From an uncultured Opitutia bacterium (lineage in GTDB: Bacteria > Verrucomicrobiota > Verrucomicrobiia > Opitutales > Opitutaceae), in assembly GCA_903902745.1 (NCBI GenBank), contig CAIUWA010000017.1, forward strand, positions 1-64,000: a DNA stretch of 64,000 bases. The letters run 5' to 3'. Below are positions 1-64,000 of this stretch, piece by piece. The position numbers and the translations under genes are program-made. How positions within the stretch are numbered: the first letter of the stretch is position 1; each line of letters opens with the position of its first letter. Under the pieces are notes generated by a model. That model saw only the letters and a program-made list of their open reading frames with translations. It was not told the DNA's origin and ran no database searches.

Positions 1-50
1 GGCGAACCGTCCCGGTGAGCCGCGGCTCGGCAGGGACGCCTCGCCCTACC
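1..50. repeat. B-family palindromic repeat, cut by window edge
   Basis: Reads GGCGAACCGT near the edge and ends CTCGCCCTACC. The same unit recurs at 2607-2661, 18985-19105, 31658-31750 and, inverted, at 57738-57792. Its outer arms (GGTAGGGCG and CGCCCTACC) are complementary. It abuts the start of the first gene. Confidence 0.8.
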
Positions 51-61
51 ACAAAAACCGT

Positions 62-2584
62 TTGGCTGTGCTGGTGTTCACATTACTAGCCTTCAGCGCG
101 GCCACCTCGCGTGCCACCGCCGCGTCGGCCGCCATTTCCCCGGCCGACCTCCAGTTTTTCGAAACCAAGATCCGCCCGGTGCTGGTGGACCGTTGCTACA
201 AGTGCCACAGCCGCGATGCCGACAGCGTCAAGGGTGGCCTCATGCTGGACACCCAGGAGAGCTTTCTCCACGGCGGCAATGGCGGTGCCGTCATCGTGCC
301 CGGCAAGCCTGACGACAGCGTCCTGATTCAGGCCATCCGCTACACGGACACCGAGCTCCAGATGCCGCCGAAGGGCGACAAGCTCACGGACCAGCAGGTG
401 GCCGACTTCACCGAGTGGGTGCGGCGCGGCGCGCCCGATCCGCGTTCCCTCGCGGCCAAGGGCAGCGCGCCCTCCTACGGCGGCGTCGGTCGCGACCACT
501 GGTCTTTCCTGCCGGTGAAAAAATCTCCCGTCCCCGCCGTGAAGAACGCCGCCTGGTGCCAGACACCGGTCGATAATTTCATCCTCGAGAAACTCGAGGC
601 CGGCGACATGACCCCCAACCCGCCGGCGGACAAGCGCACGCTCATCCGGCGCGCCACCTTCGACTTGATCGGCATCCCGCCGACCGAGCAGGAAATCCAG
701 GCCTTCCTCGCCGACAGTTCGCCCGGCGCCTTCGCCACGGTCGTCGACCGCCTGCTCGCCTCGCCGCACTACGGCGAGCGCTGGGGGCGCTACTGGCTCG
801 ATGTCGCACGTTACGCCGACACCATGGGCGATCCGCCCAAGAAGGGGGCCATGCGCGCCGATCCCCGTTACACCAATGCCTGGACCTACCGCGATTACGT
901 CATCAACGCCTTCAACCAGGACAAGCCGTTCAACCAGTTCATCCTCGAGCAGCTGGCCGCGGACCGCCTGATCGAGGAGGCCGCCAAGAAATCCAAGACC
1001 CCCGTCGCGAAGATGGAAGGCAGCTCGCGCGCCGCACTGGGCTTTCTCACGCTGGGCAACCGCTTCGAGGGCCGCATCGAGGATATCGTCAACGACCGGA
1101 TCGATGTCACGTCGAAGGCCTTTCTCGGCCTGACGGTTTCCTGCGCCCGCTGCCACGACCACAAGTTCGATCCCATCCCGCAGAAGGACTATTACTCGCT
1201 CTACGGCATCTTCGCCAATTCCTACGAAAGCGCGATGGCGTGGGACCAGCCCTTCGTCCGTCCCGTGCCCAAGACGCCCGAGCTCGCGGACTACCTCGCC
1301 AAGGCCGAGGAGCTGAAAAAGAAGGAAGCCGCGGTTGAACAGGACTTTGTGGTGTTTCGCCAGAGCCGTACCGCCGATGCGGAAAAGCGCAAGGAGCTCC
1401 TGCGTCGCGAGCAGGAGGTCTCGCGTGAAATCGGCGACCTCGAGGCCACCCACCCCGGCGCCCCCGCCCGCGCCAATGCCATTTTCGATTCCCAGCTGCC
1501 CCATGACTTTCCGCTGCTAATCCGCGGCGAGGCCACGAACAAGGGCGACAACGTGCCGCGTCGTTTCCTCGAGATCCTTTCACCCGACCCGAAGAAGCGC
1601 CCCGAGTATCGCAGTGGCAGCGGCCGCCTCGAGCTGGCGCAGGCCATCGCGAGCCCGACCAATCCGATGACGGCGCGCGTCCTCGTGAACCGGCTCTGGC
1701 AGCAGCATTTTGGCACGGGCTTCGTCCTGACACCCGACGACCTCGGGAACATGTCCTCGCCGCCCACCCATCCCGAGCTGCTCGACTACCTTGCCTCGCG
1801 CTTCATGGAGGACGGCTGGTCGGTCAAAAAGATCCAGCGCCTTATCCTGCTGAGCAGTGTCTACCAGGAAAGCGCCGGGGACAACACGCGCTACGCGGAC
1901 GCCGACCCGGACAACAAGCTCCACTGGCGCTACAACCTGCGCCGGCTCGATTTCGAGCAGGTGCACGATTCGCTCCTCGCCCTCGCTGGCACGCTCGATC
2001 CCACCATGGGCGGCCGTCCGGTCCGCATCGAGAGCGCGGACTTCGCCACGCGCCGCGCCGTCTACGCCTACATCGATCGCGCGAATCCTGCCGAGATCCT
2101 GACGCAGTTCGACTTTCCCAACCCGAGCGTGCCCTCGGGTCGGCGCTACGAGACCATCGTGCCGCAGCAGTCGTTGTTCATGATGAACGGCACGCTCGTC
2201 ATCGAGACCGCCCGCAAGCTCACCCAGCGGCCCGAGTTCCTGGAGTTCGCCACCGATGAGGAACGCGTCACCTCGCTCTACCTCGCGGTCTTCCAGCGCC
2301 CGCCCAGCCAGCAGGAAATCGCGCTCAGCCTGCGCTACGTGCAAAGCACGCCGGGGGACAATTCCTTCGCGGCAGCCAACGAGCAGCGCATGGCCACCGC
2401 CAGCTCCCGCGCCGCCAAGCAGCAGGTGCAGCAGGCGCAGCGCGCCGCCCAGAATCTCCGCGGCAAGAACGTGTTTCAGGCCGAGCCCGGCGCCGCCGCC
2501 TTCACCAGCCGCGCCCCGCTCGACGCCTGGACCAAGCTCGCCCACGCCCTCTTCCAGACCAACGAGGCGATGTTCTACGACTGA
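62..2584 (+). CDS. PSCyt1/DUF1549/DUF1553 cytochrome-type secreted protein
   Basis: An 840-residue protein with a hydrophobic N-terminal export segment. A planctomycete-type cytochrome c domain follows, with a heme motif C45-x-x-C48-H49 (CYKCH). Next come a DUF1549 region and a C-terminal DUF1553 region with a second CARCH motif at about 361-365. Such proteins are abundant in Planctomycetes and Verrucomicrobia and are usually paired with a DUF1501 gene; their reaction is not firmly known. No DUF1501 gene is visible here. The start is uncertain: TTG at 62 or GTG at 68, directly after a repeat, and the frame stays open to the window edge. Confidence 0.88.
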   Translation: MAVLVFTLLAFSAATSRATAASAAISPADLQFFETKIRPVLVDRCYKCHSRDADSVKGGLMLDTQESFLHGGNGGAVIVPGKPDDSVLIQAIRYTDTELQMPPKGDKLTDQQVADFTEWVRRGAPDPRSLAAKGSAPSYGGVGRDHWSFLPVKKSPVPAVKNAAWCQTPVDNFILEKLEAGDMTPNPPADKRTLIRRATFDLIGIPPTEQEIQAFLADSSPGAFATVVDRLLASPHYGERWGRYWLDVARYADTMGDPPKKGAMRADPRYTNAWTYRDYVINAFNQDKPFNQFILEQLAADRLIEEAAKKSKTPVAKMEGSSRAALGFLTLGNRFEGRIEDIVNDRIDVTSKAFLGLTVSCARCHDHKFDPIPQKDYYSLYGIFANSYESAMAWDQPFVRPVPKTPELADYLAKAEELKKKEAAVEQDFVVFRQSRTADAEKRKELLRREQEVSREIGDLEATHPGAPARANAIFDSQLPHDFPLLIRGEATNKGDNVPRRFLEILSPDPKKRPEYRSGSGRLELAQAIASPTNPMTARVLVNRLWQQHFGTGFVLTPDDLGNMSSPPTHPELLDYLASRFMEDGWSVKKIQRLILLSSVYQESAGDNTRYADADPDNKLHWRYNLRRLDFEQVHDSLLALAGTLDPTMGGRPVRIESADFATRRAVYAYIDRANPAEILTQFDFPNPSVPSGRRYETIVPQQSLFMMNGTLVIETARKLTQRPEFLEFATDEERVTSLYLAVFQRPPSQQEIALSLRYVQSTPGDNSFAAANEQRMATASSRAAKQQVQQAQRAAQNLRGKNVFQAEPGAAAFTSRAPLDAWTKLAHALFQTNEAMFYD

Positions 2585-2606
2585 GGCGGCGCCCTTTTGA
2601 TTATTA

Positions 2607-2661
2607 GGTAGGGCGAACCCTCTGGGTGAGCCGCGGCTCGGCAGGGACGCCTCGCCCTACC
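2607..2661. repeat. B-family palindromic repeat
   Basis: Starts GGTAGGGCGAACC and ends CTCGCCCTACC, with an internal GAGCCGCGGCTC palindrome. It lies between two convergent genes, where it could form a hairpin in either transcript. Confidence 0.85.
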
Positions 2662-2679
2662 CCATACTGTAGCTGCGTT

Positions 2680-3966
2680 TTATTTCCTCCCCGCCAAAAT
2701 CTCACCCGCCTTCGTCTCGTCGAACGCGCCGTCCCATTTTGAGATCACCAGCGTCGCCACGGTGTTGCCCATTAGGTTGGTGAAGGTGCGGATCTCCGAC
2801 ATAAAGCGGTCGACCCCAAAGATGATCGCGAGCCCGGCAGGCGGAATCTTGCCCGTCGTCTCCAGCGTGGCCGCCAGCACGATGAAGCCGCTGCCGGTGA
2901 TGCCCGCCGCGCCCTTCGACGTGAGCAGCATCACCGCCAGCAACCCGAGCTGCTGCACCAGCGTCAGCGGTGTGTCTGTCGCCTGCGCCACGAAGAGCGC
3001 CGCGCACGTGAGGTAGATGCAGGTGCCATCAAGATTGAACGAATAGCCCGCCGGCACCACCACGCCGACGACCGGCCGCGCGCAGCCGATCCGTTCCATC
3101 TTCGCCATCAGGCCCGGCAGCGCGGATTCAGACGATGACGTCCCGACCGCGATAAAGATTTCCTCCCGGATATATTTCATCACCCGCCACAGGTTGAACC
3201 CCGCCGCCCGCGCAATTGTGCCCAGCACGAGGAAGACAAACAGGAAGCAGGTGAGGTACACCGTCGCCAGCACCTGGCCGAGCGACACCAGCGCATGCAC
3301 GCCGAATTTTCCGATGGTATAGGCCATCGCGCCAAAGGCTCCCACCGGTGCGAAACGCGTGACGATCGCGACAATGCCGAAAATCATCCGCGACACCTGG
3401 TCCACCAAGTTAATCACCGGCCGGCCATGGTCGCCGATCCGCGCGAGCGCGCAGCCGGTCAGGATCGCCAGCAGCAGGACTTGGAGGATGTCACCGTCGG
3501 CGAAGGCCCCGACAAATGTCTTCGGGATGATGTTGAGCAGGAATGTGACCGTCGACTGTTCATGCCCCGCGGAGATGTAATTGGCCACGGACTTGGTATC
3601 GAGCGACGCCGGATTGGCGTGCATGCCCGCGCCCGGTTTGAAAACATTGGCCACGATGAGCCCGATGAAGAGGGCCAGGGTCGTTACCAGCTCGAAATAA
3701 ATCAGCGCCTTCGCCCCGACGCGGCCCATGCGCTTCAGATCGCCCATGCCCGCGATGCCCGCCACGACGGTGGTGAAGATGATCGGGGCGATCAGCATCT
3801 TGATCAGCTTGATGTAGCTGTCGCCGAGCGGCTGCACCGCGATGCCCCAGTCGGGTTTTACATAGCCGACCACGGCGCCGAGCACGATGGCCGCGATTAC
3901 CTGCAGGTAGAGCGTGTCGCGTTTCTTCGGCGCGGCCGGGGGTACGGCGTCGGTCGGGGGTATCAT
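2680..3966 (-). CDS. dctA: C4-dicarboxylate/proton symporter, DctA type
   Basis: A 428-residue inner-membrane carrier of the dicarboxylate/amino acid:cation symporter (DAACS) family, of typical length. Diagnostic motifs are the serine-rich re-entrant loop TSSSESALP near residue 275, GYSFNLDGT, SKGAAGITGSGF and GVDRFMSEIRTFTNLMGN. The last motif matches DctA better than the glutamate carriers, so succinate, fumarate or malate uptake is likely; substrate choice is inferred. It is transcribed alone, and no Shine-Dalgarno sequence is visible. Confidence 0.93.
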   Translation of the reverse strand: MIPPTDAVPPAAPKKRDTLYLQVIAAIVLGAVVGYVKPDWGIAVQPLGDSYIKLIKMLIAPIIFTTVVAGIAGMGDLKRMGRVGAKALIYFELVTTLALFIGLIVANVFKPGAGMHANPASLDTKSVANYISAGHEQSTVTFLLNIIPKTFVGAFADGDILQVLLLAILTGCALARIGDHGRPVINLVDQVSRMIFGIVAIVTRFAPVGAFGAMAYTIGKFGVHALVSLGQVLATVYLTCFLFVFLVLGTIARAAGFNLWRVMKYIREEIFIAVGTSSSESALPGLMAKMERIGCARPVVGVVVPAGYSFNLDGTCIYLTCAALFVAQATDTPLTLVQQLGLLAVMLLTSKGAAGITGSGFIVLAATLETTGKIPPAGLAIIFGVDRFMSEIRTFTNLMGNTVATLVISKWDGAFDETKAGEILAGRK

Positions 3967-4104
3967 CGCGCCGGAAGTTGAACAGCCCCGGAGGCCGCGT
4001 CAAAGTGTTTGGCTCTCCGCCACGAACCAATCCGCGAAGGGCCTTAAAGGCAGGGCGAACCGTCCCCGGTGAGCCGTGCGACTCTGCTAACTGGGTTTAT
4101 TTCG

Positions 4105-4461
4105 CTATCTGCCTGGTCTGGTAGTGCGATCGATCCGGACCGGTTCCTCCGGCGGCGGCTTCGGCGCCAGCTTCGCCGCGAGCAGGGCGATGAGCACGGC
4201 GCCCACCACGATGCCGCGCGACCATTTCCTTCTCTCCGCCGGGTCGGGCATCCAGTCGGTCTCCTTCCGCGCCAGCGCCCCAATCACCATGAAAGGCAGC
4301 AGCAGCCAGACATACCACGGCGCGCCCAGTCGGTGCAGCACGTGGCGAAACCCGCCGGCCACCGAGAGGCCGAACAATCCAAAGGCAAACAAAGTCGAGA
4401 ACGTGAGACTATGCCCGCGGATCGCCCGCCAAAACCATGCGGTGCCGGAGATGGGATTCAC
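4105..4461 (-). CDS. Small membrane protein of unknown function
   Basis: 118 residues with hydrophobic stretches around residues 20-37, 47-63 and 84-97, and a proline/basic tail. No family was recognised. It is preferred over the opposing reading because its hydrophobic pattern is coherent and it begins with ATG. It is divergent from the NERD protein, with 75 bases between them. Confidence 0.55.
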   Translation of the reverse strand: MNPISGTAWFWRAIRGHSLTFSTLFAFGLFGLSVAGGFRHVLHRLGAPWYVWLLLPFMVIGALARKETDWMPDPAERRKWSRGIVVGAVLIALLAAKLAPKPPPEEPVRIDRTTRPGR

Positions 4462-4536
4462 GTTTTCATTCTCGGGACGGGCGATGGCCGCGTCAAAGCG
4501 TTTGCCAGTGTCCTCCCATCTGCCGCAGCCTGCGGG

Positions 4537-5427
4537 ATGCTTTCAACCTGGATTGCCGCCGCGATTTACATCGGGAGCTTTTTTGCCTTCATGTTCGGCA
4601 TCCTGTTTTGGCGAAGAAGCCAACGAAAGGATCGCCGGCCTTTCGCGGAGAATTTCAAGCTCCTGCGTGGCCCGGGCGAGACCCAGCGGCGGGAAGTGGC
4701 CCGGCTCGATGAAACCATCGGTGAGCGGATGCTGGTCGCCCTTGGCCTCCCGGTCGTGATCGCAGGGATCCTGATCTGGATCACCACTCACCTGTCCGGT
4801 GTATGGCAGATCGTCGGTCTGGCGGTGACCCTGCTCGCCTTGCTTGGGGCGCTCTATCTCGTCACCCGCCTGTTGGTCGGGATGATGGAGAGCTCCGGCA
4901 ACCGCTACCTCGGCTACTTCGGCGAGCGCATCGTCGCCGAGGCCCTCGAACCCCTGAAGGCCCAGGGTTTCCGCGTCTTCCACGACGTGCCGTGCGGCGA
5001 TGGCCGGGCCTCCTTCAACATCGACCATGTCGCGGTCGGGCCGAATGGCGTGTTTGCGATCGAGACCAAGACCCGCCGCAAGGGTCGCGCCCGCGGCGGT
5101 TTCGCGGAGCACGAGATCATCTATGACGGCCAAGTGCTCGCCTATCCGTGGGGCGAGGACCGACACGGACTCGAGCAGGCGCAGCGCCAGGCCCGATGGC
5201 TCGCCGACTGGCTCACGCAACTCCTCGGACAGCGCCCGACGGTGAATCCTATCCTCACTTTCCCCGGCTGGATGATTATCCGCCGCGGCGCCGGTCCGGT
5301 GAATGTGCTGAATCCGAAGGAAATTCTTCCTGCCCTCCTTCCCCGCGGCACGCCCGTGCTCACTGGCGAGCAAATCGATCTCATCTCCCGCCAGCTCGAC
5401 GCGCGCTGCCGCGATGTGGAATACTGA
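4537..5427 (+). CDS. NERD-domain membrane protein
   Basis: 296 residues from ATG 4537. Two or three N-terminal transmembrane segments (about 3-20, 66-85 and 89-108) come before a cytoplasmic NERD (nuclease-related) domain. That domain has the signature YFGERIVAEAL, then FNIDHVAVGPNGVFAIETKTRR, where D, E and K resemble a restriction-type nuclease core. The frame is open upstream to 4069, but that part is arginine-rich and overlaps the opposite gene, so the internal ATG is chosen. NERD proteins are proposed to act on DNA; the role here is unknown. Confidence 0.82.
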   Translation: MLSTWIAAAIYIGSFFAFMFGILFWRRSQRKDRRPFAENFKLLRGPGETQRREVARLDETIGERMLVALGLPVVIAGILIWITTHLSGVWQIVGLAVTLLALLGALYLVTRLLVGMMESSGNRYLGYFGERIVAEALEPLKAQGFRVFHDVPCGDGRASFNIDHVAVGPNGVFAIETKTRRKGRARGGFAEHEIIYDGQVLAYPWGEDRHGLEQAQRQARWLADWLTQLLGQRPTVNPILTFPGWMIIRRGAGPVNVLNPKEILPALLPRGTPVLTGEQIDLISRQLDARCRDVEY

Positions 5428-5472
5428 GCACCCCATCACCCTTTGCCCCCCAATCCGTCAGGCCCTAACCCC

Positions 5473-6243
5473 ATGAATACCCTCAGACCCCTGCCCCTTG
5501 TTGTTTTCCTCGCCGCCCTGGCCCTCGGCCGCGCGGCCTTCGCCGCCCAAGCCGCGCCCGCCACCCAAAACATCGCTCCCGTGCCGGCGTTGGATGACAT
5601 CACTGGCTTCGAACCGATCTTCGATGGCAAGACCCTCGCCGGCTGGGACGGCGATCCCGTCTACTGGCGGGTCGAGAACGGCTGCATCGTCGGCGAAATC
5701 ACCGCGGCCACGATCATCAAGCAGAACACCTTTCTCATCTGGCGCGCCGGCGTCACCAAGGATTTCGAGCTGAAGGTCGAGTACCGTATCAGCGCGCAGG
5801 GCAACAGCGGCATCAACTACCGCAGCACCGAGGTGGCCGACCAGAAGTGGGTGATGCGCGGCTATCAGGCCGACATCGATGGCCCCGAGAAGAACAAGCC
5901 GCCGCTGCGCCACACCGGCCAGAACTACGAGGAGCGCGGCCGCACGTTTCTCGGACTCCGGGGACAGATTACGCGCCTCGAGGAAGGCAAGAAGCCGGCA
6001 ATCATCGGTTCGCTCGGCGGCATCGAGGATACCAAGGCTTTCATCAACAATGACGGCTGGAACGAACTTCATATCATCGCCCGCGGCAACATCCTGATGC
6101 ACATTCTGAACGGCCATCTGGTCAGCGTGGTCATCGACGATGATGCCAAGAACCGCCGCATGGACGGCGAGCTCGGCGTCCAGGTGCACGTCGGCCCGCC
6201 CATGAAGATCGAGTACCGGAACTTCCTGCTGAAGAAACTTTAA
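5473..6243 (+). CDS. Secreted DUF1080 (3-keto-disaccharide hydrolase) protein
   Basis: 256 residues from ATG 5473. A cleavable signal peptide (LPLVVFLAALALGRAAFAAQ) precedes a single DUF1080 jelly-roll domain, recognisable by FEPIFDGKTLAGWDG, YRISAQGNSGINYRS and WNELHIIARGNILMHILNG. Members bind or cleave sugars, and some hydrolyse 3-keto-disaccharides; the exact substrate cannot be read. An in-frame extension to 5443 lacks the signal-peptide start and is rejected. Confidence 0.9.
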   Translation: MNTLRPLPLVVFLAALALGRAAFAAQAAPATQNIAPVPALDDITGFEPIFDGKTLAGWDGDPVYWRVENGCIVGEITAATIIKQNTFLIWRAGVTKDFELKVEYRISAQGNSGINYRSTEVADQKWVMRGYQADIDGPEKNKPPLRHTGQNYEERGRTFLGLRGQITRLEEGKKPAIIGSLGGIEDTKAFINNDGWNELHIIARGNILMHILNGHLVSVVIDDDAKNRRMDGELGVQVHVGPPMKIEYRNFLLKKL

Positions 6244-6259
6244 TCCGGCCTCCCTGTTC

Positions 6260-6313
6260 GCTCCGCGTTCTCTGCGTTAATCTTCCGGATTTAAACGCAG
6301 AGGGCACGGAGGA
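6260..6313. repeat. A-like inverted repeat between convergent genes
   Basis: CTCCGCGTTCTCTGCGTT is matched in inverse by AACGCAGAGGGCACGGAGG. It resembles the CGCAGAGGCGC family seen eight times elsewhere. Its position between two gene ends suits a bidirectional terminator; that is inference. Confidence 0.7.
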
Positions 6314-6321
6314 CTCGGAGT

Positions 6322-6867
6322 TCACTGGGCGAGTATTGCTGTCACCGCCGCAATCGCCGCCGCCTCGCGCTGCGCCCAACCGCCGCGGATTTCCACAAAG
6401 GGCAGCCCGCGTTTTTCCAGCGCATCCCGCCACAGTCGCCGGCATTTCTCCCGGCCGGCTTCGTCGGGGAAACTTCGCTGCGGATCCGGCTCAAACGGGA
6501 TGTCAGTGTCACACAGCAGATACAGCGCGCAGCCGCGCGTCCGCTCCTCCGCTTCCGACCGCACCCACGCCGGACAGGCGCCGGGGAACAGCAAGTCGTC
6601 CCAGAGCACGCAGGTAAGCAGGTCCGTGTCCTGGAATACCACGCGACGCGCCCGACCCACCGCGTGATCTTCATTCGCCATTTGCCCGAGCGCGATGGTC
6701 CCGAGGTCTTCGGCCGTGATCTTTCCGCCGCGCAGGTCCCAGAATTCCCGCACGAATTCCGGCGCCCACGGCTCGCCGAAATGCTCCGCCAGTTTTTGTG
6801 CGAGCACGGTCTTGCCCGTCGACTCGGTGCCAAAAATAACGACGCGCTTCATGCCGGTTTCAGCCAT
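6322..6867 (-). CDS. nadR: NadR-like ribosylnicotinamide kinase
   Basis: 181 residues with an AAA_28/NadR-type P-loop, GTESTGKT at residues 13-20, followed by the expected aspartates (FQDTDLLTC, LLCDTDIPFEPD). It lacks the helix-turn-helix and nucleotidyltransferase parts of full NadR, so it probably only phosphorylates nicotinamide riboside to NMN. It lies 15 bases downstream of pnuC, the matching riboside transporter, and this supports NAD salvage. The start could be Met1 or Met6. Confidence 0.85.
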   Translation of the reverse strand: MAETGMKRVVIFGTESTGKTVLAQKLAEHFGEPWAPEFVREFWDLRGGKITAEDLGTIALGQMANEDHAVGRARRVVFQDTDLLTCVLWDDLLFPGACPAWVRSEAEERTRGCALYLLCDTDIPFEPDPQRSFPDEAGREKCRRLWRDALEKRGLPFVEIRGGWAQREAAAIAAVTAILAQ

Positions 6868-6882
6868 TGGTCTCGGTCTTGG

Positions 6883-7473
6883 TCATCCCCGCCGCCACTG
6901 CTGCCAGCCCACCACCGCCAGCACGAGGTAGATCAGGTAGAGAAACGCCGTGTAGGCATGGTCCGCATTCCAGTAGGCCGGGATGGCCACCGCGTTGGCC
7001 AGGATCCACAGCGGCCAGTTCTCGATGTTCTTCCGCACCTGCAGCACCTGCGCCGCCACCATGAACCAGGCCGTGAATGCATCCCGCCACGGCATGACTG
7101 CGCCCGTCCACCGCTCCGGCCCGAGCGCCCAGATCACCGTGGCGAGCGCAGCGGCCGCCACCGTGATGATCCGTGCCCGCCATCCCAGCACCGTCACCGG
7201 CAGCTCGGGCGCCGTGCCGCGGGCGCGCCCCCAGTGCCTCCAGCCCCAGGCCAGCGCGACAAAATAGAAACCCTGCAGCGTCGCGTCGGCCGGGAACTTC
7301 ATCTGCAGGAACAGCACGCCCTGCAGCGTCACGCCTGCGAGCCCCACCGGAAACGCCCAGAGGCTGCGCCGGATCATCAGCCACACCCCCGCAACGTTCA
7401 GCGCGAGGTTGAGCTGGTCCAGCGCCGGCGCCGTCGTCAGGCCCGTCCAGATGTTCCGCAGGATTTCATGCAC
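6883..7473 (-). CDS. pnuC: Nicotinamide riboside transporter PnuC
   Basis: 196 residues from GTG 7473. It has about seven transmembrane helices and PnuC signatures: LNLALNVAGVWLMIRRSLWAFP, FYFVALAWGWRHWGR, and the tryptophan-rich NIENWPLWILANAVAIPAYW. An in-frame extension to ATG 7560 adds 29 hydrophilic residues and reaches a repeat, so the GTG is preferred. It is followed at once by the riboside kinase. PnuT (thiamine) is an alternative, made less likely by the NadR-type kinase. Confidence 0.85.
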   Translation of the reverse strand: MHEILRNIWTGLTTAPALDQLNLALNVAGVWLMIRRSLWAFPVGLAGVTLQGVLFLQMKFPADATLQGFYFVALAWGWRHWGRARGTAPELPVTVLGWRARIITVAAAALATVIWALGPERWTGAVMPWRDAFTAWFMVAAQVLQVRKNIENWPLWILANAVAIPAYWNADHAYTAFLYLIYLVLAVVGWQQWRRG

Positions 7474-7542
7474 GCCCGTTCTTGGCGCTATTTCGCCCCC
7501 GCCACAAACGTTTCCAGCGCCCCGCGCGTTAATTGGCCAAGT

Positions 7543-7622
7543 TCTCACCCCGATTCCCAATCACCAATTCCAAATTCCCAACTACTCAGCACCAATTATC
7601 AACTCCCAATTCCCAACTACCC
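7543..7622. repeat. E-family repeat (CCCAATTCCCAACTA type)
   Basis: A quasi-periodic run of AATTCCCAACTAC-like units on one strand. Related units, inverted around the ruvB start, occur at 22018-22126. The run lies upstream of pnuC and downstream of hslO. Confidence 0.65.
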
Positions 7623-7658
7623 ACGCGGCTTCGCCCCACCCTTGGCGTCGGTCTCTCC

Positions 7659-8465
7659 TCACCCCGCATTTTGCGCCACAAACGTCTCCATCGTCTCGCG
7701 TGTAATGATATACCGCGCCCCGCAGCGCGGGCAGCGGATCTCGATCTTCGGGTCGCCGCCGAACAGCGCGTCCGGATCCTGGCGCATCGGCGACGCGAGC
7801 ACCTCCAGCATGCGCCCTTCATTGCAGCCGCAATGCCAGCGGTAGATCCGGCGCTCCAGCAGCGACAGCGTCTCGGTCGTGTCCAGCGTGCGCACCTGCT
7901 CCGCCGTGAGCGAACGCAGCCAGTTGAGGTCGCAATCGGGATGCTCCGCCACCAGCGCAAAGTCCTCCTCGCCCAGCTGGAAGTACCGCGCCATCCGCTG
8001 CTCGCTCTGCGCATAGAACTTCTCGGCCGCCGCCAGCGGGTCGGCCCCGGTGAAGCCCACCGTGCTGCGCCGCTTCGGCTGGTTGCCGCTCACGACGTCG
8101 GCGTAAAACAGGTTTTCCGGCAGCTCCTTCACGTTTTCATCGAACACCCGGCCGGTGATCGCACCGGTTTCATTGTCGCCGGTGAGAAAGAGGTTCACCA
8201 GCGGCGCCTGGAAATTGATCGTCCATGCCGTGAGTTCCTTCCACGGCCGGGACGCGCAGTGCAAGGTGAACGCCGCGAGCGCGCGCTTGAACATCGCGTC
8301 GTGCTCCGGCACCAGCTTCAGCCCCTGGTCGGCCAGGTGCAGGTAGCGATCCACGTAAAGGTCGCTGAACTCGGCGCGCGCGAACAGCACGTTGCGGTTG
8401 CGCACAAAATAAGTGCGCACCTCCAGGCCGGAGTCAGCAGTATTGGGCAGGGACGATGTCGGCAT
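7659..8465 (-). CDS. hslO: Redox-regulated chaperone Hsp33
   Basis: 268 residues, matching Hsp33. The redox-switch zinc site is complete: C212-x-C214 (HCGCNEG) and C245-x-x-C248 (CPRCG). The N-terminal domain shows ALAAFTLHCASRP and FLTGDNETGAITGR. Known Hsp33 is a cytosolic holdase activated by oxidation plus unfolding. It sits next to msrA, giving a small oxidative-repair neighbourhood. Confidence 0.94.
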   Translation of the reverse strand: MPTSSLPNTADSGLEVRTYFVRNRNVLFARAEFSDLYVDRYLHLADQGLKLVPEHDAMFKRALAAFTLHCASRPWKELTAWTINFQAPLVNLFLTGDNETGAITGRVFDENVKELPENLFYADVVSGNQPKRRSTVGFTGADPLAAAEKFYAQSEQRMARYFQLGEEDFALVAEHPDCDLNWLRSLTAEQVRTLDTTETLSLLERRIYRWHCGCNEGRMLEVLASPMRQDPDALFGGDPKIEIRCPRCGARYIITRETMETFVAQNAG

Positions 8466-8583
8466 GCATAAATGTTATGCCCCTTTGGTGCCTTGTCCAA
8501 TTTCCCGCAATACTTTGGTTGGCACGGCCAGTTTCCGAAATCGAACTGGGTGCACGCAATGAGAGCCCCTACATCCGCAGGCC

Positions 8584-9114
8584 TCAGCCCGCGAGCGCGT
8601 GCTTCAGCTTCTTCACCTTTGGCGCGATCACGTACGAGCAGTAGCCTTCGTTCGGGTGCTTCGCGAAGTAGTCCTGGTGGTAGTCCTCGCCGGACCAGAA
8701 CTTCACCAGCGGGACGATCTCGGTCGTGAGCTTGTCGCGGAAGATCTTGGCGGCGGCGGCACGTGATTTCTCGGCGGCGGCTTTCTGGGCGTCGTTCGCG
8801 TAGAGGATGATCGAGCGGTACTGCGGGCCCATGTCGTTGCCCTGGCCGCCGACTTGCGTGGGGTTGTGCACCTTCCAGAAATATTCCAGCAGCGTGTCGA
8901 ACGACACCTGCGCCGGGTCGTAGTCGATCTTGATGACCTCGGCATGGCTGGTGGTGTGGGCGCAGATCTGCTCGTAGGTCGGATTCGGTTCCTTGCCGCC
9001 GGCGTAGCCGGACGTGACGTGCTTCACGCCGGGCAGCAGCTTGTACGCGGCCTCGGTGCACCAGAAGCAACCGCCACCAAGGACGAGAGATTCAATTTTG
9101 GATTCAGCAGTCAT
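8584..9114 (-). CDS. msrA: Peptide methionine sulfoxide reductase MsrA
   Basis: 176 residues with the catalytic motif GGGCFWC (nucleophile C16), then GYAGG, HAEVIKIDYDP and YRSIILY, all typical of MsrA. It reduces the S-epimer of methionine sulfoxide. No signal peptide is seen, so it is cytosolic. A possible resolving Cys lies in GYCSYV near the C-terminus. The 118 bases before hslO hold no gene. Confidence 0.95.
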   Translation of the reverse strand: MTAESKIESLVLGGGCFWCTEAAYKLLPGVKHVTSGYAGGKEPNPTYEQICAHTTSHAEVIKIDYDPAQVSFDTLLEYFWKVHNPTQVGGQGNDMGPQYRSIILYANDAQKAAAEKSRAAAAKIFRDKLTTEIVPLVKFWSGEDYHQDYFAKHPNEGYCSYVIAPKVKKLKHALAG

Positions 9115-9132
9115 GGGATGGTATACGGATCA

Positions 9133-9218
9133 GTTTCGCGCAGAGACGCAGGGACGCAAAGATAAGAGCATGATTTCTCGGCTTTATTCCTCTGCGCCTC
9201 AGTGCCTCTGCGCGAAAC
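9133..9218. repeat. A-family palindromic repeat (copy A1)
   Basis: Begins GTTTCGCGCAGAG and ends CTCTGCGCGAAAC, exact inverted arms. The interior is about 60 bases of weaker complementarity. The downstream S4 gene starts 41 bases later. Confidence 0.9.
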
Positions 9219-9258
9219 AAAGCTTCCTCATCCGCACGAACCTCTTATTTTCCATGTC

Positions 9259-9645
9259 GTGACCGCCTCCACCGAAAAAGACTGTCGGCTGGATAAATGG
9301 CTTTGGTGCGTGCGCGTGTTCAAGACGCGCGCCGAAGCGACCGAGGCCTGCCGCGCCGGCAAGGTGCTGATCGGCCCGCTCGAGGCCAAGCCCGGCCGCG
9401 ATGTCCATGCCGGCGAGACGATCAGCGTCAAGGTCGGTGTCACCCAGCGTACGCTCAAGGTCCTCGGCCTGCCTCGCTCGCGCGTCGGGGCCAAGCTCCT
9501 GCCCGAATTCATGGCGGATCTCACCCCCGCGGCGGAATATGAGCGCGCACGGCAGGCCGGCATCGAGCACGCCCTCGCCCACGAACGCGGCCGCCCGACG
9601 AAAAAGGACCGCCGCGATATGTCGCGGCTTTTCGGCTTCGAGTAA
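9259..9645 (+). CDS. S4-domain RNA-binding protein, Hsp15-like
   Basis: 128 residues from GTG 9259. An S4 fold opens the protein (CRLDKWLWCVRVFKTRAEATEACRAGKVLI), and a basic tail follows. This fits Hsp15/HslR, which binds 50S subunits carrying stranded nascent chains. The frame extends upstream to 9202, but that stretch is the arm of repeat A1, so the later GTG is chosen. The call to Hsp15 within the S4 superfamily is likely but not certain. Confidence 0.85.
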   Translation: MTASTEKDCRLDKWLWCVRVFKTRAEATEACRAGKVLIGPLEAKPGRDVHAGETISVKVGVTQRTLKVLGLPRSRVGAKLLPEFMADLTPAAEYERARQAGIEHALAHERGRPTKKDRRDMSRLFGFE

Positions 9646-9661
9646 GCGATTTAGCATCTGA

Positions 9662-9793
9662 TCGGAATTTTGGCCGCAAAAAGGCGCAAAAGATCGGGGG
9701 CTGCGGAAACATTCACATTGCGCCTATAGGCGCGCGGAAGCCTCGAGACTTAACCTTGGAATTTTTGCGCCTTTTCGTGGCCATAAATTCCGA
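9662..9793. repeat. M-family long inverted repeat
   Basis: TCGGAATTTTGGCCGC and AAAAAGGCGCAAAAG at one end are matched in inverse by CTTTTCGTGGCCATAAATTCCGA at the other. It lies between two convergent genes and could terminate both. Confidence 0.75.
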
Positions 9794-9808
9794 AGTCTGA
9801 ACATTTCC

Positions 9809-11503
9809 TTACCGTGACAGCTTGCGGTACTTGATCCGGTGCGGCTGGTCCGCCTCCTTGCCCTTGCGGCGGCGGAAGTCCTCCAGATACCCCGAGTAGT
9901 TGCCATTGAACCAGTGGACATAGCTGTCGCCCTCGAACGCCAGGATGTGCGTCGCCACGCGGTCAAGAAACCAGCGGTCGTGTGACACCACGACGGCGCA
10001 GCCGGCGAAATTCTCCAGTCCCTCCTCCAGCGCGCGGATCGAGTTCACATCGAGGTCGTTGGTCGGCTCGTCGAGCAGGATCAGGTTCGCGCCGCTCTTT
10101 AGCAGTCGCGCGAGGTGCACGCGGTTGCGTTCGCCGCCGGACAGCACACCGACTTTCTTCTGCTGGTCGGCCCCGGTGAAGCCGAACTGCGCGCAATAGG
10201 CCCGCGAGTTTAATTCGCGGCCCGGCATCCGGATGATCTCCTCGCCGCCGCTGATCGCCTGCCAGATCGTCTCGTGGTCCGGCAGCGAGTCGCGCGACTG
10301 GTCGACGTGCGCGATCTTCACGGTGTCGCCCACGCGCAGCGTGCCGGAGTCGGGCTTCTCCGCCGCAGTGATGAGCCGGAACATCGTGGTCTTGCCCGCG
10401 CCATTGGGGCCGATCACGCCGACGATGCCGCCGGGCGGCAGCGAGAAATTCACGTTCTCAAACAGCACGTTTTCGCCGTAGCTCTTCGTGAGATTCTGCG
10501 CCTCGACCACCAGCGTCCCCAATCGCGGGCCCGGTGGGATAAGCAGTTCGAACTCCTTTTCCTTCTCCGCCACGTTTTCCTTCAGCATGTTCTCATAGGC
10601 GCTGATGCGTGCCTGCGACTTGGCAACGCGGGCCTTCGCGGATTTCCGGATCCACTCGAGCTCGCGCGCCATCGCCTTCTGCCTGCGGTCCTCCGTGCGC
10701 TGCTCGATAGCCGCGCGCGCCTGCTTCTGCTCCAGCCATTGGGAATAATTCCCCTTCCACGGGATCCCGTGGCCGTGCGACAGCTCGAGGATCCACTGGG
10801 CCACATTATCGAGGAAATAGCGGTCGTGTGTCACGGCGATGACCGTCCCCTCGTAGCGCGCAAGATGCTGCTCGAGCCACTGCACGCTTTCGGCGTCCAA
10901 GTGGTTGGTCGGCTCGTCGAGCAGCAGGATCGCGGGCTTCTGCAACAGGAGCCGCGCCAACGCCACGCGGCGCCGTTCGCCGCCGGAGAGTTTGTCCACG
11001 GGCTGGTCGCCAGGCGGACACCGGAGCGCATCCATCGCCATCTCGACCTGCGGCGCCACGTCCCACGCGCCGAGTGCGTCGATCTTCTCCTGCAATTCGC
11101 CCTGCTTCGTCATGATCGCGTCCTTGGCGGCATCGTCGGCGGCGGCACTGAGCTCATCCCAGGTGGCATCGTAGGCCGTCGTGAGGTCGGTGAGGTGCTT
11201 CACCCCTTCCTCGACGCAGGCCCGAACCGTTGCGCCGGGCGTAAGATGCGGCTCCTGCTCGAGCAGCCCGATGGCATAGCCCGGCTCGAAGTGGACGCGC
11301 CCGTCGATGTCGGTGTCGCGCCCCGCGAGGATGCGCAGCAGCGATGACTTGCCCGAGCCGTTGAGTCCGAGGACGCCAATCTTCGCGCCGAAATAAAACG
11401 ACAGCGAGATGTCACGGAGGATTTCCTTGCGCTCGATTTTCTTCGAGACGCCCAGCATCGAGAAAATGATCTTGGGCTCGTCGGGCTTGGCCATGCGCGC
11501 CAC
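9809..11503 (-). CDS. ettA: Energy-dependent translational throttle EttA (ABC-F)
   Basis: 564 residues with two ABC ATPase domains. The first has Walker A GLNGSGKS (46-53) and LSGGERRR; the second has GPNGAGKT and LSGGERNR. Between them lies the basic ABC-F linker rich in Arg and Ala. No membrane segments are present. EttA binds the ribosomal E site and gates entry into elongation according to ATP/ADP. Length and the DEPTNHLD/DEPTNDLD pair match the family. The start may be Met1 or Met4. Confidence 0.95.
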   Translation of the reverse strand: MARMAKPDEPKIIFSMLGVSKKIERKEILRDISLSFYFGAKIGVLGLNGSGKSSLLRILAGRDTDIDGRVHFEPGYAIGLLEQEPHLTPGATVRACVEEGVKHLTDLTTAYDATWDELSAAADDAAKDAIMTKQGELQEKIDALGAWDVAPQVEMAMDALRCPPGDQPVDKLSGGERRRVALARLLLQKPAILLLDEPTNHLDAESVQWLEQHLARYEGTVIAVTHDRYFLDNVAQWILELSHGHGIPWKGNYSQWLEQKQARAAIEQRTEDRRQKAMARELEWIRKSAKARVAKSQARISAYENMLKENVAEKEKEFELLIPPGPRLGTLVVEAQNLTKSYGENVLFENVNFSLPPGGIVGVIGPNGAGKTTMFRLITAAEKPDSGTLRVGDTVKIAHVDQSRDSLPDHETIWQAISGGEEIIRMPGRELNSRAYCAQFGFTGADQQKKVGVLSGGERNRVHLARLLKSGANLILLDEPTNDLDVNSIRALEEGLENFAGCAVVVSHDRWFLDRVATHILAFEGDSYVHWFNGNYSGYLEDFRRRKGKEADQPHRIKYRKLSR

Positions 11504-11559
11504 TCAACCGGACACCCACCATGTCGCAAGCCCATCGTGTCTCCAATCCTCCCGATTAA

Positions 11560-11670
11560 TTTCGCGCAGAGGCGCCAGGACGCAGAGCGAGCCAAGGATA
11601 TTTGCCTCTCCGTCGCCGTATCCTGATCCCAACGGTGCTTTGCTCTGCGCCTCCGCGCCTCTGCGCGACA
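11560..11670. repeat. A-family palindromic repeat (copy A2)
   Basis: TTTCGCGCAGAGGCGC is matched by GCGCCTCTGCGCGA. It occupies most of the 305-base divergent gap between ettA and araF; nothing else was recognised there. Confidence 0.9.
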
Positions 11671-11808
11671 CATGGCTCCTTCCGATTCAATCCCCGCCTT
11701 GCCTCCAGCTCCGACTCCGCGCAACTTTTCCCTCTCGTTTGATGTCCCCCTGCGCGTCCGCCATAGCTCCAGCGACGGCGGATCCCCCTGTCTCCTGTCA
11801 CCTCCCCC

Positions 11809-12807
11809 ATGAAATCCCACCCCTTCCGTCTCGGCTGCCTCATCACCCTCGGCCTCCTGACACTCGCCTCGCTGGCTTCGGCCGCGGCCACCGCGCCGGT
11901 CAAGATCGGCTTCCTCGTCAAGCAGCCCGAGGAGCCCTGGTTCCAGCTCGAATGGAAATTCGCCGACCAGGCCGCCAAGGAACTTGGGTTCACCGTGATC
12001 AAGATCGGCGCGACCGATGGCGAGAAGGTGCTCAGCGCCATCGACAATCTCGCCGCCAACGGCGCGCAGGGTTTTGTCATCTGCACACCTGACACCCGAC
12101 TCGGAGCCGGCATCGCCGCCAAGGCGAAGTCCGCCGGCCTGAAGCTCATCAGCGTGGACGACCAGTTCCTCGGCGCCAATGGCCAGCCCATGGCCGCCAT
12201 ACACCATCTCGGCATTTCGGCCGGCAAGATCGGCGCGGATGTTGGCACAACGCTCTTCGCCGAGATGAAGAAGCGCAACTGGACTGCGGCCGACACCGCC
12301 GTGTGTGCGGTGACGTTCGAGGAACTCGCCACGGCCAAGGAACGCACGGATGGCGCAATCGGCGCGCTGACCGCCGCCGGCTTTGCCAAGGACCACATTT
12401 TCAAGGCTCCGCAGCGCACCAGCGACATCCCGGGCGCGTTCGACGCCGTCAACATCCTGCTCACCCAGAAGCCAACGGTGAAGCACTGGCTCGTCTGCGG
12501 CATGAACGACAGCGCCGTGCTCGGCGCCGTGCGCGCCCTTGAAAGCCGGGGCTTCGCCGCCGACAGCTCCGTCGGCGTCGGCATCAACGGCACGGATTGC
12601 ATCGTGGAACTCGAGAAGGCCAAGCCGACCTCGTTCTACGGCTCGATGCTGCTTTCACCCAAGCGCCACGGGAGCGAAACCGTCACGATGATGTACCATT
12701 GGATCAAGGACGGCCAGGAACCCGCCCTCGACAGCCGCACCACGGGCATCCTGATCACACGCGAAAATTTTCGCCAGGTGCTCAAGGAGCAGGGCATCCG
12801 GGAATAA
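11809..12807 (+). CDS. araF: L-arabinose-binding periplasmic protein AraF
   Basis: 332 residues: signal peptide (about 1-25), then a type I periplasmic sugar-binding fold. Near the start it reads IGFLVKQPEEPWFQ and WKFADQAAKELGF, then DGEKVLSAIDNLAANGAQGFVICTPD, very close to arabinose-binding AraF. It feeds the AraGH importer encoded directly after it. A strong hairpin (12810-12874) separates it from araG and may keep binding-protein transcript above transporter transcript. Confidence 0.93.
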   Translation: MKSHPFRLGCLITLGLLTLASLASAAATAPVKIGFLVKQPEEPWFQLEWKFADQAAKELGFTVIKIGATDGEKVLSAIDNLAANGAQGFVICTPDTRLGAGIAAKAKSAGLKLISVDDQFLGANGQPMAAIHHLGISAGKIGADVGTTLFAEMKKRNWTAADTAVCAVTFEELATAKERTDGAIGALTAAGFAKDHIFKAPQRTSDIPGAFDAVNILLTQKPTVKHWLVCGMNDSAVLGAVRALESRGFAADSSVGVGINGTDCIVELEKAKPTSFYGSMLLSPKRHGSETVTMMYHWIKDGQEPALDSRTTGILITRENFRQVLKEQGIRE

Positions 12808-12809
12808 TG

Positions 12810-12874
12810 GGTAGGGACGCGCGGCCCTGCGCGTCCGCGGACGGGCCCGGACGGGCAGGCTGCCCGTCCCTACC
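12810..12874. repeat. G-family palindrome between araF and araG
   Basis: GTAGGGACGCGC and CCGTCCCTACC form outer arms, with internal GCGCGGCC/TGCGCG and CGGGCAGGCTGCCCG palindromes. The same unit occurs at 62361-62411. Confidence 0.85.
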
Positions 12875-12886
12875 TCACAAACCACC

Positions 12887-14392
12887 ATGACCGCCACCGC
12901 CCTCGCCTTCAGCCGCGTGTCGATGGAGTTTCCCGGCGTGAAGGCGCTGGATGACGTCTCCTTTGGCGTGGCGGCCGGCTCGGTCCACGCACTCGTCGGG
13001 GAAAACGGCGCCGGCAAATCCACGCTGCTCAAGATTCTCAGCGGCGCCTACACGCCCTCCGGCGGTTCGCTGATGATCGACGGCCAGCCCCGCGTCTTCA
13101 CCTCCACGGCTGACGCCCTCGCCGCCGGCGTGGCGGTGATTTATCAGGAGCTCCATCTCGTCCCGGAGATGAGCGTGGCGGAGAACCTTTTCCTCGGTCA
13201 CCTGCCGCAGCGCCTCGGCCTCGTGAACCGGAAGCAACTTGCCGACGCGGCGCGGAAACAGCTCGACCTGATCGGCGAGCAGATCGAACCCTCGACGAAG
13301 GTCGGCCGCCTCCCGCTGGCCCAGCGGCAGATGGTCGAGATCGCCAAGGCACTCACCCGCGGCGCGCGCATCATCGCCTTCGATGAACCGACCAGCAGCC
13401 TGTCCGACCGCGAGGTCCGCCGCCTCTTCACCATCATCCGCGAACTCAAGGCTCGCGGTTGCGCCATCCTCTACGTCTCGCACCGCATGGAGGAGATCTT
13501 CGAGCTGTGCGACGCCATCACCATCCTGCGCGACGGCCGGCACGTCGAGACGGGCGCTCTCGGCGCGTTCTCGCGCGACAAGGTTGTCCAGCGCATGGTC
13601 GGCCGCGAGCTGGCCAACATCTACAACTACGCGCCGCGCCCCCACGCCGGCGCCGGCCTGGTCGTCGAGGGCGTGTGCGGGCCGGGGCTCGCCGAGCCCT
13701 GTTCATTTGCGGCAGAAGCTGGCGAGATCTTCGGTTTCTTCGGGCTGATCGGCGCCGGCCGCAGCGAACTACTGCGGCTCCTCTACGGCGCGGTCAAAAA
13801 GACCGCCGGCCGCGTGACCTTCGCCGGCCGCGAGCTGGCGATCGCCTCGCCCCGCGACGCGATCGGCGCCGGCGTCGTGCTCTGCCCTGAAGATCGGAAA
13901 AAGGAGGGTGTCATCCCCATCCGCTCCGTGCTCGAGAACACCAACCTCAGCGCTCGTCGCCGCCATGCGCGCGGCGGCATCCTGATCGATGAGAATTGGG
14001 AGCACGCCAACGCGACTCGTCGCGTCGAGCAGTTGCGCGTGAAAACCCCCTCGCTGCGCCAGCTCATCCGCAACCTCTCCGGCGGCAACCAGCAGAAGGT
14101 CATCCTCGGCCGCTGGCTCTCCGAGACGGTGAAGGTCATCCTCCTCGACGAACCCACGCGCGGCATCGACGTCGGCGCCAAGAGCGAGATCTACGCGATC
14201 ATGCAGGATCTCGCGCGCCAGGGCGTGTGCGTGATCATCGTCTCCAGCGAGCTGCCCGAGGTGCTCGGTGTGTCCGACCGCATCGCCGTGATGCGCCAGG
14301 GCCGCATCGCCGCCATCCTCGACCGCGCCGACGCCAGCGAGGAAAAATTGCTGAAGCTCGCCCTCCCCGTCGAAACCGCCCGCGCGAGCTAA
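12887..14392 (+). CDS. araG: Arabinose ABC transporter ATPase AraG
   Basis: 501 residues with two ABC domains of the sugar-importer (CUT2) type. Walker A is GENGAGKST at 38-46; the first signature is LPLAQRQMVEIAKAL. The second domain carries LSGGNQQKVILGRWL and DEPTRGIDVGAKSEIY, as in AraG, RbsA and MglA. It supplies ATP hydrolysis for arabinose import. It is placed between araF and araH in one operon. Confidence 0.94.
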   Translation: MTATALAFSRVSMEFPGVKALDDVSFGVAAGSVHALVGENGAGKSTLLKILSGAYTPSGGSLMIDGQPRVFTSTADALAAGVAVIYQELHLVPEMSVAENLFLGHLPQRLGLVNRKQLADAARKQLDLIGEQIEPSTKVGRLPLAQRQMVEIAKALTRGARIIAFDEPTSSLSDREVRRLFTIIRELKARGCAILYVSHRMEEIFELCDAITILRDGRHVETGALGAFSRDKVVQRMVGRELANIYNYAPRPHAGAGLVVEGVCGPGLAEPCSFAAEAGEIFGFFGLIGAGRSELLRLLYGAVKKTAGRVTFAGRELAIASPRDAIGAGVVLCPEDRKKEGVIPIRSVLENTNLSARRRHARGGILIDENWEHANATRRVEQLRVKTPSLRQLIRNLSGGNQQKVILGRWLSETVKVILLDEPTRGIDVGAKSEIYAIMQDLARQGVCVIIVSSELPEVLGVSDRIAVMRQGRIAAILDRADASEEKLLKLALPVETARAS

Positions 14393-14462
14393 AGTCCGAC
14401 CTTCAACTTTCAGTTTTTCAGCTTTTCAGTTTTCAGCTTTTACCCGTCTCCTCCCCGCTCCC

Positions 14463-15419
14463 ATGCCCACCGCCTCCCGCAAAACCCTCAGCGCTTTCCT
14501 CGACAAGGCCGGCATGCTCGTCGTGCTCGCGATCCTTTTCCTCGGCTGCGCGCTCGGCGTGGATAATTTCTTCTCCTGGGCGAACATGAAGGGCCTCACC
14601 CTGGCCGTTTCCATGACCGGGATGGTCTCGTGCACGATGCTGTTCTGTCTCGCCGCCGGCGATTTCGACCTCTCGATCGGCTCGGTCGTGGCCTGCTCGG
14701 GCATGCTGGCAGCCGTGGTCATGAACCACACGGGCAGCGTGGCCCTCGGCGTGCTGGCCGGGCTCGGGCTCGGCGCGCTCGTCGGGCTGTTCAACGGTTT
14801 CATCGTGGCCCGGCTGAAAATCAACGCCCTGATCACGACGCTCGCCACGATGCAGATCGTTCGCGGGCTGGGTTACGAAACGAATCACGGGAATTCGATC
14901 GGCATCACGCAGGAGGGATTTTTCTGGCTCGGTTCGTCGTCTTTTTTCGGGATACCCACGCCGGTCTGGATCACCGCCCTCTGCTTTGCGGCGTTTGGGT
15001 TTCTTCTTAACCGCACGGTCTTTGGTCGCGATGCCCTGGCCGTGGGCGGAAATCCGGAGGCCGCCCATCTCGCGGGCATCTCGGTGGAGAGGATCAAGAT
15101 CACGATCTTCACCCTGCAGGGGATCATGGCGGCGTTTGCCGGCATCGTCCTCGCCTCCCGGGTCACCAGCGGACAGCCCAAGACCTCGGAAGGGTTCGAA
15201 CTCGAGGTCATCTCGGCCTGCGTGCTGGGCGGCGTGTCGCTGACCGGCGGCGTCGGCAGCATGGCCTTCGTCATCGCGGGCGTGTTCATCATGGGCATCG
15301 TCCAAAATGCGATGAGCCTGCTGAACCTCGACTCCTTTCACCAATACATCGTGCGCGGCAGCATCCTGCTCGCTGCCGTCCTCTTCGACCGCTGGAAGCG
15401 CAGACGCGGCGCTGCGTGA
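14463..15419 (+). CDS. araH: Arabinose ABC transporter permease AraH
   Basis: 318 residues, hydrophobic, of the BPD_transp_2 family. It shows LAAGDFDLSIGSVVACSG, then LVGLFNGFIVARLKINALITTLATM, RDALAVGGNPEAAHLAGI and ACVLGGVSLTGGVGS. These are the standard CUT2 permease motifs. It completes araFGH. The 70 bases before it hold a run of TTTTCAGC-like units rather than a ribosome binding site. Confidence 0.94.
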   Translation: MPTASRKTLSAFLDKAGMLVVLAILFLGCALGVDNFFSWANMKGLTLAVSMTGMVSCTMLFCLAAGDFDLSIGSVVACSGMLAAVVMNHTGSVALGVLAGLGLGALVGLFNGFIVARLKINALITTLATMQIVRGLGYETNHGNSIGITQEGFFWLGSSSFFGIPTPVWITALCFAAFGFLLNRTVFGRDALAVGGNPEAAHLAGISVERIKITIFTLQGIMAAFAGIVLASRVTSGQPKTSEGFELEVISACVLGGVSLTGGVGSMAFVIAGVFIMGIVQNAMSLLNLDSFHQYIVRGSILLAAVLFDRWKRRRGAA

Positions 15420-15447
15420 GGCTGGAACGGAATGCCCTGATCCGTCC

Positions 15448-16371
15448 ATGAAGCTTCCGATTGTCAGAATCATTTCCTTTTTCTCTTTGCTGTTCGTGCC
15501 ATTGGCCGGTGCCGATAATTCGGCAGCACCACCCGCCTCGGCCGCGACACCAAAGGAGGATATCGGATCCGCGCGAGGTCTGTTGGGTTTGCTCCTCCGT
15601 CCCTTTGACCCCAATCTCAACATGGAGATGACGGTCATCACGGAAATGACCGACGAGGGGCGCAAACTTCCCGCCGTCTCTCCCGATCATCCCGCCTATT
15701 ATCAGGCGGAATCCAATGGTAATCGCGAGATGGGCGGAAAGTTCGCCCACGAGCAGACGATGACACCCGAGGAAGTCGCACCCTTGCTGGAACATGGCCT
15801 CGCCATCAACGGCTATCAGCCCGCCAAAATTCCCGACCACCCGCCCAGCCTGGTCGTCTTCTATTTTTGGGGAACGCACAACGCGATCGACCCAGACATT
15901 GCGAATATTTCTCCCAACCAGCTTCTCCGCAATGTACTGGACCGCGCCGCGCTCGTCGGAGGGAAGAAATTCTCCGATGAAGTGGCCGAGGTCATCCGGG
16001 AGAGCCAGGACGCGACGTTTCCGCCGCCGCCGGTGGAATTCTTCAAGATGCGCAAGGCGAACAACGAGGCCCTGTTGAACCAGGCGTTGGGCGATGTGTT
16101 TTATGTCGTCGCCTCCGCCTTCGACTACCAGTCCGTCGCCAAAGGCCATCCCGTGCTGCTCTGGCGGACACGCATGACCGTGATGTCCCAAGGCGTGCAG
16201 ATGAAGAAGGCGATTCCCGCCGCCGTCGCCGGTGCCGGCCAATATTTTGGGCGCGAGATGACCGACCCCGCCATCATCCACCAAAGCTCCACGCCGGAAG
16301 GCAAGGTGCAGATCGGCACGCCGACCGTCGTGGATCCATCGCCGACCTCACGTGAATCGGAAAAAAAGTGA
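15448..16371 (+). CDS. Secreted protein of unknown function
   Basis: 307 residues with a signal peptide (about 1-22, ending LAGADN) and an Ala/Pro linker. The rest is a soluble region with no recognised family; it has alpha/beta-looking segments such as PSLVVFYFWGTHNAIDPD. It has no cysteine-rich motif and no transmembrane segment after the signal. It starts 28 bases after araH and could be co-transcribed, but nothing ties it to arabinose. The last residues are charged and probably disordered. Confidence 0.7.
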   Translation: MKLPIVRIISFFSLLFVPLAGADNSAAPPASAATPKEDIGSARGLLGLLLRPFDPNLNMEMTVITEMTDEGRKLPAVSPDHPAYYQAESNGNREMGGKFAHEQTMTPEEVAPLLEHGLAINGYQPAKIPDHPPSLVVFYFWGTHNAIDPDIANISPNQLLRNVLDRAALVGGKKFSDEVAEVIRESQDATFPPPPVEFFKMRKANNEALLNQALGDVFYVVASAFDYQSVAKGHPVLLWRTRMTVMSQGVQMKKAIPAAVAGAGQYFGREMTDPAIIHQSSTPEGKVQIGTPTVVDPSPTSRESEKK

Positions 16372-16381
16372 GGCGGAGCCC

Positions 16382-16657
16382 TTAGCCTGACTGCGTGCTC
16401 AGCTCCAAGTCGTCGAGGTACGCCAGAGCGTCCTCCCGGTTCGCGCCGCACATCAGTTCCGTCGGCCGCAGGCTCACGCAGACCGCTGGGCGCTCCGGTT
16501 TCCCGAAAAGGGCGCAACGGTAGTCCGGCAGGAGCTGCACGCACGGGATCCCCGCCGGCTTGCCGCGGGGCATGCCGGGGATCAGCGAAGAGATCGAGGG
16601 CGCGATGCAGCACGCGCCACAGCCGGGACGGCATTCCATGCCGGGGAGATTAACCAC
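16382..16657 (-). CDS. YkgJ-family cysteine cluster protein
   Basis: 91 residues, from Met1 or from Met7 (16639). It begins MECRPGCGACC and has further cysteines in IPCVQL, DYRCALF, PAVCVSL and LMCGAN, the pattern of YkgJ/UPF0153 proteins thought to bind zinc or an iron-sulfur cluster. The function is not established. It lies convergent to the preceding secreted protein. Confidence 0.85.
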   Translation of the reverse strand: MVNLPGMECRPGCGACCIAPSISSLIPGMPRGKPAGIPCVQLLPDYRCALFGKPERPAVCVSLRPTELMCGANREDALAYLDDLELSTQSG

Positions 16658-16675
16658 GAAGGGTACGAAAGATAA

Positions 16676-16812
16676 GCTTTAGTTGCAGCGGCGGTCTACT
16701 TGTCCGCCATAGCCCTGGTCGCCTCTGGCGCCGCCAAAGGCGGGTAAACTTCGGCGACGGTGGATGACCGCCGGTTTGAAAGGTAATCGGCGCTCATAGA
16801 GCGCCGCTACAG
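16676..16812. repeat. Repeat-rich gap (J-type and GCGCTC palindrome)
   Basis: This gap of about 300 bases between a YkgJ gene and a thioesterase contains no gene. It holds a degenerate TTCGGCG...CGCCGAA-type unit and the palindrome CGGCGCTCATAGAGCGCCG. The unit TCGGCGCCGCCAAAGGCGGG also occurs in the composite repeat at 18985-19105. Confidence 0.6.
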
Positions 16813-16954
16813 TTCAGCCTCGTGACCTCAGCTGCTACGTTCAGGAGCAGTTCCAGCGGCATGAATCCGGTCGATAGCCGCCGATTTTTTACAACCTGCA
16901 GATTGTTGCACACTTGCTTTACGTGGGCGTTTTTTGTGTCCAGCGTGCCCGGTC

Positions 16955-17416
16955 ATGAAGCCGGTCAAGGTCCCCGCGTTTGAACTCTTTCTCCACGAGA
17001 TGATCCCCCTCGCGAAGGCGATGGGCGTCGGCGTGGAGGTGAGTGACGACCGTTCCCTGACCCTGATCGCGCCCAAGGAGCAGAACAAAAATTCGCTCAA
17101 CACCGCCTTCGGCGGCAGCCTCGTCTCACTCGCCACCCTCGCCGGCTATGGTGTCGTATGGGAGCTGATGAAAAACGAAAAGGGCGCCAACAAGCCCGAG
17201 TGGCACATCGTCGTGAAGGAAAGCCGCGCCGCCTACCGCCGCCCCGTGATCGGCGACCTGCGCGCCATCTGTGAACGGCCCGCCCAGGCGGCCATCGCGG
17301 AATTCAAGGAAGCCCTCTCCCGCTACGGCAAGGCCAAGCTCAAGCTGCGCGCCCGCGTCATCGAGGGCGGCCAGACCGCCGTCGATGTCACGGCGGCGTT
17401 CGTGGTGATCAAGTAA
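16955..17416 (+). CDS. YiiD_C-type hotdog thioesterase
   Basis: 153 residues from ATG 16955. A single hotdog-fold domain resembles the C-terminal thioesterase part of YiiD, with NTAFGGSLVSLATLAGYGVVW followed by WHIVVKESRAAYRRPV. No acetyltransferase half is present. The likely reaction is hydrolysis of an acyl-thioester; the substrate is unknown. The in-frame GTG start at 16934 lies in a less conserved leader and is not preferred. Confidence 0.8.
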   Translation: MKPVKVPAFELFLHEMIPLAKAMGVGVEVSDDRSLTLIAPKEQNKNSLNTAFGGSLVSLATLAGYGVVWELMKNEKGANKPEWHIVVKESRAAYRRPVIGDLRAICERPAQAAIAEFKEALSRYGKAKLKLRARVIEGGQTAVDVTAAFVVIK

Positions 17417-17439
17417 GCGCGGCCGCGGAGCGGCCGGGT

Positions 17440-17553
17440 GGTTATTGGTTAACCGTTCTCGGTAATCCGGGTATTCAAGCTTTGCGTGGCGCATCTGCAT
17501 GACGCGCTCCGTTCGCCGTGACCGAATAACCGATAACCGTTAACCGATAACCA
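17440..17553. repeat. F-family inverted repeat (GGTTATTGGTTAACCG type)
   Basis: GGTTATTGGTTAACCG at one end is matched by CGGTTAACCGATAACC-type sequence at the other. It lies between the convergent thioesterase and hydroxylase genes. Confidence 0.75.
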
Positions 17554-17560
17554 GGGCGCG

Positions 17561-18340
17561 TCAGCGCCCTCTCAGCTTCTGCGCCTGCGCGTAGAAATCC
17601 TTCTCCCATTTCGTCTGGTTGTCCTGCGCCTCACGGATGAAAGACGTGAAGACCGCCGCGCGCAGGATGAACCAGTTAAGCAGGTTGAACGGAAACCATA
17701 CCGGCCGCACGAAATCCACGAACAGCACCGCGCGCCAGCCGTCGGTGTCGTTCCACACCTCGTGGTCGTAGCTGTCGTCGAAGAGCAGGCACTTGCCCTC
17801 CTCCCAGGTGCAGATCTGGTCGTCGACGCGGATGCGCACCTGGTCGCGCGGCTCGGGCACCTGAAGGGCGAGGTGCAGGCGCAGCACGCCGTTGTAGGGA
17901 CCGCGATGGGCGGGGATGTGCTTGCGGGGCGCAAGGATCGAGAAAAAACCCGTCTTCATCCCGGGGATTTTCTTCAGCGCGGCAACGGTCGCGGGACAGC
18001 GGCGGGCGTTCTCCTCACTCCATGAGCCGTAGCCGCAGAAGATGAAGGTTTTCCAGTTGTTGTCGGTCTGGATGGTCTTCACCTCACTCGAGATGTCTTG
18101 GAAATTCGGCAGCTCGTCGCGGCGCTGCATCACCTGGTCCAGCTCGGCGCGGATCGCGCGCCAGTCGGCCTCGACCGCAGCCGACCAGGGAAAGTCCGCG
18201 CGGGTGTAGACCGGCTTGTCACCGACACGGGAAAATTTCGCGAGGCACCATTCGGCACCGTCGAGGAACTTGGCGATCACCTTGGCGGTGAATCCGGTGG
18301 GGGGCTTGAGGGGTTTGCCTTGGACTTTGCCGCGGGCCAT
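17561..18340 (-). CDS. Aspartyl/asparaginyl beta-hydroxylase-type dioxygenase
   Basis: 259 residues of the Asp_Arg_Hydrox family, Fe(II)/2-oxoglutarate dependent. Iron-binding histidines lie in HIPAHRGPYNGVLRLHLAL and DDSYDHEVWNDT, and the 2-oxoglutarate arginine is likely in WRAVLFVDFVRP. Relatives hydroxylate protein Asp/Asn or lipid A (LpxO). A hydrophobic stretch near the C-terminus (FNLLNWFILRAAVF) suggests membrane association, as in LpxO; the substrate is not decidable. Confidence 0.87.
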   Translation of the reverse strand: MARGKVQGKPLKPPTGFTAKVIAKFLDGAEWCLAKFSRVGDKPVYTRADFPWSAAVEADWRAIRAELDQVMQRRDELPNFQDISSEVKTIQTDNNWKTFIFCGYGSWSEENARRCPATVAALKKIPGMKTGFFSILAPRKHIPAHRGPYNGVLRLHLALQVPEPRDQVRIRVDDQICTWEEGKCLLFDDSYDHEVWNDTDGWRAVLFVDFVRPVWFPFNLLNWFILRAAVFTSFIREAQDNQTKWEKDFYAQAQKLRGR

Positions 18341-18475
18341 GGAGGTTTCGGCGAACCGCCGGGGTCCGCCCCAGGAATTAGGGTTGTGGTTGATCCGGCC
18401 GTTTCAGTCTGGGGTGCCGGCCGGACTTCAACTCTGAAATATCCAAACCGGAGTTAAGCAATCACGAATAAACCA

Positions 18476-18552
18476 AGGTGGAACGCGCTGACCTCAACGC
18501 GCTGCGGCGAAGCCGCTCCAATCCAGCCCGTTGGGGACAACACGCTCCACCT
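18476..18552. repeat. K-family 77-base element (copy K1)
   Basis: Bounded by AGGTGGAACGCG and CGCTCCACCT. Its reverse complement matches 54037-54113 at 72 of 77 positions by hand alignment. An internal GCGGCTTCGCCGC palindrome is visible. Confidence 0.9.
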
Positions 18553-18554
18553 GC

Positions 18555-18926
18555 TCAGATGTGCTTCGAGTCCGCCTCGTCCTTCTTCACGTAGCCGCTG
18601 TCCTGCCGCTGGTGATTCACCTGGTTTTTCTTGAGATAGGCCTGGTAGACATCCTCGGCCGTCATGCCGAGCGTCTGCGCGAGCGAAACGAGGAAGTGGA
18701 ACAGATCGACGACCTCCACCTTCGCGTTCTGCTCGTCAAACTTCTGGTACTTGGCCCACCATTTCCACGGCACCGAATCGATGAGCTCGGCGGTCTCCTG
18801 CTGCATCGCGCGGGTGTAGTTGAGGACCCATTTGGTTTTTTCCTCATCAGTCGGCGGCGGGAGCTTGACCCCGATGCGCTGGTTGAGGGCGTCCTGCATG
18901 CGGAAGATTTCCTCGAGTTTGTCCAT
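18555..18926 (-). CDS. Dimeric all-alpha dUTPase
   Basis: 123 residues of the dUTPase_2/MazG-like all-alpha NTP pyrophosphatase fold. Metal-binding carboxylates appear in QQETAELIDSVPWKWW and KVEVVDLFHFLVSLAQ, followed by YLKKNQVNHQRQDSGY, close to dimeric dUTPases. It hydrolyses dUTP to dUMP, keeping uracil out of DNA and supplying dTMP synthesis. The protein is short for the family but has all visible motifs. Confidence 0.85.
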   Translation of the reverse strand: MDKLEEIFRMQDALNQRIGVKLPPPTDEEKTKWVLNYTRAMQQETAELIDSVPWKWWAKYQKFDEQNAKVEVVDLFHFLVSLAQTLGMTAEDVYQAYLKKNQVNHQRQDSGYVKKDEADSKHI

Positions 18927-18984
18927 GGCCGCGAGGCTGCCCGCGCGGGACGGCGCGTGGCAAGTGGGTAGTGGATTCTTTTGA

Positions 18985-19105
18985 GGTAGGGCGAACCCCT
19001 GGTCGCCTTCGGCGCCGCCAAAGGCGGGTAAACCTCCGGGTGAGCGGTGGCTCCGCCTTCGCCCAGGCTTCGGCGGACAAGTCGACGGGAGAACGCCTCG
19101 CCTTA
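18985..19105. repeat. Composite B repeat with nested J unit
   Basis: GGTAGGGCGAACC and CGCCTCGCC arms are interrupted by a GGCGCCGCCAAAGGCGGG unit and by a J unit (CTTCGGCGGACAAG). The whole gap 18927-19356 holds no gene beyond this. The composite at 31658-31750 has the same nesting. Confidence 0.8.
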
Positions 19106-19356
19106 ACCGCAGACCACAACCGGCAAGAGCGACCGGTTGTCCCGGTGCGGCTTATACTGCACCCGCGCAATGATTTGAGTTCGTCGCCTCACTGAAAAGC
19201 ACCCGGAATTAGCAGTTGCCCCGGGAGGCGAAAGAAGCGACAGTGATTCCTTGATGCATACGTAGAGCGCGTTTCCCGCGTTCCGCCTGCCTCATTAACC
19301 ACCCGGGCTGCTCCCGCCTCGCGTTGAGCGCCCTAGTCACAAAACACACACATACC

Positions 19357-20568
19357 ATGTCAGATACAGCATCGACCGGCGCGCCTGCCGCGGCTCCCAG
19401 CGAGCCCCTTTCGGCGCCGGCCTCGTCCGCGGCCCGCGTGCCGGCGGACGCCCCCGCGCCGTTCGGAACGTTCGGCGCCGCCCGCGGTTCAGGTCTCGCC
19501 CGCGGCAAACGCCCAGCCCAGTCCGCGGCCCCCTCGGCCGCTTCGTCCACCAGTCCCGATTACAAACCCACGTCGATTGAGGTCATCACACCGCAGCGGG
19601 AATACAAAAACCCGTTCGCCGTCGAGCAGCCCGCCGCCGTTTCCACCCCTGCGCCCGTCGAACCGGCTGCCCTGCCGGTCGTGGCCACCACGCCAACGGT
19701 AACGCCGGCGCACGTCCCCGAGCCGGTCTCTGCTCCCGTCGCAGCCCCCGCCGCGATCTTCAAGCCTGCGGCCCGGCCCGCGCCGATAGCTCAGCCCGCG
19801 GCCGCTTCGACCGATTTGTTCCCCTTGGATGGCCCGGGAGCCAGCGAGGAGAAATCGGAACTCAATATCCTTCCGCCCGCCGAGTCCAAGCGTGTCGCCC
19901 AGAGCTGGGAGAACCGCCCGGAATCGAGCGGAGCCTCCTCCTCCGAGTCACGCCCGCGCCGCGATGACCGCCCGACGTTCCGCCCGGAACGCCGCGACGC
20001 CCGTCCCGAAGGCGAAGCCCAGGCCAGCCGCCCGGAGGCCCGCGAGGGTCGCCCGGAAGGCCGTGATGGCCGGGGTGGACGCCAGTCAGGCCGCGACCAG
20101 AAGTTTGATCCGCGCGAACCACGCCGCGATTTCCGTTCCGAGCCCCGCGCTCCTTATGTCTCCGACCGTCCGGCTGCGCAGCCGAAAAAGTCCGGCGGCT
20201 TCCTCGGCTGGTTGAAGGGCCTGTTTGGCATCAAGGATGCCCCGGGCCAATCCACTCAGGCCGGCGGCAACCGTGACGAATCCAGCCATGACGGCCAGCA
20301 CCGCCAGCATCGCCGCCGCCACCGCGGCGGCCGCGGCCGGGGCGGCTTCCAAGGCGACAATCGCGGTCCCCGCGACGGCCAGGGCCAGTCCCAGTTTCGT
20401 GGCGAGGGCGGCCAGCCCCGGCACGAAGGCGAAGGCCGGGGTGACCAGCCGCAGGGCGACGGTTTCCGTCGTCGCCGCCACCGTGGCGGCCGCGGCCGGC
20501 ACCAAGGCGGCGGCGGCTACGGCGGCGATCCGCGCCCCGAGGGCACGCAGGGCGGCGGCGCCATCTGA
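19357..20568 (+). CDS. Low-complexity RGG-rich protein
   Basis: 403 residues from ATG 19357. The first 200 are Ala/Pro/Ser/Thr-rich; residues about 200-270 are Arg/Glu/Asp-rich. A short ordered-looking GGFLGWLKGLFGIKDAPG follows. The last 110 residues are Gly/Arg/His/Gln-rich with repeated RRRHRGGRGR blocks. RGG-type tails usually bind RNA; no folded RNA-binding domain is visible. The real start could be earlier (ORF opens at 19324). A perfect terminator follows 26 bases after the stop, so it is a single-gene or last-gene transcript. Confidence 0.72.
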   Translation: MSDTASTGAPAAAPSEPLSAPASSAARVPADAPAPFGTFGAARGSGLARGKRPAQSAAPSAASSTSPDYKPTSIEVITPQREYKNPFAVEQPAAVSTPAPVEPAALPVVATTPTVTPAHVPEPVSAPVAAPAAIFKPAARPAPIAQPAAASTDLFPLDGPGASEEKSELNILPPAESKRVAQSWENRPESSGASSSESRPRRDDRPTFRPERRDARPEGEAQASRPEAREGRPEGRDGRGGRQSGRDQKFDPREPRRDFRSEPRAPYVSDRPAAQPKKSGGFLGWLKGLFGIKDAPGQSTQAGGNRDESSHDGQHRQHRRRHRGGRGRGGFQGDNRGPRDGQGQSQFRGEGGQPRHEGEGRGDQPQGDGFRRRRHRGGRGRHQGGGGYGGDPRPEGTQGGGAI

Positions 20569-20594
20569 GCCGTCGTTCTCGTTAAAACCTTGCC

Positions 20595-20624
20595 AAGGCG
20601 TCCGCACTCGCGGACGCCTTTTTT
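20595..20624 (+). terminator. Rho-independent terminator
   Basis: Perfect 11-bp stem AAGGCGTCCGC/GCGGACGCCTT, loop ACTC, then a T-run. It ends the RGG-rich gene. Confidence 0.9.
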
Positions 20625-20633
20625 GCGCCCAAG

Positions 20634-20671
20634 CGCGTCCGCCGAAGCTTTGGCGAAGGCGGATCTTCCGC
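20634..20671. repeat. J-family palindrome
   Basis: GCGTCCGCCGAAGCTTTGGC followed by GAAGGCGGA. The same unit, inverted, is nested inside B repeats at 19050-19085 and 31691-31722. Confidence 0.75.
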
Positions 20672-20727
20672 TTTGGTTTCCGTTCAGGCTTTCAACTTTC
20701 AACTCCTCGCCTTCAACTTTTCACCCG

Positions 20728-22017
20728 ATGGCCGATCTCATCGTCAACGGCGGCAAACCCCTCGCGGGCACCATCACGCCGTCCGGCAACAAGAATTCCA
20801 TCCTGCCGGTCTTCTGCGCCACGCTGCTCACGGACGAGCCGGTGACGATCCGGAACGTTCCCGCCATCACTGATCTCGACAAGCTCGTCGCCTTCTTCCG
20901 CGCCCAGGGCTCGCACATCGACTGGAACCACGACACCGGCGAGATGCGCGTGGATCACTCGACGTTCAAAAGCACGCTGGTCAACGACGAGCTGCCGCAG
21001 GACATGCGCTCCACCGTGCTGCTCTACCCCGCCCTGCTGCGCCGCCTCGGCAAGATCAGTATCCACTCCAACGCCCAGGGCTGCTCGCTCGGGGTGCGCG
21101 AGATCGATCCGCACCTTGAGGTGCTGCGTGCGCTCGGCGCCACCGTCACCGAGGGCGAACCACTCGTCATCGCCGCCGCCGGCGGTTTTCAGGGCGCCCG
21201 CCACTGGCTCGACTACATGTCGGTCACCGTCACCGAGAACTTCGCCATGGCCGCGGCGCTCGCCAGCGGGACGTCCACGCTCATCAACGCCGCCAGCGAG
21301 CCGCACGTCCAGGACCTCTGCGCGGCCCTCGTCGCCATGGGCGCGTCCATCGAGGGCATCGGCACGAGCATGCTGAAGATCACCGGGGTCAAAAAGCTCC
21401 GTGGCGCCACCATCACGATCAATTCCGACTACCATGAGATCGTCACGTTCCTCGCCCTCGGCGCCATCACCGGCGGCGAGATCCGGGTGAAGGAATCGCT
21501 GCCCCACCACTTCGACCTGATCACGCGCTCGTTCAAGAAGCTCGGCGTGGTGGTCGAGCACGAGGGCACCACCGCCATCGTGCGCCGCAACCAGCGCCTG
21601 AAGGTGGAGGATCCTTACACCTCGAACCTGCTCGCCAAGATCGAGGCCGCGCCGTGGCCGTATTTTTCCGTCGACCTGCTGCCGCTCATGATCGCCCTCA
21701 GCACCCGCGCCGAGGGCACGATCCATTTCTGGAACAAGGTCTATGAAAACGGCTTTGCCTGGATGCCCGAGCTGGCGAAATTCGGCGCCCATGTGGTCGT
21801 GAGCGACCCACACCGCATTGTCGTGTTCGGGAACCGGCCGCTGCGCCCCGCCGTGGTCGTCTCGCCCTACGTCATCCGTGCGGCCGTCGCGCTCACGATG
21901 GTCGCCGCCGCCATCCCCGGCCGCAGCGTCGTGCGCAACGCCGAGATCATCAAGCGCGCCCACCCGCGCTTCGTCGAAAACCTCCGCAGCCTCGGCGCGG
22001 AGCTGGAATGGAAGTAG
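20728..22017 (+). CDS. murA: UDP-N-acetylglucosamine 1-carboxyvinyltransferase
   Basis: 429 residues from ATG 20728, the usual MurA length. It forms enolpyruvyl-UDP-GlcNAc, the first committed step of peptidoglycan synthesis. The PEP-binding lysine is K22 (SGNKN). The catalytic cysteine is C119 in QGCSLGVREIDPH, so the protein should be fosfomycin-sensitive if fully MurA-like. The region before it is CTTTCAAC repeats with no ribosome binding site. Overall it is a divergent MurA, and a paralogue elsewhere in the genome is possible. Confidence 0.87.
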   Translation: MADLIVNGGKPLAGTITPSGNKNSILPVFCATLLTDEPVTIRNVPAITDLDKLVAFFRAQGSHIDWNHDTGEMRVDHSTFKSTLVNDELPQDMRSTVLLYPALLRRLGKISIHSNAQGCSLGVREIDPHLEVLRALGATVTEGEPLVIAAAGGFQGARHWLDYMSVTVTENFAMAAALASGTSTLINAASEPHVQDLCAALVAMGASIEGIGTSMLKITGVKKLRGATITINSDYHEIVTFLALGAITGGEIRVKESLPHHFDLITRSFKKLGVVVEHEGTTAIVRRNQRLKVEDPYTSNLLAKIEAAPWPYFSVDLLPLMIALSTRAEGTIHFWNKVYENGFAWMPELAKFGAHVVVSDPHRIVVFGNRPLRPAVVVSPYVIRAAVALTMVAAAIPGRSVVRNAEIIKRAHPRFVENLRSLGAELEWK

Positions 22018-22080
22018 GGATTGGGAGTTTGTAGTTGGGAATTTGTAATTTGGATTCCAGAACTAGTCATCACCGCCGCC

Positions 22081-23157
<1,077 letters not shown>

Positions 23158-23161
23158 AAAG

Positions 23162-23200
23162 CCGGGTTTGAATTATCGTCTGCTTTCACAGCAAACCCGG
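23162..23200. terminator. Candidate hairpin after ruvB
   Basis: CCGGGTTTG pairs with CAAACCCGG across 21 bases. There is no strong T-run, so it may be a weak terminator or an operator for the toxin-antitoxin pair. Confidence 0.4.
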
Positions 23201-23237
23201 AGTTGCCAGATTCACCCAGCCGATTATTTGTCCTCTC

Positions 23238-23447
23238 GTGGTCACGCTTGAACACAGTCCCGTTTCCTCTTCGCCCATGGTGCTTGGCGGAACCCTGGTT
23301 TTTCGGGGCACGCGCGTGCCGGCGCAAACCTTGTTCGATTACCTCGATGACGGCTTCTCGCTCGACGAATTCCTGAAGTTTTTTCCCTCCGTGCGGCACG
23401 AGGACGCCCGCGATCTGCTCACACTCAGCCGCGGCGACCAGCCGTGA
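23238..23447 (+). CDS. DUF433 antitoxin
   Basis: 69 residues from GTG 23238 (in-frame ATG 23277 also possible). DUF433 signature: LGGTLVFRGTRVPAQTLFDYLDDGFSLDEFLKFFPSV, then a helix ending EDARDLL. DUF433 proteins pair with PIN-like toxins and carry a winged-helix-like region for autoregulation. It overlaps the toxin by four bases. Confidence 0.88.
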   Translation: MVTLEHSPVSSSPMVLGGTLVFRGTRVPAQTLFDYLDDGFSLDEFLKFFPSVRHEDARDLLTLSRGDQP

Positions 23448-23764
23448 AGGTCATCTTCGACGAAAATGTCCCGCTGCCATTGCAGCAATTCCTCGCCGGC
23501 CACACCGTGACAACCGTGCAACTGGAGGGCTGGGCTGGCATCGGCAACGGCGAACTTCTCAAGCTGGTTGATGGCAGATTCGACGTGCTGGTTCTCGCCG
23601 ACAAAAATCTGCGCTATCAACAGGAATTGAAGCAGCGCCGCGTGGCCCTCGTTGAACTGCCCACGAACCGCTGGCCTGTCCTGAAAAGCCTTGCCCAGGA
23701 AATTGCGCGGGCAGTGGAAAACTCTACTCCCGGCGGTTATACCACCGTGAAATCATTAGCATGA
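23444..23764 (+). CDS. DUF5615 PIN-like toxin
   Basis: 106 residues from GTG 23444. It starts MKVIFDENVP, the DUF5615 motif with acidic PIN-type residues, and has DVLVLADKNLRYQQEL in the middle. It is the usual partner of DUF433 antitoxins and is predicted to be an RNase inactive in the complex. Its stop codon overlaps the start of the downstream Tat oxidase (ATGA), an unusual coupling. Confidence 0.85.
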   Translation: MKVIFDENVPLPLQQFLAGHTVTTVQLEGWAGIGNGELLKLVDGRFDVLVLADKNLRYQQELKQRRVALVELPTNRWPVLKSLAQEIARAVENSTPGGYTTVKSLA

Positions 23765-24942
23765 CGCGCCGGGATCTGCTGCGTTCCGCCGGTATGATCG
23801 CGAGCGCTGCCGTGCTGGCGGCAAAACCCGCGGCCCGTGCCGCCGCCGCACCGCCTTCCGGGGCGGCGCTGGATCCCGCCGATCTGCTCGACCTGCCTGA
23901 CTTCGAGCGCGCCGCGAAGACCGTCATGTCCCCGATGGCCTGGGACTACGTGTCGGGCGCCGCCGCCGACGAGCTCACCTTGCGGTGGAACCACGAGGCC
24001 TACGAACACATCCGCCTTAATCCGCGGGCGCTCATCGACGTTTCTCAGCTCGACACGCGGGTGCGCCTGCTCGGACGCGAACTGGCGTTTCCCATCCTGC
24101 TGGCCCCGACCGCCTATCAAAAGCTCTCCCACCCGGACGGAGAACTCGCGACCGTGAAGGGCGCAGGCGACGCCGATGCGACGATGGTACTGAGCTCCTT
24201 TTCCACCGTAACGCTCGAGGAGGTGGCCGCGGCGGCCTCGCATCCGCTCTGGTTTCAGCTCTACGTCCAGCCCGATCGCGATTTCACGCGCGAACTGGTG
24301 CGGCGCGCCGAGGCGGCCGGTTATCAGGCGCTCGTCGTGACCATCGACACGCCAGTCCTTGGCCCGCGCTACCGCGAGCTGCGCTCGAAATTCACCCTGC
24401 CGCCGGGGTTGGATCGCGCCAACCTGCGCGGCCTGGCCACCGCCACCGGCGCGCGCCGGCCGACGGAGCAGAATATCTTCAGTGCCACGCTCGACCCCAA
24501 GCTCACCTGGAAGGACATCGCCTGGCTGCGCTCGATCACGAAGCTGCCCGTCCTGCTTAAGGGCGTGCAAAATCCCGACGATGCCACCCTCGCGGTCGAG
24601 GCAGGCGTCGCCGGCATCATCGTCTCCAACCACGGCGCGCGCAACCTCGACACCGGGCCCGCGACCATCGACTCCCTGCCCCGGGTCGTCGCGAAGGTTG
24701 AAGGCAAAATACCGGTGCTGGTGGATGGCGGCATCCGGCGCGGCACCGATGTGGTCAAGGCCCTCGGCCTTGGCGCGACCGCCGTGCTCATTGGCCGGCC
24801 TTACGTCTACGGTCTTGCCGTCGATGGAGCGCGCGGCGTCACGCGCATCGTCAACATCCTCCGCCGCGAATTCGAGAGCGCGATGGCCCTGTGCGGCCGC
24901 ACCTCGATCGCCGCCATCGACTCGTCAGTCATCTGGCGCTGA
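23761..24942 (+). CDS. Tat-exported FMN alpha-hydroxy-acid oxidase
   Basis: 393 residues. A twin-arginine signal (TRRDLLRSAG, then an Ala-rich hydrophobic stretch) precedes a complete LldD/lactate-oxidase-type TIM barrel: MAWDYVSGAAADELTLRWN, LLAPTAYQKLSHPDGE, KLPVLLKGV, catalytic His in SNHGARNLDTGPATID and Arg in VDGGIRRGTDVVKAL. It should oxidise a 2-hydroxy acid using FMN. The familiar SNHGGRQLD reads SNHGARNLD here, as in oxidase rather than dehydrogenase relatives. It begins inside the toxin stop codon. Confidence 0.87.
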   Translation: MTRRDLLRSAGMIASAAVLAAKPAARAAAAPPSGAALDPADLLDLPDFERAAKTVMSPMAWDYVSGAAADELTLRWNHEAYEHIRLNPRALIDVSQLDTRVRLLGRELAFPILLAPTAYQKLSHPDGELATVKGAGDADATMVLSSFSTVTLEEVAAAASHPLWFQLYVQPDRDFTRELVRRAEAAGYQALVVTIDTPVLGPRYRELRSKFTLPPGLDRANLRGLATATGARRPTEQNIFSATLDPKLTWKDIAWLRSITKLPVLLKGVQNPDDATLAVEAGVAGIIVSNHGARNLDTGPATIDSLPRVVAKVEGKIPVLVDGGIRRGTDVVKALGLGATAVLIGRPYVYGLAVDGARGVTRIVNILRREFESAMALCGRTSIAAIDSSVIWR

Positions 24943-24954
24943 ATTTGCCCAGCC

Positions 24955-26052
24955 ATGGAAAACTCCCCCGCGACTCCCGCCACCCCCGCCCCGCTCATTG
25001 ATGTGCCGGACTTCGAGCGCGAGGCGAAGGCCCGGATGCCGCACATGTCCTGGGAATATATCTCCGGCGCCGCCTCGGACGAACTCACCCTCCGCTGGAA
25101 CCGCGAATCCTACGACCGCCTCCGGTTGCGTCCGCAGGTCCTGGTCGATGTCTCCCACCTCGACACGCGGGTCACCCTCCTCGGCCGCCAGCATCCGCTC
25201 CCGATCCTGCTCGCGCCCACCGCCTACCAGCGCCTGACCCATCCCGAGGGGGACCTGGCGACCGTCCGCGGCGCCGGTGCAGCCGATGTAACGATGGTCT
25301 CCAGTATTTTTTCCTCCCACCCCATCGAGGAAATCGCGGCTGCCGCCACCCGACCGCTGTGGTTCCAACTCTATGTCCAGCGGGACCGCGACCTGACCCG
25401 CGAACTGGTCCGCCGCGCCGAGGCCGCCGGCTGCGAGGCGCTGGTGCTGACGGTCGACACGCCCGTCCTCGGCCCGCGCAACCGCGAATTGCGCAGCAAA
25501 TTTTCCCTCCCGCCCGGCGTCGACCGCGCCAACCTGCGCGGGCTGCCCAACGCGCTCGGTGCGCACCGCTCGACCGAGGGCGCCATTTTCAGCGCCCTGC
25601 TGGATCCCTCGCTGACGTGGAAGGACGTCGCCTGGCTGCGCTCGATCACCAAGCTGCCCGTCCTGCTCAAGGGCATCCTGAATCCCGCCGACGCGGTGCG
25701 CGCCATCGAGACCGGGGTCGCCGGGATCATTGTGTCGAATCATGGAGCCCGAAACATGGACACGGAGCCCGCGACGATCGACGCCCTGCCCGAGGTGGTG
25801 GCGAAGGTCGACGGGCGCGTCCCCGTGCTCGTCGACGGCGGCATCCGCCGCGGAACAGACGTGTTGAAGGCCATCGCCCTCGGGGCGACCGCGGTGCTCA
25901 TCGGCCGGCCGTACCTATACGGACTCGCGGTGGACGGCGCCGCCGGCGTCACCCGGGTCGTCAACATCCTGCGCCGCGAATTCGAAATGGCCATGGCCAT
26001 CAGCGGCCGGCCCACCATCGCCTCCCTCGACGCCTCGGTGATCTGGCGCTGA
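24955..26052 (+). CDS. Cytosolic FMN alpha-hydroxy-acid oxidase, tandem paralogue
   Basis: 365 residues, 12 bases after the first copy. The barrel is clearly homologous along its whole length (MSWEYISGAASDELTLRWN, SNHGARNMDTEPATID, VDGGIRRGTDVLKA) but the Tat signal is absent, so it should stay in the cytosol. It probably arose by tandem duplication. One-carbon or sugar 2-hydroxy acids are possible substrates; none can be assigned. Confidence 0.87.
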   Translation: MENSPATPATPAPLIDVPDFEREAKARMPHMSWEYISGAASDELTLRWNRESYDRLRLRPQVLVDVSHLDTRVTLLGRQHPLPILLAPTAYQRLTHPEGDLATVRGAGAADVTMVSSIFSSHPIEEIAAAATRPLWFQLYVQRDRDLTRELVRRAEAAGCEALVLTVDTPVLGPRNRELRSKFSLPPGVDRANLRGLPNALGAHRSTEGAIFSALLDPSLTWKDVAWLRSITKLPVLLKGILNPADAVRAIETGVAGIIVSNHGARNMDTEPATIDALPEVVAKVDGRVPVLVDGGIRRGTDVLKAIALGATAVLIGRPYLYGLAVDGAAGVTRVVNILRREFEMAMAISGRPTIASLDASVIWR

Positions 26053-26063
26053 CAATGTTCGTG

Positions 26064-26149
26064 TAGGGCCCGAGCTTGCTCGGCGCCTTTAACTCAGTCC
26101 GCGCGTATAGCACCGAAATCGTAGGCCGCGACCAAGGTCGCGCCCTACG
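26064..26149. repeat. B-like palindrome with two internal hairpins
   Basis: TAGGGCCCGAGCTTGCTCGG at one end and GCGACCAAGGTCGCGCCCTA at the other. It lies between convergent gene ends and may act as terminator. Confidence 0.7.
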
Positions 26150-26164
26150 GGCTCAAGCCCGGAG

Positions 26165-26872
26165 CTAAAGATCGCCGAGCTGCGGACGCAGCACGATCTC
26201 CTCGATGACCGTGCGGCGGCCGAGGCGGTAGATGTCGAGAAACGCCCGGGCCACATCCTCGGCGGGCATGATGCGCTCCGGCTTCACCCCGCTGCCGGCC
26301 CACGAGGGGGACCAGGTCGCCCCGGGATGGACGCAGCAGACACGCACGCCCTTGTCCTTCAACTCGGCCCGCATGACCTTGGAAAGACCGGTGACCCCGA
26401 ACTTCGCCGCGCAATAACCGGCGCCGCCCGGATACGCCCCGAGGCCGGCGATCGAGCTCATATTGAACACATCGCCGCGACGGCGTTTGATCATGCCCGG
26501 CACGATGGCGCGGGAGACCAGGAACACGCTCCGCAAATTTGCCGCGTACATCTTGTCGAAGTCCGCCACGCTCATCTCCGTGAACGGCGCCCCGGCAAAC
26601 TTGCCCGCGTTGTTGATCAATACGTCCACGACGCCAAAGCGCTTCTTCACCGCCGCGGCCATCGCCGCCACCGACGCCTCATCGCCCACGTCGCAGGAGA
26701 AAACCTCCGCCGCAGCTCCGGACTTCGCGCACACCTTGGCCACAGCCCGGAGGTTTTTCTCCGACCGCGCCACCAGCGCCAGGCGCACGCCGCGAACCTC
26801 CCGCGCAAACACCTTCGCAATCGCCGCCCCAATCCCCTGTGACGCACCGGTGATGAGGACGACGGGTTTCAT
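26165..26872 (-). CDS. Short-chain dehydrogenase, possibly sepiapterin-reductase-like
   Basis: 235 residues from ATG 26872. Classical SDR: cofactor loop TGASQGIG, NNAG, catalytic Ser in NMSSIAG and YxxxK in YCAAK. Arg in VARSEKN suggests NADPH preference. It follows folE2 and a PTPS-like gene on the same strand, which hints at a role in pterin reduction such as sepiapterin reductase. The sequence alone cannot separate this from 3-oxoacyl reductases. A longer frame to 27010 is translated repeat and is rejected. Confidence 0.85.
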   Translation of the reverse strand: MKPVVLITGASQGIGAAIAKVFAREVRGVRLALVARSEKNLRAVAKVCAKSGAAAEVFSCDVGDEASVAAMAAAVKKRFGVVDVLINNAGKFAGAPFTEMSVADFDKMYAANLRSVFLVSRAIVPGMIKRRRGDVFNMSSIAGLGAYPGGAGYCAAKFGVTGLSKVMRAELKDKGVRVCCVHPGATWSPSWAGSGVKPERIMPAEDVARAFLDIYRLGRRTVIEEIVLRPQLGDL

Positions 26873-26874
26873 GA

Positions 26875-26969
26875 AGTGATCGCGGAAGCGCAGAGGGGCA
26901 GAAATATCATGGAACGATCCAGGATTGAAATTCCGCGTTTCCGCATTTTCGCGATTTCGCGATTTTCCT
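26875..26969. repeat. N-type repeat of GCGATTTCGCG units
   Basis: GATCGCGGAAGCGCAGAGG and TTTCGCGATTTCGCGATTTT form partly complementary ends. It fills the gap between folE2 and the SDR gene. Confidence 0.55.
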
Positions 26970-27941
26970 TCAGCATAACAGTGAGCCGAAATCCATGAAG
27001 TCCGCCGCAAACCCGCCCTTCACGCCCTTGCAGATCACGCTCACCGCGTCGTGCGAGTGCAGGGACTCCAGGTGCGAGCAGGCGATGCGGAAGTCTCGGA
27101 TGCGCTTGTCCGCGTCGAACTCCCGGTAGAGCAGCCGCGCCGCGTCCTCGACGAACTTGAGGTAGGCGCCATTGAGCTCGGCGAACGCCTGCTCGTCCTC
27201 GCGCTTCACCATCACCTGCGTCTCGGTCTGGAGCGCGTTGAGGCAGTGGGCGTGGACGTCCTCGATCCAGATCTTCTTCCCTTCCGCCATCTCGAGGCAC
27301 ACGCGCGCCTTGCTGCGCTGCGAGTGCGGCACACCGTAGGCGCCGCGAATGTCGCGCGCGTGCTCCGCGAGTTCGGCGCTGCACGGGCAGGCGGAGGAAT
27401 AGACAAAGTCGAAATGGATGAATCGCCTGTAGCGTCCGTCGCGTGTCATCACGCCCTCGAAGGACACGTCGTAATACTGCCAGCCCACAAGGTCGCTGCG
27501 CAGGCTCGGCCGGAGCATCGGGTAGGAAAACTTCACCTTCAGGCGCGCATCCTTGCTCTCCACCTTGCGCAGGTAGGCCTTCAGGATCTTGCCCATCCAC
27601 TCGCCGGTGATCACGCCGTCCTTGTGGTCGTAGAAGGAGCGCATGATCCGGCTCATGTTGATGCCCTTCAGCTCGGCCTCGAGCGAGACGGTGCCGGTGA
27701 CGCTCGTCTCCAGCGCGAGGATCTTGCCCGCCTTCGTGCGATATTTCAGTGGCAGGCGAAAATTATGGATGCCGACCTGCTGGATCGGCACATGCGCGCC
27801 CTGGATGGAGTCGTGCGCCGCAAGCATCATGTCGGGCATGGACGCGACATAGGCGGGCGAGGAGCGGAATTTCTTGTCGTAGACGTGCTTGATCTTCGCC
27901 TCTTCCCCGCAGCTCGAATCGTGGAGATACATCGGTTTCAT
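26970..27941 (-). CDS. folE2: GTP cyclohydrolase FolE2
   Basis: 323 residues, the COG1469 family of zinc-independent GTP cyclohydrolase IB. It shows [14 protein letters not shown] near the N-terminus, then [18 protein letters not shown], and [12 protein letters not shown] with the conserved active-site Cys, plus [21 protein letters not shown]. It converts GTP to dihydroneopterin triphosphate. It lies 15 bases after the PTPS-like gene, so the product is probably channelled to a biopterin- or queuosine-type pathway rather than only folate. Confidence 0.92.
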
Positions 27942-27956
27942 GGTACGCGGGAATTT

Positions 27957-28439
27957 TCAGAAAAGACCGCCGGGACCGTAGTAGTCGGCAAAATTGCGCG
28001 GGGTCTCGTACAGCCGCACGCAGTGCAGGCGGGCCGGCGCCTTGATGTGGGGCGCGATCTGCTGCCAGAAGGCGATGGTGAGGTTCTCGGTCGAGGGAAT
28101 GATCCCGCGGAGGAACGGCACTTCCTCATTGAGGTTGTGGTGGTCGCAGTGATCGAGGATCGCGCGCTGGAGGATCTGCTTCAGCCGGCTGAGGTCCATG
28201 ATGTAACCCGTGTCGGCGTCGGGCTGTCCGCGCACGGTGACCTCGAGCACATAGTTGTGCCCGTGCCAGTGCGGGTTGGTGCAGAGGCCGTACTGCTCCA
28301 CGTTCCACTTCTGGCTCTTCGACGGGTTGTGCAGCCGGTGCGCCGCATTGAAATGGACCTGCCGGGTGATGAACACGGTCCCGATCAGCACCTTGGGGCG
28401 CTTCGCAGCAGGCTTACGGCGGGTGGATTTCGCAGGCAT
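27957..28439 (-). CDS. 6-pyruvoyl-tetrahydropterin synthase / QueD family
   Basis: 160 residues. Zinc histidines H34 (FNAAHRL), H59 and H61 (HWHGHNY), catalytic C53 (YGLCTNP), then LDHCDHHNLNEEVP with the acid/His dyad and PSTENLTI. The arrangement, including YETPRN near the end, looks more like animal-type PTPS than E. coli QueD, so it may make 6-pyruvoyl-tetrahydropterin. Presence of Cys and not only Glu argues against the folate-bypass PTPS-III type. A basic 16-residue N-terminal tail is unusual. Confidence 0.85.
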   Translation of the reverse strand: MPAKSTRRKPAAKRPKVLIGTVFITRQVHFNAAHRLHNPSKSQKWNVEQYGLCTNPHWHGHNYVLEVTVRGQPDADTGYIMDLSRLKQILQRAILDHCDHHNLNEEVPFLRGIIPSTENLTIAFWQQIAPHIKAPARLHCVRLYETPRNFADYYGPGGLF

Positions 28440-28496
28440 GGAGGGTCAGAGATAGTCAATTTTCCCCCGCGGTCAATGCGCCGCGCTGGAAGAGGA

Positions 28497-28624
28497 TTTC
28501 GCGCAGAGGCGCGGGGTCGCAGAGCAGAATTCACAATAGGGGCCAAAGCTGCGGCCCTATCCTCATTGTCGGATGATTCTCTTAGTTGCTTCCTTCTCTG
28601 CGCCTCTGTGCCTCTGCGCGAAAC
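28497..28624. repeat. A-family palindromic repeat (copy A3)
   Basis: TTTCGCGCAGAGGCGC to GCCTCTGCGCGAAAC across 128 bases. It lies in a divergent promoter region. Confidence 0.9.
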
Positions 28625-28647
28625 CGGCCTGAATTGGCCCAGCCAAA

Positions 28648-30657
28648 GTGCGGCTGGACGCAAACGTGCCCTTGCCCGATAACTGGCGGTCCCGCATGGC
28701 CGCGATACCCGCCTTTCTCGATTCCGCCGATCCCGCGATCTACACGCTGCGCACCACCGCGCCCGGGCCGACGGGTCGGCTGCCGCTGACCGCGGAAATG
28801 CTGCGGTCCGCCTCAAGCGGCCATGTGTTCGGGATGACGCAAAATGCCGGCATGGGCTGGGACCCGCGCAAATTGCTCGGCAAGGAATTCCTCATCCTCA
28901 GCACCCAAGGCGGCATCCGCGCGCCCGACGGCTCACCGGTCGCGCTGGGCTATCACACCGGCCACTGGGAAGTCGGCCTGCTGATGGAGGAGGCCGCCCG
29001 CGCGATCTCCGCGCAGGGCGCCATTCCCTTTGCCGGCTATGTCAGCGATCCTTGCGACGGCCGCTCGAATGGCACGAACGCCATGTTCGACAGCCTGCCC
29101 TATCGCAACGACGCCGCGATCGTCTTTCGCCGCCTCATCCGCTCGCTCCCCAACTGCCGGGGTGTGGTCGGCGTCGCCACCTGCGACAAGGGCCTGCCCG
29201 CGATGATGATGGCGCTCGCCGGCGCCAAGCACCTGCCTGGCGTGCTCGTGCCGGGCGGTGTCACCCTGCGCTCCGAAGAGGGCGAGGACACCGCCAAGGT
29301 GCAGACGCTCGCCGCTCGCTTCGCACAGGGGGAGATCACGCTCGACTACGCCGCGGACATGGGCTGCCGCGCCTGCGGTTCGCCCGGCGGCGGCTGCCAG
29401 TTCATGGGCACGGCCGCGACGGCGCAGGTCATTGGCGAGGCGCTGGGACTTTCCTTGCCGCACGCCGCGCTGAGTCCGTCAGGCGCCGCGATCTGGCGCG
29501 ACATGGCCCGCCGTTCCGCGCTGGCGCTGATGGCCTTCGATCAACAGGGATTCACGACTGCGAAGATCCTTTCCGAGGCGGCGCTGCACAACGCGATGGT
29601 GGTGCACGCGGCCTTTGGCGGCTCCACCAACCTCGTGCTCCACGTGCCCGCGATCATGCACGCGGCCGGCCTGCGTCGTCCCACCGCCGCCGACTGGGCC
29701 CGCCTCAACCGCCAGGTACCGCGCCTCGTCGACGCGCTGCCCAACGGCCCGAAGCATTTCGCCACGGTCCAGGTGTTCCTCGCCGGCGGCGTGCCCGAGG
29801 TGATGCTTCACCTGCGCGACCTCGGATTGCTGCAGCTCGACGCCTTCACCATCACGGGCCAAACGCTCGGCGAAAACCTCGCGTGGTGGGAAAAATCCGA
29901 TCGCCGCGCCCGCCTGCGCGCGAAGCTGCGCGAGCTTGACGGCGTCGATCCCGACGAGGTGATCCTCCCGCCCGCCCGCGCCCGGGCCGCCGGGCTCACG
30001 AGCACGGTTTCATTTCTCGGTGGCAATCTCGCACCCGAGGGCGCACTGGTGAAAAGCACCGCCATCGATCCTGGGCTCCTCGGGCCCGATGGAATTTTCC
30101 TGCACGAGGGCCCGGCCCGCGTCTTCGGCTCCGAGCAGGACGCCATCACCGCGATCAAATCCAAGGGCCCGGACGCCCTCCAACGCGGTGAAATCGTCGT
30201 GCTCATGGGCATCGGTCCCGCGGCCGGCATGCCTGAGACCTACCAGATCACGTCGGCGCTGAAATACCTGAGCAAGGGCAAGGGCGTGGTGCTGCTCACC
30301 GACGGCCGCTTCTCCGGCGTCTCGACCGGCCCGTGCATCGGCCACATCAGCCCCGAGGCGTGGGCGGGCGGCCCGCTGGGCAAGTTGCGCGACGGAGACC
30401 GGCTCCGCGTGCGCATCGACCCGCGGAAACTAGAGGGCTCGGTCGACTTTGTGCCGCCACCCGGATCTGCGCTCTCCGCGGAAGCGGAACTCGCGCAACG
30501 CCCGCCGTCACCCAAGCTCGTGCGCAATCCGGCCATCCCCGACGACACCCGCCTCTGGGCCGCCCTGCAAAGCGTGAGCGGCGGCAGCTGGGGCGGCTGC
30601 GTGTATGACACGGACCGGATCGTCGAGCTCCTCGCCGCCGCCACCAGTAGCAGCTGA
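28648..30657 (+). CDS. IlvD/Edd dehydratase, YjhG/YagF (xylonate) type
   Basis: 669 residues from GTG 28648. It belongs to the long YjhG/YagF branch of iron-sulfur sugar-acid dehydratases. Cluster-ligand cysteines occur in [13 protein letters not shown] and [20 protein letters not shown]; the C-terminal half holds [24 protein letters not shown]. coli relatives dehydrate D-xylonate to 2-keto-3-deoxy-xylonate. The neighbouring hydroxy-acid oxidases and the araFGH system suggest pentose or sugar-acid use, but no complete pathway is present here. Confidence 0.88.
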
Positions 30658-30687
30658 CGAGAGGAGGCAGGAATCGAAGCCGGCAGG

Positions 30688-30775
30688 GTTCACGCGAAGC
30701 CGCGAAGGTCGCGAAGGTTTTTAGGGATGAGCCCCCAATCCTCAGGCTTCGCGCTCTTCGCGGCTTCGCGTGAAC
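30688..30775. repeat. C-family palindromic repeat (copy C1)
   Basis: GTTCACGCGAAGCCGCGAAGG pairs with CTTCGCGGCTTCGCGTGAAC-type sequence. A second copy is at 47465-47544. Confidence 0.88.
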
Positions 30776-30867
30776 CTTTCGGCAAAATCGAGACCGATCT
30801 CTGCGCCCTGCTTCATCGATATTTTGATTGTCGGCCGGGGTTAGTCGGCATCTACCTGACGGCAAAT

Positions 30868-31656
30868 ATGGCCATGCGATTCTGCATTCTCGGTAGTGGC
30901 AGCGCGGGCAACTGCGCCCTGCTGCAGACGGAGGGTGCCCGCGTGCTGGTCGATGCCGGCTTTTCTGCTCGCCGGCTGGGCGAACTGCTGGCCGGTGTCG
31001 GTGAATCCTTCGCGCACATCGACGCCATCTTCCTCACGCACGAGCACGGCGATCATGCCGCCGGCATCGACGGGCTGAAAAAATTTCCGCACCTCCGCGT
31101 CTTCGCCAACGCCGGCACGTCGCGCGCCGTGCAGGCCGGGCTCACCCACCGGCCTGACTGGCAGCTCTTCGAGACCGGCGCCCGGTTCCGCTTCCGCGAT
31201 CTCGAGATCGAGAGCTTCGCCGTGCCGCACGATGCCGCCGATCCCGTCGGCTTCCTGTTCCATTGCGGCCAGCCCGGCGACCTCTTCAGCCCGCGCCGCA
31301 GCCTCGCGTGGCTCACGGACCTGGGCCATGCCCCCCAGCACATCCGCGAGCGCATCCGCGAGGCGGACGTGCTCGTCGTCGAGGCCAACCACTGCCCGGA
31401 AATGCTCAAGGCCGACCAGAAGCGCCCGTGGTCCGTGAAGCAGCGGATCAGCGGCCGTCACGGCCATCTGTCCAACGAGGGCGCGCGTGAACTGCTCGCC
31501 TCGATCGCCAGCCCGCGCTGGCAGCGCGTGTTTCTCGCCCATCTCAGCCGCGACTGCAACAGCCCCGCCGCCGTCGAGCACGCCCTCGCCGCGCTCGGCC
31601 TCCCGCTGTCCATCGTCGCCCCGGGCGGCGGCACGCCGTTCTACGATTTCGTGTAA
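30868..31656 (+). CDS. YycJ/WalJ-type metallo-beta-lactamase-fold hydrolase
   Basis: 262 residues from ATG 30868 (or 30874). Metal-binding motif HEHGDHAAG (HxHxDH), then VPHDAADPVGF and LVVEANHCPEML. This is the YycJ subgroup, thought to be a DNase or RNase-type enzyme connected to DNA repair and division in Bacillus. The frame extends upstream into repeat C1, which is ignored. It is cytosolic. Confidence 0.87.
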   Translation: MAMRFCILGSGSAGNCALLQTEGARVLVDAGFSARRLGELLAGVGESFAHIDAIFLTHEHGDHAAGIDGLKKFPHLRVFANAGTSRAVQAGLTHRPDWQLFETGARFRFRDLEIESFAVPHDAADPVGFLFHCGQPGDLFSPRRSLAWLTDLGHAPQHIRERIREADVLVVEANHCPEMLKADQKRPWSVKQRISGRHGHLSNEGARELLASIASPRWQRVFLAHLSRDCNSPAAVEHALAALGLPLSIVAPGGGTPFYDFV

Positions 31657-31657
31657 A

Positions 31658-31750
31658 GGTAGGGCGAACCGGCTCGGTGAGCCGTGGCTCCTCCTTCGCC
31701 AAGGCTTCGGCGGACAAGTCGGCAGGGAGACCTCCCCCTACCGCCCTACC
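31658..31750. repeat. B repeat with nested J unit
   Basis: GGTAGGGCGAACC and CCCTACC outer arms. A J unit CCTTCGCCAAGGCTTCGGCG interrupts the middle exactly as in 18985-19105. Confidence 0.85.
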
Positions 31751-31813
31751 GCGCCACGCATTCGTCACCTTTTCGGCGTGGCTTGTGCTTAAAGGACTCG
31801 TCAACCTTCCACC

Positions 31814-33247
31814 GTGTCCACCGTCGAGTCCTTCCGCCGCACCAAGATCATCTTCACGATCGGGCCCGCCACCGAGAGCGAGGCGATGCTGGAAAAGATG
31901 ATCCACGCCGGCGCGGACATCGTGCGCCTCAACATGGCGCACGCGAAGCACGACTGGACCCGCGGGGTCATCCGCCGCATCCGAGAGGTGTCCGCCCGTG
32001 TCGGCCGCGATGTCGCCATCATGATGGATATCAAGGGTCCGGAAATCCGCACCGGCGACCTCGACGTGCCCATCGAGCTGAAGCCCGGCGAGATCTTCGA
32101 CTTCACCGTGAAGCCCGGCGCCGAGCGCGAGAACGCCGAGGAGGTCCGCTCCGTCAACGTCAACTACCAGGACCTCGTCAAGGACATCAAGGTCGGCGAC
32201 ACCGTGCTGGTCGACAGCGGCCTCATCCGCCTCGAGGTGCTGGAGAAACAGGACGCGCACATCCGCTGCCGCGTCCTGGTGCCCGGCCAGCTCTCCTCCC
32301 GCCGCCACATCAACCTGCCCGGCGTGAAGGTGAACCTGCCCGCCTTCACCGAGAAGGACCGCGGCGACGCCACCGTCGGGCTCGAGGCTGGCATCGATTT
32401 CCTCGCGCTGTCCTTCGTCCGCGAGGCCGCGGACGTCGCCCTGCTGCGCGCGTTTCTCGCGGAGAAAAAATCCAAGGTTCGGATCGTGGCGAAGATCGAG
32501 GACCAGTCCGCCATCGAAAACCTGGACGAGATCGTGGCCGTCTGCGACGCCCTGATGGTCGCGCGGGGCGACCTCGGCATCGAGTGCCCCTTCGAGGACC
32601 TGCCCGTCATCCAGCGCCGCGCGGTCAACGCCTGCCTCTCGCAGGGCCGGCCCGTGATCATCGCCACGCACATGCTCGAGAGCATGATCGCCCAGGCCGT
32701 GCCGACGCGCGCCGAGATCACCGACGTCGCCAACGCCGTCTACGAGCAGGCCGACTGCGTGATGCTCTCCGGCGAAACCACCGTGGGCAAATACCCCCTC
32801 GAGTGTGTGCAGATGCTCGACAAGATCGCCCGCCGCATCGAGCGGGAAGACCTGCCGGACCTGCGCTCGCCGGCCGTCTTCACCAGCGAGCGGATGAAGG
32901 TGCTCCATTCCGCCGTGGTGCTCGCCAACGAGCTGCCGCGTTCGAAGCTGGTCACGTTCACCCGTCACGGCTTCATGGCGCACGGCCTCGCCGCGCTGCG
33001 CCCGGTGCATTCGCCCATCCTCGCTTTCACGCCGTCCCCCGAGGTCTTCCGCCAGCTCCGTCTTTTGCGCGCCGTCGAGCCGTTCCTCATGCCCTTCTCG
33101 CCCGAACCCGACGACACCATCGAGAACGCCATCGGCCAGTTGAAGCACGTGGGCGCCATCGCCACCGGCGACAAGCTCATCATTGCCACCGACATCGTCT
33201 CCCAGGACCGTCTCGTCGACAGCGTGCAGCTCCGCACCGTGCGTTGA
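31814..33247 (+). CDS. pyk: Pyruvate kinase
   Basis: 477 residues from GTG 31814. Phosphoenolpyruvate to pyruvate with ATP formation. Motifs: RTKIIFTIGPATES, IVRLNMAHAKHDW, MMDIKGPEIRTGD, IVAKIEDQSAIENLDEIV, MVARGDLGIECPFEDLP and THMLESMI..PTRAEITDVANAV. The usual Ser of the RLNFSH motif reads MAH here, a difference worth noting. The C-terminal allosteric domain is complete. Confidence 0.95.
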   Translation: MSTVESFRRTKIIFTIGPATESEAMLEKMIHAGADIVRLNMAHAKHDWTRGVIRRIREVSARVGRDVAIMMDIKGPEIRTGDLDVPIELKPGEIFDFTVKPGAERENAEEVRSVNVNYQDLVKDIKVGDTVLVDSGLIRLEVLEKQDAHIRCRVLVPGQLSSRRHINLPGVKVNLPAFTEKDRGDATVGLEAGIDFLALSFVREAADVALLRAFLAEKKSKVRIVAKIEDQSAIENLDEIVAVCDALMVARGDLGIECPFEDLPVIQRRAVNACLSQGRPVIIATHMLESMIAQAVPTRAEITDVANAVYEQADCVMLSGETTVGKYPLECVQMLDKIARRIEREDLPDLRSPAVFTSERMKVLHSAVVLANELPRSKLVTFTRHGFMAHGLAALRPVHSPILAFTPSPEVFRQLRLLRAVEPFLMPFSPEPDDTIENAIGQLKHVGAIATGDKLIIATDIVSQDRLVDSVQLRTVR

Positions 33248-33357
33248 TTGGTTTTGATGGAGGCGTAACCCGCCGGTCCCGTTCAGGTCGCGACCATGAG
33301 GGCGCTGCTCCATGCGCATCCCGTAACGTTCCGGTGCCGTCAGCGTCTTGCTTTTCA

Positions 33358-33636
33358 ATGACCACCCAGTTCGGCGATCGCCCCGTCCGATTACGGCGCT
33401 TGTGGTTTATTCCGCTCCTCCTGTCCGTCCACCCGCTTTTTGCGGCGGATTCGACGCCGCTTCCCGGTGCCATCGTTCATTCTGGCAATCTGGCCATCCC
33501 TGCCACGGAGATGCCCGACGTGGTCGTTTTCGGTCGTGAATCCAGCCTGATCGGCGAGGCCGCCCCGGTGGCTGATATCCACCTCCATCCCGCCGAGCCG
33601 CGTCAGTTCCGCCTCGGAATCACCCGCCGCTTTTAA
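33358..33636 (+). CDS. Short secreted protein, probable TonB-receptor remnant
   Basis: 92 residues. A signal peptide (LWFIPLLLSVHPLFAAD) leads into TEMPDVVVFGRESSLIGEAA, like the start of a TonB receptor after its signal. Then it jumps to DIHLHPAEPRQFRLGITRRF, like a receptor C-terminal beta-signal ending in Phe. The plug and nearly all of the barrel are missing, so this looks like an in-frame internal deletion. It comes 26 bases before a hupE gene; TonB receptors and HupE permeases are partners elsewhere. Whether it is still made is unknown. Confidence 0.55.
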   Translation: MTTQFGDRPVRLRRLWFIPLLLSVHPLFAADSTPLPGAIVHSGNLAIPATEMPDVVVFGRESSLIGEAAPVADIHLHPAEPRQFRLGITRRF

Positions 33637-33662
33637 CCGAAACCTGACCACAACCCCACCCG

Positions 33663-34337
33663 ATGAAAACATCACCCCGATATCCCTCATGGCCGGCATG
33701 GCCCGCCGCTGTCGCGCTCTGGCTTGCCACCGGCCCGGCAGCTCACGCCCACATTGGAGCCGGCGAGGCCGGCGGCTTTGCGAGCGGCTTCAAGCACCCC
33801 TGGTCCGGACTCGATCACATCGCCGCGATGGTCGCGGTCGGCCTGTGGGGCGCGCAGCTGGGCATGCCGGCGATCTGGCTGCTGCCGGTGACGTTTCCCC
33901 TGATCATGGCCGTCGGCGGTTTCATGGGGCTGGTCGGCATTCCGCTGCCCGGCGTGGAGATCGGCATCGGCGCGTCGGCGCTTCTGCTCGGCCTCATGGT
34001 CGCCGCTGAAGTGAAGCCGAAGAAACTAATCTGGCCGGCGCTGCTGGTCGGCGTGTTCGGTCTTTTCCACGGACACGCCCACGGCACCGAGCTGCCTCCG
34101 GGCGAAAACGGCCTGCTTTACAGCATGGGTTTCGTGATCGCGACCGGCACGCTGCATGCCTGCGGCATTGGGATCGGTGAGGTCCGCCGCTGGACAGCAG
34201 GCCGGACGGTGCTGCGGGTCTGCGGTGGTGTGATCGCGCTGGTCGGGGTCTATTTTCTTTGGGAGGCCGCTCATCCGGAAGCCCCGGAGGCTTCCTCTCC
34301 GCCGGCAGCGATGGAAATGCCCACGCCAAAAAAATAA
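33663..34337 (+). CDS. hupE: HupE/UreJ-family metal permease
   Basis: 224 residues. Signal or first helix, then HIGAGEAGGFASGFKHPWSGLDHIAAMVAVG with the family motif HPxxGxDH, followed by five more hydrophobic segments and VFGLFHGHAHGTELP. HupE/UreJ proteins are nickel or cobalt permeases. A Pro/Ala-rich tail ends the protein. It is followed after four bases by a second relative. Confidence 0.88.
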   Translation: MKTSPRYPSWPAWPAAVALWLATGPAAHAHIGAGEAGGFASGFKHPWSGLDHIAAMVAVGLWGAQLGMPAIWLLPVTFPLIMAVGGFMGLVGIPLPGVEIGIGASALLLGLMVAAEVKPKKLIWPALLVGVFGLFHGHAHGTELPPGENGLLYSMGFVIATGTLHACGIGIGEVRRWTAGRTVLRVCGGVIALVGVYFLWEAAHPEAPEASSPPAAMEMPTPKK

Positions 34338-34341
34338 CCGC

Positions 34342-34968
34342 ATGAAATCTCCGCTCCGTCAGTGGATTCGCGCCTCGTTGGGGCTCGTCGTGGCGCTGCT
34401 GGGCGCAACCCGCGCAGAAGCCCATGTCATCGCGTCCGGCATGGGGTCGTTCTACGACGGTATCGGGCATTTTTTTCTTTCGCCCGACGATGTGCTGGCG
34501 GTGCTGGCGCTCATCCTGCTCGCCGGGATGCGCGGATCCGCGGCCAGCACGCGGCTCCTGTTCACGCTGCCGGTCGCTTGGGCCGGCGCCGGGGTGATCG
34601 GTTTGTTGACCACGGCACCCGCCCTTTCGGGACAGATTCCCTCCGCCTGCTCGATCCTGCTCCTGGGCCTGTTGGTGGCCTCCGACCTTCCTCTCGCCAC
34701 CTGGATCGTCATGGCGCTGGCCCTGATCGCGGGTGGATTGCATGGCTATTTCAACGGGCAGGCCATGCGTGAGGCCGGGGTTAATCCGGCGCTGATCCAG
34801 CTCGCTGGCGTCGGATTCACGCTTTTCGTGCTGGTCCTGCATCTCACCGATTGGATCCAGAAGGCCAGACGGCCCTGGATGCGGATCGTCCTGCGCGTGA
34901 TGGGCAGTTGGCTCGGGGCCGCCGGACTGCTGCTGCTGGGCTGGTCGCTCCGAACGCGCGGCGGGTGA
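34342..34968 (+). CDS. Second HupE/UreJ-like membrane protein
   Basis: 208 residues with about six helices. It begins with a signal-like segment and AHVIASGMGSFYDGIGHFFLSPDDVLAVLALILLAG, the pattern of the HupE_UreJ_2 group, lacking the classical HPxxGxDH but with GIGHFF..PDD. It is co-transcribed with the first hupE and may form a two-protein transporter; that is inference. Confidence 0.8.
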   Translation: MKSPLRQWIRASLGLVVALLGATRAEAHVIASGMGSFYDGIGHFFLSPDDVLAVLALILLAGMRGSAASTRLLFTLPVAWAGAGVIGLLTTAPALSGQIPSACSILLLGLLVASDLPLATWIVMALALIAGGLHGYFNGQAMREAGVNPALIQLAGVGFTLFVLVLHLTDWIQKARRPWMRIVLRVMGSWLGAAGLLLLGWSLRTRGG

Positions 34969-35091
34969 AATCTCCCGGAACAGATCGCTGCGGTTGGGTG
35001 GGTAGTGGAGCTGCGGCGAAGGACAACCCTCGTCACGCCGGGGGCCACGACATTTCTAAAACCGAGAATCGTCGTTTGATTGGGAGCATAA

Positions 35092-35130
35092 GTAGAGGCG
35101 GACCGGGCGCTCTAATTCCGCTTCTACCTC
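35092..35130. repeat. Short inverted repeat in an otherwise empty gap
   Basis: GTAGAGGCGGA pairs with TCCGCTTCTAC. The rest of 34969-35188 contains nothing recognisable. Confidence 0.55.
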
Positions 35131-35188
35131 GGAACGCTAAATATGCGGACTTGAGTCTACCCGGCCACAGGGTTTTCTCGCCGTCATC

Positions 35189-35581
35189 ATGCACCGCAAG
35201 CTGTCCCTCCTCCTGACGCTCGCCGCGTGGCTGCTCGCCACGGGGAGCCAGTGGGATCTGGCGCAGACGTTTGCGTGGGGCCGGATGTTCGTGACCTACT
35301 CGCGCACGATGTCGGTGGCGCAGGCCCTGCAGAAAACCTTCGACGGCGAAATGTGCGCCATCTGCGACGCCGTGCAGGACGCGAAGCAGGGGCAGAGTCC
35401 CGACGGCACCACGGCGCCGGACAACCGGCTGACCGCCAAGATGATTTTCGTGGGCGCGCCCGCCGCGCCCTTCCTGACGAGGCCCGCCGTGCTGTGCACC
35501 GGCCTCGCCCCCGACTTGTCCGCGCCGCTGAGCGCGGACCGCAGCGCCCCGCCGAGCCCGCCGCCGCGCGTGCTCGCCTGA
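35189..35581 (+). CDS. Small secreted Cys-pair protein upstream of a TonB receptor
   Basis: 130 residues: signal or anchor LSLLLTLAAWLLATGS, then MCAICDAV (C-x-x-C) and a Pro-rich disordered tail. It resembles the small DUF2946-like proteins often found before metal TonB receptors, but I am not certain of the family. It is followed by a TonB receptor at 35736, and a similar arrangement is repeated at 61998-62315. Confidence 0.6.
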   Translation: MHRKLSLLLTLAAWLLATGSQWDLAQTFAWGRMFVTYSRTMSVAQALQKTFDGEMCAICDAVQDAKQGQSPDGTTAPDNRLTAKMIFVGAPAAPFLTRPAVLCTGLAPDLSAPLSADRSAPPSPPPRVLA

Positions 35582-35735
35582 GTCCCGCCGCCGCATAGCT
35601 GCGCGCCGCGTCCGTCGGTTTCACCGGCGGGACGCTTTTAATTCCGCGCTCCCCGGTGGTTTTGGCCCATGCCGGATTCGTCCGGCCCTGTCGCGCCTAT
35701 GCGCGCCCTCACCGACTGCCATCCTAATTCCTTCC

Positions 35736-38015
35736 ATGAAACCTTTCTCCACTCTCATCCTTTCCCTCCTTCTCGCCTCCGCGCTTGCGGCGCAGGCCGC
35801 CAAGCCCGCGGAGCCCTCCGCGCCGCCAGTCAAACTCGACCCCGTCGACGTCACGGCTGACCGTCCCAACCAGTCCGCGGTCACCGCCCTCTCCTTCCCC
35901 GTCACCGCCACGGTCACGACGCAGCGGATCGATGACACGATCAACCTCATCGATACCGAGGACGCCGTGAAATACCTCCCGAGCGTTTTCCTCCGCAAGC
36001 GCAACTACGGCGACACGCAGGCCGTCATGGCCACGCGCGTCTGGGGCGTCAGCTCGAGCGCGCGCAGTCTCGTCTTCGCCGACGGCGTGCCGCTCACCGC
36101 GCTCATCGCCAACAACAACAACATCGGCGGCCCGCGCTGGGGCCTTGTTGCCCCGGCCGAGATCGACCACGTCGATATGATGTACGGCCCGTTCTCCGCG
36201 GCCTACGCCGGCAACTCGATGGGCGCCGTGATGGAGATCACCACGCGCTTGCCGAAGAAATTCGAGGGCTCCCTCGACCAGACCATGGCCTGGCAAAGCT
36301 TCAGCCTCTACGGCACCAAAAACACCTACCGCACCACGCAGACCGCCGCCACGGTCGGTGACCGCGTGGGCAAATTCTCCTTCTGGACGAGCGCCAATTT
36401 CCAGGACAGCCACAGCCAGCCACTGAGCTTTGTCACCAGCGGCACGTTCCCCGCCGGCACCACCGGGGCCTACGCGGCGAACAACAAGCTCGGCGCGCCC
36501 GCCAATATCCTCGGCGCGAGCGGCCTCCTCCACACGCAGATGACGAACGCCAAGGTGAAGGCCGCCTATGACTTCACGCCCGCGCTGCGCGCCGCCTACA
36601 CCTTCGGCTTCTGGGAAAACGACGCCAACGCCACCGTCCAATCCTACCTGCGCGACGCCGCCGGGCAGCCCACGTTCGCCGGCCAGTCCGGTTTCGCCAG
36701 CGGCTTCAACCGGCTGCTCCAGCAGCACTCGGCGCACAGTCTCGCGCTCCGGACCGACACCAATGGCAACTGGGATTTCGAAGCCACGGCGTCGATGTAC
36801 CGCATGGATCAGGACAAGCAGCGCACCCCGACCACGGCCTCCGCGACCGGCACCAGTTTCGGCACCGCCGGCCGCGTCGCCGTGCTCGGCGGCACCGGCT
36901 GGTCCACGCTCGACCTCAAGGGCTTGTGGCGGGCCGACGGTCCGGGCGGGGCACACCTTGTGACTTTTGGCGCGCATGACGACCGCTACAAACTCTACAA
37001 CCCCACCTACAACACCTCCGACTGGCAGGCGGGCGGACCGTACACGAGCGTCGCCACCGAGGGCGACGGCAAGACGCGCACCCAGGCGCTCTGGGCGCAG
37101 GACAGCTGGCGCGTCGCCTCCGGCGTGAAATTCGTCTTCGGCGGCCGCTATGAGGAGTGGCGCGCCTACGACGGCTACAACGTCAACGGCGCCACCACCG
37201 TCAACCAGGCCGGACTGAAGGCTACCAAGTTCTCCCCCAAGGCCACGCTGACCTGGACCGCCTCGCCGCAATGGCTCGTCACCGCCTCCGTCGGCCGGGC
37301 CTATCGCTTCGCCACTGCCGCGGAGCTCTACCAGCTCGTCTCGACCGGCACGACATTCACCTCGCCCAACCCGAACCTGAAGCCCGACAACGTGCTCGCG
37401 GCCGAGCTCAAGCTCGAGCGCACGTTCGAGCACGGCCGCGTCCGGCTCTCGCTGTTCCAGGACGACGTCCACGATGCGATCATCTCGCAGTTCAACACCC
37501 TCGTCCCCGGCTCACCGACGCTCTACTCCTATATTTCCAACGTCGATCACGTCCGGGCGCGCGGGGCCGAACTCGTAATGGAGGAACACGACTTGCTCGT
37601 GCGCGGCCTCGAGTTCTCCGGCAGCGTCACCTGGCTCAATGCCCGGACGCTCGCGACCTCCGGCCAGGCCAGCGCGACGGCGCCCGCCGGCAGCGCAATC
37701 GGTAAGCGCCTGCCCAACATCCCCGACTGGCGCGCGAGCTTCATCGCCACCTACCATCCGAACGAGCGCTGGGCCCTGTCGCTGGGCGGCCGGTACAGCG
37801 ACAAGCTGTGGACCACGCTCGACAACACCGACGTGAACCCGAACACCTACCAGGGCTTCGCCGCCTGGTTCGTCGCCGACGCCCATGTCAACTACCGCGT
37901 GAACGCGCACTGGTCCGCCAGCCTCGGCGCCGACAATCTGCTCAACCGGAAATATTTCCTGTTCCACCCGTTCGCCCAGCGGACAGTGGTCGCAAATTTG
38001 AAATGCGCGTTCTGA
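35736..38015 (+). CDS. TonB-dependent outer-membrane receptor
   Basis: 759 residues. Signal peptide (about 1-21), short spacer, then plug domain (VDVTADRPNQS, RVWGVSSSARSLVFADGVPLT, VDMMYGPFSAAYAGNSMGAVMEITTR) and a 22-strand barrel finishing ADNLLNRKYFLFHPFAQRTVVANLKCAF. The ligand cannot be read; closeness to a metal-efflux cluster and to hupE suggests a metal or metallophore. The terminal Phe is the usual Bam signal. Confidence 0.9.
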   Translation: MKPFSTLILSLLLASALAAQAAKPAEPSAPPVKLDPVDVTADRPNQSAVTALSFPVTATVTTQRIDDTINLIDTEDAVKYLPSVFLRKRNYGDTQAVMATRVWGVSSSARSLVFADGVPLTALIANNNNIGGPRWGLVAPAEIDHVDMMYGPFSAAYAGNSMGAVMEITTRLPKKFEGSLDQTMAWQSFSLYGTKNTYRTTQTAATVGDRVGKFSFWTSANFQDSHSQPLSFVTSGTFPAGTTGAYAANNKLGAPANILGASGLLHTQMTNAKVKAAYDFTPALRAAYTFGFWENDANATVQSYLRDAAGQPTFAGQSGFASGFNRLLQQHSAHSLALRTDTNGNWDFEATASMYRMDQDKQRTPTTASATGTSFGTAGRVAVLGGTGWSTLDLKGLWRADGPGGAHLVTFGAHDDRYKLYNPTYNTSDWQAGGPYTSVATEGDGKTRTQALWAQDSWRVASGVKFVFGGRYEEWRAYDGYNVNGATTVNQAGLKATKFSPKATLTWTASPQWLVTASVGRAYRFATAAELYQLVSTGTTFTSPNPNLKPDNVLAAELKLERTFEHGRVRLSLFQDDVHDAIISQFNTLVPGSPTLYSYISNVDHVRARGAELVMEEHDLLVRGLEFSGSVTWLNARTLATSGQASATAPAGSAIGKRLPNIPDWRASFIATYHPNERWALSLGGRYSDKLWTTLDNTDVNPNTYQGFAAWFVADAHVNYRVNAHWSASLGADNLLNRKYFLFHPFAQRTVVANLKCAF

Positions 38016-38037
38016 GCCGTGCCCGGCCGTTCGGCCA

Positions 38038-38643
38038 TCAGGCGTTCAGCCAGCGCCTCAGCCCCAAGCGCAATTTTTCCCGCGCGCGATAGATCCTCGT
38101 TTCCACCGCCTTCGGCGTGCAGCCTAGGGCGGTGGCGATCTCGTTGTGCGAGAGCTCCTCGTACTCGAAGAGTACCAGCGCCTCGCGCAGTTCGACCGGC
38201 AGCGCCGCCACCGCGTCGCGCACCGCCACCGCGCGCTCCTTCCGCTCCATGCCTTCAGCCCCCACCGTATTTTCCGGCCTCTGGCCTCCGGTCTCCGGCT
38301 TCTCACCTTCGCTCCATTCCTCAAGCGAAACTGTCGGCCGGCGGCGCCCCCAGCGCAGCCGGTTGCGCGCAAGGTTTACCGCGATGGCAAACATCCACGG
38401 ACGGAACTCCGCGCCCGCGCGAAATTTTTCCCGCTGCTGCCAGATACGCACAAAGGTTTCCTGCGCGAGGTCATCCGCCTCGGCCGCATTCTGCACCAGC
38501 CGCGCCAGCAGCCGCTTTACCGGCAGTTCCCAGCGCTCCATCAGCTCGCCGAGCGCCGCTTCGTCGCCGCCCTGCACCCGGTCCATCAGGCCGCTGTCAT
38601 CCGGCGAAGCCTTCTTCTCTCGGCCCTCGCCTGCCGTGAGCAT
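38038..38643 (-). CDS. ECF sigma factor, CnrH-like
   Basis: 201 residues from ATG 38643. Region 2: LMERWELPVKRLLARLVQNAAEADDLAQETFVRIWQ, with FRPWMFAIAVNLARNRLR. Region 4: AALPVELREALVLFEYEELSHNEIATALGCTPKAVETRIYRAREKLR. The linker holds EKPETGGQRPEN, encoded by repeat-like DNA (about 38262-38330). It follows anti-sigma and sensor genes in the order of cnrYXH of Cupriavidus, and probably drives the divergent pump operon. A longer frame to 38904 crosses repeat sequence. Confidence 0.88.
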   Translation of the reverse strand: MLTAGEGREKKASPDDSGLMDRVQGGDEAALGELMERWELPVKRLLARLVQNAAEADDLAQETFVRIWQQREKFRAGAEFRPWMFAIAVNLARNRLRWGRRRPTVSLEEWSEGEKPETGGQRPENTVGAEGMERKERAVAVRDAVAALPVELREALVLFEYEELSHNEIATALGCTPKAVETRIYRAREKLRLGLRRWLNA

Positions 38644-38690
38644 GTCAAACGGGTCCCTTGCTGGCCGTGAGCCGGTCGAATCGGCTTCAC

Positions 38691-39119
38691 TCAAGGGTGC
38701 ACCTGCACGGTTGGGGCCAAGGCGTGATCGTAATCGGCCACCCGTGGCAGGACCGTCGCGAGGTAGCGCTTGCCCTCGTCCGCCGGCATGAGGGCCGCCA
38801 CGCGCCGGAAATGATCTTCCATCGATTCCATGCACCGTGCCTCGAGCACCGCGATTTCCGCGGGAGGTGCCGGGCGCTGTTGCGCCGCCATGATGGCCGC
38901 GCAATGCTCGGCGCAGACCACGCTGTAGTCGGCATGCAGCTTCTTGATGGCGGCAAACTGCGCATCATTGAGATGGAATTCCGCGCGCAACCACGCCAGC
39001 GCGTCGCCTTCGCGGGCTGCGCGGCGCAACGCCGGCTCGTCATTGAGGGCATAGAACACCCCGAACGACAGCGCGCACGCCGCCAGGACCAGGCCGAGGG
39101 TGAGCAAAAGATTCTTCAT
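38691..39119 (-). CDS. CnrX-like periplasmic heavy-metal sensor
   Basis: 142 residues: N-terminal anchor (LLLTLGLVLAACALSFGVFYAL), then a helical Metal_resist/CnrX-type domain. Possible metal ligands are grouped in KKLHADYSVVCAEHCAAIM and EARCMESMEDHFRRV (His, Cys, Met). It overlaps the anti-sigma gene by four bases (ATGA), and would relay periplasmic metal to that protein. The Cys/Met content would suit copper; classic CnrX senses nickel and cobalt with His, Glu and Met. Confidence 0.8.
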   Translation of the reverse strand: MKNLLLTLGLVLAACALSFGVFYALNDEPALRRAAREGDALAWLRAEFHLNDAQFAAIKKLHADYSVVCAEHCAAIMAAQQRPAPPAEIAVLEARCMESMEDHFRRVAALMPADEGKRYLATVLPRVADYDHALAPTVQVHP

Positions 39120-39421
39120 GGCCCGCGCATCACCCGGGCATCGAGCGCGCGGACGTAGGCCGTCGCGAGCGCCGTGCGCTCAACTTCCACGCGCTGCCGG
39201 GCCTGTCCGCGGCCCGTCCACGCGCCGGCCACAATGGCCAGGGCGACCGCCCCCGTCAGGAGCGCGACATGGGCGCGCAGATATCCCCCCCAGGTGGGGT
39301 TGGTCTGGATGGAGGCAATCCGGGCCCAGACGCCCGGACGAAACTGCGGATCGCGGGCGGGCGCCACGCGCCAATCGGCCAGCGCGCGGGAGAGGGATTT
39401 GTCCGAATCGGATGAATTCAT
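39116..39421 (-). CDS. CnrY-like membrane anti-sigma factor
   Basis: 101 residues from ATG 39421. A cytoplasmic N-terminal segment ALADWRVAPARDPQFRPGVWARI fits a sigma-binding helix. One transmembrane helix follows (HVALLTGAVALAIVAGAW), then a short periplasmic part. By position and topology it is the anti-sigma member of a Y-X-H trio. The frame extends to 39553, but that region is the shared promoter gap. Confidence 0.75.
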   Translation of the reverse strand: MNSSDSDKSLSRALADWRVAPARDPQFRPGVWARIASIQTNPTWGGYLRAHVALLTGAVALAIVAGAWTGRGQARQRVEVERTALATAYVRALDARVMRGP

Positions 39422-39630
39422 GGGGATGCCTTTCCAACCTATAACCCATCCCGCCGGAAATCCCGCGAAAAATCCTCCAGTTTTTCCTTCATCCTGTTCC
39501 CTGCATACGCATGGGACATATTTTACATGTGAATACATGCAGGGTGCATTCATGAAAAAGACCGAGGGATTTCGTGGTTCGGGGGTTATTACCGTTCGTC
39601 ACCCAACTTCTTCGCATCTTCTGACATCCT
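39422..39630. promoter_or_regulatory. Divergent regulatory gap between sigma and pump operons
   Basis: 209 bases without a gene. An imperfect palindrome TGAATACATGC..GGGTGCATTCA lies at 39530-39552. Promoters for both the anti-sigma operon and the YHS/CusBA operon must lie here. No ECF consensus could be assigned by eye. Confidence 0.35.
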
Positions 39631-39969
39631 ATGAAATCACTGCTCCGCTCCTCCGCCCTGCTCGCCATCGCGCTGCTTCTCCAAGTCGCGCCTTCCTTCG
39701 CCGCCGGGACTTCAGACAAAAGCTCCGCCGATGAAAAAGCCAAGGCGGCGTACCCGCTCACCACCTGCGTCGTCTCAGGCGACAAGCTCACCGAGATGGG
39801 CAAGCCCGTCGAATATGTCTACAAACAGGCCGGCCAGCCCGACCGCCTCGTGATGTTCTGCTGCAAGGACTGCATCAAGGACTTCGAAAGCGACCCGGCC
39901 AAATACCTGAAGAAGATCGACGAGGCCGCCGCGGCCAAAGCCAAGGACCTGCCAGCGGCAAAGCATTGA
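39631..39969 (+). CDS. Secreted YHS/TRASH-type metal-binding protein
   Basis: 112 residues. Signal peptide (about 1-24), then a domain with TTCVVSGDKLTEMGKP and LVMFCCKDCIKDFESDPAKYLKKID, the YHS/TRASH-like heavy-metal fold with paired cysteines. It likely holds metal in the periplasm for the adjacent pump. It is the first gene of the operon; cusB starts 43 bases on. Confidence 0.82.
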   Translation: MKSLLRSSALLAIALLLQVAPSFAAGTSDKSSADEKAKAAYPLTTCVVSGDKLTEMGKPVEYVYKQAGQPDRLVMFCCKDCIKDFESDPAKYLKKIDEAAAAKAKDLPAAKH

Positions 39970-40012
39970 GCCCGCAGCCCTTTCCTCCGTCACAGTTTCG
40001 CCGCACCTCCTC

Positions 40013-41293
40013 GTGAAGCGCCCCACGCTGATCATCTCGCTTGCCTTGGTCGCCGGCCTTGCCGGCTCGTACGTCGCGCCCGGCAGGGCCGCCGCTGATC
40101 CCTCCCTCTCGCCTGCCGTGAGCCTGTCGAACCGGCCCCTCGCGAGCACCGCTCGCGTCTATCAGTGCCCGATGCACCCATGGATCAAGTCCGACCATCC
40201 GGGCAAGTGTACCATCTGCGGAATGACGCTTGTCGCGGTGGGCAACTCGGCGACGTCTCCCGACGGAATGGTCACACTGGGAGCAGGACAGGTCACGACC
40301 ATCGGCGTGGCGACCACGGCGGTCATCCGGCAGACTCTCACCCGCACGCTCCGCGTCACCGGGCAGATCGACGATGACGACACGCGGCACCGGATCCTCG
40401 CGGCCCGCATTCCCGGCCGGGTCGAGCGGCTTTTTGTCAACGTGGTTGGTGCCGAAGTCACCGAAGGCGCGCCACTGGTGACCATTTACAGTCCGGACAT
40501 GCTCACGGCCCAGCGGGTTTATGTGGAGCGATTCAAGGCCGGCGAAGGCGCGTTTCCGGCCGCCGACCGGGCCGCGGCCCGCGAGCGCCTGCTCGAACTC
40601 GGGCTGACCGAGCCGGAAATCAAGGCGCTGGAAACCACGCTCCAGCCCGCCGCCATCGTCACGGTGCGTGCCCCGATGTCCGGCACCGTGGTTTCGAAAT
40701 CGGTCTACGAGGGCCAGTATGTGCAGGTCAGTGACCGGCTCTTCGAAATCGGCGACTTTTCCAGCATGTGGTTTCTCTTCGACGCCTATGCGCAGGACAT
40801 TCCCTGGCTGCGGGTCGGGCAGACCGTCGAGGTCACCACCAGTGCCGTCCCCGGCGAGGCCATGAGCGCGCCCATCGCGTTCATTGATCCGAATTTCAAT
40901 GAGATGAGCCGCACCACCAAGGTGCGCGTGGTGATCTCCAATCCCCATTTTGGCTCCGCCGGCGAGCACCACCGCCTGCCCCATCGCGTCATCGCCGAGG
41001 GCCGGGTGCGGATCGATACCCCCGCCGTGCTCACGGTTCCGCGCTCGGGCGTGCTCGACACCGGCACCGGCCCGGTCGCCTATGTCGACCAAGGCGGCGG
41101 CACCTTCGAACCGCGCAAACTCCGGCTCGGACGCCGGGGCGACGACTTGGTCGAGGTGCTCGACGGGCTCAAGGAGGGCGAGAAGGTCGTCACCCACGGA
41201 GCCCTGCTGATCGACGCCCAAGCCCAGCTCACCTTTCACGAGGCACCCCTGCCGGTTGAAACCAATCCGCCGCCGGCCGCCGCTGCGCGATGA
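40013..41293 (+). CDS. cusB: RND efflux membrane-fusion protein, CusB-type
   Basis: 426 residues from GTG 40013. N-terminal signal, then a heavy-metal-binding domain (YQCPMHPWIKSDHPGKCTICGMTLV), then the adaptor hairpin, lipoyl and barrel parts (GRVERLFVNVVGAEVTEGAPLVTIYSPDM). It bridges the inner-membrane pump to an outer channel. The segment AVSLSNRPLAS is encoded by a copy of the TGAGCCTGTCGAAC repeat (about 40110-40140). It overlaps cusA by four bases. Confidence 0.9.
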   Translation: MKRPTLIISLALVAGLAGSYVAPGRAAADPSLSPAVSLSNRPLASTARVYQCPMHPWIKSDHPGKCTICGMTLVAVGNSATSPDGMVTLGAGQVTTIGVATTAVIRQTLTRTLRVTGQIDDDDTRHRILAARIPGRVERLFVNVVGAEVTEGAPLVTIYSPDMLTAQRVYVERFKAGEGAFPAADRAAARERLLELGLTEPEIKALETTLQPAAIVTVRAPMSGTVVSKSVYEGQYVQVSDRLFEIGDFSSMWFLFDAYAQDIPWLRVGQTVEVTTSAVPGEAMSAPIAFIDPNFNEMSRTTKVRVVISNPHFGSAGEHHRLPHRVIAEGRVRIDTPAVLTVPRSGVLDTGTGPVAYVDQGGGTFEPRKLRLGRRGDDLVEVLDGLKEGEKVVTHGALLIDAQAQLTFHEAPLPVETNPPPAAAAR

Positions 41294-44200
41294 TCTCGCG
41301 GCTCATCCGGTGGTCGCTCGAGAACCGGTTTCTCGTGCTCTGCGTCACGCTCCTGCTTTTCGGCTGGGGGCTCTTCGCGGTGCGCCGGGTGCCGGTCGAC
41401 GCCATTCCCGACCTGAGCGAAAACCAGGTCATCGTCTTCGCTGACTGGGAGGGTCGCAGTCCGCAGGAGATCGAGGACCAGGTAACCTACCCGCTCTCGG
41501 TCAACCTGCAGGGCCTCGCCGGCGTGCGCACGGTGCGCGCCACGTCGATGTTTGGGTTCTCGCTCATCACGGTCATTTTTGAGGACAAGCTCGACAACTA
41601 CTTCGCCCGCACGCGTGTGCTCGAGCGGCTCAATTACCTCGGCAACCTGCTCCCCGCCGGCGTCACACCGCGGCTAGGGCCCGATGCCACCGGCCTCGGC
41701 TGGGTTTACGAATACTACCTCAAGGACTCATCCGGCCAGCAGGACCTCGGTTCGCTGCGCGCCCTGCAGGATTACTTCGTGCGCTACCAGCTGGCCGCCG
41801 TGCCCGGCGTGGCCGAGGTCGCCGGCATCGGCGGCTTCGTGCGCCAATGGCAGGTCGAGGTATCGGCGCAGCGCATGCGCGTCCTCGGCGTGACTCTGCA
41901 GCAGGTGATGGAGGCGCTGGCCCGGAACAATCTCAATGTCGGCGGGCGCACCCTCGAGGAGAACGGCCAAGAGTTCGTCGTCCGCGGCCGCGGACTCATC
42001 GGCCAGGCCAGTGACATCGAGGGCATCGCCCTCGCCCTGCGCGAGGGCACCCCGCTGTATCTCCGCGACGTCGCCACGGTCCAGATCGGCGGCGATTACC
42101 GCCGCGGCGCGCTGGACGTGGATGGCCGCGAGGTCGTGGGCGGCGCCGTGGTGATGCGCTCCGGGGAGAACGCCTGGCAGGTCATCCAGGACGTGAAGGC
42201 GAAGATCGCGCAGATCAGCGCCGGGTTGCCACCCGGTGTGACCATCGAGCCCTTCTACGACCGTAGCGACCTCATCGCCCGCGCCATCGAGACGCTCAAG
42301 CACATGCTCTGGGAATCCGTGATTCTCGTCACCCTGATGCACGTGATCTTCCTCTTTCACTTCCGCAGCATCCTGATCGTCACGCTGCCGCTGCCGGCCT
42401 CGATCCTGATCGCCTTCATCCTGATGAAGGAGTTCGGCATCCAGTCCCACATCATGTCGCTCACCGGTATCGCCATCGCGATCGGCGTGCTCGTCGATGC
42501 CGCGATCGTGATGACCGAGAATGTCATCCGCCACTGCGAGCTGGCCGAGGCGGAGAAACATTCCACCCACGGGGAAGCGAAGGCCCGCCTCACCTCCGCC
42601 GAAACCTGGCAGATTGTCCTGACCGCCTCGCAGCAGGTCGGCCGGCCGATCTTCTTCGCGATGGCCATCATCATTCTCGCCTTCGTGCCGATCTTCGCGC
42701 TCACCGGCCAGGCAGGGAAACTCTTCCATCCTCTCGCCTGGACCAAGACCTTTGCGATGTCCGGCGCCACGGTGCTCGCCGTCACGCTGGTGCCGGTCCT
42801 CTGCACTTTCCTCGTGCGCGGCCCGTTCCACGCGGAAAACCGCAACTGGGTCATGCGGGTGCTGCTCGCGATCTATGATCCCGTGCTCGACTGGGCCCTG
42901 CGCTGCCGCAAAACCGTCCTCACTCTCGCCGGCACGCTGCTCGCGTTCTGCGTAATCCTCGCCTTCGGCCTGCCGCAGGCTGTGCTTTCCCGTCTCCCGT
43001 CTCCCGTCTCCCGTCACCTGGCCGGTTTCGGCTCCGAGTTCATGCCCACGTTGCAGGAGGGCAGCCTGCTGTTCATGCCCGTCCTCCTGCCGAGCACGTC
43101 CCTCACCGAGGTGAAGCGCATCATGGCCTGGCAGGACCGCGTCATCCGCGACACCCCCGAGGTGGTGTCGGTCGCCGGCAAGCTCGGCCGCTTCGACACC
43201 GCCACCGATCCCGCGCCGGTCGAGATGATCGAGACGACCATCATGCTGAAGCCGCCGGCCGAATGGCGCCCCGGCCTGACCAAGGACCAGCTCGTCGCCG
43301 AGCTCACCGGCAAGCTCACCCAGGTGCCCGGCTACGTACCCGGTTTTCTCCAGCCAATTGAGAACCGCATCCTCATGCTTGCGACCGGCATTCGCGCCCA
43401 GCTCGGCGTGAAGCTCTTTGGCGACAACCTCGACGCCCTCCAGCGCAAGGCCTTCGAGATCGCCGCGGTCATGGAGCAGATCCCCGGCGCGACCGGCGTC
43501 GCCCCCTCGCGCGTGCAGGGCAAGCCCTACCTTGAAATCACCGTCGATCGCGCCGCGATGGCCCGCTACGGCCTGAGCGCGGAGGACGTGCTCGCCGTCG
43601 CTGAGACCGGCCTGGGCGGCAAAACCGCGACCACCGCCATCCAGGGTCGCGAACGCTGGCCCGTGCAGGTGCGGCTCGAGCGTGCCGATCGCGACGACCT
43701 TGACCGCCTCGGCGCCATTCCCGTCGCGACCCCTTCCGGCACCTATGTTCCCCTCGGCCAGGTGGCCATGATCCAGCGCGTGACCGGCCCCAGCGAAATC
43801 GCCAGCGAGAACGGCCGCCTCCGCACCTTCGTGCAGGCCAACGTCACCGGCCGCGACCTCGGCTCCTTCGTCGAGGAGGTCCGGAAAAGCGTCGCCCAAT
43901 CCGTGACCCTCGATCCGGGCATGACGGTGGAATATTCCGGGGATTACGAGAACCAGCTCCTCGCGCGCAAAACCCTGCGATTCATCCTGCCGGTGGTGCT
44001 GCTGACCATCTTCGTGATCCTGGCGATGACCTTTCACTCTGCGGCCGAGGCCGCGCACGTGATCCTTGCGGTGCCATTCGCGCTCACCGGCGGCGTGCTG
44101 CTCCAGTGGTGGATGGGCTTCAACTTCAGTGTCGCCGTGTGGGTCGGCTACATCGCGCTCTTCGGCACCGCCATCCAGACCGGTGTCGTGATGGTCGTGT

Positions 44201-44565
44201 ACCTGAACGAAGCGGTAAAGAAAGCCCGCGACGACAAAGCAAGCAGGGCAGGTCTTCGACCGGCCCAGGGCGGGTCGGACACCCACCCCGCTTTAACCCG
44301 CGATGAACTTATCACCGCGATCAAGGCCGGCGCCCGGCTCAGACTGCGGCCAAAGGTGATGACCGTCGCCACGGCCATCGCCGGCCTGCTGCCGATTTTC
44401 TGGAGCACGCGCACCGGCGTCGAGGTGATGCAACCCATCGCCGCGCCGGTGGTTGGCGGCATGCTCTCGTCGCTCGTCCACATCCTGATCGTCACGCCCG
44501 TCATCTTTTTCTGGCTCCACCAACGCTCCCTCGGCACGGAAACGTCAGCAGAAAAATTACCCTAG
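41290..44565 (+). CDS. cusA: Heavy-metal RND efflux pump, CusA-type
   Basis: 1091 residues, 12 helices, HME-RND family. Proton-relay acids sit in GVLVDAAIVMTENV. Met residues 596 (LLFMP), 646 (EMIETT) and 696 (LMLATG) keep the 50-residue spacing of the E. coli copper/silver site (573, 623, 672), so Cu(I)/Ag(I) export is likely. Two stretches are repeat-derived: SRLPSPVSRH (about 42985-43020) and a polar insert after KKARDD (about 44229-44298). No CusC channel gene is nearby. Confidence 0.94.
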   Translation: MISRLIRWSLENRFLVLCVTLLLFGWGLFAVRRVPVDAIPDLSENQVIVFADWEGRSPQEIEDQVTYPLSVNLQGLAGVRTVRATSMFGFSLITVIFEDKLDNYFARTRVLERLNYLGNLLPAGVTPRLGPDATGLGWVYEYYLKDSSGQQDLGSLRALQDYFVRYQLAAVPGVAEVAGIGGFVRQWQVEVSAQRMRVLGVTLQQVMEALARNNLNVGGRTLEENGQEFVVRGRGLIGQASDIEGIALALREGTPLYLRDVATVQIGGDYRRGALDVDGREVVGGAVVMRSGENAWQVIQDVKAKIAQISAGLPPGVTIEPFYDRSDLIARAIETLKHMLWESVILVTLMHVIFLFHFRSILIVTLPLPASILIAFILMKEFGIQSHIMSLTGIAIAIGVLVDAAIVMTENVIRHCELAEAEKHSTHGEAKARLTSAETWQIVLTASQQVGRPIFFAMAIIILAFVPIFALTGQAGKLFHPLAWTKTFAMSGATVLAVTLVPVLCTFLVRGPFHAENRNWVMRVLLAIYDPVLDWALRCRKTVLTLAGTLLAFCVILAFGLPQAVLSRLPSPVSRHLAGFGSEFMPTLQEGSLLFMPVLLPSTSLTEVKRIMAWQDRVIRDTPEVVSVAGKLGRFDTATDPAPVEMIETTIMLKPPAEWRPGLTKDQLVAELTGKLTQVPGYVPGFLQPIENRILMLATGIRAQLGVKLFGDNLDALQRKAFEIAAVMEQIPGATGVAPSRVQGKPYLEITVDRAAMARYGLSAEDVLAVAETGLGGKTATTAIQGRERWPVQVRLERADRDDLDRLGAIPVATPSGTYVPLGQVAMIQRVTGPSEIASENGRLRTFVQANVTGRDLGSFVEEVRKSVAQSVTLDPGMTVEYSGDYENQLLARKTLRFILPVVLLTIFVILAMTFHSAAEAAHVILAVPFALTGGVLLQWWMGFNFSVAVWVGYIALFGTAIQTGVVMVVYLNEAVKKARDDKASRAGLRPAQGGSDTHPALTRDELITAIKAGARLRLRPKVMTVATAIAGLLPIFWSTRTGVEVMQPIAAPVVGGMLSSLVHILIVTPVIFFWLHQRSLGTETSAEKLP

Positions 44566-44570
44566 CGTAT

Positions 44571-44688
44571 TTTAAGCCATTTCGGGCGTGGACGAGCCAC
44601 GCCCCTACCCGTTCCTTTGTCGGGGCGCGCCTTGCCCGTTCGACAGGCTCAGGGCCCCGAGCCTGCCGCAGGGTGCGCGCCCTCCTAG
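44571..44688. repeat. I-family repeats after cusA
   Basis: GGGCGTGGACGAGCCACGCCC palindrome, then GCCCGTTCGACAGGCTCAGG and CCTGCCGCAGG. Related TGAGCCTGTCG units lie inside cusB, upstream of the sigma gene and in the sensor kinase gene. Confidence 0.75.
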
Positions 44689-44787
44689 CTTCTCTTCTGG
44701 AAATTTTAAAATTTACCGAGGGTTTCGTGACTGCATGGTGTAGTGTCTTTACAAGCGCTCACCTTCATAACCCGAATCCCAACTGCC

Positions 44788-45213
44788 ATGATCCGTTCCT
44801 CCCTGCTTCTCCTCGTCGGCCTGTGCGTCAGTCTTTCCAACTTGGTCGCGGCCGAACCGGCCGTCGCCAAGTCCGAAATCCTCGCGAATTACGTCAAGGT
44901 TTCCGCCGCTTTGGCCGCGGATAATCTCGCCGACGCCCAGACTGCTGCGTCCGCTCTGGCCGTCTCAGCCGGACAGGCCAAAAACAATGCGCTCGCCGAC
45001 CAGGCCACGGCCGTGGCGAAGGCGTCGGACATCTCCGCCGCGCGCAGCAGCTTCAAGGCCCTGAGCACGACGGTCGAGCCGCTCGCCGCCGGTGAGAAAG
45101 CCTACACCGTCATGTTTTGCCCGATGGCCAGAGCGGACTGGGTCCAAACTGCCGGTGCGGTGAGGAATCCCTATTTCGGCAAGTCCATGCTGACCTGCGG
45201 CTCACCGAAATAA
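44788..45213 (+). CDS. DUF3347-like secreted protein
   Basis: 141 residues from ATG 44788. Signal peptide ending LVAAEP, a helical region, then MFCPMARADWVQTAGAVRNPYFGKSMLTCG. That MFCPMA...NPYFG..M..CG pattern is the DUF3347 signature found next to CusB proteins. It probably binds copper in the periplasm. It is downstream of cusA in the same direction. Confidence 0.8.
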   Translation: MIRSSLLLLVGLCVSLSNLVAAEPAVAKSEILANYVKVSAALAADNLADAQTAASALAVSAGQAKNNALADQATAVAKASDISAARSSFKALSTTVEPLAAGEKAYTVMFCPMARADWVQTAGAVRNPYFGKSMLTCGSPK

Positions 45214-45257
45214 GCCCCTTGAGCAAATCGGCCCGGCGCCGTTGAGCCGCGAGCCGC

Positions 45258-46742
45258 TCATCCCACCGGCGGCAAGCCGGTGGATACCATTGGGTCCATG
45301 ACGGTCGTCAACGGCAGGCGCAGTTCGAAAACCGCGCCGCCTTCCGGCGCATTGCGCTGCATCACGCGGCCGCCGTGCGCCTCGACGATCACGCGCACCA
45401 GGCTGAGCCCAAGGCCGAGGCCGCGCTGCGAGCGGCTCGCATCCCCGCGATAAAGTCGTTCCCAGATGCGACCCTGCTCCGCCGGCGGCACACCAGGACC
45501 GGAGTCACTCACCGTCAGCACCGCCTCCCCCCCTGAGCCTGTCGCAGGGTCCTTGCCCTCCACCGCCACGCGCACTTTCACGCGGCCGCCGGCGGGCGTG
45601 TATTTCACTGCATTGTCCACGAGGTTGGCGATCGCCTGGCGCAGCCGGATCGTGTCCGCCAGCACCGGCACGGTGCCGGCCACATCCACGCCCAGCGTCA
45701 CGGGCTTCGCCTCCGCCACCTCGGCATAAAGTTCAACCGCGTCGCGCGCCACCGCCCCAAGGTCGGCCGGCACTTTATCCAGCCGCATCATGCCCGCCTC
45801 GGCCTCGGAAATTTCCATCAGCGCCCGAAGCAGGCGCAACACGTCGTCCGTCTGCTCCACGCAGTCCGCTAGCGCGTCGTTCTGCGCGCCGTTGCCGCCG
45901 GCCGATTGCAGCGCGATCTCCGCCGTGCCACGCAGGCGCGTGAGCGGGGTGCGCAGGTCGTGCGCCACGTTGTCCAGCGCCTCGCGCATGGCGCGCAGCA
46001 GGCCGGCGTTTTTGTCGAGGACCGTGTTGAAGGCGCGGACCAGCTCCGCCACTTCGTCGTCCCGCCGCGGCGCCGGCACGCGGGTGTCGAGCTCCCCGGT
46101 GGCGGCGATCCGCCGGGCGGTGGCAATGACGTCGCGCAACGGACGCGTCGCGCGCCGCGCCGTCACGAGGCCCGCGCCAAAGCCGAGCACCACGACCGCG
46201 CCGCCCACCCAGAGGAACGTGTGGCGCAACGGCGCCAGCAGCACGGCGCGGCTGTCCGTGCTGCGCGCGACCTGGAGAAGATGTCCGTCCGGCAGCACCT
46301 GGGCGGCGACCGCGAGATCCTGCTCCTCGTCGCGCGGCACGCGTATGGTGTAGTTCTGGCGCTCGGTCCATCCGCCCCAGCCGTCCGGCACGGTCACCCG
46401 TTGCGCATCGGCCCCGATCCAGTCGGAGGGAATCCGGGCCCATTCCACGGTGCCGCTACGGTTGACCAGCTGGATGAATAGCGAGCGCACGTGCGGCGCC
46501 TGGCTGTCCTCGTTGTAGCGCGACTCCAGCCCGTACACTCCCGCCAGCGCGTAGATGCCGGCGTATTGCTGCAGGCGCAGCTGCAGCGCCTCGCTGTCGC
46601 GCGCCTCGAGCTGGCGCGCGAGGCTCCAATAAAGCAGCGCAAAGATGGCCGTGAACCCGGCGGTGAAAAGCAGGGCGAACCATCCGCTCAGCCACAGGGC
46701 CAGCGAGCGCTGCGCGCGGTCAGGCGGTGGTTTTGAAGACAT
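45258..46742 (-). CDS. Heavy-metal-type sensor histidine kinase
   Basis: 494 residues. One helix near residue 20-40, a periplasmic sensor, a second helix, HAMP, then HisKA with phospho-acceptor H261 (DNVAHDLRTPLTRL) and HATPase_c (VDNAVKYTPAGGRV, SDSGPGVPPAEQ, RGLGLGLSLVRVIVEAHGG). It overlaps the regulator gene by 23 bases. EGKDPATGSGGEAV in the HATPase domain is encoded by an I-type repeat (45527-45560). CusS-like by family and context. Confidence 0.92.
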   Translation of the reverse strand: MSSKPPPDRAQRSLALWLSGWFALLFTAGFTAIFALLYWSLARQLEARDSEALQLRLQQYAGIYALAGVYGLESRYNEDSQAPHVRSLFIQLVNRSGTVEWARIPSDWIGADAQRVTVPDGWGGWTERQNYTIRVPRDEEQDLAVAAQVLPDGHLLQVARSTDSRAVLLAPLRHTFLWVGGAVVVLGFGAGLVTARRATRPLRDVIATARRIAATGELDTRVPAPRRDDEVAELVRAFNTVLDKNAGLLRAMREALDNVAHDLRTPLTRLRGTAEIALQSAGGNGAQNDALADCVEQTDDVLRLLRALMEISEAEAGMMRLDKVPADLGAVARDAVELYAEVAEAKPVTLGVDVAGTVPVLADTIRLRQAIANLVDNAVKYTPAGGRVKVRVAVEGKDPATGSGGEAVLTVSDSGPGVPPAEQGRIWERLYRGDASRSQRGLGLGLSLVRVIVEAHGGRVMQRNAPEGGAVFELRLPLTTVMDPMVSTGLPPVG

Positions 46743-47391
46743 AGCCGACGCCCCGAAGGGTTTCGATGCGGGTTTTCTCGGGATCCACCTTGCCGCGCAG
46801 GCGCGACATCAGCACGTCCACGACATTGGTCTGCGGGTCGAAGCTGTAGTCCCACACATGCTCCAGGATCATGGTCTTCGTGACCGGCCGGCCCGGATGG
46901 CGCAGCAGGTACTCAAGCAGGGCAAACTCGCGCGGTTGCAGTTCCACCAGGCGGCCCGCCACGGTCACGGTACGCGCCACGAGGTCGAGCACCACGTCCC
47001 TCGTCGCCAGCCGCGTGGCCTCGGGCGCGCGGCTCGCCCGGCGGATCAGCGCCTGCAGGCGCGCCGAGAGCTCGGCAAAGGCAAATGGCTTGGTCAGGTA
47101 ATCGTCGCCGCCCGCCTGCAAGCCCTTCACCCGGTCCTCGACGCTGGCGCGCGCACTGAGAAACAGCACCGGCAGGACGGCATTCCCGGCCCGCATGCGT
47201 TTCACCAAACTGAGGCCGTCGAGCCGCGGCAGCATCACGTCAATGATCGCGGCGTCGTAGGTGGTCGTGCCGGCGAGAGCGAGGCCGGTGTCGCCGTCCG
47301 GTGCATGGTCGACGGCATAGCCCTGCTCCTTCAGGCCCTTGACCACGAAGGAGGCGATCTTGGCGTCGTCTTCGACCACGAGGATGCGCAT
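46720..47391 (-). CDS. OmpR-family response regulator, CusR/CopR-like
   Basis: 223 residues. Receiver domain with acidic pocket VVEDD and phospho-acceptor D51 (AAIIDVMLPRLDG), Lys in YLTKPF; C-terminal winged helix with LQPREFALLEYLLRHPGRPVTKTMILEHVWDYSFDPQTNVVDVLMSRLRGKVD. This is the heavy-metal regulator subfamily. Stop and start are overlapped with the kinase, so they are co-expressed. Confidence 0.93.
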   Translation of the reverse strand: MRILVVEDDAKIASFVVKGLKEQGYAVDHAPDGDTGLALAGTTTYDAAIIDVMLPRLDGLSLVKRMRAGNAVLPVLFLSARASVEDRVKGLQAGGDDYLTKPFAFAELSARLQALIRRASRAPEATRLATRDVVLDLVARTVTVAGRLVELQPREFALLEYLLRHPGRPVTKTMILEHVWDYSFDPQTNVVDVLMSRLRGKVDPEKTRIETLRGVGYVFKTTA

Positions 47392-47464
47392 GGAGATGGG
47401 AGGAGTTTGCGGCGACCACCGGCCGGGCGGAAGGAGAATGTAACCTCAGTTCGGGAAATCGAAA

Positions 47465-47544
47465 GGCTCACGCGAAGCCGTGAAGGTCGCGAAGAAACTC
47501 TCCTGATTTTAGGGCTTCGCGCCCTTCGCGGCCTCGCGTGAGCC
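47465..47544. repeat. C-family palindromic repeat (copy C2)
   Basis: GGCTCACGCGAAGCC and GGCCTCGCGTGAGCC are the inverted outer arms; interior has TCGCGAAG and CTTCGCG. It resembles 30688-30775. Confidence 0.85.
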
Positions 47545-47579
47545 AAAATAAAAAGCTCCGGGCGCGGCCGCCCGGAGCT
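47545..47579 (-). terminator. Rho-independent terminator of the HtrA gene
   Basis: On the minus strand a perfect 11-bp stem AGCTCCGGGCG/CGCCCGGAGCT with a four-base loop is followed by TTTTATTTT. Confidence 0.88.
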
Positions 47580-47599
47580 GTTGCCATTAGAGACGCAGC

Positions 47600-49147
<1,548 letters not shown>

Positions 49148-49286
49148 GATGGTAAGAGCTGTAGGGTTGAACTTTCCGGTCTTGGAATGGCCGGACTATC
49201 GCACACCCGCCCTTCACCCCGCTTGCGGGAACATTACAATTTTGAAAGGTTCGCAGTCGCGGAATTTGCCTTCCGCCCCAAATCCG

Positions 49287-49313
49287 CCAGTTTCCGTCCT
49301 CCGTCCTCTTTCA
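49287..49313. repeat. H-type unit upstream of the CobW gene
   Basis: CCGTCCTCCGTCCTCTTTC, the same kind of unit as found inside the WD40 gene at 51350-51432. Confidence 0.55.
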
Positions 49314-49322
49314 CCCGTCCCC

Positions 49323-50732
49323 ATGCCCGCCGCTCCCATCCCTGTCACCGTCCTCACCGGCTTCCTCGGCGCGGGCAAGACCACCCTCCTCAACCGCATC
49401 CTCACCGAGCACCATGGCAAGAAGCTCGCCGTGATTGAAAACGAGTTCGGCGAGGTCGGCGTCGACAACCAGCTGGTCATCTCCGGCGAGGAGGAGCTGT
49501 TCGAGATGAACAACGGCTGCATCTGCTGCTCCGTCCGCGGCGACCTCATTCGCATCCTGGGGCGGCTGCTCAAGCGCAAGGACCGGCTCGACGGCATCCT
49601 CATCGAGACCACCGGCCTCGCCAACCCCGCGCCCGTCGCCCAGACGTTCTTCAGCGACGAGGAGATGAAGCAGAATTTCTGCCTCGATGCCATCGTCACC
49701 GTCGTCGACGCCAAGCATGTCCTCCAGCACCTCGCCACCGAGGACGAGACGGTCAAACAGCTCGCGTTCGCCGATGTCATCCTGCTGAACAAGACCGACT
49801 TGGTTTCCCCGGCCGACCTCGACGCGCTGGAGCAGCGGATCCATGGCATGAACGCGGTCGCGAAGATTTACCGCACGCAGAATTGCGCCCTGGCGCTCGA
49901 CCACGTGCTCGATGTCGGTGGTTTCAACCTTGCCCGCGCCACCGAGCTCGATCCGAAATTCCTCGAGACCGAGTATCCCTTCGAATGGGCCGGCGCCTAC
50001 CTCCTGCCCGCCGGCACGTGCGAACTCGTCATCGGCCATGACGACGATGACGAGCACGACCACGCTGGCCACGACCACGGACACGGTGACGGCGACCACC
50101 ATCACCATCATCATGGCAATCCCAATGAGCTGGATGTCGTGGTCCTGCCCGTGAAAACGCTGGATGAACCCGATCTCGCCACCGCCCGCGAGGCGGCGGT
50201 GGCCGTGTTCTCCGACTGGGAATCGCGCCTCAAGACCGGCGACACCGTTCTCCCCGGCGCGACGCTGCAGCGGCTGCTCCTGGCCGAGGGCCATGCACGA
50301 TTCCAACTCAAGGTCGACGAGCCGGGCTTTTACGTCGTCTTCGAGCAATGCGGCCATGATCCCCTGCACATCTACGTCAAGGGCGAGACCACCAAGCCGG
50401 TCTGGCAGCAGGATTTCCACGCCGCGCACGAGCATAACGACGCGGTCACGTCGGTCGGCATCAACACGCCCGGCGACCTCGACGGCAAGAAGCTCAACAC
50501 CTGGATCAGCGAACTCCTGCGTACCAAGGGAGGCGACATCTACCGCATGAAGGGCGTGCTCAGCGTGAAGGGCTCTGCCAAGCGGCTCGTCTTCCAGGGC
50601 GTGCACATGCTCTTCGACGCAAAGTTCGACCGCGACTGGGGTTCCGACCCGCGCACGAACACCCTCGTCTTCATCGGCAAAAACCTCGACCGCCCGGCGC
50701 TGACCGAGGCGTTCAAGGCCTGCCTGACCTGA
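49323..50732 (+). CDS. CobW/COG0523 metal-chaperone GTPase with extra domain
   Basis: 469 residues from ATG 49323. G3E GTPase: Walker [10 protein letters not shown] (13-21), metal motif C66-I-C68-C69, [10 protein letters not shown] and NKTD. A His/Asp-rich stretch ([14 protein letters not shown] with six further His) follows near 240-265. Then about 90 residues not usual in the family ([20 protein letters not shown]...FHAAHEHND) precede the CobW C-terminal domain. Typical members are 300-400 residues. It likely delivers zinc or another metal; the frame opens upstream but without the P-loop context. Confidence 0.88.
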
Positions 50733-50736
50733 ATAT

Positions 50737-50813
50737 TTGGCGCAGAGGTCGCGGAGAACACGGAGGATTCTTTTGTTTTCTCCTTCTCCGTGCCCTCAGT
50801 GTCCTCTGTGTTG
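50737..50813. repeat. A-like repeat, degenerate (copy A4)
   Basis: TTTGGCGCAGAGGTCGCGG and CCGTGCCCTCAGTGTCCTC are partial arms of the A family. Confidence 0.6.
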
Positions 50814-50818
50814 AAAGC

Positions 50819-51982
50819 ATGCAACTGACCAAACACTGGGCCGCGACACTCGACGACTACGTCATCGACCTCGCGTGGTCGCCCGACGGCACGATGCTCG
50901 CCGCCGCCTCCGGCGCCGGCCCGATATCGCTCTTCGCCACGACGGACGGCGCAACGCAGCATGAGCTACCCGGTCATGAGAATGGGACCAATGCCATCGC
51001 GTTCGCGCCGGCATTGCAGGAGACAGGATACGGGGGACTGGGGACAGATCCCGGCAACTCCGGCCTGTCTCCTGTCTCCCGTCTCCCGTCTCCTGTTCTG
51101 CTCGCCACGGGCGGCCAGGATGGCGCCGTGAAATTCTGGGATGCCGTCGCGGGCCAGCATACTGCGACGGCCAAACTGGGCACCGCATGGGTGGAGCATC
51201 TGGCCTGGCGGCCGGTTCGGACGCCGGCCTCCGGCCTCCTTCTCGCCGCCGCGGGCAAGGAGCTGCGGGCACTCAGCCCCGATGGAGCGGTGGTCCATCA
51301 TTTCAAACACGCGCCGAAGACCATCACCGCGCTGGCCTGGCAGCCGGCGCTGAGACCCGAGGACAGAAGTCCGAGGACAGAGGTCAGCAGTTCCGATCCG
51401 TCCTCCGTTCTCCGTCATCCGTCCTCCGCTGCAGCGGTCGCCTACTTCGGCGGCGTGTGTCTGTGGGATGGCGTCAATTTCACCGCACAAAAGGAATTCG
51501 CCTATAACAACGGCATCCACGCCCTGATCTGGTCGCCCGACGGCCGGTGGCTGGTCTCCGGCAACCAAGATCCGTCCGTGCACCTCTGGATTCCGGCCGA
51601 GGACGCCGAGCTGCACATGAGCGGCTACGAGAGCAAGGTGAAGTACCTGTCGTTCGACCACACGTCGCGGTGGCTCGCCACCGGCGGCGGGCGCGACGCC
51701 TGCATCTGGGATTGTTCCGGCGCGGGCCCCGAGGGTCGTGAGCCCGCCATGTTGCCGCACGATGCCCCGGTGTGTGCGGTGGCGTTCCAGCATTCCCACG
51801 GCCTCCTCGCCACCGCGTCGCAGGACGGCGTCGTCATGCTCTGGAGTCCCGAGCGCAAGCAGCCGCTGCGCGCCACGGTGAAAATGCCCGTTGCCGCCAC
51901 CAAGCTGGTCTGGTCCCCCGACGACCGCCACCTCGCCATCGGCTCCGAAAAAGGCACCGTGTACGTGCTGAAGGCGGATTGA
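50819..51982 (+). CDS. WD40-repeat protein with repeat-derived loops
   Basis: 387 residues forming a WD40 propeller (AWSPDGTMLAAASG, ATGGQDGAVKFWD, LIWSPDGRWLVSGNQD, LATASQDGVVMLW, LVWSPDDRHLAIGS). Two loops are made of repeat-type DNA: GYGGLGTDPGNSGLSPVSRL (about 51013-51095) and PEDRSPRTEVSSSDPSSVLR (about 51350-51432). It has no signal peptide, so it is cytosolic. It follows the CobW gene, and similar WD40 partners of CobW are plausible but not shown. Confidence 0.82.
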   Translation: MQLTKHWAATLDDYVIDLAWSPDGTMLAAASGAGPISLFATTDGATQHELPGHENGTNAIAFAPALQETGYGGLGTDPGNSGLSPVSRLPSPVLLATGGQDGAVKFWDAVAGQHTATAKLGTAWVEHLAWRPVRTPASGLLLAAAGKELRALSPDGAVVHHFKHAPKTITALAWQPALRPEDRSPRTEVSSSDPSSVLRHPSSAAAVAYFGGVCLWDGVNFTAQKEFAYNNGIHALIWSPDGRWLVSGNQDPSVHLWIPAEDAELHMSGYESKVKYLSFDHTSRWLATGGGRDACIWDCSGAGPEGREPAMLPHDAPVCAVAFQHSHGLLATASQDGVVMLWSPERKQPLRATVKMPVAATKLVWSPDDRHLAIGSEKGTVYVLKAD

Positions 51983-51984
51983 GG

Positions 51985-52078
51985 TTTCGCGCAGAGGCAC
52001 GGAGCCGCCGAGAAAGCCAAAGAAGCTGAAAGACGAAAATGCTCCCGGGCTCGGCGCCCCAGCGCCTCTGCGCGAAAT
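51985..52078. repeat. A-family palindromic repeat (copy A5)
   Basis: TTTCGCGCAGAGGC to GCGCCTCTGCGCGAAA, located between convergent genes. Confidence 0.9.
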
Positions 52079-52774
52079 TTATTTCCTGCTCTGCGCGGCG
52101 ATGCCCGGGATGCCTCTTTCCTTCTCGATGCGCTGCAACGTCAGCATGGCGGCATTGTAAACTCCCCGGGACGGGCGGTCGTCGCCGCGCTTCATGTTGT
52201 ATTCCTGGCACACCCGGAAGGCCGTATAGTACATGGCGTCCTGCAGCAGCGTGCAAAGTCCGCCCATGGTTTCCAAAAACTGCCTCCGCCCCTCGTTCAT
52301 CACCGCGGCGGCCTGGTCCTCGCTGCCCTTGGCCACATATTCCCAGCCGGGATGGTAGCCGTCGGGAGCCTTCGGCGTCCACGCCTTCACCCGCGCGAGC
52401 ACCAGCTCGAAGGCCCGCGGATTTCCCATGATGGCGGGATTGATCGCCCCGCCCCACTGTTGCTGCAGCGCGCCCAGGGCCGTCAGCGGGCTGCTCTTGG
52501 CATCGCCGACCGGTGGAAACAGCTCCTTGTCGAACAACGCCCGGAAGCGGGCGATATAAAAAAGGAAGCCCGCATCCTCCAGCCGCTTCTCCCGCGCGGC
52601 CTCACCCACCGCCGAATACAGGACGGTGCTCGAGACGGCCTCCGGCGCCTTCACGATCTGGTTGAGCGCCGCCATGGCATCCTCCTTTTCCCCCAGCGCC
52701 AGCTGGCGGTAAAGATGCTCATCCGTCGCCGACTGCGCCCGCAAGCTGCCGGCCACAGCGACCAGCGCCGTCAT
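52079..52774 (-). CDS. Secreted protein of unknown function
   Basis: 231 residues from ATG 52774. The N-terminus (MTALVAVAGSLRAQS) is a short export-like segment, and a longer one, KFLLKFIAAMTALVAVAGSLRA, continues upstream in frame but lacks an ATG at its head because repeat A6 begins there. The rest is helical with no recognised family and ends in IAAQSRK. It may have lost its original start by repeat insertion. Confidence 0.6.
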   Translation of the reverse strand: MTALVAVAGSLRAQSATDEHLYRQLALGEKEDAMAALNQIVKAPEAVSSTVLYSAVGEAAREKRLEDAGFLFYIARFRALFDKELFPPVGDAKSSPLTALGALQQQWGGAINPAIMGNPRAFELVLARVKAWTPKAPDGYHPGWEYVAKGSEDQAAAVMNEGRRQFLETMGGLCTLLQDAMYYTAFRVCQEYNMKRGDDRPSRGVYNAAMLTLQRIEKERGIPGIAAQSRK

Positions 52775-52801
52775 CGCAGCGATGAACTTCAGCAGGAACT
52801 T

Positions 52802-52883
52802 GATCTCGCGCAGAGGCACAGTGGCGCGAAGCGGGAGCCCTTTGGCTTGATTTCCCCGCGCCTCTGCGCCTCTGCGCGAAATC
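52802..52883. repeat. A-family palindromic repeat (copy A6)
   Basis: GATCTCGCGCAGAGGC to CCTCTGCGCGAAATC. Its left arm abuts the signal peptide of the secreted protein on the minus strand. Confidence 0.85.
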
Positions 52884-52902
52884 GATCTGTTCCGCCGGAC
52901 CC

Positions 52903-54153
<1,251 letters not shown>

Positions 54154-55170
54154 TCATCCTCCCGCCACGCCCTGCGTATTCACAAACAGCGAATACACCG
54201 ACGTGCTGCCGCACATGAACAGCCGGTTGCGGTTCGTTCCTCCAAAGCACAGGTTCGGGCAGCGCTCCGGCAGGTCGATGCGGCCGATCCGCTTGCCGGC
54301 CGGGTTGAACACCGTCACGCCGTCGAGTCCCTCCACGCCCATGCCCCAGCCGCACCAGAGGTTGCCATCCACATCCACCCTGAAGCCGTCGGGCGTGCCG
54401 TTGTCGTCCGCCGTGATCAGCGTGCGCTTGTTCGTGAGACGCGTGCCGCCCTCAACGTCGTAGGCGCGAATCACGCGCGGGTTGCTGTTCGCCTCGACGA
54501 TGTAGAGCTTCGACTCGTCGGGGGAGAACGCCAGGCCGTTGGGCCGGTTGATGTCGCCCGTGACGACCGCCACCTGCTTCGTCGCTGGATCCCAGCGGTA
54601 AACGTTCGTCGGCAGCTCCGGCGTGGCGGCGTGGCCCTCGTAGAAGCCGAGGATGCCGAAGGGCGGGTCGGTGAACCAGATCGAGCCGTCGGACTTGCAG
54701 ACGATGTCGTTCGGGGAATTGAATGGCTTCCCGTCAAAATGGTCGGCAATAACCGTGATCGTGCCGTCATACTCGGTGCGCGTGACGCGCCGCGTGTCGT
54801 GCTCGCAGGTGAGCAGGCGGCCCTGCCGGTCGCGCGTGTTGCCATTGGCGTAGTTGGATGGCTTGCGGAAGACATTGACGGAGCCCGTCTCCTCATCCCA
54901 GCGCATGATGCGGTTGTTGGGAATGTCGCTCCACAGCAGGTAGCGGCCGTCGCCGAACCACGCCGGGCCCTCGGCCCAGCGCATGCCCGAGGCGATTTTC
55001 TCCACCTTGGCGAGGCCCAGCATGTACTTGCTGAAGGACGGATCGATGGCGCGAACAAGCGGATCCGGATAACGCGGGCTCGGCTGCCACTGCGCCGCGG
55101 CCCGCGGCAGGGCGGCCAGCGCGGTAAGGGCGCTGCCCGCGGTGAGAAATTCGCGACGGTTCATGGGCAT
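54154..55170 (-). CDS. Tat-exported SMP-30/gluconolactonase-type protein
   Basis: 338 residues. Twin-arginine signal NRREFLTAGS, then a six-bladed SMP-30 propeller with EGPAWFGDGRYLLWSDIPNNRI, FNSPNDIVCKSDGSIWFTDP, INRPNGLAFSPDESKLYIVE and DGFRVDVDGNLWCGWG, holding the metal residues. It likely opens a sugar lactone in the periplasm. It is the first gene of a pair with the esterase (six bases apart) and has a clear Shine-Dalgarno sequence, rare in this window. Confidence 0.91.
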   Translation of the reverse strand: MPMNRREFLTAGSALTALAALPRAAAQWQPSPRYPDPLVRAIDPSFSKYMLGLAKVEKIASGMRWAEGPAWFGDGRYLLWSDIPNNRIMRWDEETGSVNVFRKPSNYANGNTRDRQGRLLTCEHDTRRVTRTEYDGTITVIADHFDGKPFNSPNDIVCKSDGSIWFTDPPFGILGFYEGHAATPELPTNVYRWDPATKQVAVVTGDINRPNGLAFSPDESKLYIVEANSNPRVIRAYDVEGGTRLTNKRTLITADDNGTPDGFRVDVDGNLWCGWGMGVEGLDGVTVFNPAGKRIGRIDLPERCPNLCFGGTNRNRLFMCGSTSVYSLFVNTQGVAGG

Positions 55171-55178
55171 AAGCTAAT

Positions 55179-55184
55179 CCTCCT
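55179..55184 (-). promoter_or_regulatory. Shine-Dalgarno site of the gluconolactonase gene
   Basis: AGGAGG on the minus strand, eight bases before ATG. It is the only strong ribosome binding site I found in the window. Confidence 0.85.
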
Positions 55185-55342
55185 GGTTTCGAGGGACGGG
55201 ATTCGGGGGTGATAAAGCCCGCGGCAACCGAGAAGGTGCAACGCCGGCTTGTCAGGGTAGACTGGATCCAAAACCTAAGATTCGGCCGGCGGCCACGGCA
55301 AGAAGCAAAGGCTGCTCACCTTGACTCAAGATCCCAAACTGG

Positions 55343-55444
55343 TTTCGCGCAGAGGCGCAGGGACGCGGAGAACGGAAGTGATGGGCAGCATTCCATCAAT
55401 CTTCCGCGGTTTTAACTCTGCGCTCACTGCGCCTCTGCGTGAAA
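55343..55444. repeat. A-family palindromic repeat (copy A7)
   Basis: TTTCGCGCAGAGGCGC to GCGCCTCTGCGTGAAA. Together with unremarkable flanks it fills the 342-base gap 55171-55512, where no gene or riboswitch was recognised. Confidence 0.88.
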
Positions 55445-55512
55445 TAATTCCGACAGGATCAATCCGCCGTTTTTTCGGCTGACCCAGGACGAGCCATCCC
55501 CATCCTGCCCGC

Positions 55513-56325
55513 ATGCCACGCGCCACCCCCCAGCTGCAGCCGCGCCTGCGGTTCCCCGATCCCGGGTCCGAGGTCTTCGGCCGCCGTCTTCTCGCCTTTT
55601 TTTCCGTCGTTCTGCTCGCCTGCACCACCCGAGCCGCCGACCTCAATGTCTTCGCCGCCGCCAGCCTGGCCGATGCGCTCAAGGACATCGCCAAAGCCTA
55701 TGAGAAGGCGAGCGGCGACACCCTTCATTTCAACCTTGCCGCCTCCAGCGCGCTGGCGCTCCAGATCAAGCAGGGTGCGCCGGCCGATGTGTTCTTCTCG
55801 GCCGACGAAGCCAAGATGGATGATCTCGCGAAGGCGGGTCTGATTGCGGCGGACACGCGGGTCAGTCTGCTTTCCAATACGCTGGTCATCGTCGTCAATG
55901 CCGTGGGTGGTGCCGCGGTGACCGTGCCGGCCGACCTCGCGCAGCCTGCCGTCCGTCGCGTGACACTCGCCGAGCCGCAGACCGTGCCCGCCGGCATCTA
56001 TGCGAAGGAATGGCTGCAGGCCACCGGACTGTGGACTAAGATCGTCGACAAGGTCGTGCCCACGGAAAATGTCCGCGCCACCCTCGCCGCGGTGGAGTCC
56101 GGCAATGCCGACGCTGGCATCGTTTACAAGACGGACGCGCTCATCTCAAGGAAGGTGAGGATCGCCCACGCGGTCGCCCTGGCCGATGGGCCGAAGATCT
56201 CCTACCCGCTCGCGGTCGTGAGGGGATCAAGGAATGATGCCGCCGCCCGCCGGTTTGCCACGTATCTCACTTCGCCGGCCGCGCGCGCGATTTTTGAGCA
56301 ATACGGCTTCTTGCCTGCCCGCTGA
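55513..56325 (+). CDS. modA: Molybdate-binding periplasmic protein ModA
   Basis: 270 residues. A long N-terminal region leads to a signal (RRLLAFFSVVLLACTTRAAD), then LNVFAAASLADALKDIAKAYE, ASSALALQIKQGAPADVFFSADEAKM and GNADAGIVYKTDA, all ModA motifs. It captures molybdate or tungstate for ModBC. The start may be internal, as the first 24 residues are not signal-like. It is first in modABC. Confidence 0.93.
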   Translation: MPRATPQLQPRLRFPDPGSEVFGRRLLAFFSVVLLACTTRAADLNVFAAASLADALKDIAKAYEKASGDTLHFNLAASSALALQIKQGAPADVFFSADEAKMDDLAKAGLIAADTRVSLLSNTLVIVVNAVGGAAVTVPADLAQPAVRRVTLAEPQTVPAGIYAKEWLQATGLWTKIVDKVVPTENVRATLAAVESGNADAGIVYKTDALISRKVRIAHAVALADGPKISYPLAVVRGSRNDAAARRFATYLTSPAARAIFEQYGFLPAR

Positions 56326-56345
56326 CCTCCGCCACAGTCACGACG

Positions 56346-57014
56346 ATGTCGGCGGAAACATGGCAGATCACTTGGTTTACCCTGGGCGTCGCGACGCTCA
56401 GTACCTTGGCCATTCTGCCCTTGGGCGTCGCGCTGGCTTGGCTGCTCGCGCGGCGAAACTGGCGCGGCAAGTCTGTCGTCGAGACGCTCGTCGCGCTGCC
56501 GCTGGTCATCCCTCCGGTCGCCACCGGACTCATCCTACTCAAGCTGCTCGGCCGCCGCGGCCTGGTCGGCGGCTGGCTCGAGCGCACCTTCGGCTGGGAA
56601 ATCGTCTTTACCTGGCGTGGCGTGGTCGTGGCCACCGCGGTAATGTCGTTTCCCCTGCTGGTACGGACGGCCCGCGTGGCGTTTGAAGGCGTCAACCCGC
56701 GGCTGGAACAGGTCGCGCGCACGCTCGGCGCCGGACCCTGGCGGGTGTTCGTCACCATCACGCTCCCGCTCGCCGCGCGCGGCCTCGTGGCGGGGGCGAT
56801 GCTGGCGTTTGCCCGCGCCCTCGGCGAATTCGGCGCGACCATTATGGTCGCCGGCTACATCCCGGGCCAGACGGCCACGCTCTCGCTCTCCATTTACCAC
56901 TTGGTCCAGCTCGGCCATGACAGCGAGGCGCTCGGCCTGCTCGCGATTTCGGTGACACTGGCCTTTGGCGCCGTCTGGCTCAGTGAATTCTTCCTGCGGA
57001 GGCGGGCCGCATGA
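56346..57014 (+). CDS. modB: Molybdate ABC permease ModB
   Basis: 222 residues, five or six helices. It has LVALPLVIPPVATGLILLKLLGRRG, then the EAA loop with LEQVARTLGAGPWRVFVTITLPLAARGLVAGAMLAFARALGEFGAT, standard for ModB. It starts 20 bases after modA and overlaps modC by four bases. Confidence 0.94.
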   Translation: MSAETWQITWFTLGVATLSTLAILPLGVALAWLLARRNWRGKSVVETLVALPLVIPPVATGLILLKLLGRRGLVGGWLERTFGWEIVFTWRGVVVATAVMSFPLLVRTARVAFEGVNPRLEQVARTLGAGPWRVFVTITLPLAARGLVAGAMLAFARALGEFGATIMVAGYIPGQTATLSLSIYHLVQLGHDSEALGLLAISVTLAFGAVWLSEFFLRRRAA

Positions 57015-57715
57015 GCGTGGAACTGTCCGGCCTGCGTCTGCCCCTCGCGCACTTCACCCTTGAGGTGGACGCCACGCTGGCCGGCCGCGTCACGGCGATC
57101 TTCGGCGCGTCGGGTGCAGGCAAGACCACGCTGCTCGAAATCATCGCGGGCCTCCGCGCCCCCGCCGCCGGCCGCGTGACGGTCGGCGGTGTGCCGCTGA
57201 CGGATGTGGCGGCGCGCACCTTCGTGCCCGCCGAACGCCGCGCCGTCGGCTACGTCCCGCAGGAAGGCGCGCTGTTCCCTCATCTGTCCGTCCGCCGGAA
57301 CCTGCTCTACGGTTGCCCGGCGCAGGCCGATGCGCCCGCGGGGCTAAATCTCGCGCACGTCACGGAGGTGCTCGAAATCGCCCGGCTGGAAGATCGCGTG
57401 ATCGGCACGCTTTCGGGCGGCGAGAAGCAACGCGTCGCCCTGGGCCGCGCCCTGCTCGCCTCGCCGCGATTGCTCCTCCTCGACGAGCCGCTGGCCGGCC
57501 TCGACGCCCCGCTGCGCGAGCGGCTGTTGCCCTACCTCGCGCGCGTGCGCGATGAGTTCGCGATTCCCATGCTCTACGTCACGCACTCGCCCGACGAAGT
57601 CATGGCGCTGTGCGACGACGTGCTCGTGCTCGACCAAGGCCGGGTCGTGCGTCGCGGCCCGCCAACGGCGCTGTTCGCCGCGACCGGCGGCCCGCGGTAC
57701 GAGTTGCGCGGTTGA
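57011..57715 (+). CDS. modC: Molybdate ABC ATPase ModC
   Basis: 234 residues. Walker A FGASGAGKTT, signature LSGGEKQRVALGRAL, Walker B LLLLDEPLAGLD, His switch THSPDEV. It lacks the C-terminal MOP/TOBE regulatory domain of full ModC (about 350 residues), so it is a short form without molybdate feedback binding. It ends the operon; a B repeat follows. Confidence 0.92.
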   Translation: MSVELSGLRLPLAHFTLEVDATLAGRVTAIFGASGAGKTTLLEIIAGLRAPAAGRVTVGGVPLTDVAARTFVPAERRAVGYVPQEGALFPHLSVRRNLLYGCPAQADAPAGLNLAHVTEVLEIARLEDRVIGTLSGGEKQRVALGRALLASPRLLLLDEPLAGLDAPLRERLLPYLARVRDEFAIPMLYVTHSPDEVMALCDDVLVLDQGRVVRRGPPTALFAATGGPRYELRG

Positions 57716-57737
57716 GCCAGTGGTGGTCGCCGCAACT

Positions 57738-57792
57738 GGTAGGGCGAGGCGTCCCGCCGAGCCGCGGCTCACCGGGACGGTTCGCCCTACCT
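57738..57792. repeat. B-family repeat, inverted orientation
   Basis: GGTAGGGCGAGGCGTCCC to GACGGTTCGCCCTACC, the reverse of 2607-2661. It follows modC and is 20 bases from the insertion element. Confidence 0.85.
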
Positions 57793-57812
57793 CGAAGATA
57801 TTACTCAAGTTA

Positions 57813-57836
57813 GGGCGATAATATACTTGACTCAAT
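57813..57836 (+). repeat. Left terminal inverted repeat of the element
   Basis: Begins GGGCGATAATATAC; perfectly complementary to 60080-60103. The first ATG of the passenger ORF lies in its last bases. Confidence 0.95.
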
Positions 57837-57921
57837 GAGTCCGGTCGCCCAAAAACTCCCTCGTCGCGAGCCGAGGCTTCGGTTCCGAACGCCCTCCGAA
57901 CCGACCGCGCCCCCTTTTGCG

Positions 57922-58677
57922 ATGACCATCAGCTTAGGCATAATCTGTCGCAAGAGCATCGTCCTCGCCACCGACATGCAGGCCAGCTTTCCCGGCACCT
58001 CGCACAAGAACAACGAGGCTGACAAGCTCCACGAGTTTGATTTCGGCGGGGTTTACGCCGTTGTGGTTATGTCGGGCGGATTGGATTACTTCGACTCATT
58101 GGTGGAGCGGCTGGAGATGCAGGCCCAGAAAACCACCGTCAAGAACCAGCGCAGCATCCCGGACGCTGTTGAGGCGGCCATACGGGAGGTTAAAGCCAGC
58201 CTTCGCAGAAATTCAGTCCCGCCCAAGAAGGGCAAGGAATGGAGCCGCGTTTTCAGTGACAACGGCTGCCAAGTGCTCGTGGCATTTTGCCACGACGGCC
58301 AAACCCTTTCGCTCTACCGGGCGGATTTCTTAGACGGCCAAGCGCGCGCCGTTCGTTCGAGCTACGCCATGCTCGGCACCCCGCAGGTTTTGGTTGATTA
58401 CATTCTGGCCGAAGCCCGGCCCGATGAGATGAAAACCTCCGGGGGGATGGCGCTGGCCACCTACGTCGTACAAATGGCGAAAGACCACGACCAATTCTGC
58501 GGAGGCCGGACACGTCTCGCGATTGTTTACCCCGAGATTCCGTGGATTTTGGCCCAGACTGAAATCGCGCCCTTCGTCAAAGCCGCTACCGACTTTGAAC
58601 GCAGCAACATCGGAAGTTGGTCCAAGAATCTAACGAAATTTCTCCCCAAAGACATCGACGACACCTATGAACACTAA
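57922..58677 (+). CDS. Proteasome-beta-like Ntn hydrolase carried by the element
   Basis: 251 residues from ATG 57922; the frame also opens at ATG 57835 with a 29-residue leader. After the initiator Met the chain reads TISLGIICRKSIVLATDMQAS. Counting Thr as 1 puts Asp at 17 and Lys at 34, close to the proteasome beta triad Thr1, Asp17 and Lys33. VVMSGGLDYFDSL and the later helices fit the four-layer fold. It could be a self-activated peptidase or amidase; substrate unknown. It overlaps the transposase start by 11 bases, so translation is coupled. Confidence 0.75.
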   Translation: MTISLGIICRKSIVLATDMQASFPGTSHKNNEADKLHEFDFGGVYAVVVMSGGLDYFDSLVERLEMQAQKTTVKNQRSIPDAVEAAIREVKASLRRNSVPPKKGKEWSRVFSDNGCQVLVAFCHDGQTLSLYRADFLDGQARAVRSSYAMLGTPQVLVDYILAEARPDEMKTSGGMALATYVVQMAKDHDQFCGGRTRLAIVYPEIPWILAQTEIAPFVKAATDFERSNIGSWSKNLTKFLPKDIDDTYEH

Positions 58678-59620
58678 AACTGATTTCCCGGAAACCCTCA
58701 TCGAGGCTGTCCGCTACTTCGCCGATCCGGACAACGCTTTCAACTTTCTTGTTGAGCTGCGCTGGCCCAACGGGGTCAAGTGCCCACGCTGCGGATCAGA
58801 GGACGTGCGCCCCATCGCCAACCGTAAGACGTGGGATTGCAAATGCTGCACGGAGAAGAAGCAGTTCTCGATTCGGGTCGGGACGATTTTCGAGGACAGT
58901 CCACTTCCGCTCGACAAATGGCTCTGCGCGATCTGGATGATCGTCAACGCCAAGAACGGAGTTTCCTCCTACGAAATCTATCGTGCTATCGGCGTGACGC
59001 AAAAGACCGCTTGGTTTATGCTGCATCGCATCCGGACGGCGATGCAGACCGGCTCATTCGAGAAGATGAAAGGGGAAGTCGAGGTGGACGAGACCTTTAT
59101 CGGCGGCCTCGCCCGGAACATGCACATCGACCGCAACAAGCGGCGGGGCCGCGGAACAGGTCACGTGGGGAAGTCTATCGTGGTTGGGCTGCTGGAGCGG
59201 GGAGGCGAATGCAGCAAGGTAAAGGCGATCCACGTTCCCAATCGCCGCCGGCAGGTGGTAGAGGCGAAGGTAAGGGAGAACGTTGATCAGGGATCAGAGG
59301 TGTTTAGCGACGCCCTGCCGTCATACAACGAGCTTACGCCGGACTTCCGCCACCAGTTCATCGACCACGCGGAGAAGTACGTCGAGGGCAACGTGCACAC
59401 CAATGGCCTTGAGAACTTCTGGTCACTCCTGAAGCGGACGCTCCGGGGCACGTACATCAGCGTCGATCCGGAGCACCTCTTCCGTTACCTCGACGAACAA
59501 ATGTTCCGGTTTAACAACCGCAAGGCGAGCGACGCCGTCCGGTTCCTGATGGCATCGGCCTCCATTGTGGGCAAGCGCCTGACCTACGAGCAACTGACCT
59601 CTGACGCCGCCCCGGCCTGA
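58667..59620 (+). CDS. IS1595-family DDE transposase
   Basis: 317 residues. N-terminal zinc ribbon C39-x-x-C42 with a second cluster CKCC at 58-61, then the RNase-H-like core: D141 (EVDETFIGG), D215 (FSDALPSY) and E249 in NGLENFWSLLKRTLRG. That composition is the IS1595/IS1016 family (ISXO2-like domain). Translation probably restarts from the overlapping passenger. It moves the element bounded by the repeats. Confidence 0.95.
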   Translation: MNTKTDFPETLIEAVRYFADPDNAFNFLVELRWPNGVKCPRCGSEDVRPIANRKTWDCKCCTEKKQFSIRVGTIFEDSPLPLDKWLCAIWMIVNAKNGVSSYEIYRAIGVTQKTAWFMLHRIRTAMQTGSFEKMKGEVEVDETFIGGLARNMHIDRNKRRGRGTGHVGKSIVVGLLERGGECSKVKAIHVPNRRRQVVEAKVRENVDQGSEVFSDALPSYNELTPDFRHQFIDHAEKYVEGNVHTNGLENFWSLLKRTLRGTYISVDPEHLFRYLDEQMFRFNNRKASDAVRFLMASASIVGKRLTYEQLTSDAAPA

Positions 59621-59624
59621 CTCC

Positions 59625-59783
59625 ATGGAATTAAAACCGAACTCCAAAGAGGGCCAGCGCGAAGGGAAAGAGGCTTTCCAGCGGTTCCGGGCGATGGCCA
59701 GCGCGTTGATCCGAGTGCCCAAGGCGGAGATCGACGCCCAAGCGAAGAAGAACGCCAAGCGTGCTGCTAGGCGAAAACCTTGA
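59625..59783 (+). CDS. Small basic protein next to transposase
   Basis: 52 residues beginning MELKPNSKEGQREGKEAFQRF and ending in a Lys/Arg/Ala tail. Four bases after the transposase stop. Small helical basic proteins of this kind accompany IS1595-type transposases; the function is unknown and DNA binding is a guess. Confidence 0.7.
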   Translation: MELKPNSKEGQREGKEAFQRFRAMASALIRVPKAEIDAQAKKNAKRAARRKP

Positions 59784-59796
59784 CCCATGAATCCAA

Positions 59797-60063
59797 ATGC
59801 CCGACGCCGAGCCTCCCATACTGGCCGCTGCAAAATATCCCGAGTGGGGATTGATAATCGTCGGTCCGCTGTCCTGTCTCGCGCCCGCGGTGAGTGCGCT
59901 CCACGTCGGACTCTTGATCTCAGGGGCATTTTTCTGGGGGAAACGGCCACAGAAGAAAACGAAGTATGGGACGGTAGGTTTTGTGCTCCTGTGCATCGGT
60001 GCGGGCCGAGGCGTGCTCGCGTTGGGGATGCTAGCGATGGCAAAGTTAATGGGCTGGCGCTGA
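59797..60063 (+). CDS. Small membrane protein in the element
   Basis: 88 residues with two or three hydrophobic helices (WGLIIVGPLSCLAPAV, VGLLISGAFFW, FVLLCIGAGRGVLALGMLAM). No family recognised. It is the last ORF before the right inverted repeat and may be a second passenger. Confidence 0.6.
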   Translation: MPDAEPPILAAAKYPEWGLIIVGPLSCLAPAVSALHVGLLISGAFFWGKRPQKKTKYGTVGFVLLCIGAGRGVLALGMLAMAKLMGWR

Positions 60064-60079
60064 CCGGCGGCCGCTGGCT

Positions 60080-60103
60080 ATTGAGTCAAGTATATTATCG
60101 CCC
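60080..60103 (-). repeat. Right terminal inverted repeat of the element
   Basis: Ends ATATTATCGCCC; complementary to 57813-57836 at all 24 positions. Followed by AAGTTAGG. Confidence 0.95.
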
Positions 60104-60124
60104 AAGTTAGGACACTAACGCTCC

Positions 60125-60206
60125 AGGAGCCTGCTTGCAGGCGATTAAAACCCACGCAATGTGACAGGCGGTGGCTACGTCGAACATCGCCTGCAAGCAG
60201 GCTCCT
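60125..60206. repeat. L-family inverted repeat with perfect 21-bp arms
   Basis: Left arm 60125-60145 begins AGGAGCCTGCTTGCAGG; right arm 60186-60206 ends GCAAGCAGGCTCCT. The start codon of the next gene is in the 40-base loop. Confidence 0.92.
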
Positions 60207-61793
60207 CTCCGCCGGCATTGGCTCTTCCACACGGCCTGCGCCGCGGTTTTCTACGCGACCAGTCTCACCGCCGCGCCCAGTGATGTGCCGGCGGTTTTCA
60301 CACCCAAAATCGCCAGCCTCGCTTCGCCGGCCGGACCGGGAGCGATGGGTCCGTCACTCGTGAACGGCCCGGACCATCGCGTTTATCTCTCCTGGACCGA
60401 GCCCTCCGCGGACGGTCGGGCTCTGAAATTTTCCGTGCTCGACGCCTACAACCAACGCTGGTCGGCGGCGCGCACCATTGCACAAGGTCCTGATTTTGAA
60501 AAAAGCTCGGCCAACTTCCCGGCCTTGGTCGTGCAGCCGGGCGGAAAGCTCACGGCGGTGTGGTCGGTCAACAATCCCGTTCCGTCCGCCCCGGCGGCGA
60601 CCGCGCACGACCACGGGGAAATGCATGTCCACAACGACGACGCCCGCCACGCCATGTACAGCCAGTCGGCCGACGGCGGCGTCACGTGGAGCGCCCCTCA
60701 GCCGCTCACGCGCGAGAGCAACGCCACGGCATTCCCCTCGCTCCTGGCCCTCCCGGACGGACAGGTGCTCGCGGCCTGGCTCGACGGGCGTGCAAAAAAA
60801 ATCCCCGGCGACCCGGAAAAACTCTACGCCCGCCTCCTCGGCGGCAACGGGCCCGATGTGCTCGTCGATCCCAAGGTGTGCGAATGTTGCCAGACCACAC
60901 TCACCGGTTTTCCGGACGGCAGCGCGCTCCTCGCCTATCGCGGGCGCACCGACGAGGAGATCCGCGACATCATGGCCACACGTTACATCGACGGCCAATG
61001 GGAGGCGCCGCAGCGCCTGAGCCGCGACCGCTGGATGATCAACGCCTGTCCCATCAACGGCCCGCAGCTCGACACCGACGGACCGCGCGTGTCCGCCGCG
61101 TGGTTCACCGCAGCGGACAACGAGCCGCGCGTGCTGGTCGCCTCTTCGCCCGACGCCGGCGGGCTGTACACCATGCCGGCGCGCGTCGACCTCGGCCATG
61201 CGCTCGGCCGCGTCGACACGCTCATCCTGCGCGACGGTTCCCAATTCGTGACCTGGCTCGAGGGCGCCGGCGACGACGCCAGCCAGCCCGCGGGCCTGTA
61301 CCTGCGTCGCTACGCCTCGTTTGGCGCCACGCTGGCGCCGGCCATACTCGCACCCTCCTCGCTCCCGGCGTTGGTCAGCGGTTTTCCGCGCATGGCGCTG
61401 GTGAAGGATTTCGACGACACGCCGGCTCAGATCGCGGTCGCCTTCACGCGCGACGGTGAATCCCCGCGCATTGAAACGCTCCTCGTCACCCTGCCCCCGG
61501 CCGCGGCGCTGGCGGCCGCTGACAGCACCTGCGGCTGCTCACCGAGCGGAGAACAGCTCGCGGGCTATCCCATCCGCGGCCGGATCACCGGTGTCACGGC
61601 CGACCGCGGCGCGCTCCGCCTGCAGCACGTGGCGCTCCCTGGTGTGCTGCGCGCGGGCGAGCGCGAGTTCAAGGCCGCGCCCAATGTGCTCGGCGCGCTG
61701 CAGTCCGGCCAGGACGTGCTCGCGCGCGTGGAGCAGCGCAGCGACGGCTGGTGGATCTTCGACGTCCGCGTGCTGCTGCGCCCCGCGCAGTAA
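60171..61793 (+). CDS. BNR-propeller secreted protein with CusF-like C-terminal domain
   Basis: 540 residues from GTG 60171. The first 15 residues come from repeat L. A signal-like segment (LFHTACAAVFYATSLTAA) precedes a BNR/Asp-box propeller (SQSADGGVTWSAP). It has a His cluster (HDHGEMHVHNDDARH) and C237-E-C239-C240. The last 75 residues (GYPIRGRITGVTADRGALRLQHVALPGVL...) resemble CusF, though the copper Trp and Met are not obvious. A copper-related role is more likely than sialidase activity. The true start may lie elsewhere. Confidence 0.75.
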   Translation: MATSNIACKQAPLRRHWLFHTACAAVFYATSLTAAPSDVPAVFTPKIASLASPAGPGAMGPSLVNGPDHRVYLSWTEPSADGRALKFSVLDAYNQRWSAARTIAQGPDFEKSSANFPALVVQPGGKLTAVWSVNNPVPSAPAATAHDHGEMHVHNDDARHAMYSQSADGGVTWSAPQPLTRESNATAFPSLLALPDGQVLAAWLDGRAKKIPGDPEKLYARLLGGNGPDVLVDPKVCECCQTTLTGFPDGSALLAYRGRTDEEIRDIMATRYIDGQWEAPQRLSRDRWMINACPINGPQLDTDGPRVSAAWFTAADNEPRVLVASSPDAGGLYTMPARVDLGHALGRVDTLILRDGSQFVTWLEGAGDDASQPAGLYLRRYASFGATLAPAILAPSSLPALVSGFPRMALVKDFDDTPAQIAVAFTRDGESPRIETLLVTLPPAAALAAADSTCGCSPSGEQLAGYPIRGRITGVTADRGALRLQHVALPGVLRAGEREFKAAPNVLGALQSGQDVLARVEQRSDGWWIFDVRVLLRPAQ

Positions 61794-61810
61794 AGGCCGC
61801 TCCGGAATAG

Positions 61811-61931
61811 TTTCGCGCAGAGGCACAAAGGCGCAGGGCAGGAACGAAGAATGTTCCCTGAACAGACTGCTTGTCTCCCCTGATTCCTCGGTCATTTCGA
61901 TTTTCTCCGCGCCACTGCGCCTTTGCGCGAG
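61811..61931. repeat. A-family palindromic repeat (copy A8)
   Basis: TTTCGCGCAGAGGCAC to GCGCCTTTGCGCGAGA-type arm; lies between the BNR gene and a small gene. Confidence 0.87.
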
Positions 61932-61997
61932 ACCCTGCCGAGGCTCATCAGACGGTAACTTGACGACCTGCACTTTGATTGCATGGTTTGCCGCACC

Positions 61998-62315
61998 ATG
62001 AATCTCATGGCTGACCGACCGGGTTCGATCCGGCGCCTGTTCTCCGCCGGCGCCAGCGCGTTGGTACTGTTGCTGACGGTGCTCGCTGCGAGCCCGGAGC
62101 TGCACGCGTGGATTCATGGCGACAACTCGGGACACGATGACAGCGGCTGTGTGATCAGTCTTTTCAGCCAGGGCGTTTCACTCGCCGCCGGCGGTGACGC
62201 GCTCGTCGTGGCGCCCGTCGAATGGCTGGCCGCACCGGCCCCCGTCGTCACGGAAATTTTCCTGACCGCCCCGCGCTATATGCGCCAGCCCGAACGCGGT
62301 CCGCCGGTTGGCTGA
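61998..62315 (+). CDS. Small membrane-type protein upstream of a TonB receptor
   Basis: 105 residues from ATG 61998. A hydrophobic segment (ALVLLLTVLAASPELHAW) then IHGDNSGHDDSGCVISLFSQGVSL, which has His, Asp and Cys, and a Pro-rich tail. It resembles the small protein at 35189-35581 in size, layout and place before a TonB receptor, though the two do not align strongly by eye. Function unknown. Confidence 0.55.
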   Translation: MNLMADRPGSIRRLFSAGASALVLLLTVLAASPELHAWIHGDNSGHDDSGCVISLFSQGVSLAAGGDALVVAPVEWLAAPAPVVTEIFLTAPRYMRQPERGPPVG

Positions 62316-62360
62316 GTTGATGATTCCGCCGCCGCGGTCGTGAACCGCTGCGGCCTGACG

Positions 62361-62411
62361 GTAGGGACGCGCAGCCTGCGCGTCCACGGACGGGCGGGCG
62401 CCCGTCCCTAC
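62361..62411. repeat. G-family palindrome
   Basis: GTAGGGACGCGCAGCCTGCG to GCGCCCGTCCCTAC. Same unit as 12810-12874, here just before a TonB receptor gene. Confidence 0.85.
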
Positions 62412-62464
62412 CCAACGCGCACGCCTGCGCGCTGTTTCCCACGTTCATCCAACCCAGTCTTATC

Positions 62465-64000
62465 ATGTCCTCTTTCCGTTCATTTCCCTTCCTCATCCTC
62501 GCAGCCGCCGTCTTCGCGCGCGGCCAGTCCGCTCCCTCTGCAGCCCCGGCCGACCCCGCCATCATGATGGATCCGGTCGACGTCAATGACCACCTCGACC
62601 GTGCCCGCGAGGGCATCCAGCCGGAGCTGGGCGCCTCCTCCTTCGTCATCAACAAGCAGCAGCTGCTCGACCTGCCGCAGGGCGCGGACGCCCCTTTCAG
62701 CCAGGTGCTGCTGCGCGCGCCCGGTGTCGCCGAGGACTCGGCCGCCAACGGCGACCTGCATGTCCGCGGCGAGCACGGGAACCTCCAATACCGCATCAAC
62801 GATGTGATCCTGCCCGAGGGCATCACGGGATTCGGCCTCGAGCTGGATCCGCGCTTCGTGGGCAGCATGCAGCTCATCACGGGCTCGCTGCCGGCGCAGT
62901 ATGGATTCCGCACCGCGGGGATCGTGGATATCCAGACGAAAAGCGGAACGCTCGACCAGGGCGGCGGATACTCCCTCTATGGCGGAAGCTTTGACACCCT
63001 TCGCCCGAGCTTCGAAGCCGGCGGCTAGGGCCGGGAAAACGAGCTATTTCATCGACGGCAGCTACGACCACAACGGCCTCGGCATCGAAAATCCGGCCGC
63101 CAGCTCCAAGGCGATCCACGACACGACTGATCAGGGCCGGCTGTTTTCCTATTTCTCCCGGCTTCTGGACAACTCCAGCCGCGTCAGCGTGATGATGAGC
63201 GCATCCGCCAGCAATTTCCAGGTCCCCAACACCCCGGGCCTCGCGGCCGGAACCTCGCCCAATGGCAATCCGTGGCTGCCGGGCACCTTCGATTCGTCGC
63301 GGCTGGACGAGAACCAGGGCGAGCGGAATTATTTCGGCGTCGTCACCTATCAGAAATCCGCGGGGACGTTGAACTACCAGGTTTCCGCCCTGGCCCGCGC
63401 GAGCAGCGTGCATTTCACCCCGGATCCCGCGGGCGATCTTTATTTCAACGGCGTGGCCAGCGATGTGGACCGCCAGCTCCGATCCGGCGGCCTGCAAGGC
63501 GACGCCAGTTACGCACTGCACGACCGGCACACGCTGCGCTTTGGCGGGATGCTGCTGGCTGAATCGGTGGCCGCCGATTCGACCACCATGGTATTTCCGG
63601 TGGACGGCGATGGGAATCCGACCGGCCCGGCCTACGCCCTGGCGGACAACCACCGGCTCCACGGCCTGTTCGCGGGGGCCTATGCGCAGGATGAATGGAA
63701 AATCTCCCCGCAGTTGACGCTCAACTACGGCGCGCGCCTTGATGTGTTCGATTCGTCCTTCGATCACGAAAACCAGCTCAGCCCGCGCGTGAACCTCCTC
63801 TATCAACCCACGGCGACAACAACGCTGCACGCCGGGTATGCGCGCTACTTCACCCCGCCGCCGGTCGAGAATGTCTCCGGCGCCACCGTCGCGAAATTCG
63901 ACGGCACATCTAACGCCTCGGCCACGAGCCAGGACGATCCGGTCCGGGCCGAGCGCTCGGATTATTTCGATGCCGGCCTCTCGCAGCGGCTCGCCCCCGG
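62465..64000 (+). pseudogene. TonB-dependent receptor, frameshifted, runs off window
   Basis: The first part (62465-63028, 187 residues) has a signal peptide (FLILAAAVFARGQS) and a plug domain (LRAPGVAEDSAANGDLHVRGEHG, GSMQLITGSLPAQYGFRTAGIVDIQTKSG) and stops at TAG 63026. Barrel sequence continues in the +1 frame from about 63027 (AGKTSYFIDGSYDHNGLGIENP) without stop to the window end (LTLNYGARLDVFDSSFDH...RSDYFDAGLSQRL). One extra base near GGCGGCTAGGGCC explains it. It could be a real mutation or a sequencing error. Confidence 0.8.

Follow-up and report, generated by a model that had tools for sequence, protein, structure and literature searches.

Siguier, Gagnevin and Chandler are said to have described, in 2009, an IS1595 family with passenger genes (tIS). 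Insertion sequences with such cargo are already known (PMC7986276), and proteasome-like proteins are known likewise: Fuchs 2021 (PMC8665760) reported 22 new proteasome-like families (WPH, PHI, PMI and others), with no genomic context hinting at their function, covered the phage-borne homologues PPH and AAH, and leaves transposon-borne members unmentioned, with no occurrence of 'transpos' in the text. In the window analysed here, a stretch of DNA of 64,000 nt in all, we find a mobile element of 2289 bp that combines the two. It resembles the IS1595-family tIS in its IS1595 transposase, its short terminal repeats, its 8-bp duplication and the position of its passenger, which adjoins the transposase, and it differs from them in that the passenger is proteasome-like. 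Passenger-carrying insertion sequences and proteasome-like proteins are each known; their combination is apparently unreported in the literature searched, which took in few subscription papers and contained no report of a transposon-borne proteasome-like member.

Boundaries and gene content of the element

The sequence-only reading had given the element perfect 24-bp ends. The match between the two inverted ends is indeed exact over 24 bp (57813-57836 and 60080-60103), but the true terminal repeat is 23 bp long and the 24th base is part of the target-site duplication, as the flanks show the 8-bp CAAGTTAG on both sides, which sets the element at 57814-60102 (Table 1). With a slash marking the boundary, the left junction reads ...ATTACTCAAGTTAG / GGCGATAAT... 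and the right junction ...TTATCGCC / CAAGTTAGGACAC.... Across the 3.29-Mb genome the terminal repeat occurs at these two sites alone, with up to three mismatches allowed, and a reversed control pattern has zero occurrences, so that chance is excluded; the transposase gene is also present in a single copy. At 58%, the GC content of the element is lower than that of the window (65%). The copy looks intact.

Table 1. Features of the element and its immediate flanks, in window coordinates.
Feature	Position	Strand	Basis
Target-site duplication, left copy, CAAGTTAG	57806..57813	.	Sequence
Left terminal inverted repeat, 23 bp, GGCGATAATATACTTGACTCAAT	57814..57836	+	End consensus common to related elements
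Leader before passenger, open in frame from ATG 57835, noncoding	57837..57921	+	Codon-position GC 0.69/0.66/0.66
Passenger, proteasome-like Ntn hydrolase, 251 aa	57922..58677	+	PF00227, proteasome beta, invariant triad
Passenger residues Thr1, Asp17, Lys34	57925-57927, 57973-57975, 58024-58026	+	Triad invariant in homologues
Overlap of passenger stop and transposase start, 11 bp	58667..58677	+	Sequence
IS1595-family transposase, 317 aa, zinc ribbon and ISXO2-like DDE domain	58667..59620	+	Pfam, NCBIfam
Small basic ORF, 52 aa, companion family	59625..59783	+	Recurs after transposase in related elements
Hydrophobic ORF, 88 aa, probably a membrane protein; coding likely, not certain	59797..60063	+	
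Right terminal inverted repeat, 23 bp	60080..60102	-	Sequence
Target-site duplication, right copy, CAAGTTAG	60103..60110	.	Sequence

The transposase matches the Pfam family DDE_Tnp_IS1595 (1.6e-39) and the NCBIfam family IS1595 (6.9e-55), in both cases above the curated cut-offs, which bears out the type first assigned from the sequence, and the element has the transposase type, the terminal inverted repeats and the 8-bp duplication of the IS1595 family. The 11-base overlap reported between passenger and transposase was also correct (ATGAACACTAA). Codon-position GC is 0.57/0.41/0.72 in the passenger and 0.57/0.41/0.78 in the transposase, and differs in a neighbouring host gene (0.79/0.50/0.87). 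Beyond this pair of genes the element holds two more ORFs, the first of which, of 52 aa, belongs to a family that at least 39 of the 118 related elements have directly downstream of their transposase. To judge by the transposase family and the duplications seen, the transposase and this companion would together mobilise what lies between the 23-bp repeats, leaving the 8-bp duplications. The second ORF, of 88 aa, has no relatives in other elements; its product is hydrophobic, and it may be additional cargo or else work together with the passenger. A promoter scan gave a single match, as many as chance predicts, and an Rfam search gave none.

The insertion point lies 22 bp beyond a 54-bp palindrome (57738-57791), dozens of dispersed copies of which are found in the same genome and in a genome of the same genus (G001), where at C455 a similar palindrome is followed by uninterrupted TCAAATTAGGACATTA. 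When an exact empty site was sought in same-genus genomes, the matches were dispersed repeats only. On the other side of the element, a perfect 21-bp inverted repeat (AGGAGCCTGCTTGCAGGCGAT) at 60125-60206 has related copies in a second genome of the genus (G002).

Homology and start of the passenger

By sequence comparison, the homology of the passenger to the proteasome family is real. It matches PF00227 (Proteasome) at 8.7e-8, with 32.5 bits against a cut-off of 22.4 and positions 7-189 of the 189 in the profile covered, and the proteasome beta subunit of M. jannaschii at 2.4e-6 as a single sequence and at 5.4e-13 as a three-sequence profile, in which Thr1, Asp17, the Lys and the H3-H4 region align with the beta subunit. 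The N-terminus reads MTISLGIICRKSIVLATDMQ, and the Asp at 17 and Lys at 34, counted from Thr, are as the sequence-only reading had stated; the Lys stands at 34, and at 33 in the close homologues L115 and L003 (see below), because the passenger has one extra residue inserted. Across 11 divergent homologues the invariant columns are the Thr, the Asp, the Lys and two Gly, so that the loss of Thr from homologues, named beforehand as a point that would count against an Ntn hydrolase, was not encountered, and the proposal of an IS1595 element with a proteasome-like passenger is upheld. At the positions of beta Ser129-Gly130 the alignments place Thr-Pro, and at that of Ser169 a Cys, which is common to the passenger, L115, L003, L213 and L214.

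With proteasome beta subunits, HslV and Anbu, the passenger shares a match over the whole domain, above the cut-off, and Thr1, Asp17 and the Lys; it differs from them in being at most 26% identical to them, as to anything found, and in the absence from the element of any gene for an alpha subunit or an AAA+ unfoldase. It also stands apart from the 20S beta equivalog, as it reaches 33 bits against the cut-off of 224 for the NCBIfam archaeal beta family and has no alpha gene beside it in the element. Compared by description, it resembles the families of Fuchs 2021 (WPH, PHI, PMI and others) as a divergent stand-alone homologue with a conserved triad and no propeptide, and PPH and AAH as a proteasome homologue spread by mobile elements, L115 being located in a predicted viral contig; PPH, however, is a protein of about 140 residues without H2, whereas the two passengers described here have 251 and 301. 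AlphaFold2 models built on two-sequence alignments have a pLDDT of 47 and 34, too weak to establish an alpha-beta-beta-alpha Ntn fold or to place the triad within it; in a Foldseek search with the former, Anbu and 20S proteasome chains rank first, though at a low TM of 0.3-0.4.

Self-processing of the passenger, which the sequence-only reading had inferred, is not supported. The coding start is Met-Thr in the passenger and in all homologues examined; Anbu begins likewise (MTYC in L215), and the short starts of HslV-like proteins are comparable. A start at 57835, with a propeptide of 29 residues, was considered and rejected, the in-frame stretch 57835-57921 being noncoding by codon-position GC. 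The passenger therefore lacks the propeptide of an autoprocessed Ntn hydrolase, removal of the Met suffices, and no self-processing is indicated. Removal of Met before a small second residue is an established activity of methionine aminopeptidase. Translation of the passenger would begin at Met-Thr, its gene and that of the transposase forming a single overlapping unit; the host aminopeptidase would then strip the Met and expose Thr1 as the nucleophile, which Asp17 and the Lys would assist, by analogy with proteasome beta, HslV and Anbu, in acting on a protein substrate. Propeptides are found only in proteasome beta and HslV (Fuchs 2021, PMC8665760).

Recurrence of the passenger and cargo of the carrier clade

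Single-sequence searches with the passenger in genome contigs, viral contigs, phages and plasmids gave no close relatives, and a second carrier was therefore found by way of the transposase, in scans from which 80 loci were taken from genomes (587 matches) and 80 from viral contigs. This element, L115, is located in the predicted viral contig IMGVR_UViG_3300044798_000072 and has its left repeat at 3022-3042, followed by a proteasome-like ORF that begins at 3094 with GTG-Thr, matches PF00227 at 6.9e-8 and encodes 301 residues, against 251 in our element. The overlap of its transposase with the passenger ORF is 8 bp long and has the +1 frame relation seen in the element at 57814-60102; the transposase ends early, while the passenger ORF is intact, and a right end was not found. 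The transposases of the two elements are sisters (support 100/99) with 66% identity, and the passengers are 26% identical, as expected for cargo under a selection unlike that on the transposase. The simplest reading of these sequences would be one ancestral pairing of passenger and transposase in which the passenger has changed faster; two separate acquisitions of a proteasome-like passenger are possible. A further inverted repeat of the element type occurs in the viral contig of L115 (L195:9126-9146), with no related transposase in the stretch fetched.

These two cases of proteasome-like cargo belong to one transposase clade, and the loci fetched by transposase or repeat pattern held none beyond L115. 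Nor was another carrier found in a sample of 388 genomes of the same phylum; about 790 genomes of two other phyla yielded distant homologues only, 50,697 phage records had no match to the passenger, and viral scans using alignments of other homologues had none either. The third close homologue, L003, comes from the same bacterial family and lies outside any IS1595 element; the passenger, L115 and L003 score 48-74 bits among themselves and lower against the remaining homologues. In L003 (465-2184) and L214 (1414-3255), from two different phyla, the proteasome-like gene is convergent with an IS1-type transposase, but as no inverted repeats were found around both genes, we do not claim an IS1-type element as a second carrier.

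The survey of the carrier clade comprised 161 loci (160 related transposase loci and our own), in 119 of which the element could be delimited (118 related and our own). The 118 related elements have the end consensus of our own, and the duplications match at 7 or more of their 8 bases in 98 elements and at all 8 in 94. They are often near-palindromic with an AT-rich mid-part (CTAATTAG, CAAATTTG, CAAATTAG, CTAATTTG), which suggests a target preference.

Nearly all delimited elements have extra, variable ORFs, mostly 3' of the transposase. Most of this cargo matches no family, and what is recognisable is mostly restriction- or toxin-like and hardly ever metabolic. In a set of 124 cargo ORFs, Pfam recognised 24 families, namely DUF3800 (17), GmrSD_N (4), DNA_methylase, D12 methylase, N6_N4 methylase and MvaI/BcnI (2 each), and also, among others, HNH types, Fic, RelA/SpoT, HEPN and DUF4145; NCBIfam agrees on the cargo families. 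As a control, 124 ORFs flanking the elements in these loci were compared; the contrast is qualitative, given that the tallies are of families, not proteins, and that the control ORFs are somewhat longer. The control gave 135 families, of which most of those listed are metabolic and N6_N4 methylase occurs in 3 ORFs. PADLOC gave 72 matches for it, all 25 of the matches listed being methylase models, against 209 model matches for the cargo, which include REase_II, HEC-06, NsnA and PD-T4-2. In the clade adjoining our element, the sole solid cargo match is DUF3800, a predicted RNase H-fold nuclease (PMC10910872), in 2 of 10 elements. The survey points to an IS group common among environmental bacteria as a small vehicle for defence-type genes, which may be a more general result than the passenger itself; if so, its unrecognised cargo would be a place to seek undescribed systems.

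Possible function of the passenger

The passenger is probably a mobile accessory gene, perhaps directed against viruses, and not part of the transposition machinery, as the related L115 element carries such an enzyme too and sister elements often carry restriction enzymes or toxin-like genes. That it is an accessory Thr-dependent enzyme of a defence or toxin type, with the element as its vehicle, is a reading for which we put the chances as even, and the one we favour over a regulator of transposition. Such an enzyme would benefit its carrier or lock in the element, whether by interfering with phages or rival elements or within a module of toxin type. The toxin or defence function already raised by the sequence-only reading is plausible, through association only, in the contrast of cargo families with flanking genes; with E allowed up to 1, none of the PADLOC models matched the passenger, and no described defence protein was matched. 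Tentatively, we extend this to a proteasome-family Thr enzyme that may be an effector, mobile and self-contained, of anti-phage or toxin type, and to a transposon clade that may be a general carrier of small defence genes across bacterial phyla and into viruses. A transposon-borne enzyme in a clade with restriction- and toxin-type cargo offers a concrete, testable functional hint for at least part of the proteasome-like family.

Somewhat doubtful, in our view, is a captured cellular gene for protein quality control or specific processing, either neutral or of use to the host in ways that do not involve phages. Proteins of the proteasome-like type occur widely, most of them without an assigned function (PMC8665760), and the location of L003 outside any IS1595 element would fit such an origin; against it stand the long-term association with one transposase clade and the near absence of metabolic genes from the recognisable cargo of that clade.

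The sequence-only reading had also offered an enzyme that serves the element, for example by clearing the transposase. Trimming or degrading the transposase or the 52-aa companion, the passenger would then set the frequency of transposition, and the gene overlap in an identical frame relation in both elements does suggest coupled translation. Yet elements with 52-63% identical transposases mostly carry unrelated cargo, often on the opposite strand, so that transposition needs no such enzyme, and in L115 the passenger ORF has stayed intact beside a truncated transposase; we consider this regulatory role unlikely. Most improbable is an inactive or ligase-like family member, for which the Thr-Pro and Cys at beta Ser129-Gly130 and Ser169 speak, as does connectase, a protein ligase that shows the fold to be capable of this activity (PMC8665760), since 11 sequences of low identity all keep Thr1, Asp17 and the Lys and helices 54-70 and 78-96, predicted in a low-confidence model, resemble the H1/H2 that connectase lacks.

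The accessory, toxin- or defence-type enzyme that we favour also draws support from the context of two distant homologues. In L212 (1312-2559) and L218 (904-2244), from two different phylum samples, the proteasome-like gene lies 3 bp downstream of a SocA/Panacea-like ORF; these ORFs are mutually homologous (36% identity), and their resemblance to SocA/Panacea is weak, below curated cut-offs. Domains of the Panacea type are those of antitoxins, and the adaptor SocA brings a toxin to the ClpXP protease. The gene order hints at a possible link of such enzymes with toxin control, perhaps as a toxin-antitoxin or adaptor-protease pair. A Fic-like ORF is located near the proteasome-like gene of L212.
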